Positions 1 through 40,832 of a stretch of 40,832 nt of DNA are shown in pieces (the stretch's first letter is position 1; every line of letters starts with the position of its first letter). The stretch is from Paracoccaceae bacterium (GTDB lineage: Bacteria; Pseudomonadota; Alphaproteobacteria; Rhodobacterales; Rhodobacteraceae), in NCBI GenBank assembly GCA_003567315.1, contig PWZT01000020.1, positions 1-40,832 on the forward strand, read 5' to 3'. Under the pieces are notes generated by a model. It was not told where the DNA came from, ran no database searches, and saw only the letters and a program-made list of their open reading frames with translations. Made by a program: the position numbers and the translations under genes.

Positions 1-1
1 C

Positions 2-1120
2 ATGACACCCGCCCCCCGCCCCCGCTGGACGACGGAACAGGCGCATGCCTGGTGGCAGGCGCAACCTTGGCCTGTGGGGTGCAATTTCCTGCCCTCATCC
101 GCGGTGAATTTCCTCGAGATGTGGCGCGAGGAGAGTTTCGACCGCGACACCATCGCGCGCGAACTGGGCTGGGCGGCCGAAATCGGAATGAACGCGATCC
201 GCACCAATCTGCATTATCTGGTCTGGGCGCATGACCGCGATGGGCTCATGGCGCGGTTCGAGTGGTTCCTGCAGACCGCCTCCGCGCGCGGCATGTCGGT
301 GATGCCTGTGCTGTTCGACGATTGTGCCTTCGGTGGGGCCGAGCCGGTCTGGGGCCCGCAACCCGACCCGATCCGCGGCATCCATAACAGCCGCGCCGTC
401 GCCTCACCGGGCCGCGACGCCGTGATGGACCGCAGCCTCTGGCCCGAATTCCGCGCCTATCTTCGGGACATGATCCGCACCCATGCCGATGACCCACGCA
501 TCCTTGCCTGGGATCTCTATAACGAGCCCGGCAACCGGATGATCTTTGCCAGCGCGGGCGGCTACCGCGAATACACGCCCGCCCTCACCGCGCACAGCAA
601 GGCGCTGATGGAGGCGAGCTTCGACTGGGCGCGCGCAATCGCGCCGCGCCAACCGCTGACCGTCGCCGCCTGGCGCACGCCCAAGCTGGGACAGGACGCA
701 CCCGCCTTCGACGACCCGATCGACCAGCAGGCGCTGGCGCTGTCGGACATCATCAGCTTTCACGCCTATTGCGACCTGGCCCATGCGCGGCGCTATGTGG
801 CCCAGCTTGAAGCCCATGGCCGCCCGATCCTGATCACCGAATGGATGGCGCGCACGATCGACAGCCGCATCACTGACCAGCTGCCCTTCTATCACGCGCA
901 CAAGGTCGGCGCCTTCAACTGGGGGCTGGTGAAGGGACGCACCCAGACCGACCAGCCCTGGCCGATGGAGTTGCAGGCCGCGCATGGCCTTGTGCAGGCG
1001 CCCGATCGGTGGTTTCACGATCTGCTCTGGCCCGATGGGCGCGCCTATGATCCGGCCGAGCTCGACATCATTGCCACATTGACCGACACCCTGCCACGCG
1101 CAGCATCAAGGAGGGGATAA
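2..1120 (+). CDS. Glycoside hydrolase, clan GH-A (GH5-like), cytoplasmic
   Basis: This 372-residue protein has the look of a (beta/alpha)8 clan GH-A glycosidase. An early GxNFLPS segment is followed by a run of strand/helix repeats. A DLYNEPGN motif near residue 170 fits the acid/base glutamate, and an ILITEW motif near residue 280 fits the nucleophile glutamate, as in GH5-type enzymes. There is no signal peptide, so it should act on an imported oligosaccharide or glycoside in the cytoplasm. The ATG is at base 2, so the ribosome binding site lies outside the window and a longer N-terminus cannot be excluded. It ends 2 bases before the sugar ABC ATPase and heads the galactose-type catabolic operon, which suggests it frees the hexose that the operon degrades. 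The exact substrate cannot be read from the sequence; databases might label it cellulase-like or 1,4-beta-xylanase. Confidence 0.7.
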   Translation: MTPAPRPRWTTEQAHAWWQAQPWPVGCNFLPSSAVNFLEMWREESFDRDTIARELGWAAEIGMNAIRTNLHYLVWAHDRDGLMARFEWFLQTASARGMSVMPVLFDDCAFGGAEPVWGPQPDPIRGIHNSRAVASPGRDAVMDRSLWPEFRAYLRDMIRTHADDPRILAWDLYNEPGNRMIFASAGGYREYTPALTAHSKALMEASFDWARAIAPRQPLTVAAWRTPKLGQDAPAFDDPIDQQALALSDIISFHAYCDLAHARRYVAQLEAHGRPILITEWMARTIDSRITDQLPFYHAHKVGAFNWGLVKGRTQTDQPWPMELQAAHGLVQAPDRWFHDLLWPDGRAYDPAELDIIATLTDTLPRAASRRG

Positions 1121-1122
1121 CC

Positions 1123-2181
1123 ATGTCCGGCGTCACATTGTCGAACGTCATCAAGAAATACGGCGATATCCAGGTCATCCACGGAATCGACCTCGAGATC
1201 GAGAATGGCGAGTTCTGCGTCTTTGTCGGCCCCTCGGGCTGTGGCAAATCCACGCTGATGCGCATGGTCGCGGGGCTGGAGGAAACCACCTCGGGGCAGA
1301 TCCATATCGGCCCGCGCGATGTGACGACGCTCGACCCCTCGCAGCGCGGCGTGGCCATGGTGTTCCAGACCTATGCGCTCTACCCGCATATGAGCGTGGA
1401 GGAGAACATGGGCTTCGGGTTGAAGATGACAGGCCACCCGAAATCCGAGATCAAGGAGAAGGTCGCCGAGGCCGCGCGCATCCTCAAGCTCGAGGCGCTG
1501 CTGGACCGCAAGCCCAAGGCGCTTTCGGGCGGGCAGCGCCAGCGCGTGGCCATCGGGCGGACCATCGTGCGCGGGCCGGAGGTGTTCCTCTTCGACGAGC
1601 CGCTCTCGAATCTTGACGCCGAATTGCGCGTCGACATGCGCGTCGAGATCGCCTCGCTGCACAAGCAGATCGGCGCGACGATGATCTATGTCACCCATGA
1701 CCAGGTCGAGGCGATGACGCTGGCCGACAAGATCGTGGTGCTGCGCGCGGGCAAGATCGAGCAGGTCGGCAAGCCGCTCGATCTCTATCGCGACCCGGAT
1801 AATCGCTTCGTGGCAGGCTTCATCGGCTCACCCTCGATGAATTTTCTGGGCGGAGAGGTCGCGCAGGGCGCGCTCTCCATTCCCGCGCTCAAGCCCGCGC
1901 CCGCGCTCGATATCCGCCTGCCCGCCGACGGCACGCAGGTCGAACTCGGCATCCGCCCCGAGCATCTGCGCATCGACCCCGACGGCAGCGGCTTCCGGCT
2001 CGATCTGATCGAGAAACTCGGCGGCATCTCCTATGCCTATCTGCATGCCGCGACCGGCGAGCGGCTGATCGTGGCGACCGATGGCGAATCCGAGCTGACC
2101 GATGACATGGATGTCGGTATTTCCTTTGATCCGGCCCGCGCCTTTCTCTTTGCGAAAGAGACAGGTCTGCGGTTGCGCTGA
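1123..2181 (+). CDS. Sugar ABC transporter ATP-binding protein, UgpC/MalK family
   Basis: This 352-residue ATPase energises a carbohydrate importer from the cytoplasmic face of the membrane. Visible motifs are Walker A GPSGCGKST (residues 36-44), the Q-loop in VFQTYALYPH, the signature LSGGQRQ (134-140), Walker B VFLFDEP (154-160) and the switch His in VTHDQ. A C-terminal TOBE/MalK-type regulatory domain (about 235-352) contains the typical GIRPEHL segment. The length is usual for the UgpC/MsmK/MalK group. A strong ribosome binding site (AAGGAGGGG) precedes the ATG, and the start lies 2 bases after the hydrolase stop. The permeases and binding protein are not in the window and probably lie upstream. 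From context the substrate is a galactoside or related sugar. The family call is firm and the substrate is inferred. Confidence 0.9.
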   Translation: MSGVTLSNVIKKYGDIQVIHGIDLEIENGEFCVFVGPSGCGKSTLMRMVAGLEETTSGQIHIGPRDVTTLDPSQRGVAMVFQTYALYPHMSVEENMGFGLKMTGHPKSEIKEKVAEAARILKLEALLDRKPKALSGGQRQRVAIGRTIVRGPEVFLFDEPLSNLDAELRVDMRVEIASLHKQIGATMIYVTHDQVEAMTLADKIVVLRAGKIEQVGKPLDLYRDPDNRFVAGFIGSPSMNFLGGEVAQGALSIPALKPAPALDIRLPADGTQVELGIRPEHLRIDPDGSGFRLDLIEKLGGISYAYLHAATGERLIVATDGESELTDDMDVGISFDPARAFLFAKETGLRLR

Positions 2182-2189
2182 GTCGATCT

Positions 2190-2214
2190 GATCTTCATCT
2201 TGCCAGAAATACTC
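2190..2214. repeat. Short intergenic repeat, TTCATCTTGCCAGAAATACTC type, copy 1
   Basis: In the 67-base gap between the ABC ATPase and the dehydratase, the plus strand reads CTTCATCTTGCCAGAAATAC. Its reverse complement, GTATTTCTGGCAAGATGAAG, recurs in diverged form at 33334-33356. I recall similar elements between genes of other Rhodobacteraceae, but cannot verify this here. Its role is unknown. Confidence 0.45.
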
Positions 2215-2248
2215 GAATGCGACCTCACCCCATGACGACCGGTCTGAC

Positions 2249-3958
2249 ATGACAAAACCCCGCCGCTCCGCTGCATGGTATGGCAAGCTTGACCGGGACG
2301 GGTTCATCCACCGCTCCTGGATGAAGGCGCAGGGCTTTCCCGACCACGCTTTCGATGGCCGCCCCATCATCGGCATCTGCAACACATGGTCGGAACTCAC
2401 GCCCTGCAATTCCGGGCTGCGGGTGCTGGCCGAGGCCGTCAAGCGCGGGGTGTGGGAGGCCGGGGGCTTTCCGGTGGAATTTCCGGTGACAAGCCTGGGT
2501 GAGACGCAGATGAAGCCCACGGCGATGCTCTTTCGCAACCTGCTGGCGATGGATGTGGAGGAATGCATCCGCGCTTACGGGATCGACGGCGTGGTGCTCC
2601 TGGGCGGGTGTGACAAGACCACGCCAGGGCAGGTGATGGGCGCGGCCTCGGTCGATCTGCCCGCCATCGTGGTCAGTTCCGGCCCGATGCTCAACGGCAA
2701 GTGGCGGGGCCGCGACATCGGCTCGGGCACGGATGTGTGGAAGTTTTCCGAAGCCGTGCGCGCGGGCGACATGACGCTTGCCGATTTCATGGCCGCCGAG
2801 TCGGGCATGTCGCGCTCGGCGGGGGTGTGCATGACCATGGGCACCGCCTCGACCATGGCCTCGCTGATCGAGGCGATGGGCCTCGCGCTGCCCACCAACG
2901 CCGCGCTGCCTGCCGTCGATGCCCGCCGCACGGCGCTCGCGCATCTGACGGGGCGGCGCATCGTCGAGATGGTGGAGGAAGACCTCAAACCCTCCGATAT
3001 CCTGACGCGCGGCGCCTTCGAGAACGCGATTCTCGCCAATGCCGCCGTGGGCGGGTCCACCAATGCCGTGGTGCATCTGCTGGCGATTGCGGGGCGCGTG
3101 GGCGTGGATCTCGGCCTTGCGGATTTCGAGTTGGGCCGCGAGATCCCGCTGCTGGTCAACTGCATGCCCTCGGGCCAGTATCTGATGGAGGATTTCGCCT
3201 ATGCGGGCGGGGTTCCGGCGGTGCTGGCGCAGCTTCGCGACCACCTCCGCCCCGCCCGCACCGCCTTGGGCCACGACATCAGCGCCTATGCCGAAGGTGC
3301 CGAGATCTTCAACGAGGACGTGATCCGCCCACTTTCCAACCCCGTCAAACCCGCCGCCGGGCTGCGCGTTCTGCGCGGCAATCTCGCGCCTGACGGGGCC
3401 ATCGTGAAACCCTCGGCGGCCACCGACGCGCTCCTGGAGCATGAAGGCCCGGCTTACGTCTTCGAGACCATCGAGGCCATGAAGGCCCAGATCGACCGCG
3501 ACGACCTGCCCGTGACGCCCGAGACGGTGCTGGTGCTCAAGGGCTGCGGGCCAAAGGGCTATCCCGGCATGCCCGAGGTCGGCAACATGCCGATCCCTGC
3601 GAAGCTGGTGAAACAAGGCGTGCGCGACATGGTGCGCGTCTCGGATGCGCGCATGTCGGGCACGGCGTTCGGCACGGTCGTGCTGCATGTCGCCCCCGAG
3701 GCGCAGGCGGGCGGCCCGCTCGCGCTGGTGCGCACTGGCGACCGCATCCGCGTCTCGGCCAGCCGCGGCGAACTCGCGCTTTTGGTCGATGACGCGGAGC
3801 TGCAAGCCCGCCGCGCCGCATGGACCCCGGAGCCACCACACTACACGCGCGGCTATGCGAAACTCTATGTCGATCATGTCCTGCAGGCCGACAAAGGCGC
3901 GGATCTGGATTTTCTGGTGGGCAAGGACACCCGACCTGTCACGAGAGAGAGCCATTGA
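2249..3958 (+). CDS. IlvD/Edd-family sugar-acid dehydratase (galactonate/arabinonate type)
   Basis: This 569-residue iron-sulfur dehydratase removes water from an aldonic acid to give a 2-keto-3-deoxy acid. The IlvD/Edd hallmarks are present. The cluster cysteines are Cys44 (GICNTWSEL), Cys121 (GGCDKTTPG) and Cys194 (SAGVCMTMGTAST); the Mg-binding GGCDKT region and the C-terminal KGCGPKGYPGMPEVGN and SDARMSGTAFGTVV segments are also seen. The GMPEVGNM and MPSGQYLMEDF motifs point to the pentonate/hexonate branch (L-arabinonate dehydratase-like) rather than dihydroxyacid dehydratase. Its stop overlaps the SDR start (TGATG), and dgoK-dgoA follow, so D-galactonate is the likely substrate. That would make it a non-homologous stand-in for the enolase-superfamily DgoD. 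The ribosome binding site is weak. The family is certain and the substrate is inferred from the cluster. Confidence 0.88.
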   Translation: MTKPRRSAAWYGKLDRDGFIHRSWMKAQGFPDHAFDGRPIIGICNTWSELTPCNSGLRVLAEAVKRGVWEAGGFPVEFPVTSLGETQMKPTAMLFRNLLAMDVEECIRAYGIDGVVLLGGCDKTTPGQVMGAASVDLPAIVVSSGPMLNGKWRGRDIGSGTDVWKFSEAVRAGDMTLADFMAAESGMSRSAGVCMTMGTASTMASLIEAMGLALPTNAALPAVDARRTALAHLTGRRIVEMVEEDLKPSDILTRGAFENAILANAAVGGSTNAVVHLLAIAGRVGVDLGLADFELGREIPLLVNCMPSGQYLMEDFAYAGGVPAVLAQLRDHLRPARTALGHDISAYAEGAEIFNEDVIRPLSNPVKPAAGLRVLRGNLAPDGAIVKPSAATDALLEHEGPAYVFETIEAMKAQIDRDDLPVTPETVLVLKGCGPKGYPGMPEVGNMPIPAKLVKQGVRDMVRVSDARMSGTAFGTVVLHVAPEAQAGGPLALVRTGDRIRVSASRGELALLVDDAELQARRAAWTPEPPHYTRGYAKLYVDHVLQADKGADLDFLVGKDTRPVTRESH

Positions 3959-4725
3959 TGACCCTGCCGATTTTTCCCGACCTCAAGGACGCGTCGGTCT
4001 TCATCACTGGCGGCGGGTCCGGCATCGGCGCGGCGCTGAGCGAAGCCTTCCTGCGTCAGGGCGCGCGGGTGGCCTTCGTGCAGCGCTCGGATGCCAGCGC
4101 CTTCTGCGACGCGATGGAGGCCGCGACCGGCAACCGCCCCCGCTTCATCGCCTGCGACATCACCGATGCGGACGCGCTGCAAGCCGCCATCGCGCAGGCG
4201 GCCGAGGCCCATGGCCCGATCTCGGTTCTGGTCAACAATGCCGCCAATGACCAGCGACACAGGCTCGAAGACATCACGCCCGATTTCATGGACTGGTCGC
4301 TCGCGATCAATTTCAAATGCTATGTGACTGCCATTCAGGCCGTGGTGCCGGGGATGCGCGCGCAAGGCACAGGCGCGATCGTCAACCTCACCTCGATCAG
4401 CTACATGATGGGCAATGCGGGCTATCCGCTCTACACATCGGCCAATTCGGCGCTCAACGGGCTCACGCGCAGCCTCGCGCGCGAGCTGGGGCCTGACCGT
4501 ATCCGCGTCAATGCACTTGCGCCGGGCTGGGTGATGACCGACAAACAACTCGCGCAATGGGTCACGCCCGAGGCACTGGCCGCGCATCTGGAGCGCCAAT
4601 GCCTGCCCGACAGGCTGGCCCCGGAGGACATCGCGGGCGCGGCGCTCTTTCTCGCCTCCAGCGCCAGCCGCGCGATGACGGGCCAGGCGCTGGTGGTCGA
4701 TGGCGGAGTGGTGGTGACAGGATGA
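3958..4725 (+). CDS. SDR-family oxidoreductase, probable sugar 1-dehydrogenase, YxxxN active site
   Basis: This 255-residue short-chain dehydrogenase is expected to oxidise the aldose at C1 to the lactone with NAD(P). It shows the Rossmann glycine motif TGGGSGIG (residues 17-24), the NNAAN motif (about 93-97), the catalytic-type serine at 146 in LTSIS, and Tyr159 thirteen residues later. The normally invariant lysine of YxxxK is an asparagine: the segment reads YTSAN, confirmed from the DNA at about 4429-4449. The C-terminal half is otherwise canonical (GLTRSLARELG, IRVNALAPGWV). The start is the ATG in the TGATG overlap with the dehydratase, which implies translational coupling; dgoK follows with an ATGA overlap. 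Its place between a dehydratase and a 2-keto-3-deoxy acid kinase suggests a galactose dehydrogenase. The changed lysine leaves activity open. Confidence 0.82.
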   Translation: MTLPIFPDLKDASVFITGGGSGIGAALSEAFLRQGARVAFVQRSDASAFCDAMEAATGNRPRFIACDITDADALQAAIAQAAEAHGPISVLVNNAANDQRHRLEDITPDFMDWSLAINFKCYVTAIQAVVPGMRAQGTGAIVNLTSISYMMGNAGYPLYTSANSALNGLTRSLARELGPDRIRVNALAPGWVMTDKQLAQWVTPEALAAHLERQCLPDRLAPEDIAGAALFLASSASRAMTGQALVVDGGVVVTG

Positions 4726-5633
4726 GCGGATTGGACTGGATCGCAGCGGATTGGGGCACCTCGCATCTGCGGGTCTGGGGGCTGAGAGGCGACACGGTGC
4801 TTCATCAGACCGCGTCAGATCAGGGCATGGGCCAGCTTAGCCGTGACGGGTTCGAACCCGCGCTGCTGGCGCTGGTCGCAGATTGGTTGCCCGAGGGGCA
4901 GGTCACGCCCGTGATCATCTGCGGCATGGCAGGCAGCCGTCAGGGCTGGGCCGAGGCGCCCTATCGCGCGGTGCCCTGCACCCCGCTAGACGGCCCGCTC
5001 GTACAAGCGCCCTGCCGCGATTTGCGGCTCTCGGTGCATATCGTCCCGGGCTTGCAACAGGCCAAACCGGCGGATGTGATCCGGGGCGAGGAAACGCAGG
5101 TCGCGGGGTTTCTGGCACAGCATCCCGGCTGGGACGGGGTCATCTGCCTGCCCGGCACGCACAGCAAATGGGTGCGTGTCAGCGCAGGAGAGGTCGTGAG
5201 CTTCCAGACCTTTCTGACCGGCGAGATGTTCGGGCTGCTGTCGGAGCAGTCAGTCCTGCGCCATTCCGTTGCGGGCTGGGCGGATGCGGGCTTCGCCGAG
5301 GGCGTGGCGCAGGGCATGGAGCGGCCCGAGCGGCTGATGGCACGGCTGTTTGGCCTGCGCGCCGAGGCGCTGCTAAACGGGCTCGCCGCCGACATCGCGC
5401 GGGCGCGGCTGTCGGGGCTCTTGATCGGGGCGGAGCTGGCGGCGGCGAAACCCTACTGGCTGGGCCAGCGCGTGGCCGTGATCGGGGCCGCGCCGCTCGC
5501 GCAGCATTACGCGCAGGCGCTTGGCACGCTCTCGGTCCCGGTCACCACGCATGAGAGCCCTGCGATGACCCTTGCCGGGCTCGCCGCCGCCCGCACCCTT
5601 CTGCCGCCCGAGGCGCCATCATGCGTGAACTGA
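4722..5633 (+). CDS. dgoK: 2-dehydro-3-deoxygalactonokinase
   Basis: This 303-residue kinase phosphorylates 2-keto-3-deoxygalactonate with ATP to give KDPGal. The N-terminus reads [15 protein letters not shown], the phosphate-1 loop typical of DgoK. Further family segments are [16 protein letters not shown], the [10 protein letters not shown] stretch, and [11 protein letters not shown] with [11 protein letters not shown]. The length matches the family (about 290-310). The ATG overlaps the SDR stop (ATGA), and the 3' end overlaps the aldolase start by 13 bases, so kinase and aldolase are tightly coupled. The identification is strong because of both the motifs and the adjacent KDPGal aldolase. 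Confidence 0.93.
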
Positions 5634-6220
5634 TCGCCATTCTGCGCGGGATCACCCCCGCTGATGCAGTGCCCATCACCCGCGCGCTGATCGCTGCTGG
5701 GATCACCAGGATCGAAGTGCCGCTCAACTCGCCCGAGCCCCTCGAGAGCATCGCGGCGATGGTCGCGGAGTGTGGCGACGCGGCCCAGATCGGCGCGGGC
5801 ACCGTGCTGGAGGTGGCGCAGGTCGAAGCGGTGGCCGCCACGGGTGCGCGCATGATCGTCTCGCCCGATTGCAACACAGAGGTCATCCGCGCCACGCGCG
5901 CGGCGGGGCTTGCGAGCTATCCGGGCGTGTTCACACCCACGGAAGCCTTCGCCGCCCGGCGGGCGGGTGCCACCGGGCTGAAGCTCTTCCCGGCCTTCAA
6001 GATGGGCGCGGATGGGCTGCAAGCCATGCGCGCCGTCTTGCCGCCCGAATGCGCGGTCTATGCCGTGGGCGGCGTCGGGCCGGATGATTTCGCGCTGTGG
6101 CGCGGGGCGGGCGCGACTGGCGTGGGGCTTGGCACGGCGCTCTATGCGCCGGGCCTGTCAGCCGAAGAGGTGAGCGCCCGCGCGCGCAGCATCGTCGCGG
6201 CGTGGGATGCCTGTGCATGA
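5621..6220 (+). CDS. dgoA: 2-dehydro-3-deoxy-6-phosphogalactonate aldolase
   Basis: This 199-residue class I aldolase cleaves KDPGal to pyruvate and glyceraldehyde-3-phosphate, the last step of the oxidative galactose route. It is a (beta/alpha)8 KDPG/KDPGal aldolase. Visible segments are VPLNSPEP (residues 34-41), IGAGTVL (57-63), the PGVFTPTEA loop (101-109) and the Schiff-base Lys121 in GLKLFPA. The C-terminal phosphate-binding GGVGPDD is also present. The PLNSPEPL segment favours KDPGal over KDPG specificity. It overlaps dgoK by 13 bases and the lactonase by 4 bases. Confidence 0.93.
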
Positions 6221-7056
6221 CGCCGATCTCGGGCCATCGCTGCGACCTGGGCGAGGGCGCGTTCTGGCATCCCGCGCGCGGCGCGTTCTTCTGGTTCGAC
6301 ATCACGGGCCGCAAGCTGCACAGCCTTGCGCGCAGTCGGGATTTCGAGGAAATGCCGTCGGCGATGGGCTGGGTCAGTGCCGATGAGGTCGTGATCGCGA
6401 CCGAGACCCGGCTTGCGCTGTTCCATCTCGACCGCGGCACCGCCCGCACGCTCTGCGCGCTCGAGGCCGAGAATCCCGCCACGCGCTCCAATGATGGCCG
6501 CGCCGACCCGCAAGGGGGCTTCTGGATCGGCATGATGGGCAAACAGGCGCAGAAGGGCGCGGGCAGCATCTGGCGCTACCACCGTGGCGAGTTGCGCAGG
6601 CTCTATGCGGGGCTGAGCATTCCCAACGCGATCAGCTTCGCGCCTGATGGGCAGAGCGCGTGCTTCACGGATACCGTGACCCGCAAGATCATGCGCGTGG
6701 CGCTCGATGCCGAGGGCTGGCCCAGGGGCGCGGCGGAGTGCTGGCTGGATCTGAACGAGGCAGAGCTGAACCCCGATGGCGCCGTGTTCGACGCCCATGG
6801 CTCTCTCTGGGTCGCGCAATGGGGGGCCGGGCGTGTGGCGGCCTATGGCCCTGACGGACAATTCCTGCATGCGGTGGACGTCCCCGCCCCGCATACCTCC
6901 TGCCCGGCCTTCGGCGGGCCAGATCTCGCCACGCTCTACTGCACCACTGCGCGCGAAGGCCGCCAGAACCCCACCCCGCGCGATGGCGCATGTTTCGCCA
7001 CTCCGGCGCCGGCGCGCGGGATCGCAGAGCACCGTGTTATCGTGCATGACGGCTGA
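6217..7056 (+). CDS. SMP-30/gluconolactonase-family sugar lactonase
   Basis: This 279-residue six-bladed beta-propeller should hydrolyse the aldonolactone made by the SDR dehydrogenase to the aldonate used by the dehydratase. The family metal-site residues are in place: the first-blade glutamate in LGEGAFWHP, the asparagine/aspartate pair in [16 protein letters not shown], the asparagine in [12 protein letters not shown] and the aspartate in [16 protein letters not shown]. There is no signal peptide, so it is cytoplasmic. The ATG overlaps the aldolase stop (ATGA), and it is the last gene of the operon. A G-quadruplex-loop hairpin follows 32 bases downstream at the junction with a convergent gene. 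In the operon it acts second, between dehydrogenase and dehydratase. Confidence 0.9.
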
Positions 7057-7087
7057 TATGCCACCCGCCTGCGCGGCACGCGCAGGC

Positions 7088-7139
7088 AGCGCCCTCGGGG
7101 CGTGCAGGGGCGGGCGGGTGGGCGCGGCCCGAGGGCGCT
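7088..7139. terminator. Palindrome with G-quadruplex loop, copy 1 (convergent junction)
   Basis: An 18-base arm at 7088-7105 pairs with 7122-7139 with two imperfect positions (AGCGCCCTCGGGG against GGCCCGAGGGCGCT). The loop reads AGGGGCGGGCGGGTGG and, with the next G, makes four G-runs (7107-7110, 7112-7114, 7116-7118, 7120-7122) separated by single bases. That is a near-ideal G4 motif. The element is 48/52 identical to 12376-12427. It sits between two converging genes and ends GCGCTTTAT, so it probably acts as a bidirectional terminator. Confidence 0.7.
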
Positions 7140-7186
7140 TTATCCGTCATCCGCGGGACACGCCCGCGCAGGAGGTCAGGCGCCGC

Positions 7187-7882
7187 TCAGGCAAGCGCCG
7201 CCTTTCGCGTCACCTCATCGCCGCGCGGCGATGGCAGGCCGAGCGCCACGCGCAGCGTGGCGATGGCCGCTGTGGTCCCGTCGATCACCGGAACAGACAC
7301 ATGCGGCTGCAGCCGCGCGGCCAGCCCGGCCAGAGGCCCGCCGCCCAGAACAATGCTGCCCACATCATCCTCGCGGGCCGATTTCTGGCACAGCGCGCGC
7401 AGTTCCGGCTCCAGCGTCACCTGTATCGCGCCCGGGTCGTCCCAGCTTGCGCCCTCCACCATATGCATGGCGACCAGACGCTCGCCATGCCCGTACCCCT
7501 GCGCGGTCTTGCGCAATGCATCGGCCATGGCGGGGGAGAAGGACACGATCGACATGCGCGCGCCCAGCACCGAGGCCATGGCATAGGCCGATTGTGCAAT
7601 CCCCCCCACCGGCAGGCTGGTCTGCGCGCGCACGGCCACGAGCCCGGTATCGCCGAAAGAGGCGAGGATCACGCCATCGACCGGCGCCGCCCATGCCGCG
7701 AGCGTTCGGGTGACAGCGCCTTCGGCCTGTTGCGCGTCCTCGGGCGTGACGATCAGCTCGGGCGCGCCCGTGGCCCGGATCGTCGTGATCTCCTCGCCCG
7801 GCTGGCGCGCGGCCTGTGCGGCCTCATCGATGCGCGCAGTGACGCTGGCGGAGGAATTGGGGTTGATGATCAGCAGTCGCAT
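7187..7882 (-). CDS. Aspartate/glutamate (hydantoin) racemase-family protein lacking both catalytic cysteines
   Basis: This 231-residue protein belongs to the hydantoin/Asp-Glu racemase fold, as shown by the N-terminal MRLLIINPNSS, the ASFGDTGL and GIAQSAYAMA segments and the late VIDGTTAA. Family enzymes use two cysteines as acid/base, in ACF(G/D)D and VLGCAGM contexts. Here the first is Ser75 (ILASFGDTG) and the second is Gly181 (IVLGGGPLAG). The protein may therefore not be a classical two-base racemase. It could be a decarboxylase/isomerase-like relative, which typically keeps one cysteine, or a binding protein. It lies 4 bases after the TRAP large permease and ends the TRAP operon, so it probably acts on the imported compound. 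The family is well supported and the reaction is unknown. Confidence 0.78.
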   Translation of the reverse strand: MRLLIINPNSSASVTARIDEAAQAARQPGEEITTIRATGAPELIVTPEDAQQAEGAVTRTLAAWAAPVDGVILASFGDTGLVAVRAQTSLPVGGIAQSAYAMASVLGARMSIVSFSPAMADALRKTAQGYGHGERLVAMHMVEGASWDDPGAIQVTLEPELRALCQKSAREDDVGSIVLGGGPLAGLAARLQPHVSVPVIDGTTAAIATLRVALGLPSPRGDEVTRKAALA

Positions 7883-7886
7883 GGCG

Positions 7887-9176
7887 TTACCCCAATATGA
7901 CCGATGGCAGCCAAAGCGAGATGGCCGGGAAGATATTGACCAGCGTCAGCGCCACCAGCATTGCGCCGATGAACATCAGCAAGGGCGGGACGATCTTGCC
8001 GATCGAGATCCTGGCGATCGAGCAGGTGATCAGCACCACCGAGGCCACTGGCGGCGTCTGCTGCCCGATGCCGAGATTGAGCGTGATGATCAGCCCGAAA
8101 TGCACCCGGTCGATGCCAAGCTGGTCGGCCAGCGGCAGAAAGATCGGCACCAGCATCAGGATCGCGGGCGTGCCATGCACGATGGTCCCTGCGAGCAGGA
8201 AGAACAGGTTGATCGCCAGCAGCACGACCCAGTAATTCTCCGAGATCCCGAGGATCGCATTGGCGATGTCCTGCGGGATGCGCTGGTTGGTCAGATACCA
8301 GCCCAGCAGGGTCGAGGTGGCGACGATGAACATCAGCATGGCCGAGCGTTTGCCCGCGATACGCAGCGTATCGACGAAGCTCGCCCAGCTCAGCGTGCGG
8401 TAGATCACTGTGGCCATGACGATGGACCACAGCGCGGCCACGGCGCCGGCCTCGGTCGCGGTGAAGATGCCGCCCAGGATGCCCACAAGGATCAGGATCG
8501 GCAGGGTCAGCGGCAGCGCCGCATCCTTGCCCGTATCCAGCAGCCGCGCGAAACTGAACGCGCCTTCGGTCGGAAAGCCCTTGTAGACCGCGATGAGATA
8601 GGCCGTCATCAGCAGCAGGAAGCAGACCAGAAAGCCCGGCAGGATGCCTGCGGCGAAAAGCTCCGCGATCGAGGCATTGGCGACATAAGCATAGAGGATC
8701 AGGTTCAGCGAGGGCGGCACGATGATCGCCATCGTGGCCGAGGTCGAGGTGACCGCTGCCGCAAAAGCCGCCGAGTAGCCCCGCTTCTTCATCTGCGGGA
8801 TCATCACCGAGCCGATGGCCGCGGCATCCGAGGTGGCGGTGCCGGAAATCTCGGAGAAGAACAGGGACGTCAGGATGTTGACATGCGCGAGCCCGCCGCG
8901 GATATGGCCGACGATCGAGGAGGCGAAGGCGATCAGCTTCTCCGCGATCCTGCCCTGATTCATGACCTCGCCCGCGATCATGAACAGAAGCGCTGCGACC
9001 AGCAGGTAGTTATTCGCGCCACCGAAGGGGATCAGCCCGATGATCTGGGGCACGACAGCCGGGTCGAGAAAGATCATGACCGTGGCGGTGATGCCCAGCA
9101 CAAAGGCGATAGGCACACCCATCAGCAACAGGCCGATGAGCAGGATCAGGATGATATAGCCGGGGTCCATGAACAT
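7887..9176 (-). CDS. dctM: TRAP transporter large permease, DctM family
   Basis: This 429-residue polytopic membrane protein is the ion-coupled translocation subunit of a TRAP importer. It has about twelve hydrophobic segments and family signatures including the early GVPIAFVLGI and PFFLL-like region, SGTATSDAAAIGSVMIPQM, the PPSLNLILYAYVANASIAELFAAGILPG stretch (residues about 168-195) and VHGTPAILMLVPIFLPL. The length is typical. The start overlaps the dctQ stop (ATGA); an alternative in-frame ATG lies two codons downstream. It forms one operon with dctP and dctQ upstream and the racemase-like gene downstream. Confidence 0.93.
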   Translation of the reverse strand: MFMDPGYIILILLIGLLLMGVPIAFVLGITATVMIFLDPAVVPQIIGLIPFGGANNYLLVAALLFMIAGEVMNQGRIAEKLIAFASSIVGHIRGGLAHVNILTSLFFSEISGTATSDAAAIGSVMIPQMKKRGYSAAFAAAVTSTSATMAIIVPPSLNLILYAYVANASIAELFAAGILPGFLVCFLLLMTAYLIAVYKGFPTEGAFSFARLLDTGKDAALPLTLPILILVGILGGIFTATEAGAVAALWSIVMATVIYRTLSWASFVDTLRIAGKRSAMLMFIVATSTLLGWYLTNQRIPQDIANAILGISENYWVVLLAINLFFLLAGTIVHGTPAILMLVPIFLPLADQLGIDRVHFGLIITLNLGIGQQTPPVASVVLITCSIARISIGKIVPPLLMFIGAMLVALTLVNIFPAISLWLPSVILG

Positions 9177-9697
9177 CAGCCGTCTCCCTCTGGCAGCAAC
9201 TCACCGGGATTGATGCGGCCCATGATCAGGGCGACCAGTCGCACCGAGCAGATCAGGAAGATCAGCGCACCGCCCACAGGCACGGCGCCGCGAAACAGGA
9301 TCATCGGCAGATCGACCGAGATCAGCGTGCGCCCCAAGAAGCTGATTGCAGCATTGCCACCGAACCAGAACAGCGCGGCGCCGAAGCCCGCCATCAGGAT
9401 CTGGTTGATGCAGGCCAGCACGCGCTGCACCCCGAGATTGAGGCTGCGCGCGACCGAGTCGAACCCCAGATGCTCGTTGGTGCGCGTCAGATAGGCCGCG
9501 CCGATGAAGGTCAGCATGGCCAGGATATGCGCGGGCAGTTCCTCGCCCCATGACACGGAGCTGTTGAGCACGAAGCGCGCGAAGACGGCATAATTCAAGA
9601 GCACCAGCAAGATACCGGCGACAGTGATGGTAAACACATCCAGCGCGCGGCACATCAGCCGGTCAAGCCAGAGCACGGCCTTTCCAAGAGTGTCCAT
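9176..9697 (-). CDS. dctQ: TRAP transporter small permease, DctQ family
   Basis: This 173-residue protein with four predicted membrane segments is the small membrane subunit that pairs with DctM. Visible family features are the WGEELPAHILAMLTFIGAAY segment after the second helix, the HLGFDSV motif, and the last helix near ALIFLICSVRLV. The start was set at 9697 because AGGAGA lies 5 bases before that ATG on the minus strand; a further in-frame ATG at 9733 has no such site. The stop overlaps the dctM start. The gap to dctP is 71 bases. Confidence 0.9.
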   Translation of the reverse strand: MDTLGKAVLWLDRLMCRALDVFTITVAGILLVLLNYAVFARFVLNSSVSWGEELPAHILAMLTFIGAAYLTRTNEHLGFDSVARSLNLGVQRVLACINQILMAGFGAALFWFGGNAAISFLGRTLISVDLPMILFRGAVPVGGALIFLICSVRLVALIMGRINPGELLPEGDG

Positions 9698-9768
9698 AAC
9701 AATCTCCTGCAAACAGGGCGAGGGAAGGGGCACGGCCCTGCGCCAAAGCGCAAGGCCAGTGGTGCGGC

Positions 9769-10746
9769 TCAGTCGAGACCCAGCACCTCGCGGGTAACGG
9801 CGATCATGTCCGCGCCGATGGCATCCACGAAGAGCGGATCGTCATAAAGTGGCAGCGCTGCGGCCTGAAAGGCCTCGAAATCGACCTCGTTGATCTCGAT
9901 CTTGTCGGCCAGTTCCTCGAGGATGCGCGCATCGGTCTCCTCACCCCAGTTGAAGGTCCAGGGAGCAGTCTCGGCCGCGATGCGCAGCACTGTCTCGCGC
10001 ACCTCGGGGGTCTGCGCGTTCAGCCAGGGCTCCCCGAACAGCATGAAGGTCGGCAGATAGACATGGTTCGAGAGCGACATGTAATCCTGCACCTCGTAGA
10101 ATCGCGCGCTCTCGGCGATCTGCGCAGGGTTTTCCTGCCCGTCGATCACGCCCTGATCGAGGCCCGAATAGACCTCGCCGAAGCTCAGCGGCGTGGCATT
10201 CGCGCCCAACGTGTTGAACATGGCGACGCGCTGGCGGTTGGTGGGCGTGCGGATGCGCATGCCGCGCATGTCCTCTGGCGTGACGATGGGGCGGACCTTG
10301 TTGGTGATCACGCGAAAGCCATTGTCCCAGAGCGCGGCCAGAACGATCCCGCGCCCCTCGAACCCCTCCGACAAAAGATCGAAAGCCTCGGAGGCGGCGA
10401 ATTCCTGCACCTTGTCGCGGTTCTCGAACAGATAGGGCAGGTCGAAGATGGCTGTGCGCGGATTGATCTGCACGACCGCCGAAGCCGAGAGCGAAGCGTG
10501 ATGCGTGCCAAAGCCCAGCCCTTGCAACACATCTTCTTCGGAGCCGAGCGTGTTGCCCATGAAAATCTGCACATCCATTTCCGGCAGTTCGGCCTCGACG
10601 CGTTCCTGAAACTCCAGCAGGAAGGCATGGGCGAAGCTGCCCTCGGGCAGCGAGGAGTTGATCTGCAGCACCTGCGCCTGCGCAAGCGCGGGCAGGCAAA
10701 GCGCGACGGAAGCGGAAAGCGCGGACAGGCGGAGAGTGAAGGACAT
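9769..10746 (-). CDS. dctP: TRAP transporter substrate-binding protein, DctP family
   Basis: This 325-residue periplasmic solute receptor delivers its ligand to DctQM. It has a clear signal peptide (hydrophobic stretch ending LPALAQAQ). DctP-family segments follow: LPEGSFAHAFLLEFQERV, GTHHASLSASAVVQINPRTAIFDLPY as separate blocks, and the MRIRTPTNRQRVAMFNTLGANATPLSF region with the conserved arginine that binds a carboxylate. FGEVYSGLDQGVIDGQENP completes the set. The start at 10746 is preceded by GAGG seven bases upstream; the ORF could open further upstream at 10785 but lacks support. An AT-rich promoter with a perfect inverted repeat lies just upstream. The substrate is unknown, probably an organic acid; the RpiR regulator next door hints at a sugar acid or amino-sugar derivative. 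Confidence 0.92.
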   Translation of the reverse strand: MSFTLRLSALSASVALCLPALAQAQVLQINSSLPEGSFAHAFLLEFQERVEAELPEMDVQIFMGNTLGSEEDVLQGLGFGTHHASLSASAVVQINPRTAIFDLPYLFENRDKVQEFAASEAFDLLSEGFEGRGIVLAALWDNGFRVITNKVRPIVTPEDMRGMRIRTPTNRQRVAMFNTLGANATPLSFGEVYSGLDQGVIDGQENPAQIAESARFYEVQDYMSLSNHVYLPTFMLFGEPWLNAQTPEVRETVLRIAAETAPWTFNWGEETDARILEELADKIEINEVDFEAFQAAALPLYDDPLFVDAIGADMIAVTREVLGLD

Positions 10747-10803
10747 CTTGATACCTCGGGTGTTGGTGTGTCGGACAGCCAGCAATGGCAGGGCGAGGAT
10801 ATT

Positions 10804-10834
10804 AATTTTTCTTGAATTCTATCTACGAAAAATT
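10804..10834. promoter_or_regulatory. Perfect inverted repeat in TRAP-operon promoter, candidate RpiR operator
   Basis: AATTTTTC (10804-10811) and GAAAAATT (10827-10834) form a perfect 8-base inverted repeat with a 15-base spacer. They sit in the only strongly AT-rich patch of the region, 58-88 bases upstream of the dctP start. The neighbour upstream is an RpiR-family regulator. The link between the two is inferred from position. Confidence 0.5.
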
Positions 10835-10861
10835 TTTTTATTTGGGCGATTTTGCCGCTGC

Positions 10862-10884
10862 ACCCCGGAATCCGGGTATTTTTT
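10862..10884 (+). terminator. Terminator-like hairpin oriented to the plus strand
   Basis: CCCGGA-A-TCCGGG (10864-10876) is followed by TAT and six T (10879-10884). In plus orientation this resembles a short intrinsic terminator, yet the genes on both sides (RpiR and dctP) are on the minus strand. Perhaps it ends a small plus-strand RNA, or it serves as a regulatory site for the TRAP promoter. Confidence 0.35.
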
Positions 10885-10936
10885 ATGCGATGAGGCAGTC
10901 TCTGCTCAGAGATCGGGCGCTGTGAGAGCAGTGATT

Positions 10937-11809
10937 CTAGAATTCATCCAGCGAATCATGCAGCGCCTCGATGGCCAGCAGACGCTTGCGCCCTGTGGTC
11001 CCGGACCGCTCGAGCGTGCGGGTGGCGAGGATATGGCACAGCGTCAGAACCGCCGCGTGATTGAAGAGCGGGCCGGGTGCGGCCGTTTGCACGCGCAGTC
11101 GCCAATCCGGTGAAAGCTCGGCCTCGAATGGCGACTGATCGGCGCCTGATTGCGGGATCACATCGCTGATCAGCGCGGCGCGCGCCGGGGCCTGTCGCAA
11201 TTCGCGACACAGCGCCGGAAGCTGTCGCACTGTGCGCCGCAAGGCAAAGACGATCACCACATCCCCCGCCGCCATGCTGCCGAGGCTTTCGGCCAGTGTC
11301 TGCCCGGCGGCAGGCAGGACCGTTACATTGGGTACGGTCTGCCCCACTTGCGCGCCGAGATAGACCGCAAAAGCCTGCGCCGTGCGAAACCCGATGATCC
11401 AGACGCGCCCCGCCTTGAGCAGCGCATCGGCCATGTCATCTATCTCGGCCAGCGAGATTGCGGCAAAACTGCTCTCCACATTCTGGCGGCCCTGCGCGAT
11501 CTGCGCCATCAGCGCCGCCTCGGGCCCCTGATCGCTGGGCGAGACCCGGAACACTGCCGCCCCTGCCTGCTGCGTCGCGCGCGCCGCTTGCCGGGCCTGG
11601 TCGAAATTCTCGTATCCCAGACGGCGCACGAAGCGCGTGACCGTGGCATTCGACACATTGGCAAGCTGCGCAAGCTCTGTGGCGGAGTAGCTGGCGATTT
11701 CGCCCGGGAAGGACAGGATCGTGTCGGCCAGCCGCCGCTCGCTGGGATGCAGCGAGGGCAGCGCGCTTCGGATGCGGGCGATATAGGAGCCGGAGATGGC
11801 ACGGGTCAT
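10937..11809 (-). CDS. RpiR-family transcriptional regulator (HTH + SIS)
   Basis: This 290-residue regulator has an N-terminal HTH_6 domain (about residues 1-77), with the motif LHPSERRLADTILSFP and the recognition region ATELAQLANVSNATVTRFVRRLGY. A C-terminal SIS sugar-phosphate-binding domain follows (about 120-250, DDMADALLKAGRVWIIGFRTAQAFAVYLGAQ in parts, and a GDVVIVFALRR segment). Members usually repress or activate transport/catabolic operons in response to a phosphosugar. It is transcribed in the same direction as the TRAP operon and ends 190 bases before dctP, so it likely controls that operon from the inverted repeat between them. The effector is unknown. Confidence 0.9.
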   Translation of the reverse strand: MTRAISGSYIARIRSALPSLHPSERRLADTILSFPGEIASYSATELAQLANVSNATVTRFVRRLGYENFDQARQAARATQQAGAAVFRVSPSDQGPEAALMAQIAQGRQNVESSFAAISLAEIDDMADALLKAGRVWIIGFRTAQAFAVYLGAQVGQTVPNVTVLPAAGQTLAESLGSMAAGDVVIVFALRRTVRQLPALCRELRQAPARAALISDVIPQSGADQSPFEAELSPDWRLRVQTAAPGPLFNHAAVLTLCHILATRTLERSGTTGRKRLLAIEALHDSLDEF

Positions 11810-11959
11810 GCTGCCTTGTTAGCCGAGTTCCGGCGCGCATGGCCAGTGATTTGATGCGCGCGCGGCAAACGCAACGCACGCTGCATTGACGGGCTGGTGA
11901 TCACTTCATGCGATAAAATGCGCGACACCAACCCGCCGAGATCAACAAGGAAAACGACC

Positions 11960-12223
11960 ATGACCAATCCTTTCGCAGGACGCGCCGCCTCGCTCCAGGG
12001 ACCGGCCACCGATATTCAGCCCGTCACACCCGATGACAGCACTGACCTGCCCAGCGTGGCGCTCGCGCTCTATGTCGAAGGCGGCGGCACAGTTTCCATC
12101 GTGACCGTCAAGGGCGAGAGCCGCAGCGTCGCGCTGCCCGATTTCGCGATCCTGCCCGTGGGCGTGCGCCGCGTCTCGGCGACAGGGACCACGGCGAGCG
12201 GCATTCACGCGATGGTGCTGTGA
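11960..12223 (+). CDS. GTA head-spike-base-like protein (RCAP_rcc01079 family)
   Basis: This 87-residue protein has the compact pattern of the spike base protein of the Rhodobacter capsulatus gene transfer agent. The start is MTNPFAGRAASLQGPATD, then a QPVTPDDSTDLP segment, an ALYVEGGGTVSIVT strand pair, and a C-terminal RRVSATGTTASGIHAMV. In the GTA this protein forms the base of capsid spikes and its gene lies outside the main GTA cluster. The ATG at 11960 is preceded by AAGGAAAA. No other capsid or phage genes are nearby. The stop overlaps (TGATG) a 27-codon ORF in the place where a spike-fibre gene would be expected. I recognise the family from memory of its N-terminal pattern, so this is a fairly confident but unverified call. 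Confidence 0.72.
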   Translation: MTNPFAGRAASLQGPATDIQPVTPDDSTDLPSVALALYVEGGGTVSIVTVKGESRSVALPDFAILPVGVRRVSATGTTASGIHAMVL

Positions 12224-12306
12224 TGAAGATCACGACGGATTTTTCGCTGACATCGCGCCCCCTGCGCATGCGGGCCGGGGTCTCTCTTGTATCGGATCCC
12301 TCATGA
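12223..12306 (+). CDS. 27-codon ORF coupled to the spike-base gene, possible remnant
   Basis: The ATG in the TGATG overlap opens a frame of 27 residues, beginning MKITTDFSLTSRPLRM and ending in SDPS before TGA at 12304. It may be the residual 5' end of a lost spike-fibre gene, since in R. capsulatus the fibre gene follows the base gene, or it may be a chance frame. There is no independent ribosome binding site, so translation would need coupling. Confidence 0.3.
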   Translation: MKITTDFSLTSRPLRMRAGVSLVSDPS

Positions 12307-12375
12307 GCGGACGCGCCCTGCCATGTCGCCCGGGGGCTGCGGATCGGTACTCTCGCGCTGCGCGCAGATGAGAAA

Positions 12376-12427
12376 AGCGCCCTCGGGCCGTGCAGGGGTG
12401 GGTGGGTGGGCACGGCCCGAGGGCGCT
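12376..12427. terminator. Palindrome with G-quadruplex loop, copy 2 (convergent junction)
   Basis: A perfect 18-base stem (12376-12393 with 12410-12427; AGCGCCCTCGGGCCGTGC and its complement) carries the loop AGGGGTGGGTGGGTGG. With the next G this gives four G-runs separated by single T bases, the most stable type of G4 motif. On the minus strand the stem is followed by TTTTC. The element lies between the spike-base gene and the convergent aldehyde dehydrogenase gene. Confidence 0.75.
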
Positions 12428-12450
12428 CGCCCTTGCCTTTGGCAAGGGCG
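12428..12450. terminator. Second hairpin abutting G4 palindrome copy 2
   Basis: CGCCCTTGCC (12428-12437), TTT and GGCAAGGGCG (12441-12450) form a perfect 10-base stem that begins at the base after the G4 palindrome. Copy 3 shows the same tandem layout at 25734-25754. There is no T-tract, so it would be a structural or Rho-assisted end. Apart from the two hairpins, the minus-strand terminator and the 27-codon ORF, I see nothing in the 354-base stretch 12224-12577. Confidence 0.5.
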
Positions 12451-12508
12451 AATGGAGCTTCGGTGCGCATGACTTCCAACAGATCGCGTATCAGTCTGGG
12501 GTCGCGCA

Positions 12509-12539
12509 GAAAAACCCCCGCAAACGATATTGCGGGGGT
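12509..12539 (-). terminator. Rho-independent terminator of the aldehyde dehydrogenase gene
   Basis: ACCCCCGCAA (12514-12523) pairs perfectly with TTGCGGGGGT (12530-12539). Read on the minus strand the stem is followed by TTTTTC (complement of 12509-12514). It lies 38 bases after the minus-strand aldehyde dehydrogenase stop. Confidence 0.9.
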
Positions 12540-12577
12540 CCATATCCTGAAGCGCCTTGCAGTCGGTGAGCCTTGGC

Positions 12578-14098
12578 TCAGAAGAAGCCCAGCTTGTTGG
12601 GGTTGTAGCTCACCAGCATGTTCTTGGTCTGCTGGTAGTGATCCAGCATCATCTTGTGGTTTTCGCGCCCGACACCGGACTGTTTGTAGCCACCGAAGGC
12701 CGCATGCGCCGGATAGGCGTGGTAGTTGTTGACCCAGACGCGGCCCGCCTCGATGTTGCGGCCAAACCGATAGGCGCGGGTGCCGTCGCGGGTCCAGACC
12801 CCGGCGCCGAGGCCATACATCGTGTCATTGGCAATCGCGAGCGCCTCGTCCTCGTCCTTGAAGGTCGTCACCGAGACCACAGGGCCGAAGATCTCTTCCT
12901 GGAAGACGCGCATCTTGTTGTGGCCCTTCAGGATCGTCGGCTCGATGTAATAGCCGCCCGAAAGCTCTCCATCGAGTTCCCTGGCCTTGCCGCCGGTCAG
13001 CACTTCGGCGCCTTCTTCCACCCCGATGGTGAAATAGGACATGATCTTGTCATGCTGCTGCTTGCTGGCCTGCGCGCCGACCATGGTGGCCAGATCGCGC
13101 GGATCGCCCTGCTGGATGGCCTTCACCCGGGCGATGCAGCGCGCGATGAATTCCTCGTAGATGTCTTCCTGGATCAGCGCGCGGGAGGGGCAGGTGCAGA
13201 CCTCACCCTGATTGAAGGCAAAGAGCACGAAGCCTTCCACCGCCTTGTCGAGATAGGCGTCATCCTGCGCCATCACATCCGAGAAGAAGATGTTGGGCGA
13301 TTTGCCGCCCAGCTCCAGCGTGACCGGGATCAGGTTGACTGTTGCGGCCTCCATGATCTTGCGCCCGGTCGCGGTGGAGCCGGTGAAGGCGATCTTGGCA
13401 ATGCGGGTGGAGCGCGCCAGCGCGTCACCAGCCTCGGCGCCCAGACCGTTGACGATGTTGAGTGTACCCTCGGGCAACAGATCGCCGATGACTTCCATCA
13501 GCACCAGAATCGCGGCCGGGGTCTGCTCGGCGGGCTTGAGCACGATGCAATTGCCAGCGGCCAGCGCCGGGGCGATTTTCCAGGCCGCCATCAGGATCGA
13601 GAAGTTCCACGGGATGATCTGGCCGACCACGCCCAGCGGCTCGTGGAAGTGATAGGCGACCGTGTCATTGTCGATCTCCGACATGGTGCCTTCCTGCGCG
13701 CGCAGGGTGCCCGCGAAATAGCGGAAATGGTCCACCGCGAGCGGAATATCGGCAGCGGTTGTCTCGCGGATGGGCTTGCCGTTGTCCCATGTCTCGGCCG
13801 CGGCGATCAGGTCGAGGTTTTCCTCCATCCGGTCGGCGATCCTGAGCAGGACGTTGGAGCGCTCTGCCGCCGAGGTCTTGCCCCAGGCATCCTTGGCAGC
13901 ATGCGCCGCATCAAGCGCCAGTTCGACATCGGCCGCGTCCGAACGCGGCACTTCGCAGACCTTCTGGCCGGTGATCGGCGTGATGTTGTCCATGTAACGC
14001 CCGGCCACCGGGGCGACAAACTTGCCACCGATGTAATTGTCGTAGCGCGCCTTGAAGGGCGACTGGGTGCGGAAATCCGCCTGGCTCATCTGGTTCAT
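12578..14098 (-). CDS. exaC: NAD-dependent acetaldehyde dehydrogenase, ExaC/AldB/AcoD type
   Basis: This 506-residue aldehyde dehydrogenase oxidises the aldehyde made from an alcohol to the acid. The sequence closely follows E. coli AldB and Pseudomonas ExaC from [16 protein letters not shown] through [12 protein letters not shown] and the PWNFSILMA region. It continues through the catalytic glutamate in [10 protein letters not shown] and the catalytic cysteine in [14 protein letters not shown], to the end motif [18 protein letters not shown]. It is cytoplasmic, with no signal peptide. The start at 14098 is chosen because GGAGGAAGACC precedes it; the frame stays open to 14311 without support. 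It lies in an alcohol-oxidation island together with a PQQ dehydrogenase. Two CGAC-core motifs lie 139-171 bases upstream. A clear intrinsic terminator follows. Confidence 0.93.
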
Positions 14099-14236
14099 GG
14101 TCTTCCTCCGAAAATGCCGCGGCCTTGCAGCGGCTGTGATGTCTGTTGCGCCAAGTCTCGGCGCGGCAGGATCAGAATGGCCCGAGCAGCGGACCTCTCC
14201 CCTGCCACCAGACAACACAGGACGCCCCCCGCGCAC

Positions 14237-14269
14237 AATTCGACCAAAGAAGGGTATGAGGTCGTATGC
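14237..14269. promoter_or_regulatory. Paired CGAC-core motif upstream of the aldehyde dehydrogenase gene
   Basis: AATTCGACCAAAGAAGG (14237-14253) and AGGTCGTATGC (14259-14269) carry CGAC at 14241 and GTCG at 14261, 20 bases apart. They match motifs upstream of five other units of the island. They lie in the 238-base gap between the histidine kinase stop and the aldehyde dehydrogenase start. Confidence 0.5.
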
Positions 14270-14336
14270 GCCGACCGCGCGCAGCACGCGCGATGGCATC
14301 CCGTGCCACATTTGCGCGCGGGTCCAGCCGTCGGCT

Positions 14337-16598
14337 TCAGTCCTGATGCAACCAGTAGCTGTGATCGCCGCGCTCGGCCTGCGCGGGTGCAGTGCTGCCT
14401 TGCATCGAGACCTGACGCAAGAGACGCTGCAGGCGGCGCAGCGACAGCGGCTTGCGCAGCAGCAGCACCGCGCGGTCGGCGGCTTTCTGGACCAGCGCGG
14501 GGTCGTGATCGGCGGTGATCAGCACAGCGGGAATGGTGCCGTGGCGGGCGCGCAACTCGGCGATGACATCGAGCCCGTTGGCGCCCGCGTCAAGCTGGTA
14601 ATCGGCGAGGATGACATCGGGCGGCACACCCAGATCGGCAATCAGCGCCTCGGCCTCTTCGGTCGTGGTGGCCTCGATCGGGCTTGTGCCCCAGTCTTCG
14701 AGCACGGCGGTCATGCCCTTGCGCACCTCGGCATCGTTTTCGACCACCAGCACCAGCAACCCGTCGAGCGTGTCATGCAGGCTGTCTTCAGGCGCATGGA
14801 TGGCCCGGCCCTCAGGGTCGGGGGTCGCGCGCGCCAGCGTGACGCTGAAGACCGTGCCGCGCCCGGGCAATGAGCGCAGCGCGAGCGGATGGCCCAGAAG
14901 CGCGCAGGCCTGTTCGACAATCGCCAGCCCCAGCCCCATGCCGCTTTCGCCATGAGCAGGATCCAGCCGGGTGAATTCCTGGAAGATCTCGGCCTGCTTG
15001 TCCTCGGGAATGCCGGGGCCGGTGTCCCAGACCTCGATGCGAAGGTGGTCGCCAGTGCCGCGAACGCCCAGCAGCACGCCACCTTTTTTCGTGTAGCGCA
15101 AGGCGTTGGACAAGAGGTTTTGCAGCACACGCTTGAGATAGACAGGGTCGGTGCGGACATGCGCGGTCGTGTCGCGCACACGCAAGTCCAGCCCGCGCGC
15201 CTTGGCCATGGGCGCGAATTCCTCGCGCAGCCGGTCCAGCAACGCGCCGAGCGGGATGGTCTCGGGCTTGGCGCGGGCCGCGCCGATGTCGAATTTCGAG
15301 ATATCGAGAAGGGCACCGAGGATCTGCTCCACCGAGCCAAAGGCCGAATTGACCCGTTCGATCAGACGCGCCTGTGCGGGCGGGTGATCCATGGACGACA
15401 GCGACGACAGAAACAGCTTGGCGGCGTTGAGCGGTTGCAGCAGATCATGGCTGGCCGAGGCCACGAACCGCGATTTCGAGGCATTGGCGCGCTCGGCCTC
15501 GTCGCGGGCGGATTCCAGCTCCAACGTGCGGGCGCGCACGCGCGCCTCGAGCGTCTCGTTGAGGCGGTGCATCTCCTCGATGGCGCGGCGTTCCTTGGTC
15601 AGATCGTTGAAGGAGATCACGAAACCCTGATCGGGCATCGCCTGCGCGAAGAGATCGAGGATCGCGCCATCATCCTGCCGGATCTCCAGCCGCAGCGGCG
15701 CGCGATGGGGCGGGCCGTTGACCCAGTCGGTCAGAGTGGCGCGGATATTGCTGCGCCCCAATTGCCGGCGCCGCATCAGGCTGTTGAGGATCGCCGTGAA
15801 GGGGGTGCCGCTCACCAACAGCTCCACAGGGGGCGAGAACAACTCACGCAGGCGGCGATTCCAGCCTGCGAGCCGCGCCTTCGCGTCGAATATCATCACC
15901 CCCTGATCGATATGATCGAGCGTTGCGCGCACCATCTGCGCCTGCTCATCGAGCAGCTTCGCGCGCTCTTCGCGGGCCACGCGCACCATGCCTGTCACAT
16001 CGGTCTGGGTGACCGCCGTGCCGCCCGAACTCATGCGCTGTTCGGAAATCTGCAGCCACTGATCCTCGACCAGCGCGACCATGAAATTCACATCGCGCCG
16101 CCGGTGGTTCTCGAGCCGCTTGGCCACCCAGTCGCGCCGCTCGTTGGCATCGGTGATCTTGAGGCTGGTGCTTTCGGAGACGATGCGCACATAATCGCGA
16201 AACGACAGCCCCGGCCCCAGCCTGCGGCGCACATCGGGCAGATCGGCGCAGAAGCGCGAATTCCACATGGTCAGCCGGTCCTGCGCATCGAACATCGCGA
16301 AGCCCTCGACCATCGCTTCCAGCGCATCGGCGAGCGCATTGCGCGCGCCCACGGCGTCGCGTTCGGCCTGCGAGAGGCGGGCATTGGTGATGCGCAGCTT
16401 GTCGAGCGTTTCGGCCAGATCGCGGGTGCGGGTGCGGATCTGGCTTTCCAGCGCCACCACATGCCCAAGCTGGGCGACCGAACGCGTGGCGCCTTGCGTC
16501 AGGCGCTCGGAGCGGTCCATCAGCGCGCGCAGGATCTCGCGCAGGCGGCGGTTTTCCTCCTCGAGGCTCAGATCGTCGGAGAGCAACCGCTCAGACAT
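14337..16598 (-). CDS. Hybrid sensor histidine kinase (coiled coil, PAS-type region, HisKA, HATPase, REC)
   Basis: This 753-residue kinase has no membrane segment, so it is a cytosolic sensor. A coiled coil (about residues 10-90) is followed by two PAS-like regions (about 95-215 and 225-335) and a second coil (340-375). The dimerisation/phosphoacceptor domain holds His384 in [10 protein letters not shown]. The N-box lies at 494-498 (NLLSN), with G boxes DTGPGIP and [10 protein letters not shown]-terminal receiver follows with Asp666 in LADYQLD and Lys716. The architecture resembles the ErcS'/NahK-type kinases tied to ethanol oxidation in pseudomonads. The start at 16598 overlaps the FIST gene end by 8 bases, which suggests the FIST protein feeds it a signal. 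The separate LuxR-type regulator upstream is a likely phosphate acceptor. Confidence 0.9.
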
Positions 16599-17793
16599 CC
16601 GCACGCTCCTGGCGCGAGGGCGGCGCGTAATCATTGGCGGAGAACTGGTCGGTGTCATCCTCGGGCGGGTAGAAGGCGAGGCCAGTGAAGGTCTGGTTGA
16701 CATGCAGCATGTTGAACTGCTCGCCATAGGTGTTGAAGCCGCTCACCCCGAAGCGTTCCAGAAGCGCCGAGATACGCTGCGTCTTCTGGCTGTGCTCGGC
16801 CTCGATCCGGCGCAGGATGCAATCGCAGGCGAGGATCGCGGGCGCCGCGCCGCCCTCGGCAAGCCGTGACAATTCGCGTTCCAGATGCGCCTCCAGATCC
16901 ACTCCTTTCGCCAGACGCAGCACCATGCCCGGCTCGATTGCCGAGAAAAAGCGCAAGGTGCCATCTTCCTCGACCCGCTGGATCGCAAGCACATGATGAT
17001 CCTCGCCGATCTTGGAGACCACGGGATAGGCCGCGAAGATGAAGGGCGAGAGTTGATGCGGATCCTTGCCGAGAATGCGCGCGTATTCGGGGCCCGCAGG
17101 CATGCCGTTGATCTCGCGCACAAGCCGCGTTTCGGGGTCGGCATCGGTCACGACCATGCGCTGATCGGTGGGCTCCAGATGATCGAAGCGAAAGGCGCTC
17201 ACCCGGCAGGGCGTGCGCAGCACCGCCAGCACGGCCGCGTCACTCATGAAGCGGCCCTGATGCATGACATGGGTCTTGCCGAAACGCAGCCCGTCCCCCG
17301 CCGAGCCGCCGATCAGCGGGCTCTGGCCCAAGGCTTCCGACAAGGCCCAGGCGAGGCGATCTTCCATCAGCGACAGCCCGTCGCTGAGCAGGAACGCCAC
17401 CTCATTGGCCCAGTCGGCGGTAGAGAACGTGACCTCCGCGCGCAACTCGAAGGCAAGATCGCGCGCGCGGTCGGGGTCAAAGCTGTGCAGATCGGTGATG
17501 TAGCCCGTGGCCACGCGAAAGAGATTGCGCGGCAGTCCAAGCGCCACGATGCTGCCGGAAAGATAGCCGCCCGCGCCGATTTCACCCGCCGTGGTGCAGC
17601 CGATCACATGCGTCTGGTTGGCGATGGGCGCGCAGGCGCCTTCGATGGTTTTCAGATCATGCCCCTCGCCCACGAAGAGGATCAGCAGCGCCAGCGATTT
17701 CGCGCTGATCTGGTCCAGAACATCCGCGATAGCGGCCTCGGTGTCAGGATTGTCCGACTGAGACCGCATGATCAGCGCGCTCGATACTGGCAT
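16591..17793 (-). CDS. FIST-domain signal-sensing protein
   Basis: This 400-residue soluble protein has the FIST N domain (about 20-220; LALLILFVGEGHDL, VIGCTTAGEIGAGGY, PLIGGSAGDGLRFG) and the FIST C domain (about 225-385; REINGMPAGPEYARIL, RVEEDGTLRFFSAIEPGMVLRLAKG, ILACDCILRR). The C-terminal GFNTYGEQFNMLHVNQTFTG is also typical. FIST proteins are proposed small-ligand sensors linked to signalling enzymes. Here the gene sits between a response regulator and a hybrid kinase and overlaps the kinase by 8 bases, so it probably supplies the kinase with its ligand-sensing input. GGGAGGGG precedes the chosen ATG; a second ATG lies 8 codons in. The ligand is unknown; an alcohol, aldehyde or related metabolite is a reasonable guess. 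Confidence 0.88.
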   Translation of the reverse strand: MPVSSALIMRSQSDNPDTEAAIADVLDQISAKSLALLILFVGEGHDLKTIEGACAPIANQTHVIGCTTAGEIGAGGYLSGSIVALGLPRNLFRVATGYITDLHSFDPDRARDLAFELRAEVTFSTADWANEVAFLLSDGLSLMEDRLAWALSEALGQSPLIGGSAGDGLRFGKTHVMHQGRFMSDAAVLAVLRTPCRVSAFRFDHLEPTDQRMVVTDADPETRLVREINGMPAGPEYARILGKDPHQLSPFIFAAYPVVSKIGEDHHVLAIQRVEEDGTLRFFSAIEPGMVLRLAKGVDLEAHLERELSRLAEGGAAPAILACDCILRRIEAEHSQKTQRISALLERFGVSGFNTYGEQFNMLHVNQTFTGLAFYPPEDDTDQFSANDYAPPSRQERADV

Positions 17794-17885
17794 CCGGTGG
17801 CCCCTCCCCTGGCTTTCGGATCATGTCACGCGCAGTTTACTGCAATCCCCGGTCGAGGCAATCGGGCGCGATGCCACGGCTGCGG

Positions 17886-18545
17886 TCAGGACGGATGCTG
17901 GTCGCGCAATATCTGCGCGAAACTCGCCGAATTGGCGATGCGGACAGCCTGCGTGCGGCTCTGCGCGCCGAGCTTGCGCAGGATCGCGGTCACATGCGCC
18001 TTCACCGTGGTTTCCGAGATCGACAATTCATACGCGATCTGCTTGTTCAGAAGCCCCTCGCAGATGAGTGCCAGAATGCGCGCCTGCTGCGGGGTCAGAT
18101 CGGACAGGCGATCGATCGCGCCGTGTTCGGCTTCGGAGGATTTGTCCTTGGCCGGGGGCGTGTAACCCTGCGGCAGATAGGTTCCGCCCTGCACCGCTGC
18201 GCGAATGGCAGTGATGAACGCGTCACCGGGGCTGTGCTTGGGGACAAACCCTGCGGCACCCGCATGCAGCACCGCGGTGATGATGCGATCCTCGGACATC
18301 GACGAGACCACGATCACCGGCACGCCCGGCGCGCAATTGCGCAGCCGGGTCAGCCCGTCGAGTCCGGCGACATCGGGCAGGTTCAGGTCGAGCACGATGG
18401 CATCGGGGTCCAGCCCGTCGCGCAAGCGCGCTAGCGCGGCCTCCAGCGAACTCGCCGTCTCGATCCCGTTGACACCCGTGGCCTCTGAAAGCGTCATCTG
18501 GAGCGCTTCGCAAAACAATGGATGGTCATCGATCACCAGTATCAT
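17886..18545 (-). CDS. LuxR/NarL-family response regulator (ExaE/AgmR-like)
   Basis: This 219-residue regulator has a receiver domain (ILVIDDHPLF, acidic residues at 6-7, phospho-acceptor Asp53 in VLDLNLPDV, Lys103). It also has a C-terminal LuxR-type HTH (about 150-215; LTPQQARILALICEGLLNKQIAYELSIS split over two helices, then TTVKAHVTAILRKLGA). The start at 18545 has GGGGGACGAC before it; upstream ATGs at 18575 and 18596 are less well supported. It heads the regulator block RR - FIST - hybrid kinase. Homologues control PQQ-dependent alcohol oxidation in pseudomonads and methylotrophs. A CGAC-core motif lies upstream of this gene as well as upstream of the target units, which would fit autoregulation. 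Confidence 0.9.
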   Translation of the reverse strand: MILVIDDHPLFCEALQMTLSEATGVNGIETASSLEAALARLRDGLDPDAIVLDLNLPDVAGLDGLTRLRNCAPGVPVIVVSSMSEDRIITAVLHAGAAGFVPKHSPGDAFITAIRAAVQGGTYLPQGYTPPAKDKSSEAEHGAIDRLSDLTPQQARILALICEGLLNKQIAYELSISETTVKAHVTAILRKLGAQSRTQAVRIANSASFAQILRDQHPS

Positions 18546-18657
18546 GTCGTCCCCCTTCCTGATGACCGCATCCATTGTGATCAGTGCTTCACGCATATTG
18601 AACCTGCAAAGTGATTGGGTCTGTCATCCGCTCGTGATACCACCTTACCGCGTATCC

Positions 18658-18695
18658 GTCGCGATGCCTTCCCCTTCTTAGGTCGCATATGGCCC
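18658..18695. promoter_or_regulatory. CGAC-core motifs upstream of the response regulator gene
   Basis: GGTCGCATATGGCC at 18681-18694 reads, on the minus strand, ATATGCGACCTAAGAAGGGG when extended to 18672. This nearly equals the aldehyde dehydrogenase site (TTCGACCAAAGAAGG). A second GTCG occurs at 18658. Both lie between the Sel1 gene stop and the regulator start. Confidence 0.45.
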
Positions 18696-18707
18696 CGGGC
18701 GCAGGTC

Positions 18708-19247
18708 TCAGAACAGGGGCGCGTATTTCCATGCATCCGCGTCCGGTGTCACTGCATCGAGATCATACTCGGCCTCCTGCAGACGACGCGCGATCCCCAG
18801 CCCCTGTTCGGCCGCGCGGTCCACCAGCGCGCGCCCGCCCTCGATATCCTGCGCCACGCCGCGCCCGCGGATCATGTCGATGCCGTGGTTATAGGCGCCC
18901 ACCGCATCGCCCTTCTCGGCGGCGCGGCGGCTCCATTCGGTCGCGCGGTCGGGGTCTTCATCGGCGCCGAGCCCGTTATGGTCGAGCTGGCTCATCCAGT
19001 TCATGGCCTGCGTCCAGCCGGCATTGGCGCAGGCCTCGAAGATGATGCGCGCCTGTTCGTGCCGCCCGCCCTTGGTCGCCAGATAGCCATTGGCGCAGAC
19101 GATCATGTCCACATCACCGCGCCGCGCGCGCTCGACCAGCCGCTCCAGCGTCATTTCCTCGGGGTTGGTGGTGCCATATTGCGAGAAATCCTCCTCCTCG
19201 GCGATGGCGGGCAGGGCAAGAAGCAGCAGAGGGGCGAGAAAACGCAT
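18708..19247 (-). CDS. Secreted Sel1-like repeat protein of the PQQ-alcohol ABC operon
   Basis: This 179-residue protein has a short signal peptide (MRFLAPLLLLALPAIAEE). It then has alpha/alpha Sel1-like (TPR-type) repeats: the segments ARIIFEACANAGWTQAMNWM, DRATEWSRRAAEKGDAVGAY and GGRALVDRAAEQGLGIAR each fit the 36-residue repeat. It is probably periplasmic and acts as an adaptor. It is the last gene of a five-gene minus-strand operon, 15 bases after the ABC-2 permease. No enzyme motif is seen. The precise role is unknown; context ties it to the Ped/Lut-like transport system. Confidence 0.75.
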   Translation of the reverse strand: MRFLAPLLLLALPAIAEEEDFSQYGTTNPEEMTLERLVERARRGDVDMIVCANGYLATKGGRHEQARIIFEACANAGWTQAMNWMSQLDHNGLGADEDPDRATEWSRRAAEKGDAVGAYNHGIDMIRGRGVAQDIEGGRALVDRAAEQGLGIARRLQEAEYDLDAVTPDADAWKYAPLF

Positions 19248-19262
19248 GAGCGAGCCTTTCGG

Positions 19263-20057
19263 TTAACGGGCCTTGCGGGTCAGCATGCCCCGCGCCGGAT
19301 CAAAGCCCCAAAGCGCCAGCGCCATGAAGAGCGCGAAGGTCAGCCCGACCCAGCCCAGCGCCTCGAGATTCATGCGCTCATAGAGCGCGAAACGGATCAG
19401 TTCCACGGCATGGGTGAAAGGGTTGGCCGCGCAGATGTCGCGCAAGAGCGTCGAGGACTCGGCCATCCGCCAGAGCGGGTAGAGCGCCGTGGACAGGAAA
19501 AACACCGGGAAGATCACGAAATTCATCACGCCCGCGAAATTCTCCAACTGCCGGATGGTCGAGGCGAGGAACAGCCCCATCGCCCCCAGCATCAGCCCTG
19601 CGACGATCATCGCGGGCAGCACCCAGAGATAACCCATCGGCGGCAGGCGGATGCCGAAGGCATAGGCGATAGCAAGGAACGCGTAAGCCTGCAGCACCGA
19701 CACCAGCACCCCGGCCAGCAGCTTGCAGAACAATATCCACCAGCGCGGCAGCGGTGCCGTCAGCAAGAGCCGCATCGAGCCCATTTCGCGGTCATAGACA
19801 AGGCTCAGCGCCGATTGCATGGCGTTGAACAGCAAGATCATCGCGACGAGGCCCGGAACGATATAGACCTCATAGGTGATATATGTCTGATAGGGCGGCG
19901 TGATCGACAGGCCCAGCGCCGCGCGAAACCCCGCCGCAAAGACCAAGAGCCATACCAACGGGCGCACGAGGGCTGCCAGAAACCGCTCGCGCTGGGTCAC
20001 GAAGCGCAGCGCCTCGCGGGTCAGGATGGCCGTGAGCGCGCGCAGATAGGGGGTCAT
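19263..20057 (-). CDS. ABC-2-type permease of PQQ-alcohol-associated transporter (PedC/LutF-like)
   Basis: This 264-residue membrane protein has six hydrophobic segments of the ABC-2 type (for example FLAALVRPLVWLLVFAAGF, YIVPGLVAMILLFNAMQSAL and the NFVIFPVFFLSTALYPLW block with the following NPFTHAVELIRFALY). The closing NPFTHAVE motif is typical of ABC-2 permeases. It overlaps the ATPase gene (ATGA). Homologues in the pedA1A2BC cluster of Pseudomonas putida and the lut cluster of Methylorubrum are linked to growth with lanthanides and to PQQ alcohol dehydrogenases. I rely on memory of those clusters. The cargo and direction of transport are not visible from the sequence. Confidence 0.85.
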   Translation of the reverse strand: MTPYLRALTAILTREALRFVTQRERFLAALVRPLVWLLVFAAGFRAALGLSITPPYQTYITYEVYIVPGLVAMILLFNAMQSALSLVYDREMGSMRLLLTAPLPRWWILFCKLLAGVLVSVLQAYAFLAIAYAFGIRLPPMGYLWVLPAMIVAGLMLGAMGLFLASTIRQLENFAGVMNFVIFPVFFLSTALYPLWRMAESSTLLRDICAANPFTHAVELIRFALYERMNLEALGWVGLTFALFMALALWGFDPARGMLTRKAR

Positions 20058-20776
20058 GCGGCCAGATCCTCGGTCAGGGTCAGGAAATGCTGCGCCAGCC
20101 CGCCGCCGGGCGCGATCTGGCCCGCCTGCCCGCGTTGCAGGATTTCGCCGCGATGCAGGATCAGCGCGGTGTCGCTGGCGCCGACCTCATCGACCAGATG
20201 CGTGGCCCAGAGCACGGCGATCCCCTCCTCACGCGCAAGGCCATGCACATGCGCCGTGATGGCCGCGCGCGACCGCGCATCGAGCCCCACGGTCGGCTCA
20301 TCGAGCAGCAACAGGCGCGGGCGGTGCATCAGCGCGCGCGCAATCTCCAGCCGCCGCCGATGCCCGCCATTGAGCGCGCGCGCCTTCTCGCCCGCGCGCT
20401 CAGCCATGTCGAGCCGGTCCAGCACCTCATCCGCACGGGCGCGCGCCTCGCGGGGCGAAAGCCCCTGCAGCGCGCCGAAATAGGCCAGATTGCGCGCCAC
20501 GCTGAGGTCGAGATCGAGCGTCATCTGCTGGAACACCACCCCCATCTGTGCAAGTGCGGCGCGCGGGTGGGCCTGCAGATCCTGCCCCATCACGGCGATC
20601 CGCCCCTGCCGGGCCACAAACAACCGAGTGAGCAGCGCAAAGAGGGTGGATTTGCCTGCACCGTTCGGCCCCAGCAGCGCACAGAACTCGCCCGGTTCAA
20701 CGCGAAAAGAGACGCGTTTCAGCGCCTCTTTCCGCCCGTAGCGGAAACTCAGATCAGTGACCGCGAGGGCGCTCAT
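20054..20776 (-). CDS. ABC ATPase of PQQ-alcohol-associated transporter (PedA1/LutE-like)
   Basis: This 240-residue ATPase has Walker A GPNGAGKST (residues 36-44), the Q-loop in GVVFQQMTLDLDLS, Walker B RLLLLDEPTVGLD and the switch histidine in LWATHLVDE. The signature segment is ALNGGHRRRLEIARAL, that is LNGGH in place of the usual LSGGQ, which I associate with this PQQ-linked subfamily. The start overlaps the beta-propeller stop by one base (TAATG), and the stop overlaps the permease start (ATGA). It energises the ABC-2 permease encoded next. Confidence 0.9.
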   Translation of the reverse strand: MSALAVTDLSFRYGRKEALKRVSFRVEPGEFCALLGPNGAGKSTLFALLTRLFVARQGRIAVMGQDLQAHPRAALAQMGVVFQQMTLDLDLSVARNLAYFGALQGLSPREARARADEVLDRLDMAERAGEKARALNGGHRRRLEIARALMHRPRLLLLDEPTVGLDARSRAAITAHVHGLAREEGIAVLWATHLVDEVGASDTALILHRGEILQRGQAGQIAPGGGLAQHFLTLTEDLAA

Positions 20777-21747
20777 TAGCTTCCCGCAGGCCGGTAGGCA
20801 GCCCCCCAGGGGAAGCGGCCCACCTGAATAGTCTTGATCGGCTCCTCGCGGACCAGATCAATCACGGTCACATCGCCCGACACCCCATTGGTGGTAAAGA
20901 GCAGCGTTTCGTCATTCGACATCGCCATATGCCAGACCCGGCGACCCACCTGATGATACTTCAACACCTCATACGTCTCGATATCCACCACCGCGATCCG
21001 GTTGGCAGGCCCGAGCGCGACATAGGCGCGGGTCATGTCCTCGGTCAGCCGGAAGCCCACGGGCTGGATGTCATGCGGGTGCACATCGGGGATCTCGAAG
21101 CGGATCTCGGTGATTTCCTCGAAGGTTTCGGTGTCGAAGACATGCAACCCGCCGCCGATTTCGGCGCTGACGAAGAGGCGCTTGTCATCGGTGGTGAATT
21201 CGGCGTCGCGCGGGCGTGAGCCGACCAGCGAGTTCTCGAAGATCTCATGGGTTTCGGTGTCGATCCAATGCGCCATGTTTGTGGTTTCGGAGGTGGTGAT
21301 GGCGATGGTTCCCGCATGGTTGATCGCCTTGCCCTCGGGCTCGATCCCCACGGGGATCTGGGCCACGATGCGGCGTTCCTCGACATCCAGAACCGAGGTG
21401 ATGTTGTCATCCTCGTTCGAGATCCAGATATGGCGGCCATCGGGATGCAGCGTGAAGGTCTCGGGGTTCTCGCCCGAGGGCAGATTGTGCAGGATCTCGC
21501 GGGTTTCCACATCGATCACCTGGATCGTGTCATCATCCGAGGCGCAGAGATAGGCCACCGAATAGTCATGGCTGAACATGATCCCGCGCGGACGGGCACC
21601 CACCTCGATCGTGTCCACGACTTCCATCGTTTGCACATCGATGATGCTGACGGTCTGATCGCGCTCATTCGAGATCCAGACCTCCTGAGCCAGCGCGGGG
21701 GCGGAGAGCGCCATCAGCGCAAGGGCGGAAACAGTTGTTCTGATCAT
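20776..21747 (-). CDS. Secreted YVTN beta-propeller protein of the PQQ-alcohol system (PedA2-like)
   Basis: This 323-residue periplasmic protein has a signal peptide (MIRTTVSALALMALSAPALAQ) followed by about seven YVTN-type blades. They are recognisable by repeats such as VWISNERDQTVSIIDV, VEVGARPRGIMFS-like turns, IWISNEDDNITSVLDV, and the last blade DVTVIDLVREEPIKTI. Such propellers accompany the PQQ-dependent-alcohol-linked ABC system and may bind the transported metal complex or the binding protein. The start at 21747 fits the signal peptide; the frame is open further upstream over the binding-protein gene end, without support. It lies 13 bases after the binding-protein gene and one base into the ATPase gene. 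Confidence 0.88.
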   Translation of the reverse strand: MIRTTVSALALMALSAPALAQEVWISNERDQTVSIIDVQTMEVVDTIEVGARPRGIMFSHDYSVAYLCASDDDTIQVIDVETREILHNLPSGENPETFTLHPDGRHIWISNEDDNITSVLDVEERRIVAQIPVGIEPEGKAINHAGTIAITTSETTNMAHWIDTETHEIFENSLVGSRPRDAEFTTDDKRLFVSAEIGGGLHVFDTETFEEITEIRFEIPDVHPHDIQPVGFRLTEDMTRAYVALGPANRIAVVDIETYEVLKYHQVGRRVWHMAMSNDETLLFTTNGVSGDVTVIDLVREEPIKTIQVGRFPWGAAYRPAGS

Positions 21748-21760
21748 TGGTCTGGTCCTT

Positions 21761-22930
21761 TCATTCAAAAGCCGTGCAGGCCGTTTCGGGCCGGTCGCGG
21801 CCCAGCGTGTCGAGTGTGCTGGATTGGTGCAGAAAGCCCTCCATCGGCGGCATGGCCACAAGGGCTGTGCGCGTGGCCACAGGCATGGGCTGGCGCATCT
21901 GGCCATTCCAGTCGCGGAAGGTGATCGCCGCGCCCTTGAAGGCGGCAAGCTCGAAATCCGCGCCGAGGATGTAGGCGCGCAGCGTGTCGGGGTCGGCGCT
22001 GGAGGTGCGGGTCACGGCCTCGCCCACACTGCGCATAGCTGCCCATGTCGCATAATCGACCGGGCGCATGGACCGCTCCGCCATGCGGCGGAAGCGCTCC
22101 TGAAGCTGGGCCGCGCCATACGCCTCCACCCGGTCGGACCAGGCATCGGGTCGCGCCCCGGCCGAGCCCGCGACAGGGCGCGGCTCCCAGGCGTTGAACT
22201 CCAGATAGGGGCCGAAATCACCGGCCTCATCGGCCACCAGCATCACATGATGGCTGGGAAAATCCTGGGTGAAGCGCGGAAATTCCTGCCCGATATTGCG
22301 CCGCATGTCCGAGGACATGTCCCATTCGCGCTCGGCCCGGATCCGCGCGCCGAATTTGGTGGCGGACCCGCGCAGCGCCTCGGCGAATGCGATGTCGGCC
22401 TCGCGCTGGCCCGTGATCATGACCAGATCGGTCCAGCGTTTCGAGACGAGGAACTGCATCAGCGCATCCGCGCGCATCGCGTAGCTGGGCATCGTGTGCA
22501 GCAGATTGGCACGGCAGGCCTCTTCGCGCAGCGCCTCGGATTCAGCACTGGCATTGAAGATCAGCGCGCCCTCGGCTTCGGGCAGGTCGGCGAGTGCGAG
22601 CATCTCTTCGGCGGGCGCATTGACCACGAGGATGCGATGTTCGGCCAGCGCAGCGCGCGCCGCGTCCAGCCAGTCATCGCCGATGGGCACCACGACTTCG
22701 GAGACGCTATAGGCATGGCCCATGAAACTGCCGGTCTGCGCATTATCCGCGAGCCCCAGCCGCGCGCCCATCAGGCCGATATCCTCGGGCGGGCGGTCCA
22801 GATTGGTCAGCACGGCTGGGCGTTCGACCTGCTGCTCCAGATAAGCGATGGGGATGTCGATGCCGGCAGCCGCCTGGCCTGCCGCAACGCAGATGGCAGC
22901 CGCCGACAAAGGCACGGTCTTGCAGGGCAT
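21761..22930 (-). CDS. Periplasmic binding protein of PQQ-alcohol-associated ABC system (PedB/LutA-like)
   Basis: This 389-residue secreted protein starts at 22930 behind a strong site (AGGAGGATAC) and has a signal peptide ending near AAGQAAAG. The body resembles a type I periplasmic binding protein of the branched-chain amino acid receptor fold. It contains an early IDIPIAYLEQQVERP, a LVMITGQREADIAFAEALR segment and a late DYATWAAMRSVGEAVTR segment. This matches the binding-protein family seen only with PQQ alcohol dehydrogenase clusters. It heads the operon running binding protein - propeller - ATPase - permease - Sel1. It faces a divergent secreted-protein gene across a 148-base promoter region with an AATACGAC/GTCGTATT inverted repeat. 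The ligand is unknown; the homologous systems suggest lanthanide acquisition. Confidence 0.82.
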   Translation of the reverse strand: MPCKTVPLSAAAICVAAGQAAAGIDIPIAYLEQQVERPAVLTNLDRPPEDIGLMGARLGLADNAQTGSFMGHAYSVSEVVVPIGDDWLDAARAALAEHRILVVNAPAEEMLALADLPEAEGALIFNASAESEALREEACRANLLHTMPSYAMRADALMQFLVSKRWTDLVMITGQREADIAFAEALRGSATKFGARIRAEREWDMSSDMRRNIGQEFPRFTQDFPSHHVMLVADEAGDFGPYLEFNAWEPRPVAGSAGARPDAWSDRVEAYGAAQLQERFRRMAERSMRPVDYATWAAMRSVGEAVTRTSSADPDTLRAYILGADFELAAFKGAAITFRDWNGQMRQPMPVATRTALVAMPPMEGFLHQSSTLDTLGRDRPETACTAFE

Positions 22931-22983
22931 GTATCCTCCTCCCAAAGGTTCCCACCACGCTACCCCGGCCCAGACGGCGCTGA

Positions 22984-23021
22984 AAATACGACCTTTGGCG
23001 CATAGACCATCGTCGTATTTC
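22984..23021. promoter_or_regulatory. AATACGAC / GTCGTATT inverted repeat in divergent promoter
   Basis: AATACGAC (22985-22992) and GTCGTATT (23012-23019) form a perfect 8-base inverted repeat across 19 bases, midway between two divergent island operons. The left half continues CGACCTTTGGC, matching the CGAC-core motif found upstream of the other island genes. It is probably a shared operator for both directions. Confidence 0.6.
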
Positions 23022-23078
23022 GCGCAGCCCGCCGCTCTGCTTGGCTGGAGCGCATCATGCTTGCCGGAGGAGATTGAC

Positions 23079-23507
23079 ATGACGCGTATCCCGACCCTTG
23101 CCGCAGCCGCGCTTCTGGCGCTGCCGGGCGCGGCCCATGCTGTGGGGGGCGATCTGGCCACCCTGCCCGAGACGCTCGAGACACTGGAAATCGGACAGGG
23201 CGACAATGGCTTCGGCGTCAGTGTCAGCGAATACCACATGCAGACCGGACAGGCCTATCGGCTGACCATCGCGGCGGTGGGCTGGCATGAATGCAACTGG
23301 GAGGCGCTCGATTTCTTCAAGAACACATGGATCCGCAAGATCGAGGCCGCTGGCATGGAGATCAAGGTGGCCTTTCTCTACGAGTTGGAGATGGACATGG
23401 ATGGCGAGGTCGAGTTGTTCTTCGTGCCGATCCGTCCGGGCAGCTACACATGGGGCTGTCGCGGGCTGGAGGATCGCGGCCTGACCGGCACATTCATCGT
23501 CGAGTGA
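23079..23507 (+). CDS. Secreted cupredoxin-like protein of unknown function
   Basis: This 142-residue protein has a signal peptide (LAAAALLALPGAAHAV) and starts behind GGAGGAG. The mature part looks all-beta and cupredoxin-like, ending in a RPGSYTWGCRGLEDRGLTGTFIVE-like pattern: PGxYxxxC, then GLxGTFxVE at residues 120-142. It has the usual cysteine (127) but not the expected His and Met ligands. His70, Cys72 and Glu71/75 in GWHECNWEA could bind metal instead. An acidic stretch at 102-112 (ELEMDMDGEVE) has DxDG spacing. It is the first gene of the plus-strand operon leading to cytochrome c550 and overlaps the next gene by 4 bases (GTGA). It may be a lut-cluster-like exported protein. The function is unknown. 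Confidence 0.7.
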   Translation: MTRIPTLAAAALLALPGAAHAVGGDLATLPETLETLEIGQGDNGFGVSVSEYHMQTGQAYRLTIAAVGWHECNWEALDFFKNTWIRKIEAAGMEIKVAFLYELEMDMDGEVELFFVPIRPGSYTWGCRGLEDRGLTGTFIVE

Positions 23508-23935
23508 GGACGCAGCTCGCTCTCGGTCTTGCGCTGACCCTGCCTGCGCATGGGATGGCCGCGCCCGAGGCAGCGCGGGTGGTGACTCTGACCATGCTGG
23601 CGCATCAGCCAATGGCCGAGTTGCGCGACACCGACTGCCCAGAAGATCCGCAGCATGCGCATGTCGCGGCCATTTCGGATGCGCGCGCAAGCCTCGCGCC
23701 ATCGCATGTCATGCTCCAGCGCGATGAGCCTGTGCGGCTGGAGCTGCGGTTTCTTCCCGCGATCGACGCGACGCTGACCCTGCGCGACCCGGTCGGAGTG
23801 CGGGTGACCGAGACAGCGATGATCTCGCAAGGCACACCTGCGCTAACCTTCGTACCCGCGCAAGCCGGGCTTTACAGCTTGAGCGCCGGACCGGAATGGC
23901 CCGGGCTTTTCGTTCATGTTCTGGTGCTGGAATAG
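23504..23935 (+). CDS. Secreted small protein of unknown function, GTG start
   Basis: This 143-residue protein starts with GTG at 23504, overlapping the previous stop (GTGA). The chosen start gives a clean signal peptide (RTQLALGLALTLPAHGMAAP). The mature part has beta-strand-like segments (VRLELRFLPAID, ATLTLRDPVGVRV, PALTFVPAQAGLYSLSAGP) that suggest an immunoglobulin-like or cupredoxin-like fold. I recognise no family. Tight coupling to the upstream secreted protein suggests that the two work together in the periplasm. A longer ATG frame begins at 23291 inside the previous gene and is not credible. Confidence 0.6.
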   Translation: MRTQLALGLALTLPAHGMAAPEAARVVTLTMLAHQPMAELRDTDCPEDPQHAHVAAISDARASLAPSHVMLQRDEPVRLELRFLPAIDATLTLRDPVGVRVTETAMISQGTPALTFVPAQAGLYSLSAGPEWPGLFVHVLVLE

Positions 23936-23950
23936 CGCCGCCTACGCCCT

Positions 23951-23978
23951 TGGTCGCATGGCCGATGGTCGAATAGCC
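23951..23978. promoter_or_regulatory. Two CGAC-core motifs upstream of the cytochrome c550 gene
   Basis: GGTCGCATGGCC (23952-23963) and GGTCGAATAG (23967-23976) have GTCG 15 bases apart. The second reads CTATTCGACCATCGGCCA on the minus strand, nearly the same as the site before the PQQ dehydrogenase gene. Confidence 0.45.
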
Positions 23979-23979
23979 G

Positions 23980-24008
23980 GGGTTGAACTGACCCGATACG
24001 GTCAACCC
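23980..24008. other. GGGTTGA / TCAACCC inverted repeat before cytochrome c550
   Basis: GGGTTGA (23980-23986) and TCAACCC (24002-24008) form a perfect 7-base inverted repeat with a 15-base loop, 29 bases upstream of the cytochrome start. It could be an operator, an mRNA stem or an attenuator; no T-tract follows. Confidence 0.4.
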
Positions 24009-24036
24009 GGATCACACGATACACCGGAGGAGACAG

Positions 24037-24747
24037 ATGACATATCCCGCCAAGACCCTGCCCATGGCCGCCCTCGCGCTGGCCCTTTCTGCCACGACCG
24101 CAATGAGCCACGGCGATGTGACGCCGCAGCCGGTCAACACCGACGGCCTGCCCGAGCTGACCGATGGCTGGGAGTTCGAAAATCCGTTTCGCGACCCTGA
24201 TGGCGATTACTGGGAGCGCGCCTTGCGCGTGGGCGACAGTGGCTATGGCCAGAACTGCGCGCGCTGCCACGGGCTCGAGGCCGTCTCGGGCGGGCTGGCC
24301 CCGGATCTGCGCTTCCTGATGGCCGAGGAAATGGATGATGAATGGTATATGGAGCGCGTGCGCCGCGGCTCGGGCGACCGGATGCCGGCCTATGAAGAGC
24401 TGATGAACCAGGAAGCGATGTGGGCGATCCGCACCTATATCGAGGCGCGCCCCGACCCTGACGGCATGGCCGAATTCATGCCGCGCCTGCGCGAAATCCG
24501 TGACGGGCTGCGCGACAAGCAGGAAGCGATTGCCGAAGGCACTGCCACGGCCGAGGATTACGCCGATGAGATTGCCGCGCTGCATGTCGAGCTGGCCGAG
24601 ATTGCCGAGGCCGTGCCCACCTTGTCCGGTGCCCCCAAGGCCGACAGTATCGCGCGCCGCGCCGCCGTGATTCTGGAACGCGGGGGCGAGCGGTTCCTGC
24701 GCAACGCCGATGAGACGCTGACCATCGGCCTGTCGGTCTCGCGTTGA
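24037..24747 (+). CDS. pedF: Cytochrome c550, PedF-like, electron acceptor of the alcohol dehydrogenase
   Basis: This 236-residue secreted monohaem cytochrome has a signal peptide (MAALALALSATTAMSHG) and the haem motif CARCH at residues 74-78. The likely axial Met116 is in GSGDRMPAYEEL. Upstream of the haem lies the WEFENPFRDPDGDYWERALRVG region (residues 45-66) that marks the PedF branch. A charged helical tail (about 140-225) follows. In the family it takes electrons from the PQQ alcohol dehydrogenase and passes them to the oxidase. The site GGAGGAG precedes the ATG. It lies between two secreted-protein genes and the MxaJ/XoxJ-like gene on the plus strand, and two CGAC-core motifs lie upstream. 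Confidence 0.88.
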   Translation: MTYPAKTLPMAALALALSATTAMSHGDVTPQPVNTDGLPELTDGWEFENPFRDPDGDYWERALRVGDSGYGQNCARCHGLEAVSGGLAPDLRFLMAEEMDDEWYMERVRRGSGDRMPAYEELMNQEAMWAIRTYIEARPDPDGMAEFMPRLREIRDGLRDKQEAIAEGTATAEDYADEIAALHVELAEIAEAVPTLSGAPKADSIARRAAVILERGGERFLRNADETLTIGLSVSR

Positions 24748-24769
24748 TCGCTTGCCAAAGGAGATACCG

Positions 24770-25660
24770 ATGAGTCCGAGACCCTCCCTGTCGGCCATGG
24801 TGCTGACAACTGTCCTGACCCTTGCCGGGTCAGGACTTTTTGCCCGTGAATACCCCTCCGACGATACCGGGCGCGACCGCGTCGGCGTGGATTACGACGA
24901 GATCATGGAACGCGGCTATATCGAGATCGGGGTCTATCAGGACTTCGCCCCCTATTCCTGGCGGAATGGCACCGGGCAGCTTGTGGGCGTCGATGTCGAT
25001 CTCGCGCAGTTAATCGCGGAGGATCTGGGCGTCGATCTACGCCTGACCGACCTGCCCGCCGATGAGGATGTGGACACCGACCTGCGCAACTATGTGTGGC
25101 GCGGGCATTACATGGGCCGCCGGATCGTCAATGTGCTGATGCGCGTGCCCTATAACCGCGAGCTGGACTATCGCAACGAACTGGCCGCGCTGACCGGGCG
25201 CTATTCGCAAGAACGCATGGCGATCGGCTACCGGGTGTCGGCATTCCCCGAGGAGCCGCCCTTTCCCGGCAGCTTCCAGTCGCATCCTGTGGCCGTGGAA
25301 ACCTATCGCCTGGCCGATTTCTACCTCACCGGGCTGCCCGGCGTTCTGCCCAACATGACGCGGCGGCGCAAGCTGGAGGATGTGATCGGGCTGTTGCGCG
25401 ATGGCGAGGTCGTGGCGGTGATGGGCCTGCGCGCGCAGCTCGAGCATCATCTGGGCGATGATCCTGACTTCGCTGTGGAAAGCGGACCGATGCCGGGGCT
25501 GGCGGTGGGCAACTGGCCCGTCGGGATCGCAACGGCGTTTTATACGGCGCGGATGCTGAGCTATGAGGTCGATGACATTCTGACCGCTGCTGTTCGGGAT
25601 GGCCGGGTCGCGGCGATCTATGCCGCGCATGGGCTGAGTTGGGAAGAACCGGGGCGTTGA
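24770..25660 (+). CDS. MxaJ/XoxJ-like periplasmic binding protein of the PQQ dehydrogenase
   Basis: This 296-residue protein has a signal peptide and a solute-binding-protein (family 3) fold. It contains the block typical of MxaJ/XoxJ: TDLRNYVWRGHYMG followed by a VNVLMRVPYNRE segment (residues about 100-135), after an EIGVYQDFAPYSWRN start. XoxJ is thought to help assemble or activate the quinoprotein rather than serve a transporter. The start at 24770 has AAGGAG at ideal distance; an ATG six codons upstream is less likely. It is the last gene of its operon and is followed 22 bases later by a G4-loop palindrome at the junction with a convergent ABC operon. Confidence 0.85.
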   Translation: MSPRPSLSAMVLTTVLTLAGSGLFAREYPSDDTGRDRVGVDYDEIMERGYIEIGVYQDFAPYSWRNGTGQLVGVDVDLAQLIAEDLGVDLRLTDLPADEDVDTDLRNYVWRGHYMGRRIVNVLMRVPYNRELDYRNELAALTGRYSQERMAIGYRVSAFPEEPPFPGSFQSHPVAVETYRLADFYLTGLPGVLPNMTRRRKLEDVIGLLRDGEVVAVMGLRAQLEHHLGDDPDFAVESGPMPGLAVGNWPVGIATAFYTARMLSYEVDDILTAAVRDGRVAAIYAAHGLSWEEPGR

Positions 25661-25682
25661 GGCCCGGTTCGGGCGGGGGAGA

Positions 25683-25733
25683 AGCGCCCATTCAGGGTGC
25701 CCACCCCCCCACCCGTGACCCTTCATGGGCGCT
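25683..25733. terminator. Palindrome with G-quadruplex loop, copy 3 (minus-strand G4)
   Basis: AGCGCCCAT (25683-25691) pairs with ATGGGCGCT (25725-25733). After a two-base mismatch, AGGGT (25694-25698) pairs with ACCCT (25718-25722). The loop on the minus strand reads GGGTGGGGGGGTGGGC, which can be split into four G-runs. It is a diverged relative of copies 1 and 2, with the same AGCGCCC ends. It lies at a convergent junction and contains the stop codon of the minus-strand ABC ATPase. Confidence 0.6.
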
Positions 25734-26339
25734 GCCCCTGTCTGCGACAGGGGCGGTTTCGTCTGCGGCAGGCGAAAGCACCATCTGCCGGGTGGCCAGC
25801 CTTTCGGCCTCGGCCTGCGCATGCGTCACGAAGACAGTCGCCGGGCGTTGCTCGGCGATGACGCTTTCGGTGAGCGCCAGCATGTCCTCGACGAGATCCG
25901 CATCCAGCGAGACGAAGGGTTCATCGAGCAGCAGGATATCGGGCCGCGCCGCATAGGCGCGCGCGAGCGAGAGGCGGCGTTGCTGGCCGAGCGAGAGCTG
26001 GCCGGGATAGAGCGCGCCCTTGCCCGACAACCCCACACGCGCAAGCGCTGCCTCGGCCTGCGTGGCATCAACGCCGGTCGTCAGCCGCAGATTGTCGCGC
26101 GCCGAGCGCCAGGGCAGCAGCGTCGGTTCCTGGAACACCATCGCGAGCCGCCCCTGCCGCCGCACCTGCCCGTCAAACCCTGCATCGAGCCCCGCGATGA
26201 TGCGCAGGAGCGTCGATTTGCCCACGCCCGAGGGGCCGCGCACGGCCAGCACCTCGCCGCGTGCGACCTGAAACACCAGATCGCGCAGCACCAGCGCATC
26301 GCCGAATCGCTTCGCGCGAATGGCAACTGACAGGCTCAT
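25692..26339 (-). CDS. ABC ATPase, NitT/TauT (SsuB/ThiZ) type
   Basis: This 215-residue ATPase has Walker A GPSGVGKST (residues 35-43), the Q-loop MVFQEPTLLPW (67-77), the signature LSLGQQRR (115-122), Walker B ILLLDEP (135-141) and the switch histidine in VTHAQAE. It is typical of taurine/nitrate/pyrimidine-type importers. The start overlaps the permease stop (ATGA). The last 20 or so residues, from about 194 on, are encoded by the two hairpins at 25683-25754. They look like a tail gained by read-in to the palindrome, because SsuB-like proteins usually end near the preceding residue. The frame stays open upstream to 26810 as an artefact. The substrate is unknown; the binding protein lies two genes upstream. 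Confidence 0.88.
   Translation of the reverse strand: MSLSVAIRAKRFGDALVLRDLVFQVARGEVLAVRGPSGVGKSTLLRIIAGLDAGFDGQVRRQGRLAMVFQEPTLLPWRSARDNLRLTTGVDATQAEAALARVGLSGKGALYPGQLSLGQQRRLSLARAYAARPDILLLDEPFVSLDADLVEDMLALTESVIAEQRPATVFVTHAQAEAERLATRQMVLSPAADETAPVADRGSAHEGSRVGGWAP
25734..25754. other. Second hairpin abutting G4 palindrome copy 3
   Basis: GCCCCTGTC (25734-25742), TGC and GACAGGGGC (25746-25754) form a perfect 9-base stem directly after the G4 palindrome. This repeats the tandem arrangement at 12376-12450. Here it lies inside the 3' end of the ABC ATPase gene. Confidence 0.5.
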
Positions 26340-27148
26340 GCCCCCCTCCAGCGGCGCGCACGCGCCTCTATGGGTTGCAGGATCAGCGTCTCGATCACCA
26401 GCATCACGCCGATGAAACTGAGCGCATAGACCATGACCATGGTCACATCGAACATCTGGAAATGCAGGTGGATACGGAAGCCGATCCCCTGCCCGCGCCC
26501 GAGAAACTCCACCACCAGCACGATCTTCCAGATCAGCGACAGCCCCGAGCGCGCGGTCGAGGCCAGATGCGGCGCGAGCTGCGGCAGCAGGATATGGCGC
26601 AGGCGGGCCATGCGCGACATGCCGAACACATGCGCCATGTCCGAGAGCTGGCCATTGAGCGCGCGGGCGCCCTCGCGCATCATCGCCGTCACAAGCGGCA
26701 CCTTGTTGATCGCGACGGCAACCACGGCGGCCATCTCGTTCAGCCCGATCCAGAGAAAGCACAGCACGATCACGACCAGCGCGGGCAGATTGAGGAAGAA
26801 CACCAGCCACGGGTCAAGCCAGCGGTTGAGCCTGGGCATGAGCCCCATCAGCACACCGAGCACGAGCCCCAGCGACATCGCGAGCGTGAAAGCCTGCACC
26901 ACGCGCCACAGCGTGATGCCGAGATGCTGCCAGAGCACGCCCGAGGCCGCTTCCGCCACAAGCCGGGGCAGCACGATCTGCGGCCCCGGCAGCACCATCG
27001 GATCGGCCTTGCCCCATGCAAGCACCCACCAGAACGCGACCAGCCCGGCCAGCGACAGGGCGCGCACGGCCCATGCGGGCAAGGCGGGCGACACTTTGGC
27101 CGCCCCCTCCGCCACGCGCGCGCGCCGCTCTGCGTCGACCAGCGTCAC
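26336..27148 (-). CDS. ABC permease, NitT/TauT (SsuC/TauC) type
   Basis: This 270-residue inner-membrane protein has about six hydrophobic segments. The binding-protein-dependent transport motif lies around MMREGARALNGQLSDMAHVFGMSRMARLRHILLPQLAP (residues about 157-194), where the conserved helix contacts the ATPase. The N-terminal region is like SsuC/TauC (ALSLAGLVAFWWVLAWG). It stops in an ATGA overlap with the ATPase gene and begins 9 bases after the binding-protein stop, so the three form one operon in the order binding protein, permease, ATPase. Confidence 0.9.
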   Translation of the reverse strand: MTLVDAERRARVAEGAAKVSPALPAWAVRALSLAGLVAFWWVLAWGKADPMVLPGPQIVLPRLVAEAASGVLWQHLGITLWRVVQAFTLAMSLGLVLGVLMGLMPRLNRWLDPWLVFFLNLPALVVIVLCFLWIGLNEMAAVVAVAINKVPLVTAMMREGARALNGQLSDMAHVFGMSRMARLRHILLPQLAPHLASTARSGLSLIWKIVLVVEFLGRGQGIGFRIHLHFQMFDVTMVMVYALSFIGVMLVIETLILQPIEARARRWRGA

Positions 27149-27157
27149 AGGCCCGGC

Positions 27158-28129
27158 TCAGGAGCCGAACGCCACGAAGACGCCGCTGGGCAATTCGGTG
27201 GCAGAGCCCACAAGCTCTTCGCCGCCCAGATCGACCATCAACTGGAACATCGCGCGCGCCGAGTCCTCATCGATCGGCCCGTCACCCGGAATGCCCGCGC
27301 GAAATCCCGCCACAAGCGCGTCGAATTGCGCGTCATCGGCTGCGTTCATCATCGGGCGCAGCCGGTCCCAATCCGCGTCCGATGTCGCCAACTGGACCTT
27401 GGCCGCCCTTGACGCCGCCGCGAAGGCTTCCACCAGTTCGGGGTTTTCCGCGACCAGCCCGGATTGCACGACATAGCCCAGAAGCGGCATGTCCGGGTCC
27501 ATGCCGAGCGCCTCGGCGGCCTCTGCGACCGAGATCAGATGCCGCATGCCAGCGGCCTCCTGCCGCGCCATGAAATGCCAGAAATTGATCGCGCCGTCCA
27601 ACTCGCCCGCAGCAGCCGCCTGAAAGATCAGCGGCGGCGCGCCATAGACCTGTTCGGTCTCGGCCAAGAGGTCGACGCCGTGCTGCGCCATATGTGCGCG
27701 CAGGATGATCCAGCTCTTGTCATTGGGCCCGCCGGCAATGCCGATGCGGCCGCCGGCGAGATCCTGCAGGCTCTCAGCCGCGCTTGCAGCAGGCACCATC
27801 ACCCCACCCACAGCGCGGCTGTAGGGAATGAAGGTGATGTCCTGCCCCGCCGCGCGCTGGCGGGCGACCCAGATCCAGTCATCGACGATCACATCGACCT
27901 CGCCGCCCTGAAAGGCGATCTGGCCTGCGGCCTTGCCCGCGACCTCCTGGATCTCGAGCCGGAAGCCCTGCGCCTCGTCAAGCCCGTGATGGCGGATGGT
28001 CTCCAGCTCCCATGCGACAGTGCCCCCTGCCTGGCTGGCGATGGTCAGCACTGGCAGATCCGCCAGCGCAGGCAGGCTGGTGAGCGCGAGAATGCCCGCG
28101 CCGCGCGCAAGCGTGAAATGGAATGTCAT
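27158..28129 (-). CDS. ABC substrate-binding protein, NitT/TauT family, next to PQQ dehydrogenase
   Basis: This 323-residue periplasmic protein has a signal peptide (ARGAGILALTSLPALAD) and an SsuA/ThiY-like type II binding fold. LTIASQAGGTVAWELETIRHH, VDVIVDDWIWVARQRAAG, GRIGIAGGPNDKSWIILRAH and the INFWHFMARQEAAGM block are visible. The tryptophan-rich VDDWIWVAR is conserved in this branch. It is divergent from the PQQ dehydrogenase gene across about 215 bases with three CGAC-core motifs, so it is probably induced together with alcohol oxidation. The ligand is unknown. Candidates are a cofactor precursor, a lanthanophore complex or an alcohol-derived acid; none can be chosen from sequence. 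Confidence 0.85.
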   Translation of the reverse strand: MTFHFTLARGAGILALTSLPALADLPVLTIASQAGGTVAWELETIRHHGLDEAQGFRLEIQEVAGKAAGQIAFQGGEVDVIVDDWIWVARQRAAGQDITFIPYSRAVGGVMVPAASAAESLQDLAGGRIGIAGGPNDKSWIILRAHMAQHGVDLLAETEQVYGAPPLIFQAAAAGELDGAINFWHFMARQEAAGMRHLISVAEAAEALGMDPDMPLLGYVVQSGLVAENPELVEAFAAASRAAKVQLATSDADWDRLRPMMNAADDAQFDALVAGFRAGIPGDGPIDEDSARAMFQLMVDLGGEELVGSATELPSGVFVAFGS

Positions 28130-28183
28130 GGTCTGTCCTCCCGTAAACCTGGGCCAAGACTATGGGCGCGCGGCCCGGCTGCC

Positions 28184-28275
28184 TATTCGACCAAAGGCCA
28201 ATCCCGTGGCCTTGCCCCCGCACGATAGTCGTAAGACCATTGGCCAATTTCCCGCGCCTCACGGCGTCGTAATAC
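28184..28275. promoter_or_regulatory. Three CGAC-core motifs in the divergent promoter of the PQQ dehydrogenase gene
   Basis: CTATTCGACCAAAGGCCA (28183-28200), AGTCGTAAG (28227-28235) and CGTCGTAATA (28265-28274) place CGAC/GTCG cores at 28188, 28228 and 28266, about 40 and 38 bases apart. The region also has a partial direct repeat (GACCA followed by GGCCAAT). It lies between the ABC binding-protein gene (minus) and the PQQ dehydrogenase gene (plus). Confidence 0.5.
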
Positions 28276-28344
28276 TCCGGACCACCTTAACCGCCGTGAC
28301 TTCGCCGATCCCCGGTCAAGCCCGGCCCTATGGGAGGAGTGAGG

Positions 28345-30090
28345 ATGAACAGATTCGTACTGGCCGCATGTGCCGGGATCATGGCGGCACCGATGGCGGT
28401 CGCGCAGGTGACCGAGGAGGATCTGGCCAATGACCAGAGCATCACCACACAGATCGTGACCAACGGCATGGGCCGGGACTGGCAGCGTTACAGCCCGCTT
28501 GACCAGATCAACAAGGACACCGTGCAGAACCTGTTTCCGGCATGGTCCTTCAGCTTCGGCGGCGAGCGCCAGCGCGGCCAGCAGAGCCAGCCGCTGATCT
28601 ATGACGGGGTGATGTATGTCACCGGCTCCTACAGCCGGGTTTTCGCACTGGACGTCAAGACCGGCGCGAAGCTGTGGCAGCATGATGCGCGCCTGCCCGA
28701 GGGCATCCTGCCCTGCTGCGACGTGATCAACCGTGGTGCGGCGATCTATGGCGACAATATCTATTTCGGCACCCTGGATGCGCGCATCGTGGCGCTGAAC
28801 CGTCACACGGGCGCCGTGGTCTGGAACCGCCGCATCGCCGATTACCGCGAAGGCTACAGCTACACTGCCGCACCGTTGATCGTGAACGGGCTGGTCATCA
28901 CCGGCAATTCCGGCGGTGAATTTGGCATCGTGGGCGCCGTCGAGGCGCGCGACGCCGAGAATGGTGAATTGGTCTGGCGTCGTCCGGTGATCGAGGGGCA
29001 TATGGGCGAATTGCATGGTGAGGAAAGCACCATGACGGGCGAGACCAATGCGACATCGCCCGGCGATATGTGGCAGACGGGCGGCGGCGCGCCGTGGCTG
29101 GGCGGAAGCTATGATGCCGAGACCGACACGCTTATCTTCGGCACCGGCAACCCCGCGCCGTGGAACAGCCATCTGCGCGAGGGCGACAACCTCTATGCCG
29201 CGAGCCGCATCGGCATTGACCCGGCCACGGGCGAGATAAAGTGGCACTTCCAGACAACCCCCTGGGAAGGCTGGGATTATGACGGCGTGAACGAAGTCGT
29301 GCCCTTCACGGATGCCGAGGGCAATGGCCGTCTGGCGACCGCGGACCGCAACGGCTTCTTCTATCTGCTCGACCGCGAGGATGGCTCCTTCGTGGACGCC
29401 ATGCCCTTCGTGAATGACATCTCCTGGGCGAGTGGCATCGACGAGACGGGCCGCCCGATCTTCAACGAGGCGAACCGTCCGGGCAACCCGGCCGAGTCGG
29501 CTGATGGCGAGCGCGGCGAGGTCGTCTGGGCCGTTCCGGGCTTCCTTGGTGGCAAGAACTGGCAGCACATGGCCTATTCGCAGCGCACCGGCTATTTCTA
29601 TGTGCCGGCGAATGAATGGGGCATGGATATCTGGAACGAGCCGATCACCTATCGTCAGGGCGCGGCTTACCTTGGCGCGGGTTTCACCATCAAATCGCTC
29701 TTTGACGACCATATCGGATCGTTCAAGGCGATCGACCCCAACACCATGGAAATCAAGTTCGAGGTCCATAACCGCGCGCCGCTCTGGGGCTCGGCCATGG
29801 CGACGGCTGGCGGGCTGGTGTTCTACGGAACGCCCGAAGGCTATATCAAGGCCATCGACGACGAGACAGGCGAGGTGCTCTGGCAGTTCCAGACCGGCTC
29901 TGGCGTGACCGGCCAGCCGGTGACATGGGAAGACGAGGACGGCGTGCAATGGCTCTCGGTGGTGTCGGGCTGGGGTGGCGCGGTGCCGCTCTGGGGCGGT
30001 GAGGTCGCGCAGGAAGTGGCCTATCTCAACCAGGGCGGGTCGGTCTGGACCTTCCGCATCCCCGATCAGCTTCTGGCCATGGCCGACTGA
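28345..30090 (+). CDS. pedH: PQQ-dependent alcohol dehydrogenase, ExaA/PedH family, lanthanide-type active site
   Basis: This 581-residue periplasmic quinoprotein oxidises primary alcohols to aldehydes. It has a signal peptide ([20 protein letters not shown]), eight W-motif propeller blades (for example [33 protein letters not shown]), and the vicinal disulfide Cys124-Cys125 in [12 protein letters not shown]. The end [12 protein letters not shown] is typical. The active-site segment reads GWDYDGVNE. Asp311 is the catalytic base, and Asp313 two residues later is the extra aspartate of lanthanide-dependent enzymes (XoxF, PedH), where calcium enzymes have Ser or Ala. Other sequence features follow ExaA/PedE/PedH rather than XoxF. 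The start at 28345 follows GGGAGGAG; the ATG at 28330 overlaps that site. It is followed by an intrinsic terminator. Confidence 0.93.
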
Positions 30091-30117
30091 CCTGACGCGA
30101 CACCGACACACTGGTCA

Positions 30118-30145
30118 ACCCGGCCCCCTTACGGGGTCGGGTTTT
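30118..30145 (+). terminator. Rho-independent terminator after the PQQ dehydrogenase gene
   Basis: ACCCGGCCCC (30118-30127) pairs with GGGGTCGGGT (30133-30142) with one G-T pair, around a five-base loop, and runs into TTTT. It lies 28 bases after the dehydrogenase stop and separates it from the NosR-like gene. Confidence 0.85.
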
Positions 30146-30149
30146 CGCG

Positions 30150-30177
30150 GCTCCGACTGCGCCGAAAGTCGTATATG
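30150..30177. promoter_or_regulatory. CGAC-core motifs upstream of the NosR-like gene
   Basis: CTCCGACTGCG and AAAGTCGTATATGCGCG place CGAC at 30154 and GTCG at 30168, 14 bases apart, about 40 bases before the NosR-like start. The second resembles GTCGTATTTCGCGC in the 23012 site. Confidence 0.4.
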
Positions 30178-30209
30178 CGCGCGGGGTCTCGTTATCTAGG
30201 ATAGCCGTC

Positions 30210-32309
30210 ATGATACCCCTGCTGCGCCTTGTTCTGCTCACCCTGATCGGCCTCTTGCCTTTGCAGGCCCACGCGGCGGCGCTGAGCCCCGACGAGATGC
30301 AACGCTTTGTGCCCCCGCCCTTCGCGCTGGGCGAGGCGCTGAACGACACGGGGCTCTATCGCGTGCTCAACTCGGGGGGCGATCCGGCGGGATATGCCTT
30401 CACCACGCAACCCTACGCGCCCCTGCCGGGGTTTGCGGGCGCGCCGATCAATGCCGTGGTGGTGCTCGACCGCGACGGCACCTTTGTCGATGTGCGCGTG
30501 GCCCATCACAACGAGCCCATCTTCATCTCGGGCATGGGCGAGCGCCCGTTTCGCGAGTTCTTCGAGCAATATGCGGGCAAGTCGATCTGGTCGCCCATGA
30601 CTGTGGGCACGCCGTATGGCAGCGGCTCCAGCAGCTCTTCACTGGTGCATCTCGACGGGGTGACGAAGGCCACGGCCTCGGTTCGGATCGCGCATGAATC
30701 GATCATGGCCGCCGCACATTCGGTCGCGCGCGATCATATGCAGGGGCGCATCGCCGCCGCTGCCGCGCGCCCCGATTTCGACCATATGGAGGCGCTGACA
30801 TGGGAGGATCTGGTGGCGGAAGGCCATGCCAGCCATCTGCGTGTCAGCAATGCCGAGATCGACGCGGCCTTCGCAGGCACCCGCTGGGCGCATTCCGACC
30901 CTGATGCAAGCGCCGACCCGGAGGGCGCCTATCTGGATCTGTGGCTGGTCGATGTCACCCCGCCCGCGCTCGCCCGCGCCGCGCTCGCCGACAGCACCCT
31001 CGCCGAGATGACGCGCTTTCGCGGCGTCGCGCCCACGGATGAATTCCTGCTGCTGATCGAAGGCGGGCGGCACGGGCTGGTGAGTGACGACTTCGTGCGC
31101 AACACCTCGCCCGACATGCTGGGCGCCGAGCAGGGCGGGCTGCCCATCGCGCTGCGCGATGCCGATTTCCTCGTCCATCTCGCCCCCGGCGTGCCCGAGG
31201 GGCGCGCGATGATCCTGCGCACGGATCGGCGGCTGGGCTTCAACCCCGCCGAACCCTTCACCCTGCTGGTCGAGGCGGTGCGCGAACATGGCATGATCAC
31301 CCCCGAAATCGGGCGGGTCACGCTGGAGCTGGCGCACCAGACCGATGCGCGTTTCTTCATTCGCGAGACGCCGCCCAAACCCGTGCCGCCCTGGCTCGAA
31401 GCCTTGCAGAACCGCCAGGCCGACTTGATCCTGCTGGCGTTGGGGCTGGCCGCGCTGGTCTGGGCGCTGGGCGCGCGCATGCACCGCTTTGCGGGCGCGC
31501 GCCATTTCACCCCGGCGCGGCTCCTGATCCTCGCCGTGATGACCGGGTTTGTGGGCTTCTGGGGACAGGGGCAGCTTTCCATCGTCACCCCGCTGGGCGT
31601 GCTGCGCACGGCGCTGGAAGGCGGGAGTTACTTCTTCCTGCTCTATGATCCCTTCTCGCTCATGGTCTGGGCGGCGGCGATTGTCGGCTTCGTGCTCTGG
31701 GGGCGGGGGCTCTTCTGTGGCTGGCTCTGCCCCTTTGGCGCGTTGCAGGAATTCGCGCATCATCTGGGCCGCGCCTTGCGCCTGCCGCAGATCGAGCCCT
31801 CGCCCGCATGGGACCGTCGGCTGAAATCGCTGCCCTTCATCGCGCTGGCCGGGCTGGTCGCGCTGGTCGCCTTCGCGCCGCAGCATGTCGACACGGCGGC
31901 CGAGATCGAGCCCTTCAAGACCGCGATCACCGTCTTCTTCCTGCGCGAGTGGTATTTCGTGGCCTATGCTGTCTTCTGGCTCGCGCTGGGCATGGTGCTG
32001 TTCAAGGGGTTCTGCCGCTATCTCTGCCCGCTCGGCGCGGTCATGGCGGTGGGCGGGCTGCTGCGCGGCCGCGACTGGATCGCGCGGCGCAAAGAGTGTG
32101 GCAGCCCCTGCCAGCTCTGCCGCGTCAAATGCCCCTATGGCGCGATCGAGAAAAGCGGCAGGATCAAATATTCAGAATGCTTTCAGTGCCTTGAATGTGT
32201 TGCGATCCATGACGACACGAAACGCTGCGTGCCGCTGGTGCTGGCTGGAAAACAGGCGTGCCGCCCCCGCCCTGCGGCCCCGATTCCGCCACAGGAGGCG
32301 CCCGCATGA
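30210..32309 (+). CDS. NosR-like membrane flavo-iron-sulfur protein
   Basis: This 699-residue protein has a signal peptide or first membrane segment (LVLLTLIGLLPLQAHA) and a periplasmic FMN-binding domain (about residues 60-175). The flavinylation-type motif DGVTKAT places the likely covalent FMN at Thr155. After a long periplasmic part come about six membrane segments (from about residue 410). The NapH/NosR-type motifs FCGWLCPFGALQEF and FCRYLCPLGAVMAV follow, and a C-terminal ferredoxin-like region holds CGSPCQLCRVKCPYGAI and ECFQCLEC for two 4Fe-4S clusters. NosR normally serves nitrous oxide reductase, but no nosZ is present. The downstream apbE gene overlaps it (ATGA) and would attach the FMN. 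Context suggests it moves electrons linked to PQQ-dependent alcohol oxidation. Confidence 0.85.
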   Translation: MIPLLRLVLLTLIGLLPLQAHAAALSPDEMQRFVPPPFALGEALNDTGLYRVLNSGGDPAGYAFTTQPYAPLPGFAGAPINAVVVLDRDGTFVDVRVAHHNEPIFISGMGERPFREFFEQYAGKSIWSPMTVGTPYGSGSSSSSLVHLDGVTKATASVRIAHESIMAAAHSVARDHMQGRIAAAAARPDFDHMEALTWEDLVAEGHASHLRVSNAEIDAAFAGTRWAHSDPDASADPEGAYLDLWLVDVTPPALARAALADSTLAEMTRFRGVAPTDEFLLLIEGGRHGLVSDDFVRNTSPDMLGAEQGGLPIALRDADFLVHLAPGVPEGRAMILRTDRRLGFNPAEPFTLLVEAVREHGMITPEIGRVTLELAHQTDARFFIRETPPKPVPPWLEALQNRQADLILLALGLAALVWALGARMHRFAGARHFTPARLLILAVMTGFVGFWGQGQLSIVTPLGVLRTALEGGSYFFLLYDPFSLMVWAAAIVGFVLWGRGLFCGWLCPFGALQEFAHHLGRALRLPQIEPSPAWDRRLKSLPFIALAGLVALVAFAPQHVDTAAEIEPFKTAITVFFLREWYFVAYAVFWLALGMVLFKGFCRYLCPLGAVMAVGGLLRGRDWIARRKECGSPCQLCRVKCPYGAIEKSGRIKYSECFQCLECVAIHDDTKRCVPLVLAGKQACRPRPAAPIPPQEAPA

Positions 32310-33244
32310 CCCGCGCGCTGACCCGTCGCCGGTTTCTGAGCATCGCCGCCTGCGCCGGGCTTGCGGGCTCGTCAACAGGGCGCGCTGCGCCGGAGCGGCT
32401 GCGCTGGCAGGGCGTCGCGCTGGGGGCGGATGTGAGCATCACGCTTGTCGGCCCTGACGCGATCACCCGCCCGGCGCTGGCCCGCGCGCGGCTGGAAATC
32501 GAAGCCCATGAGGCGCGTTTCAGCCTGTTTCGCGCGGATTCCGAGCTGGTTCGGCTGAATGCGCAAGGCTCATTGCCGGATGTCGATGCGCGCTGGCACG
32601 CGCTGTTGCGGGCCTGCGACCGCCTTCACCGGGCGACAGGCGGGGCGTTCGACCCGAGCATCCAGCCGCTCTGGCAGGCCCATGCGCGCGGCGGTGATAT
32701 CGACGCGGCGCGCGCACGTGTCGGCTGGGAGCGCGTGAGACTGCCTGCGCCGGGCCGGCGCGGTCTGCATCTGGGCGCGGGCCAGGCGCTGAGCTTCAAC
32801 GGCATCGCGCAAGGCGCGGCCACCGACGCGGTGCGCGCGGTGTTGCATGCCGCAGGGCTGAGGCGCGTGCTGATCGATATCGGCGAGACCGCTGCCATTG
32901 GCGGGCCGTGGCAGATCGCCCTGTCCGACCCGGAAGCGGGGGAGTTCGGCCGCACAACGCTGCGCGACAACGCAGTTGCGGTCTCGAGCCCCGCGGCGCT
33001 TCGCCTTGACGCGCAGAGCTTTCACATTCTCGACCCACGCGGGCAGGCAGCGCCGCAATGGTCCAGCACAGCCGTAACCGCGCATAGCGCGACATTGGCG
33101 GACGGGCTCTCGACGGCTGCGTGCTTCATGTCAACGGCAGAGCTGCGTGCCTGCATCCCGAGCCTGCCGGAGGTCGAGACGCTCACGCTTCTGGATCACG
33201 GTGGCGGGACGACGCGCCTGCAGAGCGCGGCTCGATCAGGTTGA
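32306..33244 (+). CDS. apbE: FAD:protein FMN transferase, ApbE/NosX family
   Basis: This 312-residue exported enzyme attaches FMN to a threonine of its partner protein. A twin-arginine-type signal (TRRRFLSIAACAGLAGSS) leads a body with ApbE segments: GAFDPSIQPLW, LSFNGIAQGAATDAV, RVLIDIGETAAIGGPW, the FHILDPRG motif and SATLADGLSTAACFM with the metal-binding region. The family has GG where this protein has GE (DIGETAAIG), a minor change. The ATG overlaps the NosR-like stop (ATGA), and GGAGG lies 8 bases upstream, so the NosR-like protein is the clear target. Confidence 0.9.
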   Translation: MTRALTRRRFLSIAACAGLAGSSTGRAAPERLRWQGVALGADVSITLVGPDAITRPALARARLEIEAHEARFSLFRADSELVRLNAQGSLPDVDARWHALLRACDRLHRATGGAFDPSIQPLWQAHARGGDIDAARARVGWERVRLPAPGRRGLHLGAGQALSFNGIAQGAATDAVRAVLHAAGLRRVLIDIGETAAIGGPWQIALSDPEAGEFGRTTLRDNAVAVSSPAALRLDAQSFHILDPRGQAAPQWSSTAVTAHSATLADGLSTAACFMSTAELRACIPSLPEVETLTLLDHGGGTTRLQSAARSG

Positions 33245-33284
33245 GGTGTCGCCAGTGGGGCAGCGCGCTGCTGTGAGTGTATCG

Positions 33285-33306
33285 GATCTTCCCTGCGGGG
33301 AAGATC
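33285..33306. terminator. Perfect hairpin between apbE and rarD (convergent junction)
   Basis: GATCTTCCC (33285-33293), a TGCG tetraloop, and GGGAAGATC (33298-33306) form a perfect 9-base stem without a T-tract. It lies at the 3' junction of two converging genes and may shape both transcript ends. Confidence 0.45.
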
Positions 33307-33333
33307 GCCTGACGGCGCTCTCTCTGTGGCGCA

Positions 33334-33356
33334 GGTATTTCAGCCAGGATGAAGGC
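33334..33356. repeat. Short intergenic repeat, GTATTTC-GATGAAG type, copy 2
   Basis: GGTATTTCAGCCAGGATGAA on the plus strand aligns with the reverse complement of 2190-2214 (GTATTTCTGGCAAGATGAAG) with about 17 of 20 positions equal. It lies in the 192-base gap between apbE and rarD, which otherwise holds only the hairpin at 33285-33306. Confidence 0.4.
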
Positions 33357-33436
33357 AAGGCGCGCAAACTGGTATCGGCTGGCCCTGGCTGGTCGGGGCC
33401 GGGGCTGGTGCATGCTTCTCGCGGTGATCGCCTGCC

Positions 33437-34354
33437 TTACCCCAAGCCTTTCGGCGGCAGGGATTTATCCGCCATCGCCACGCGCCGGGCGCGCAGGACT
33501 TCCCAGATATAGAGCGCCATCGCTGTCCAGATCATCGGGAAGGCGATCTGGCGGGCGCCCTCGAAGGGCTCGCGGAACGCAAAGACCGAGATCAGGAAGA
33601 TGAAGGTGGGGATGGCGTAGCTGGAAATCGCGATGGTCGAAAGCTGCAACCCCTTGGCGCCATTGGCATACAGCATGAGGGGTGCTGCCGTGATAACCCC
33701 GCAGCCCAGGAGCAGCACCCAGTCGAGCGTGCTGGCTTGCGCCGTGTAGAGCCCGCCGCCCCAGGCTGCCCAGAGCAGAAAGCCCAGCGCGAAGGGGGTG
33801 AGGATCATCGCCTCCAGCGTGAAGCCCTGATTGGGGCCGATGGGCAGGGCACGCTTGAAAAACGCATAGAACCCCCATGAAAACGTGAGCCCCAGCGCGC
33901 CGAGCGGCAATTGCCCCGCCTCGAGTGTCAACACCACCACGGCCGCCGCTGCGAGTGCCACCGCCCCCCACTGGCGCGGCGAGAGGCGTTCGCGCAAGAG
34001 ACCTGCCCCCAGCGCCACGCTGAAGATCGGCATCATGTAATAGCCCAGCGCCGCTTCCATCGCCTGCCCCGACTGGATCAGCCAGACATAGATCCCCCAA
34101 TTGACCGAGATCAGCGCCGCCGTGACAAAGGCCATCGACAACATGCGCGGCGTGCGCAGTGCCGCGCGCAGATCGGCAGTGCGCCCCAGCCAGACCAGCA
34201 CGGCGAGCGCCACAGGCACGGCCCAGATGATGCGATGCGCCACCACCTCGGCAGTGGGCACATGCTCCAGCGCGCGGAAATAGAACGGCAACAGCCCCCA
34301 GATGAAAAACGCCCCGCCCGCGAAGGCGAAGCCGCGCGGCGTGTCTTCACTCAT
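33437..34354 (-). CDS. rarD: RarD/EamA-family transporter
   Basis: This 305-residue inner-membrane protein has about ten hydrophobic segments in two EamA halves, and the RarD start pattern: [22 protein letters not shown] and [42 protein letters not shown] is seen in blocks, and the second half has [13 protein letters not shown]. RarD proteins are metabolite exporters of unsettled substrate. The start at 34354 gives an N-terminus MSEDTPRG and overlaps the murD end by 8 bases, so rarD is co-transcribed with murD. The frame open to 34519 is a murD shadow. Confidence 0.9.
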
Positions 34355-35750
34355 CGCCCAGCCCCTTGCGCACAGCGGCCATGAAGGCCTCGCCGCGTTG
34401 CTCGAAATCGGGGTATTGATCGAAACTCGCCGCCGCAGGCGCCAGCAGCACCACATCGCCGGGTGCGGCCTCGCGCATGGCCGCAGCGACCGCGCGCTCC
34501 ATGGTTTCGCAGATCTCATGCGGGGTCTCGCCCAGTTGCAGCGCGAAATCGCGCGCGGAGTGGCCGATCAGATAGGCTTTGGCGACATGCGCGAGATGCG
34601 GCGCGAGTGAGGCGATGCCGCCCTCCTTGCCCAGCCCCCCCGCAATCCAGCGGATGCGCTCGAACGCCTGCAACGCTTGCGCCGCGCTCTCGGTATTGGT
34701 GGCTTTCGAATCGTTGACATAACGCACCCCGCCCACCTCGGCGACCAACTGGCTGCGATGCGGGAGCCCCGTGAAACTCGCCAGCGCATCCTCAATCAGG
34801 CGCGGCGCGAGGCCAAGGCTGCGCGCGACGGCATAGGCCGCGCAGGCGTTCTGGTGGTTATGCGCGCCGGGCAGACCCTTGAGCGAGCGCAGATCGATCG
34901 AGGCCACCTGCTTGCCGCGCCGGTATTCGGCGAGATAGCCCTTGCGCGCAAAGACATTCCAGCCCGGCCCTGCGAGCTTTTGCCCCGAGGAGATGCGGAT
35001 CACGCGGGTATCCTCGGGCGCCTGCGCAAGTTGGCCCGCGAGATACTGGCCCTCGATCTCATCCACGCCGATCACCGCGCGATCGGGGCCCCCTTCGGCG
35101 AAAAGCCTGCGCTTGGCGGCGAAATAGCCGCCCATGCCGCCATGCCGGTCCAGATGATCGGGCGAGAGATTGGTAAATACCGCGATATCGGGGGTCAGCG
35201 CGCGGGCGAGATCGGTCTGGTAGCTCGAAAGCTCCAGCACCACGACCTCGCCATCTGCGGGCGGGTCGATCGCGAGCACGCCTGTGCCGATATTGCCCGC
35301 CATCTGCGCGGGCCGCCCGGCCTCGATCAGGATATGGTGAATGAGTGCCGTGGTGGTCGATTTCCCGTTGGAGCCTGTGACCGCGACTAACTTGGGCGGC
35401 TGGTCGAATTCCATGGTGGCGCTGGTCGAGAAGCTGCGGAAGAAAAGCCCGATATCGTTATCGACGGGCACGCCTGCGGCAAGCGCCGTGGCGATGATGC
35501 GATTAGGCGCGGGGTAGAGATGCGGGATGCCAGGGCTGGTGATCAGCGCCGCAACCCTCGACCAATCGACGCGCGCCAGATCGGTCAGCGCGAGCCCTGT
35601 GGCCTCGGCCTTGGCGCGCGCCTCGGGGCTTTCGTCCCAGGCGAGCGGGATCGCACCGCCTGCACTGAGCGCCGCGCAGGTGGCCAGCCCCGAACGGCCC
35701 AGCCCCAGCACGGCGACCTGCTGCCCCTCATGGCCCTGCACTGCAATCAT
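34347..35750 (-). CDS. murD: UDP-N-acetylmuramoylalanine-D-glutamate ligase
   Basis: This 467-residue cytoplasmic ligase adds D-glutamate to UDP-MurNAc-L-Ala in peptidoglycan synthesis. Visible are the N-terminal UDP-binding region ([15 protein letters not shown]), the ATP loop [18 protein letters not shown] (residues about 125-142), the MAGNIGTG motif, [26 protein letters not shown] with the carbamylated-lysine region just after, and [18 protein letters not shown]. The late [17 protein letters not shown] motif closes the set. The length is usual. It overlaps rarD by 8 bases and is divergent from a GntP permease gene, so it does not sit in a division/cell-wall cluster here. Confidence 0.95.
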
Positions 35751-35892
35751 CTGCTGCCCCCTTCACATTTCCGCCCATTCTCTGCGCCAAGAGCGCGCAA
35801 GGCGCAAGGGCCAGCCCTGCGCGGCCGTGCGCGCCATTGAGGCCCGCATCTTTCTGCGCTAGCATTGCCGCAGCGCAGCATCGTGAGGCATC

Positions 35893-37272
35893 ATGCTCGG
35901 AATACTCGTCATAATCGCAGCCCTCGGGGCGCTGATCTTCCTTGCCTATCGCGGCATGAGCCTTCTGCTGCTGACCCCGGCGCTCGCGACCATCGCCGTG
36001 CTCGCGGCCGAAGGTGGGCCACTGCTCGCGAGCTATACGCAGATCTTCATGGAGGCCACGGGCGGGTTCATCATCCAGTTCTTCCCGCTCTTTCTGCTGG
36101 GCGCGGTGTTCGGCAAGCTGATGGAGGCCTCGGGCTCGGCCCGGGTGCTGGCGGATGCGACAATCCGCTGGCTGGGGGCGAAGCGCGCGATCCTTGCGGT
36201 GATCCTGTCCTGCGCGGTGATGACATATGGCGGGGTGTCGCTGTTCGTGGTGGCCTTCGCGGTCTGGCCCATTGCCTCGGCGCTGTTTCGCGAGGCGGAA
36301 CTGCCCAAGCGTCTGATCCCGGCCACCATCGCGCTCGGGGCCTTCACCTTCACCATGACTGCCCTGCCAGGCACGCCCGCGATCCAGAACGCGATCCCGA
36401 TGCCCTATTTCGGCACCACGCCTTTCGCCGCGCCGGGCCTTGGCGTGCTGACAGGGCTCTTCATGCTGGGCCTGGGCTGGGCGTGGCTGGAGCGGCGCGC
36501 TGGCGTCTTGGGGCCGGGCTACGGGGCCGAGGATGACAGCCCGGAGGAGGCGCGCGCGGGCGATGCGCCGATACTGCTCGTGGCCGCCGCGCCGCTGGTG
36601 CTGGTGCTGGTGCTGAACATCGCCTTCACCTTCGTCATAATCCCGGCGATGGAGACCGGCTATCTGGCAGAGCCCGAATTCGGCGAGACCGATATCGGTG
36701 CGCTGCGCGGGGTCTGGTCGATCATCGCCGCGCTGACCTTCGCCTCGCTGGCGCTGATCGCGCTCAACTGGCGGCGGTTGGCGCAGGGGCTCTCGGACAC
36801 GCTCGATGCGGGCGCGAAGGATTCGCTCAAGCCCATCTTCAACACCGCGTCGCTGGTGGGGTTCGGGGCCGTTATCGCCTCGCTCTCGGCCTTCACGCTG
36901 ATCCGCGACTGGGTGGTGACCGTGGGCGGCGACAACCCGTTGATCTCGCTCGCCATCGGCACGAGCCTGCTTGCGGGCATGACCGGCTCGGCCTCGGGGG
37001 GCATGTCGATCGCGCTCTCGACCCTCGGCGAAACCTATCTGGAAATGGGGCTCGCGGCCGGGATTTCACCGGAATTGCTGCATCGCGTGACGGCGGTGGC
37101 GACAGGGGGGCTGGATGCGCTGCCGCATAATGGCGCGGTGATCACGCTGCTGACCATTTGCGGGCTGACGCACAAGGAAGCCTACAAGGATATCGCCGTC
37201 GTCGCGGTGCTGATCCCGATCCTCGCACTGGTGGCGCTTGTTACGCTGGGCACGCTGTTCGGCAGCTTCTGA
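35893..37272 (+). CDS. GntP-family permease
   Basis: This 459-residue membrane protein has about 12-14 hydrophobic segments with the GntP/DsdX-type pattern: LGILVIIAALGALIFLAYRG at the start, FPLFLLGAVFGKLMEASGSA, TYGGVSLFVVAFAVWPIA and the TFTMTALPGTPAIQNAIPM loop, then GMTGSASGGMSIALSTLG and ALPHNGAVITLLTICGLTH late. Such proteins import gluconate-like or hydroxy/keto acids with protons. GAGG precedes the ATG by four bases. It stands alone, divergent from murD and convergent with metF at 12 bases. The substrate is unknown. Confidence 0.85.
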   Translation: MLGILVIIAALGALIFLAYRGMSLLLLTPALATIAVLAAEGGPLLASYTQIFMEATGGFIIQFFPLFLLGAVFGKLMEASGSARVLADATIRWLGAKRAILAVILSCAVMTYGGVSLFVVAFAVWPIASALFREAELPKRLIPATIALGAFTFTMTALPGTPAIQNAIPMPYFGTTPFAAPGLGVLTGLFMLGLGWAWLERRAGVLGPGYGAEDDSPEEARAGDAPILLVAAAPLVLVLVLNIAFTFVIIPAMETGYLAEPEFGETDIGALRGVWSIIAALTFASLALIALNWRRLAQGLSDTLDAGAKDSLKPIFNTASLVGFGAVIASLSAFTLIRDWVVTVGGDNPLISLAIGTSLLAGMTGSASGGMSIALSTLGETYLEMGLAAGISPELLHRVTAVATGGLDALPHNGAVITLLTICGLTHKEAYKDIAVVAVLIPILALVALVTLGTLFGSF

Positions 37273-37284
37273 GGACGGCGCGGC

Positions 37285-38151
37285 TCAGGCCACCTTCTCC
37301 AGCGCAACGCGGGGCTGCACCCCGAGCGCGTGGCACACATCGCGGGTCAGATGCGCGCGGTTGAGCGTGTAGAAATGGAGATCCTCGACACCCTCGGAGA
37401 TCAGCTTGTCGCAAAGTTCGGTGCACAGCGCCGTTGCCAGCAAATCCTCGCGCCCGTCGCGCTTGGCCTTTTCGAACGCGTCATCGAGCCATTGCGGCAC
37501 TGTCGCGCCCGTTGCGAGGGCAAATTTGCGAATGCCGCTCCAATTCTCGATCGGGATGATGCCCGGCACGATCTTGCCGGTGATCCCGGCGCGTGCGCAG
37601 GCATCGCGAAACCGCAGGAAGGTCTCGGGCTCGAAGAAGAATTGCGTGATGGCGCTGTCCGCCCCGGCCTCGAATTTGCGCTTGAGCCAGCGCACATCGG
37701 CGAGATCATCCGCTGCCTCCGGGTGCGGCTCGGGATAGGCGCCCACGCGCAGGGTGAAGCGGTCCGTTGCCGCAAGCGCCTCGATCAACTCCACCGAATC
37801 GGCAAAGCCGTCGGGGTTGGGCGTGAACCGCCCCTGCCCTTTCGGAGGATCGCCGCGCAGCGCCACGATCTCGCGCACACCGGCCTCGGAATAGCTCTGC
37901 GCGATGGCGAGCGTTTCCGCGCGTGTGGCATCGACGCAGGTCAGATGGGCGGCGACGTTCAGATCAAACTGCGCGCCGATGGTCGTGACCGCCTCATGCG
38001 TCAGCGCCCGCGTCGTGCCCCCGGCGCCATAGGTTACCGACACGAATTCCGGTGTCAGCGGCGCGAGCGTGCGCACAGTGTCCCAGAGCCGGAAACTGGC
38101 CTCCAGCGATTTCGGCGGGAAGAACTCGAAAGACACGCGCGGGGTTGGCAT
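37285..38151 (-). CDS. metF: Methylenetetrahydrofolate reductase
   Basis: This 288-residue flavoprotein reduces 5,10-methylene-THF to 5-methyl-THF for methionine synthesis. The start VSFEFFPPKS holds the catalytic glutamate region. SVTYGAGGTTR, AHLTCVDATR, IVALRGDPPKGQG, FTLRVGAYPEPHPEA, the FKAGADSAITQFFFE-type block (here KFEAGADSAITQFFFE) and VPGIIPIENW follow in family order. The start at 38151 has GGAG 8 bases upstream; the frame opens further to 38196 without support. It is divergent from a MetR-like regulator across an 88-base gap with a MetR-type box. Confidence 0.93.
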   Translation of the reverse strand: MPTPRVSFEFFPPKSLEASFRLWDTVRTLAPLTPEFVSVTYGAGGTTRALTHEAVTTIGAQFDLNVAAHLTCVDATRAETLAIAQSYSEAGVREIVALRGDPPKGQGRFTPNPDGFADSVELIEALAATDRFTLRVGAYPEPHPEAADDLADVRWLKRKFEAGADSAITQFFFEPETFLRFRDACARAGITGKIVPGIIPIENWSGIRKFALATGATVPQWLDDAFEKAKRDGREDLLATALCTELCDKLISEGVEDLHFYTLNRAHLTRDVCHALGVQPRVALEKVA

Positions 38152-38198
38152 GAGGGCACTCCATGATTGACGTGCCTCTTGTGCCACGCGCCGCAATG

Positions 38199-38211
38199 TG
38201 AAACCAATTCA
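38199..38211. promoter_or_regulatory. MetR-type box between metF and the LysR gene
   Basis: TGAAACCAATTCA is a perfect TGAA-N5-TTCA dyad, matching the enteric MetR half-sites and spacing (TGAANNTNNTTCA apart from the central base). It lies 48 bases upstream of metF and 29 bases upstream of the LysR-type gene start. Confidence 0.6.
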
Positions 38212-38239
38212 TTATCCTCAACAACATTATGAACCTGAC

Positions 38240-39166
38240 ATGCATATCGAGTTCCGACATCTGCGCACGATCAAGGCCATCAACGATGCCGGTGGGCTCG
38301 CACGCGCGGCGGATTTGCTGAACATGACGCAATCGGCGCTGTCGCATCAGGTCAAGGGGATCGAGGAACAGGCGGGGGTGGAGTTGTTCGTGCGCCGCTC
38401 CAAGCCACTGAAACTCTCGGCCGCCGGGCTCAAGATGTTGCGCGCGGCAGAGGAGATCCTGCCCCGTGTCGCGGCCCTGGAGGAAGAATTCACCGGGCTG
38501 CGCAAGGGCTCGTCGGGCCGTCTGCATATCGCCATCGAATGCCATGCCTGTTTCGACTGGCTGTTTCCCGTGCTCGAGCAGTTTCGCAAGGCCTGGGCCG
38601 ATGTCGATGTCGATATCCGCCCCGGGCTGGCCTTTGACGCCCTGCCCGCGCTGCGCCGCGAAGAAGTCGATCTGGTGATTTCCTCCGACCCCGAAGAGAT
38701 CGAGGGCGTGCAATTCATCCCCCTGTTCGACTATGAGCCCGTGTTTGTCGCCGCCTCCACGCATCCGCTGGCGGAAAAACCCTTCATCGAGGCCGAGGAT
38801 TTCCGCGATCAGGTGCTGATCACCTACCCGGTAGAGCGCACGCGGCTCGATGTGTTCTCGCAGCTTCTCACCCCCGCCAAGGTCGAGCCGCGCGCGATCC
38901 GGCAGGTGGAGTTGACAGCGGTGATCCTGCTGCTGGTCGCGTCTGGTCGCGGGGTGTCAGTGCTGCCCGACTGGGTGCTGCGCGAGGTGCGCTATCATTC
39001 GGATTACGTGACCAAACCGCTGACGGCGGGCGGGCTGACGCGGCGGCTCTATGCGGCAGTGCGCGAGGAGGATGCGGCCAAGCCATATATGGCGCATGTG
39101 TTGCGGCTAGCGCGGACGGAGCCGGTGAAGTTGCAGCGGGGAAGTTCGGGGGCAAAGTCCGCCTGA
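38240..39166 (+). CDS. metR: LysR-family regulator, MetR-like
   Basis: This 308-residue regulator has an N-terminal winged HTH (EFRHLRTIKAINDAGGLARAADLLNMTQSALSHQVKGIEEQAG, residues about 4-46) and a LysR effector domain. The ECHACFDWLFPVLEQFRKAWADVDVDI region (about 105-131) contains the ECHTCYDWL-like block of MetR, and FDYEPVFVAASTHPLAEK is also MetR-like. MetR activates methionine genes, including metF, with homocysteine. The ATG at 38240 aligns with family starts; a GTG 14 codons upstream overlaps the MetR-type box and is less likely. It faces metF divergently. Confidence 0.85.
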   Translation: MHIEFRHLRTIKAINDAGGLARAADLLNMTQSALSHQVKGIEEQAGVELFVRRSKPLKLSAAGLKMLRAAEEILPRVAALEEEFTGLRKGSSGRLHIAIECHACFDWLFPVLEQFRKAWADVDVDIRPGLAFDALPALRREEVDLVISSDPEEIEGVQFIPLFDYEPVFVAASTHPLAEKPFIEAEDFRDQVLITYPVERTRLDVFSQLLTPAKVEPRAIRQVELTAVILLLVASGRGVSVLPDWVLREVRYHSDYVTKPLTAGGLTRRLYAAVREEDAAKPYMAHVLRLARTEPVKLQRGSSGAKSA

Positions 39167-39182
39167 GCGCAAGGCGGATATT
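39158..39182 (+). terminator. Short terminator-like stem after the metR-like gene
   Basis: TCCGCCT (39158-39164) pairs with AGGCGGA (39172-39178) around a seven-base loop that holds the stop codon region, followed by TATTT. It is weak, but positioned between metR and the convergent tRNA gene. Confidence 0.4.
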
Positions 39183-39266
39183 TGGTGCGGGTGGTCGGAG
39201 TCGAACCGACACTCCTTGCGGAAAGGGTGTTTGAGACCCTCGCGTCTACCATTCCGCCACACCCGC
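39183..39266 (-). tRNA. tRNA-Leu (anticodon CAA)
   Basis: On the minus strand the gene starts GCGGGTG and ends CACCCGC-A-CCA, a perfect seven-base acceptor stem with an encoded CCA. The D-arm contains GGCGGAATGGTAGACGC, typical of leucine tRNAs. The anticodon loop is CTCAAAC (anticodon CAA, reading UUG) in a AGGGT/ACCCT stem. A long variable arm (CTTTCCGCAAGGAGT) and the T-loop GTTCGACTC follow. The 84-base length with the variable arm fits class II tRNA. Confidence 0.97.
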
Positions 39267-39377
39267 ACATATGCTGCGTATGTAACCTGCCCGCGCCGGG
39301 CCCGCAACTGCTCTTGCGGCTCTGCGGGCGGAATTTGTGTTGAGACCGCGTGCCCGCATTCGGGGCGTTCTGCAAGA

Positions 39378-39406
39378 TTGACCTTTTGCCGCAAATCGCT
39401 TACACA
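39378..39406 (+). promoter_or_regulatory. Possible sigma-70-type promoter of the DEAD-box helicase gene
   Basis: TTGACC (39378-39383) and TACACA (39401-39406) are 17 bases apart, in the 238-base gap between the tRNA and the helicase. The -35 fits well and the -10 only partly. The start codon is about 99 bases downstream, leaving a leader that could be regulated by temperature; nothing else was recognised in the gap. Confidence 0.3.
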
Positions 39407-39504
39407 GCCGCCACTTGTTGCTATGCAGCAATTCCGTGGCGGGGCGTGAAAAAGCAGGCGTCCCATAGTATTCGGCGGTCCGACACCGCCCAAGATGGAC
39501 GCAT

Positions 39505-40832
39505 ATGACCCAATTTTCCGACCTGAAGCTGGACCCCAAGGTCCTCAAGGCCATCCATGAAGCTGGCTATACCACCCCGACACCGATCCAGGCTGAGGCC
39601 ATCCCCCACGCGCTCGAAGGGCGCGATGTGCTGGGGATCGCGCAGACCGGGACAGGCAAGACCGCCTCTTTCGTGCTGCCGCTGATCACGCGGCTCGGGC
39701 GCGGGCGGGCGCGGGCGCGGATGCCGCGCAGCCTCGTGCTGGCGCCGACACGGGAACTCGCCGCACAGGTGGCCGAGAATTTCGACACTTACGCCAAGCA
39801 CACGCGGCTGAGCAAGGCGCTGCTGATCGGCGGCGTGGCCTTTGGCGAGCAGGACAAGCTGATCGATCGCGGCGTGGATGTGCTGATCGCCACACCTGGC
39901 CGCCTGCTCGACCATTTCGAGCGTGGCAAGCTGCTCTTGACCGGCGTCGAGGTCATGGTCGTGGATGAAGCTGACCGGATGCTGGATATGGGCTTCATTC
40001 CCGATATCGAGCGGATCTTCAACCTGACCCCCTTCACCCGGCAGACCTTTTTCTATTCGGCCACAATGGCGCCCGAGATCGAGCGGATCACCAACACCTT
40101 CCTGTCCAACCCGGCGCGGATCGAGATTGCGCGGCAGGCCACGGCCTCGGAGACGATTGCGCAGGAATTGATCGAACTTCCCGCCGCGCGCCGCGATGTG
40201 GCGGCGAAAGCCAAGCGCGAGGCTTTGCGCGCGATCATCACGGCGGAAGGCGACAAGCTCGAAAACGCGGTGATCTTCTGCAATCGCAAGGTCGATGTGG
40301 ATATCCTCGCAAAATCACTCAGCAAGCACAAATTCGACGCGGCCCCGATTCATGGCGATCTCGACCAGTCGGTGCGCACGCGCACGCTCGAAAAATTCCG
40401 CGCGGGCGAGTTGCGGCTTCTGATCGCCTCGGACGTGGCGGCGCGCGGGCTTGATGTGCCCTCGGTCAGCCATGTATTCAATTTCGACCTGCCCTCGCAT
40501 CCCGAGGATTACGTCCACCGCATCGGGCGCACGGGCCGTGCCGGGCGTGATGGCAAGGCGATTTCGCTGATGGTACCCGCCGATCAGAAATATCTCGACG
40601 CGATCGAGGCGCTGTTGCAAAAGCCCCTGCCGCGCGGCACAGCACCCGAAGCTGCGCTCTCCGAGCCCAGAAAGGCCAAGCCGCGCGCTGCCAGGAAGGC
40701 ACCGGAAAAGCCGGTCGAGGTGGCTGCGGAAGCACCCGCGCCGACACCGGCAGAAGCTCCTGCGCAGGCGACATTGCACAAGATCGAGGACGCCAAGGCC
40801 GCGCGTGGGCGCAACAAGGACAAGCGCGATGC
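39505..40832 (+). CDS. DEAD-box ATP-dependent RNA helicase (3' end outside window)
   Basis: At least 442 residues are read before the window ends, without a stop. All core motifs are present: the Q motif (TTPTPIQ), Walker A AQTGTGKT, PTREL, TPGRLLD, DEAD in VVDEADRMLDMGF, SAT, then ARGLDVPSV and HRIGRTGRAGR in the second domain (residues about 215-365). The tail from about residue 375 is rich in Ala, Pro, Lys and Glu, as in RhlE/CsdA-like helicases of Rhodobacterales. It probably acts in rRNA or mRNA remodelling. The start at 39505 gives a canonical N-terminus (MTQFSDLKLDPKVLKAI); the ribosome binding site is weak. Confidence 0.93.
   Translation, partial: MTQFSDLKLDPKVLKAIHEAGYTTPTPIQAEAIPHALEGRDVLGIAQTGTGKTASFVLPLITRLGRGRARARMPRSLVLAPTRELAAQVAENFDTYAKHTRLSKALLIGGVAFGEQDKLIDRGVDVLIATPGRLLDHFERGKLLLTGVEVMVVDEADRMLDMGFIPDIERIFNLTPFTRQTFFYSATMAPEIERITNTFLSNPARIEIARQATASETIAQELIELPAARRDVAAKAKREALRAIITAEGDKLENAVIFCNRKVDVDILAKSLSKHKFDAAPIHGDLDQSVRTRTLEKFRAGELRLLIASDVAARGLDVPSVSHVFNFDLPSHPEDYVHRIGRTGRAGRDGKAISLMVPADQKYLDAIEALLQKPLPRGTAPEAALSEPRKAKPRAARKAPEKPVEVAAEAPAPTPAEAPAQATLHKIEDAKAARGRNKDKRD

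Follow-up and report, generated by a model that had tools for sequence, protein, structure and literature searches.

A dispersed gene-end palindrome with a G-quadruplex motif encodes the last residues and the stop of an ABC transporter ATPase in a Paracoccaceae bacterium

The C-terminus of an ABC transporter ATPase in this Paracoccaceae bacterium is encoded by a dispersed palindromic element, inside which the gene also finds its stop codon. The most economical account, which we hold to be probable as a whole, is that the element pre-dates the loss of the ATPase's own stop, that the opened frame was closed by a TGA belonging to the element, that the resulting tail is a by-product, and that the element has a role at the 3' boundaries of genes. 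The element-encoded tail, the existence of a family, its bias in location, the covariation of its stem and the conserved tracts of its loop are all read from sequence. In this account a REP-like palindrome would already have lain between the convergent ATPase and binding-protein genes when the ATPase's stop, just upstream of the element, was lost in the lineage of the source genome. Translation would then pass through the second hairpin of the element (hairpin 2) and most of the first (hairpin 1), gaining 20 residues, and would be closed by the element's TGA, the T-GA within a tandem G-A mismatch that one subtype of the family retains.

The window, the whole stretch of 40,832 nucleotides analysed (contig PWZT01000020.1), belongs to a 102-contig assembly in which single-base errors are possible. 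The ATPase gene (25692-26339, minus strand; PF00005, E 3.7e-27; limits set by a codon-usage gene caller) converges on a solute-binding protein gene (PF00497; 24797-25660, plus strand), and its open reading frame terminates in ...LSPAADETAPVADRGSAHEGSRVGGWAP*. An earlier note on this DNA had claimed that about 20 terminal codons traverse both hairpins of a palindrome and that the stop lies in the outer arm. Both parts were confirmed: translation and orthologue comparison place 20 element-encoded codons (APVADRGSAHEGSRVGGWAP) at 25695-25754 on the minus strand, where they cross hairpin 2 and then most of hairpin 1, and the TGA at 25692-25694 (minus strand) occupies positions 10-12 of hairpin 1's 16-base left arm. 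It is the T-GA of a mismatched step, which separates nine outer pairs from the inner pairs of hairpin 1. Genes for a cytochrome c-550 PedF, a binding protein and a PQQ-dependent alcohol dehydrogenase flank the ABC transporter genes, and this region (24037-30090) is probably an alcohol-oxidation cluster.

An orthologue search over 60 genomes returned 18 places outside the source genome, at 78-92% identity; we read 17 of these loci (L040-L056), leaving out a second place in G003, and one of them (L056) is cut by a contig end. Of 16 orthologous loci, 8 have the C-terminal motif of the solute-binding protein downstream of the ATPase. The stop lies 6-19 codons past the LATR motif in 15 of the 16 visible ends from the genus, and 31 codons past it in the source genome. 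The earlier note's description of the tail (ending EGSRVGGWAP) as unlike family ends was borne out, since none of the 16 genus orthologues with a visible end shares it; an orthologue carrying the same tail without the palindrome, which that note had named as its refutation, was likewise found in 0 of 16. In the nearest orthologue (L040, genome G032; 92% identical) the stop falls 21 codons past LATR, inside a decayed copy of the element and at a different TGA, and the tail is shorter and differs from that of the window, while arising at the same place. L051 (genome G026) keeps the native TGA; 3 nt later comes hairpin 2 in the window orientation, with an arm of hairpin 1 visible for 16 nt before the contig ends, so that the identity of the element there rests on little sequence. 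Because the element stands after an intact native TGA in L051, it looks older than the loss of the stop. Another palindrome, of the form GTAGGGTGCGTGC..GCACGCACCCTAC or nearly so, stands at four orthologue ends in other species (L042, L046, L047 and L050), and in 3 of the 16 orthologues (L042, L047 and L050) it supplies the ATPase's stop, the TAG of a GTAGGGTGCGTG palindrome.

Loss of the stop beside a pre-existing element fits these loci better than insertion, and it is from this comparison of relatives that we infer the order of events. The earlier note had supposed that the element replaced the native stop by inserting into the 3' end of the gene, itself removing the stop. Such an insertion would agree with copy numbers that range from 0 to 111 between genus genomes, so that copies are gained or lost, and with the absence of any such element, in the bases read, from 13 of the 16 visible orthologue ends. 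We nevertheless consider it unlikely, and L051, where the native stop survives and the element follows it in the same orientation, speaks against the earlier claim; moreover, the decayed copy in G032 is in frame. A comparison of the flanks of 12 copies with 8 relatives, which looked for the target-site duplication of a MITE, turned up neither such a duplication nor a clean empty site, these relatives being too distant or rearranged and synteny mostly broken. It is far less probable that the read-through is an assembly or base-calling error and that the real gene stops before the element: the genome is fragmented, in 102 contigs, and some contigs of the family end inside copies, but a separate genome, G032, also reads into its decayed copy without a native stop. 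Least probable of all is that selection maintains the tail as part of the protein. In the source genome the tail does form an open, in-frame extension; the nearest relative's tail, however, is different and shorter, the other 15 visible orthologues have none like it, and the subtype gives similar translations at places that are not evident genes. Most probably the tail is a by-product that is tolerated.

If the palindrome recurs, the earlier note had reasoned, the same tail should end unrelated proteins, and this held in part. A query of 27 residues (7 from the native side and the 20 encoded by the element) against 37 genus genomes gave, beside itself, 24 weak matches, the best at E 0.0045. 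Four of the five that were read are element copies with similar translations; the fifth (L275) shows no element and was set aside as a chance match. The translations at L274 (SAREGSRVGGWGP) and L278 (SAREGRGLGGWAP) stop at the element's TGA, that at L276 reads on and that at L277 is cut by a contig end, and the upstream frame scores as non-coding in all four. The tail peptide thus travels with the element and, among the five matches read, was seen at no other gene end. An unrelated protein does end inside a copy, though on the other strand and with a different peptide: a CrcB-family gene (L137; PF02537, E 3.1e-21) has RSARSGSPPTRP as its last residues, read from the C-rich strand, with its TGA in the loop. 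Among 124 copies examined (52 in the source genome, 40 in G015 and 32 in other genomes), this gene and the ATPase are the two whose ends lie more than 8 nt inside the element, and both copies are of the G-A subtype. Three more source-genome genes have a stop that coincides in part with the element, at its first 2 or 3 model positions.

Hairpin 1 of the family has the form AAAGCGCCC..GGGCGCT, with a loop around CCCACCCACCCGCCC. In the window copy it occupies 25683-25733 (arms 25683-25698 and 25718-25733), and its loop reads as a G-quadruplex motif, GGGTGGGGGGGTGGG, on the minus strand (25700-25714). TC at 25692-25693 stands opposite TC at 25723-25724, which is GA opposite GA on the minus strand. 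Hairpin 2 (25734-25754) abuts hairpin 1, and its arms (25734-25742 and 25746-25754) are 100% complementary. The element folds better than 200 of 200 shuffles on both strands (z -4.8 and -6.5), and the hairpin-1 model R2 scores the window copy, which is among its 88 rows, at E 3.1e-8. Hairpin 2 adjoins hairpin 1 in the source-genome copies aligned and is not evident in many G015 copies. Next to hairpin 2, an extra imperfect hairpin (TTTCGTCTG..CAGGCGAAA; window 25740-25778) has GTCTGCGRCAGG in common with it, the two occurrences forming a direct repeat with a spacing of 21 nt; the matching stretch in G032 (L040) is shorter, as if deleted between direct repeats.

Conservation was assessed in a hairpin-1 alignment of 88 sequences, 81 of them distinct, which leaves out five source-genome copies (one duplicate, one contig-end piece and three odd copies, including one with an inverted loop and one without the motif), and the conservation of stem and loop is therefore somewhat flattered. 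Ten of the 12 stem pairs vary on both sides, with 64 two-sided changes, 4 one-sided changes and 13 unpaired cells. As G-U pairs are nearly absent, the palindrome may be maintained as DNA, or for both strands. The four C-tracts of the loop are kept in 30 of 34 distinct loops and in 27 of 29 loop variants of the same length, where the mean of 2000 random trials was 5.4 and the highest count 14. In the C-rich register, the quadruplex motif occurs in 50 of the 52 source-genome copies with spacers of up to 7 (49 with spacers of up to 3), the other two having an inverted loop or no motif, and in 37 of 40 G015 copies examined; at the level of sequence the element has the features expected of a G-quadruplex element, namely four G-tracts with short loops, conserved between copies. 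The copy with the inverted loop lies in the window (12374-12450, plus strand), and there the loop is inverted relative to hairpin 2, which puts the quadruplex motif on the opposite strand and looks like a flip of the palindrome's tip.

Tandem G-A mismatches in DNA are stable and adopt a sheared geometry. In the G-A subtype, counted pair by pair along the stem, TC stands opposite TC, or GA opposite GA on the G-rich strand, and an A after the left TC makes the G-rich strand read T-GA; such a TGA is the stop of the ATPase. This subtype accounts for 3 of 52 source-genome copies, including that of the window, none of 40 in G015 and 18 of 32 loci in other genus genomes. The type-A consensus holds no stop trinucleotide on either strand, and none is present in 46 of the 52 source-genome copies, so that a gene running into a type-A copy would read on. 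We rejected the stop-free copies as a sign of selection, the element being very G+C-rich.

That the tail is encoded by a recurrent element, another claim of the earlier note, is supported by the number of copies. Used as a query, the stretch 25640-25800 matched 14 places in its own genome, counting itself; a fuller copy as query found 40 places at E below 2e-15; and a covariance model built from 32 copies gave 53 hits, representing at least 52 distinct places, a minimum given that 150 of 5938 candidates were scored and copies may be missed. A second copy in the window (7066-7141, minus strand) lies, like the copy with the inverted loop, between convergent genes. Across the genus, 23 of 37 genomes gave a hit; counts per genome ran from none to 111, and G015 searched by itself gave 127. 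The remaining 14 had no hit at the threshold used, which argues that the element is not essential. In a sample of the order (196 genomes from 87 genera; 28 candidates scored per genome), the source genome was joined by one single hit, at E 7e-5. A pattern search of named genomes found 19 stretches, all from metagenome-assembled Rhodobacteraceae and three of them from one bin labelled Natronohydrobacter; their sample names presumably point to soda lakes. A collection of plasmids gave no match to one hairpin-1 copy used as query, no viral contig matched the type-A pattern, and Rfam 15 had no match at the element, either for the window at gathering scores or for 8 loci at E<=1. Contigs end in or at element copies in L051, L152 and G000:C90:1-56, and as assemblies break there, copy numbers are probably underestimates. 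Elsewhere, in the left flank of G000:C84:16111 (L097, query positions 268-336), about 60 bases recur at dozens of places in G033, and also in relatives, and are apparently another dispersed repeat.

Copies gather at gene ends. Thirty-two of the 52 in the source genome lie between convergent genes, 14 between tandem genes with the C-rich strand as mRNA, four between tandem genes in the opposite orientation, one between divergent genes and one at a contig end, as against 14 convergent among 204 element-free gaps of the same regions (Fisher p 7e-17), a baseline drawn from regions chosen for holding the element. A called gene stands on each side of 51 of the 52, and at least one gene points at the element in 50 of these 51. 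The best 40 of the 127 hits in G015 comprise 21 convergent, 11 tandem with C-rich mRNA, five tandem opposite and three divergent; the 32 loci examined in other genus genomes, taken from the best-scoring copies, for which element limits cover hairpin 1 only and of which five were found via orthologous flanks, comprise 23 convergent, five and two tandem (C-rich mRNA and opposite, respectively) and two with one neighbour uncalled. These gene contexts are approximate, the codon-usage caller having been trained on source sequences and applied unchanged to other genomes. Within the window the element is present at 3 of 5 convergent junctions and at none of 32 others. Among tandem copies, the C-rich strand is the mRNA in 14 against 4 in the source genome (p 0.03), 11 against 5 in G015 (p 0.21) and 5 against 2 in other genomes (p 0.45), or 30 against 11 when pooled (p 0.004).

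The positions of the element appear to be partly old. In 5 of 30 loci fetched with the flanks of 12 copies (L247, L250, L254, L264 and L270), the element is retained at the orthologous gene end in another species; among the junctions printed, those without it include one in G004 and G030, and one further junction each in G022, G032 and G033. The genes at the G000:C61:29950 junction adjoin in the source genome and are about 0.6-1.2 kb apart in G003 and G033 (L248, L251, L256 and L259), and from this difference in spacing some element junctions have been rearranged.

That a palindromic repeat can end a gene is already known, from REPs. REPs are reported to occur chiefly at the downstream side of genes, where two converge or follow in tandem; they may encode amino acids, and GTAG REPs often supply a TAG stop to flanking genes (PMC3733652). 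The element resembles them as a short palindrome, present in many extragenic copies downstream of genes or between convergent or tandem ones (at least 52 places) and sometimes coding. It differs in its larger unit, the quadruplex motif in its loop, the tandem G-A subtype and a stem nearly free of G-U changes. Furthermore, the tags that define the GTAG and CGTC superfamilies (PMC3733652, PMC2817692) are absent from the ends of the 88 aligned copies, which start (A)AAGCGCCC or close variants. A RAYT/Y1 transposase (PF01797, E<=0.001) was found neither in the source genome (about 90% complete) nor in G015, and the family was above cut-off in 1 of 24 genus genomes (L170, G001:C167:1080-1436). We therefore file the element as working like a REP, outside the tagged superfamilies. 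The palindromic elements of Rickettsia, of about 150 bp and reported as in-frame insertions within genes (PMC10969869), are alike in that a palindromic repeat becomes part of a protein; their usual site is within genes and in frame, whereas 2 of the 124 copies examined of the present element hold a gene end more than 8 nt inside. Intrinsic terminators and gene-end inverted repeats (PMC6060812) share a GC-rich 3'-end hairpin and some T on the G-rich strand. The element departs from terminators in its long conserved loop and sequence, and in having a short T-run on one side only in the source genome; many G015 copies are flanked by AAA and TTT. A further comparison lies within the order Rhodobacterales, to which Paracoccus belongs. 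In Paracoccus denitrificans one quadruplex motif lies upstream of nasT (PMC5123632); it likewise has four G-tracts in a Rhodobacterales genome, but is a lone promoter-side site, whereas that of the element forms the tip of a repeated gene-end hairpin.

A strong hairpin with a quadruplex-motif tip might stop or stall RNA polymerase or protect an mRNA end, and we tentatively suggest that the element may serve as a 3'-end boundary, whether as terminator, polymerase roadblock or mRNA end protection, above all for convergent genes. What speaks against a plain intrinsic terminator is that only about four A stand beside hairpin 1 (four T on the G-rich strand) and no T-run of that kind follows hairpin 2; a terminator scan marked one weak site only, at hairpin 2 on the plus strand. 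A serious rival, possible though somewhat less likely, is that the element is a selfish repeat without function, which gathers at 3' ends because selection removes other insertions. REP-like spread, restriction to the genus, a very uneven copy number and the similar location bias of published REPs (PMC3733652) are all as expected of such a repeat; on the other hand, the preservation of four tracts and paired stems over many copies, and retention at an orthologous gene end in 5 of 30 loci, suggest constraint (or copying of young masters), and no mobilising enzyme was found in the source genome. We think it unlikely that the element acts as RNA, through a C-rich loop that binds protein or RNA in the mRNA or a hairpin that protects the 3' end. 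In tandem settings, 30 of 41 copies have the C-rich strand as mRNA (p 0.004), and REPs near stop codons are reported to stall ribosomes (PMC12306157); however, G-U pairs are almost absent, the 12-pair stem showing 64 changes on both sides and 4 on one side only, and neither G015 nor the other genomes, taken singly, show a significant orientation bias.

A more ambitious form of the boundary role is doubtful: a genus-specific, chromosome-wide 3' boundary combining a DNA hairpin or cruciform, a quadruplex tip and, in one widespread subtype, a conserved tandem G-A step, with the T-GA as an emergency stop. If it were true, an element between convergent genes would block transcription collision or read-through from either side, and a gene that lost its own stop would be closed by the element's T-GA. 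The earlier note's interpretation is, overall, partly supported. We recognised no description of such a repeat family in open-licence papers, and a family with a quadruplex motif kept in dozens of gene-end hairpins was not found described there. The relatives of this ATPase display apparent stages on the way from palindrome to protein, namely an element beside a stop that is still intact, a frame that runs on into a decayed copy, and one that runs on into a clear copy. With its many natural replicates, the family lends itself to asking whether hairpins tipped by a quadruplex affect the ends of bacterial transcription.
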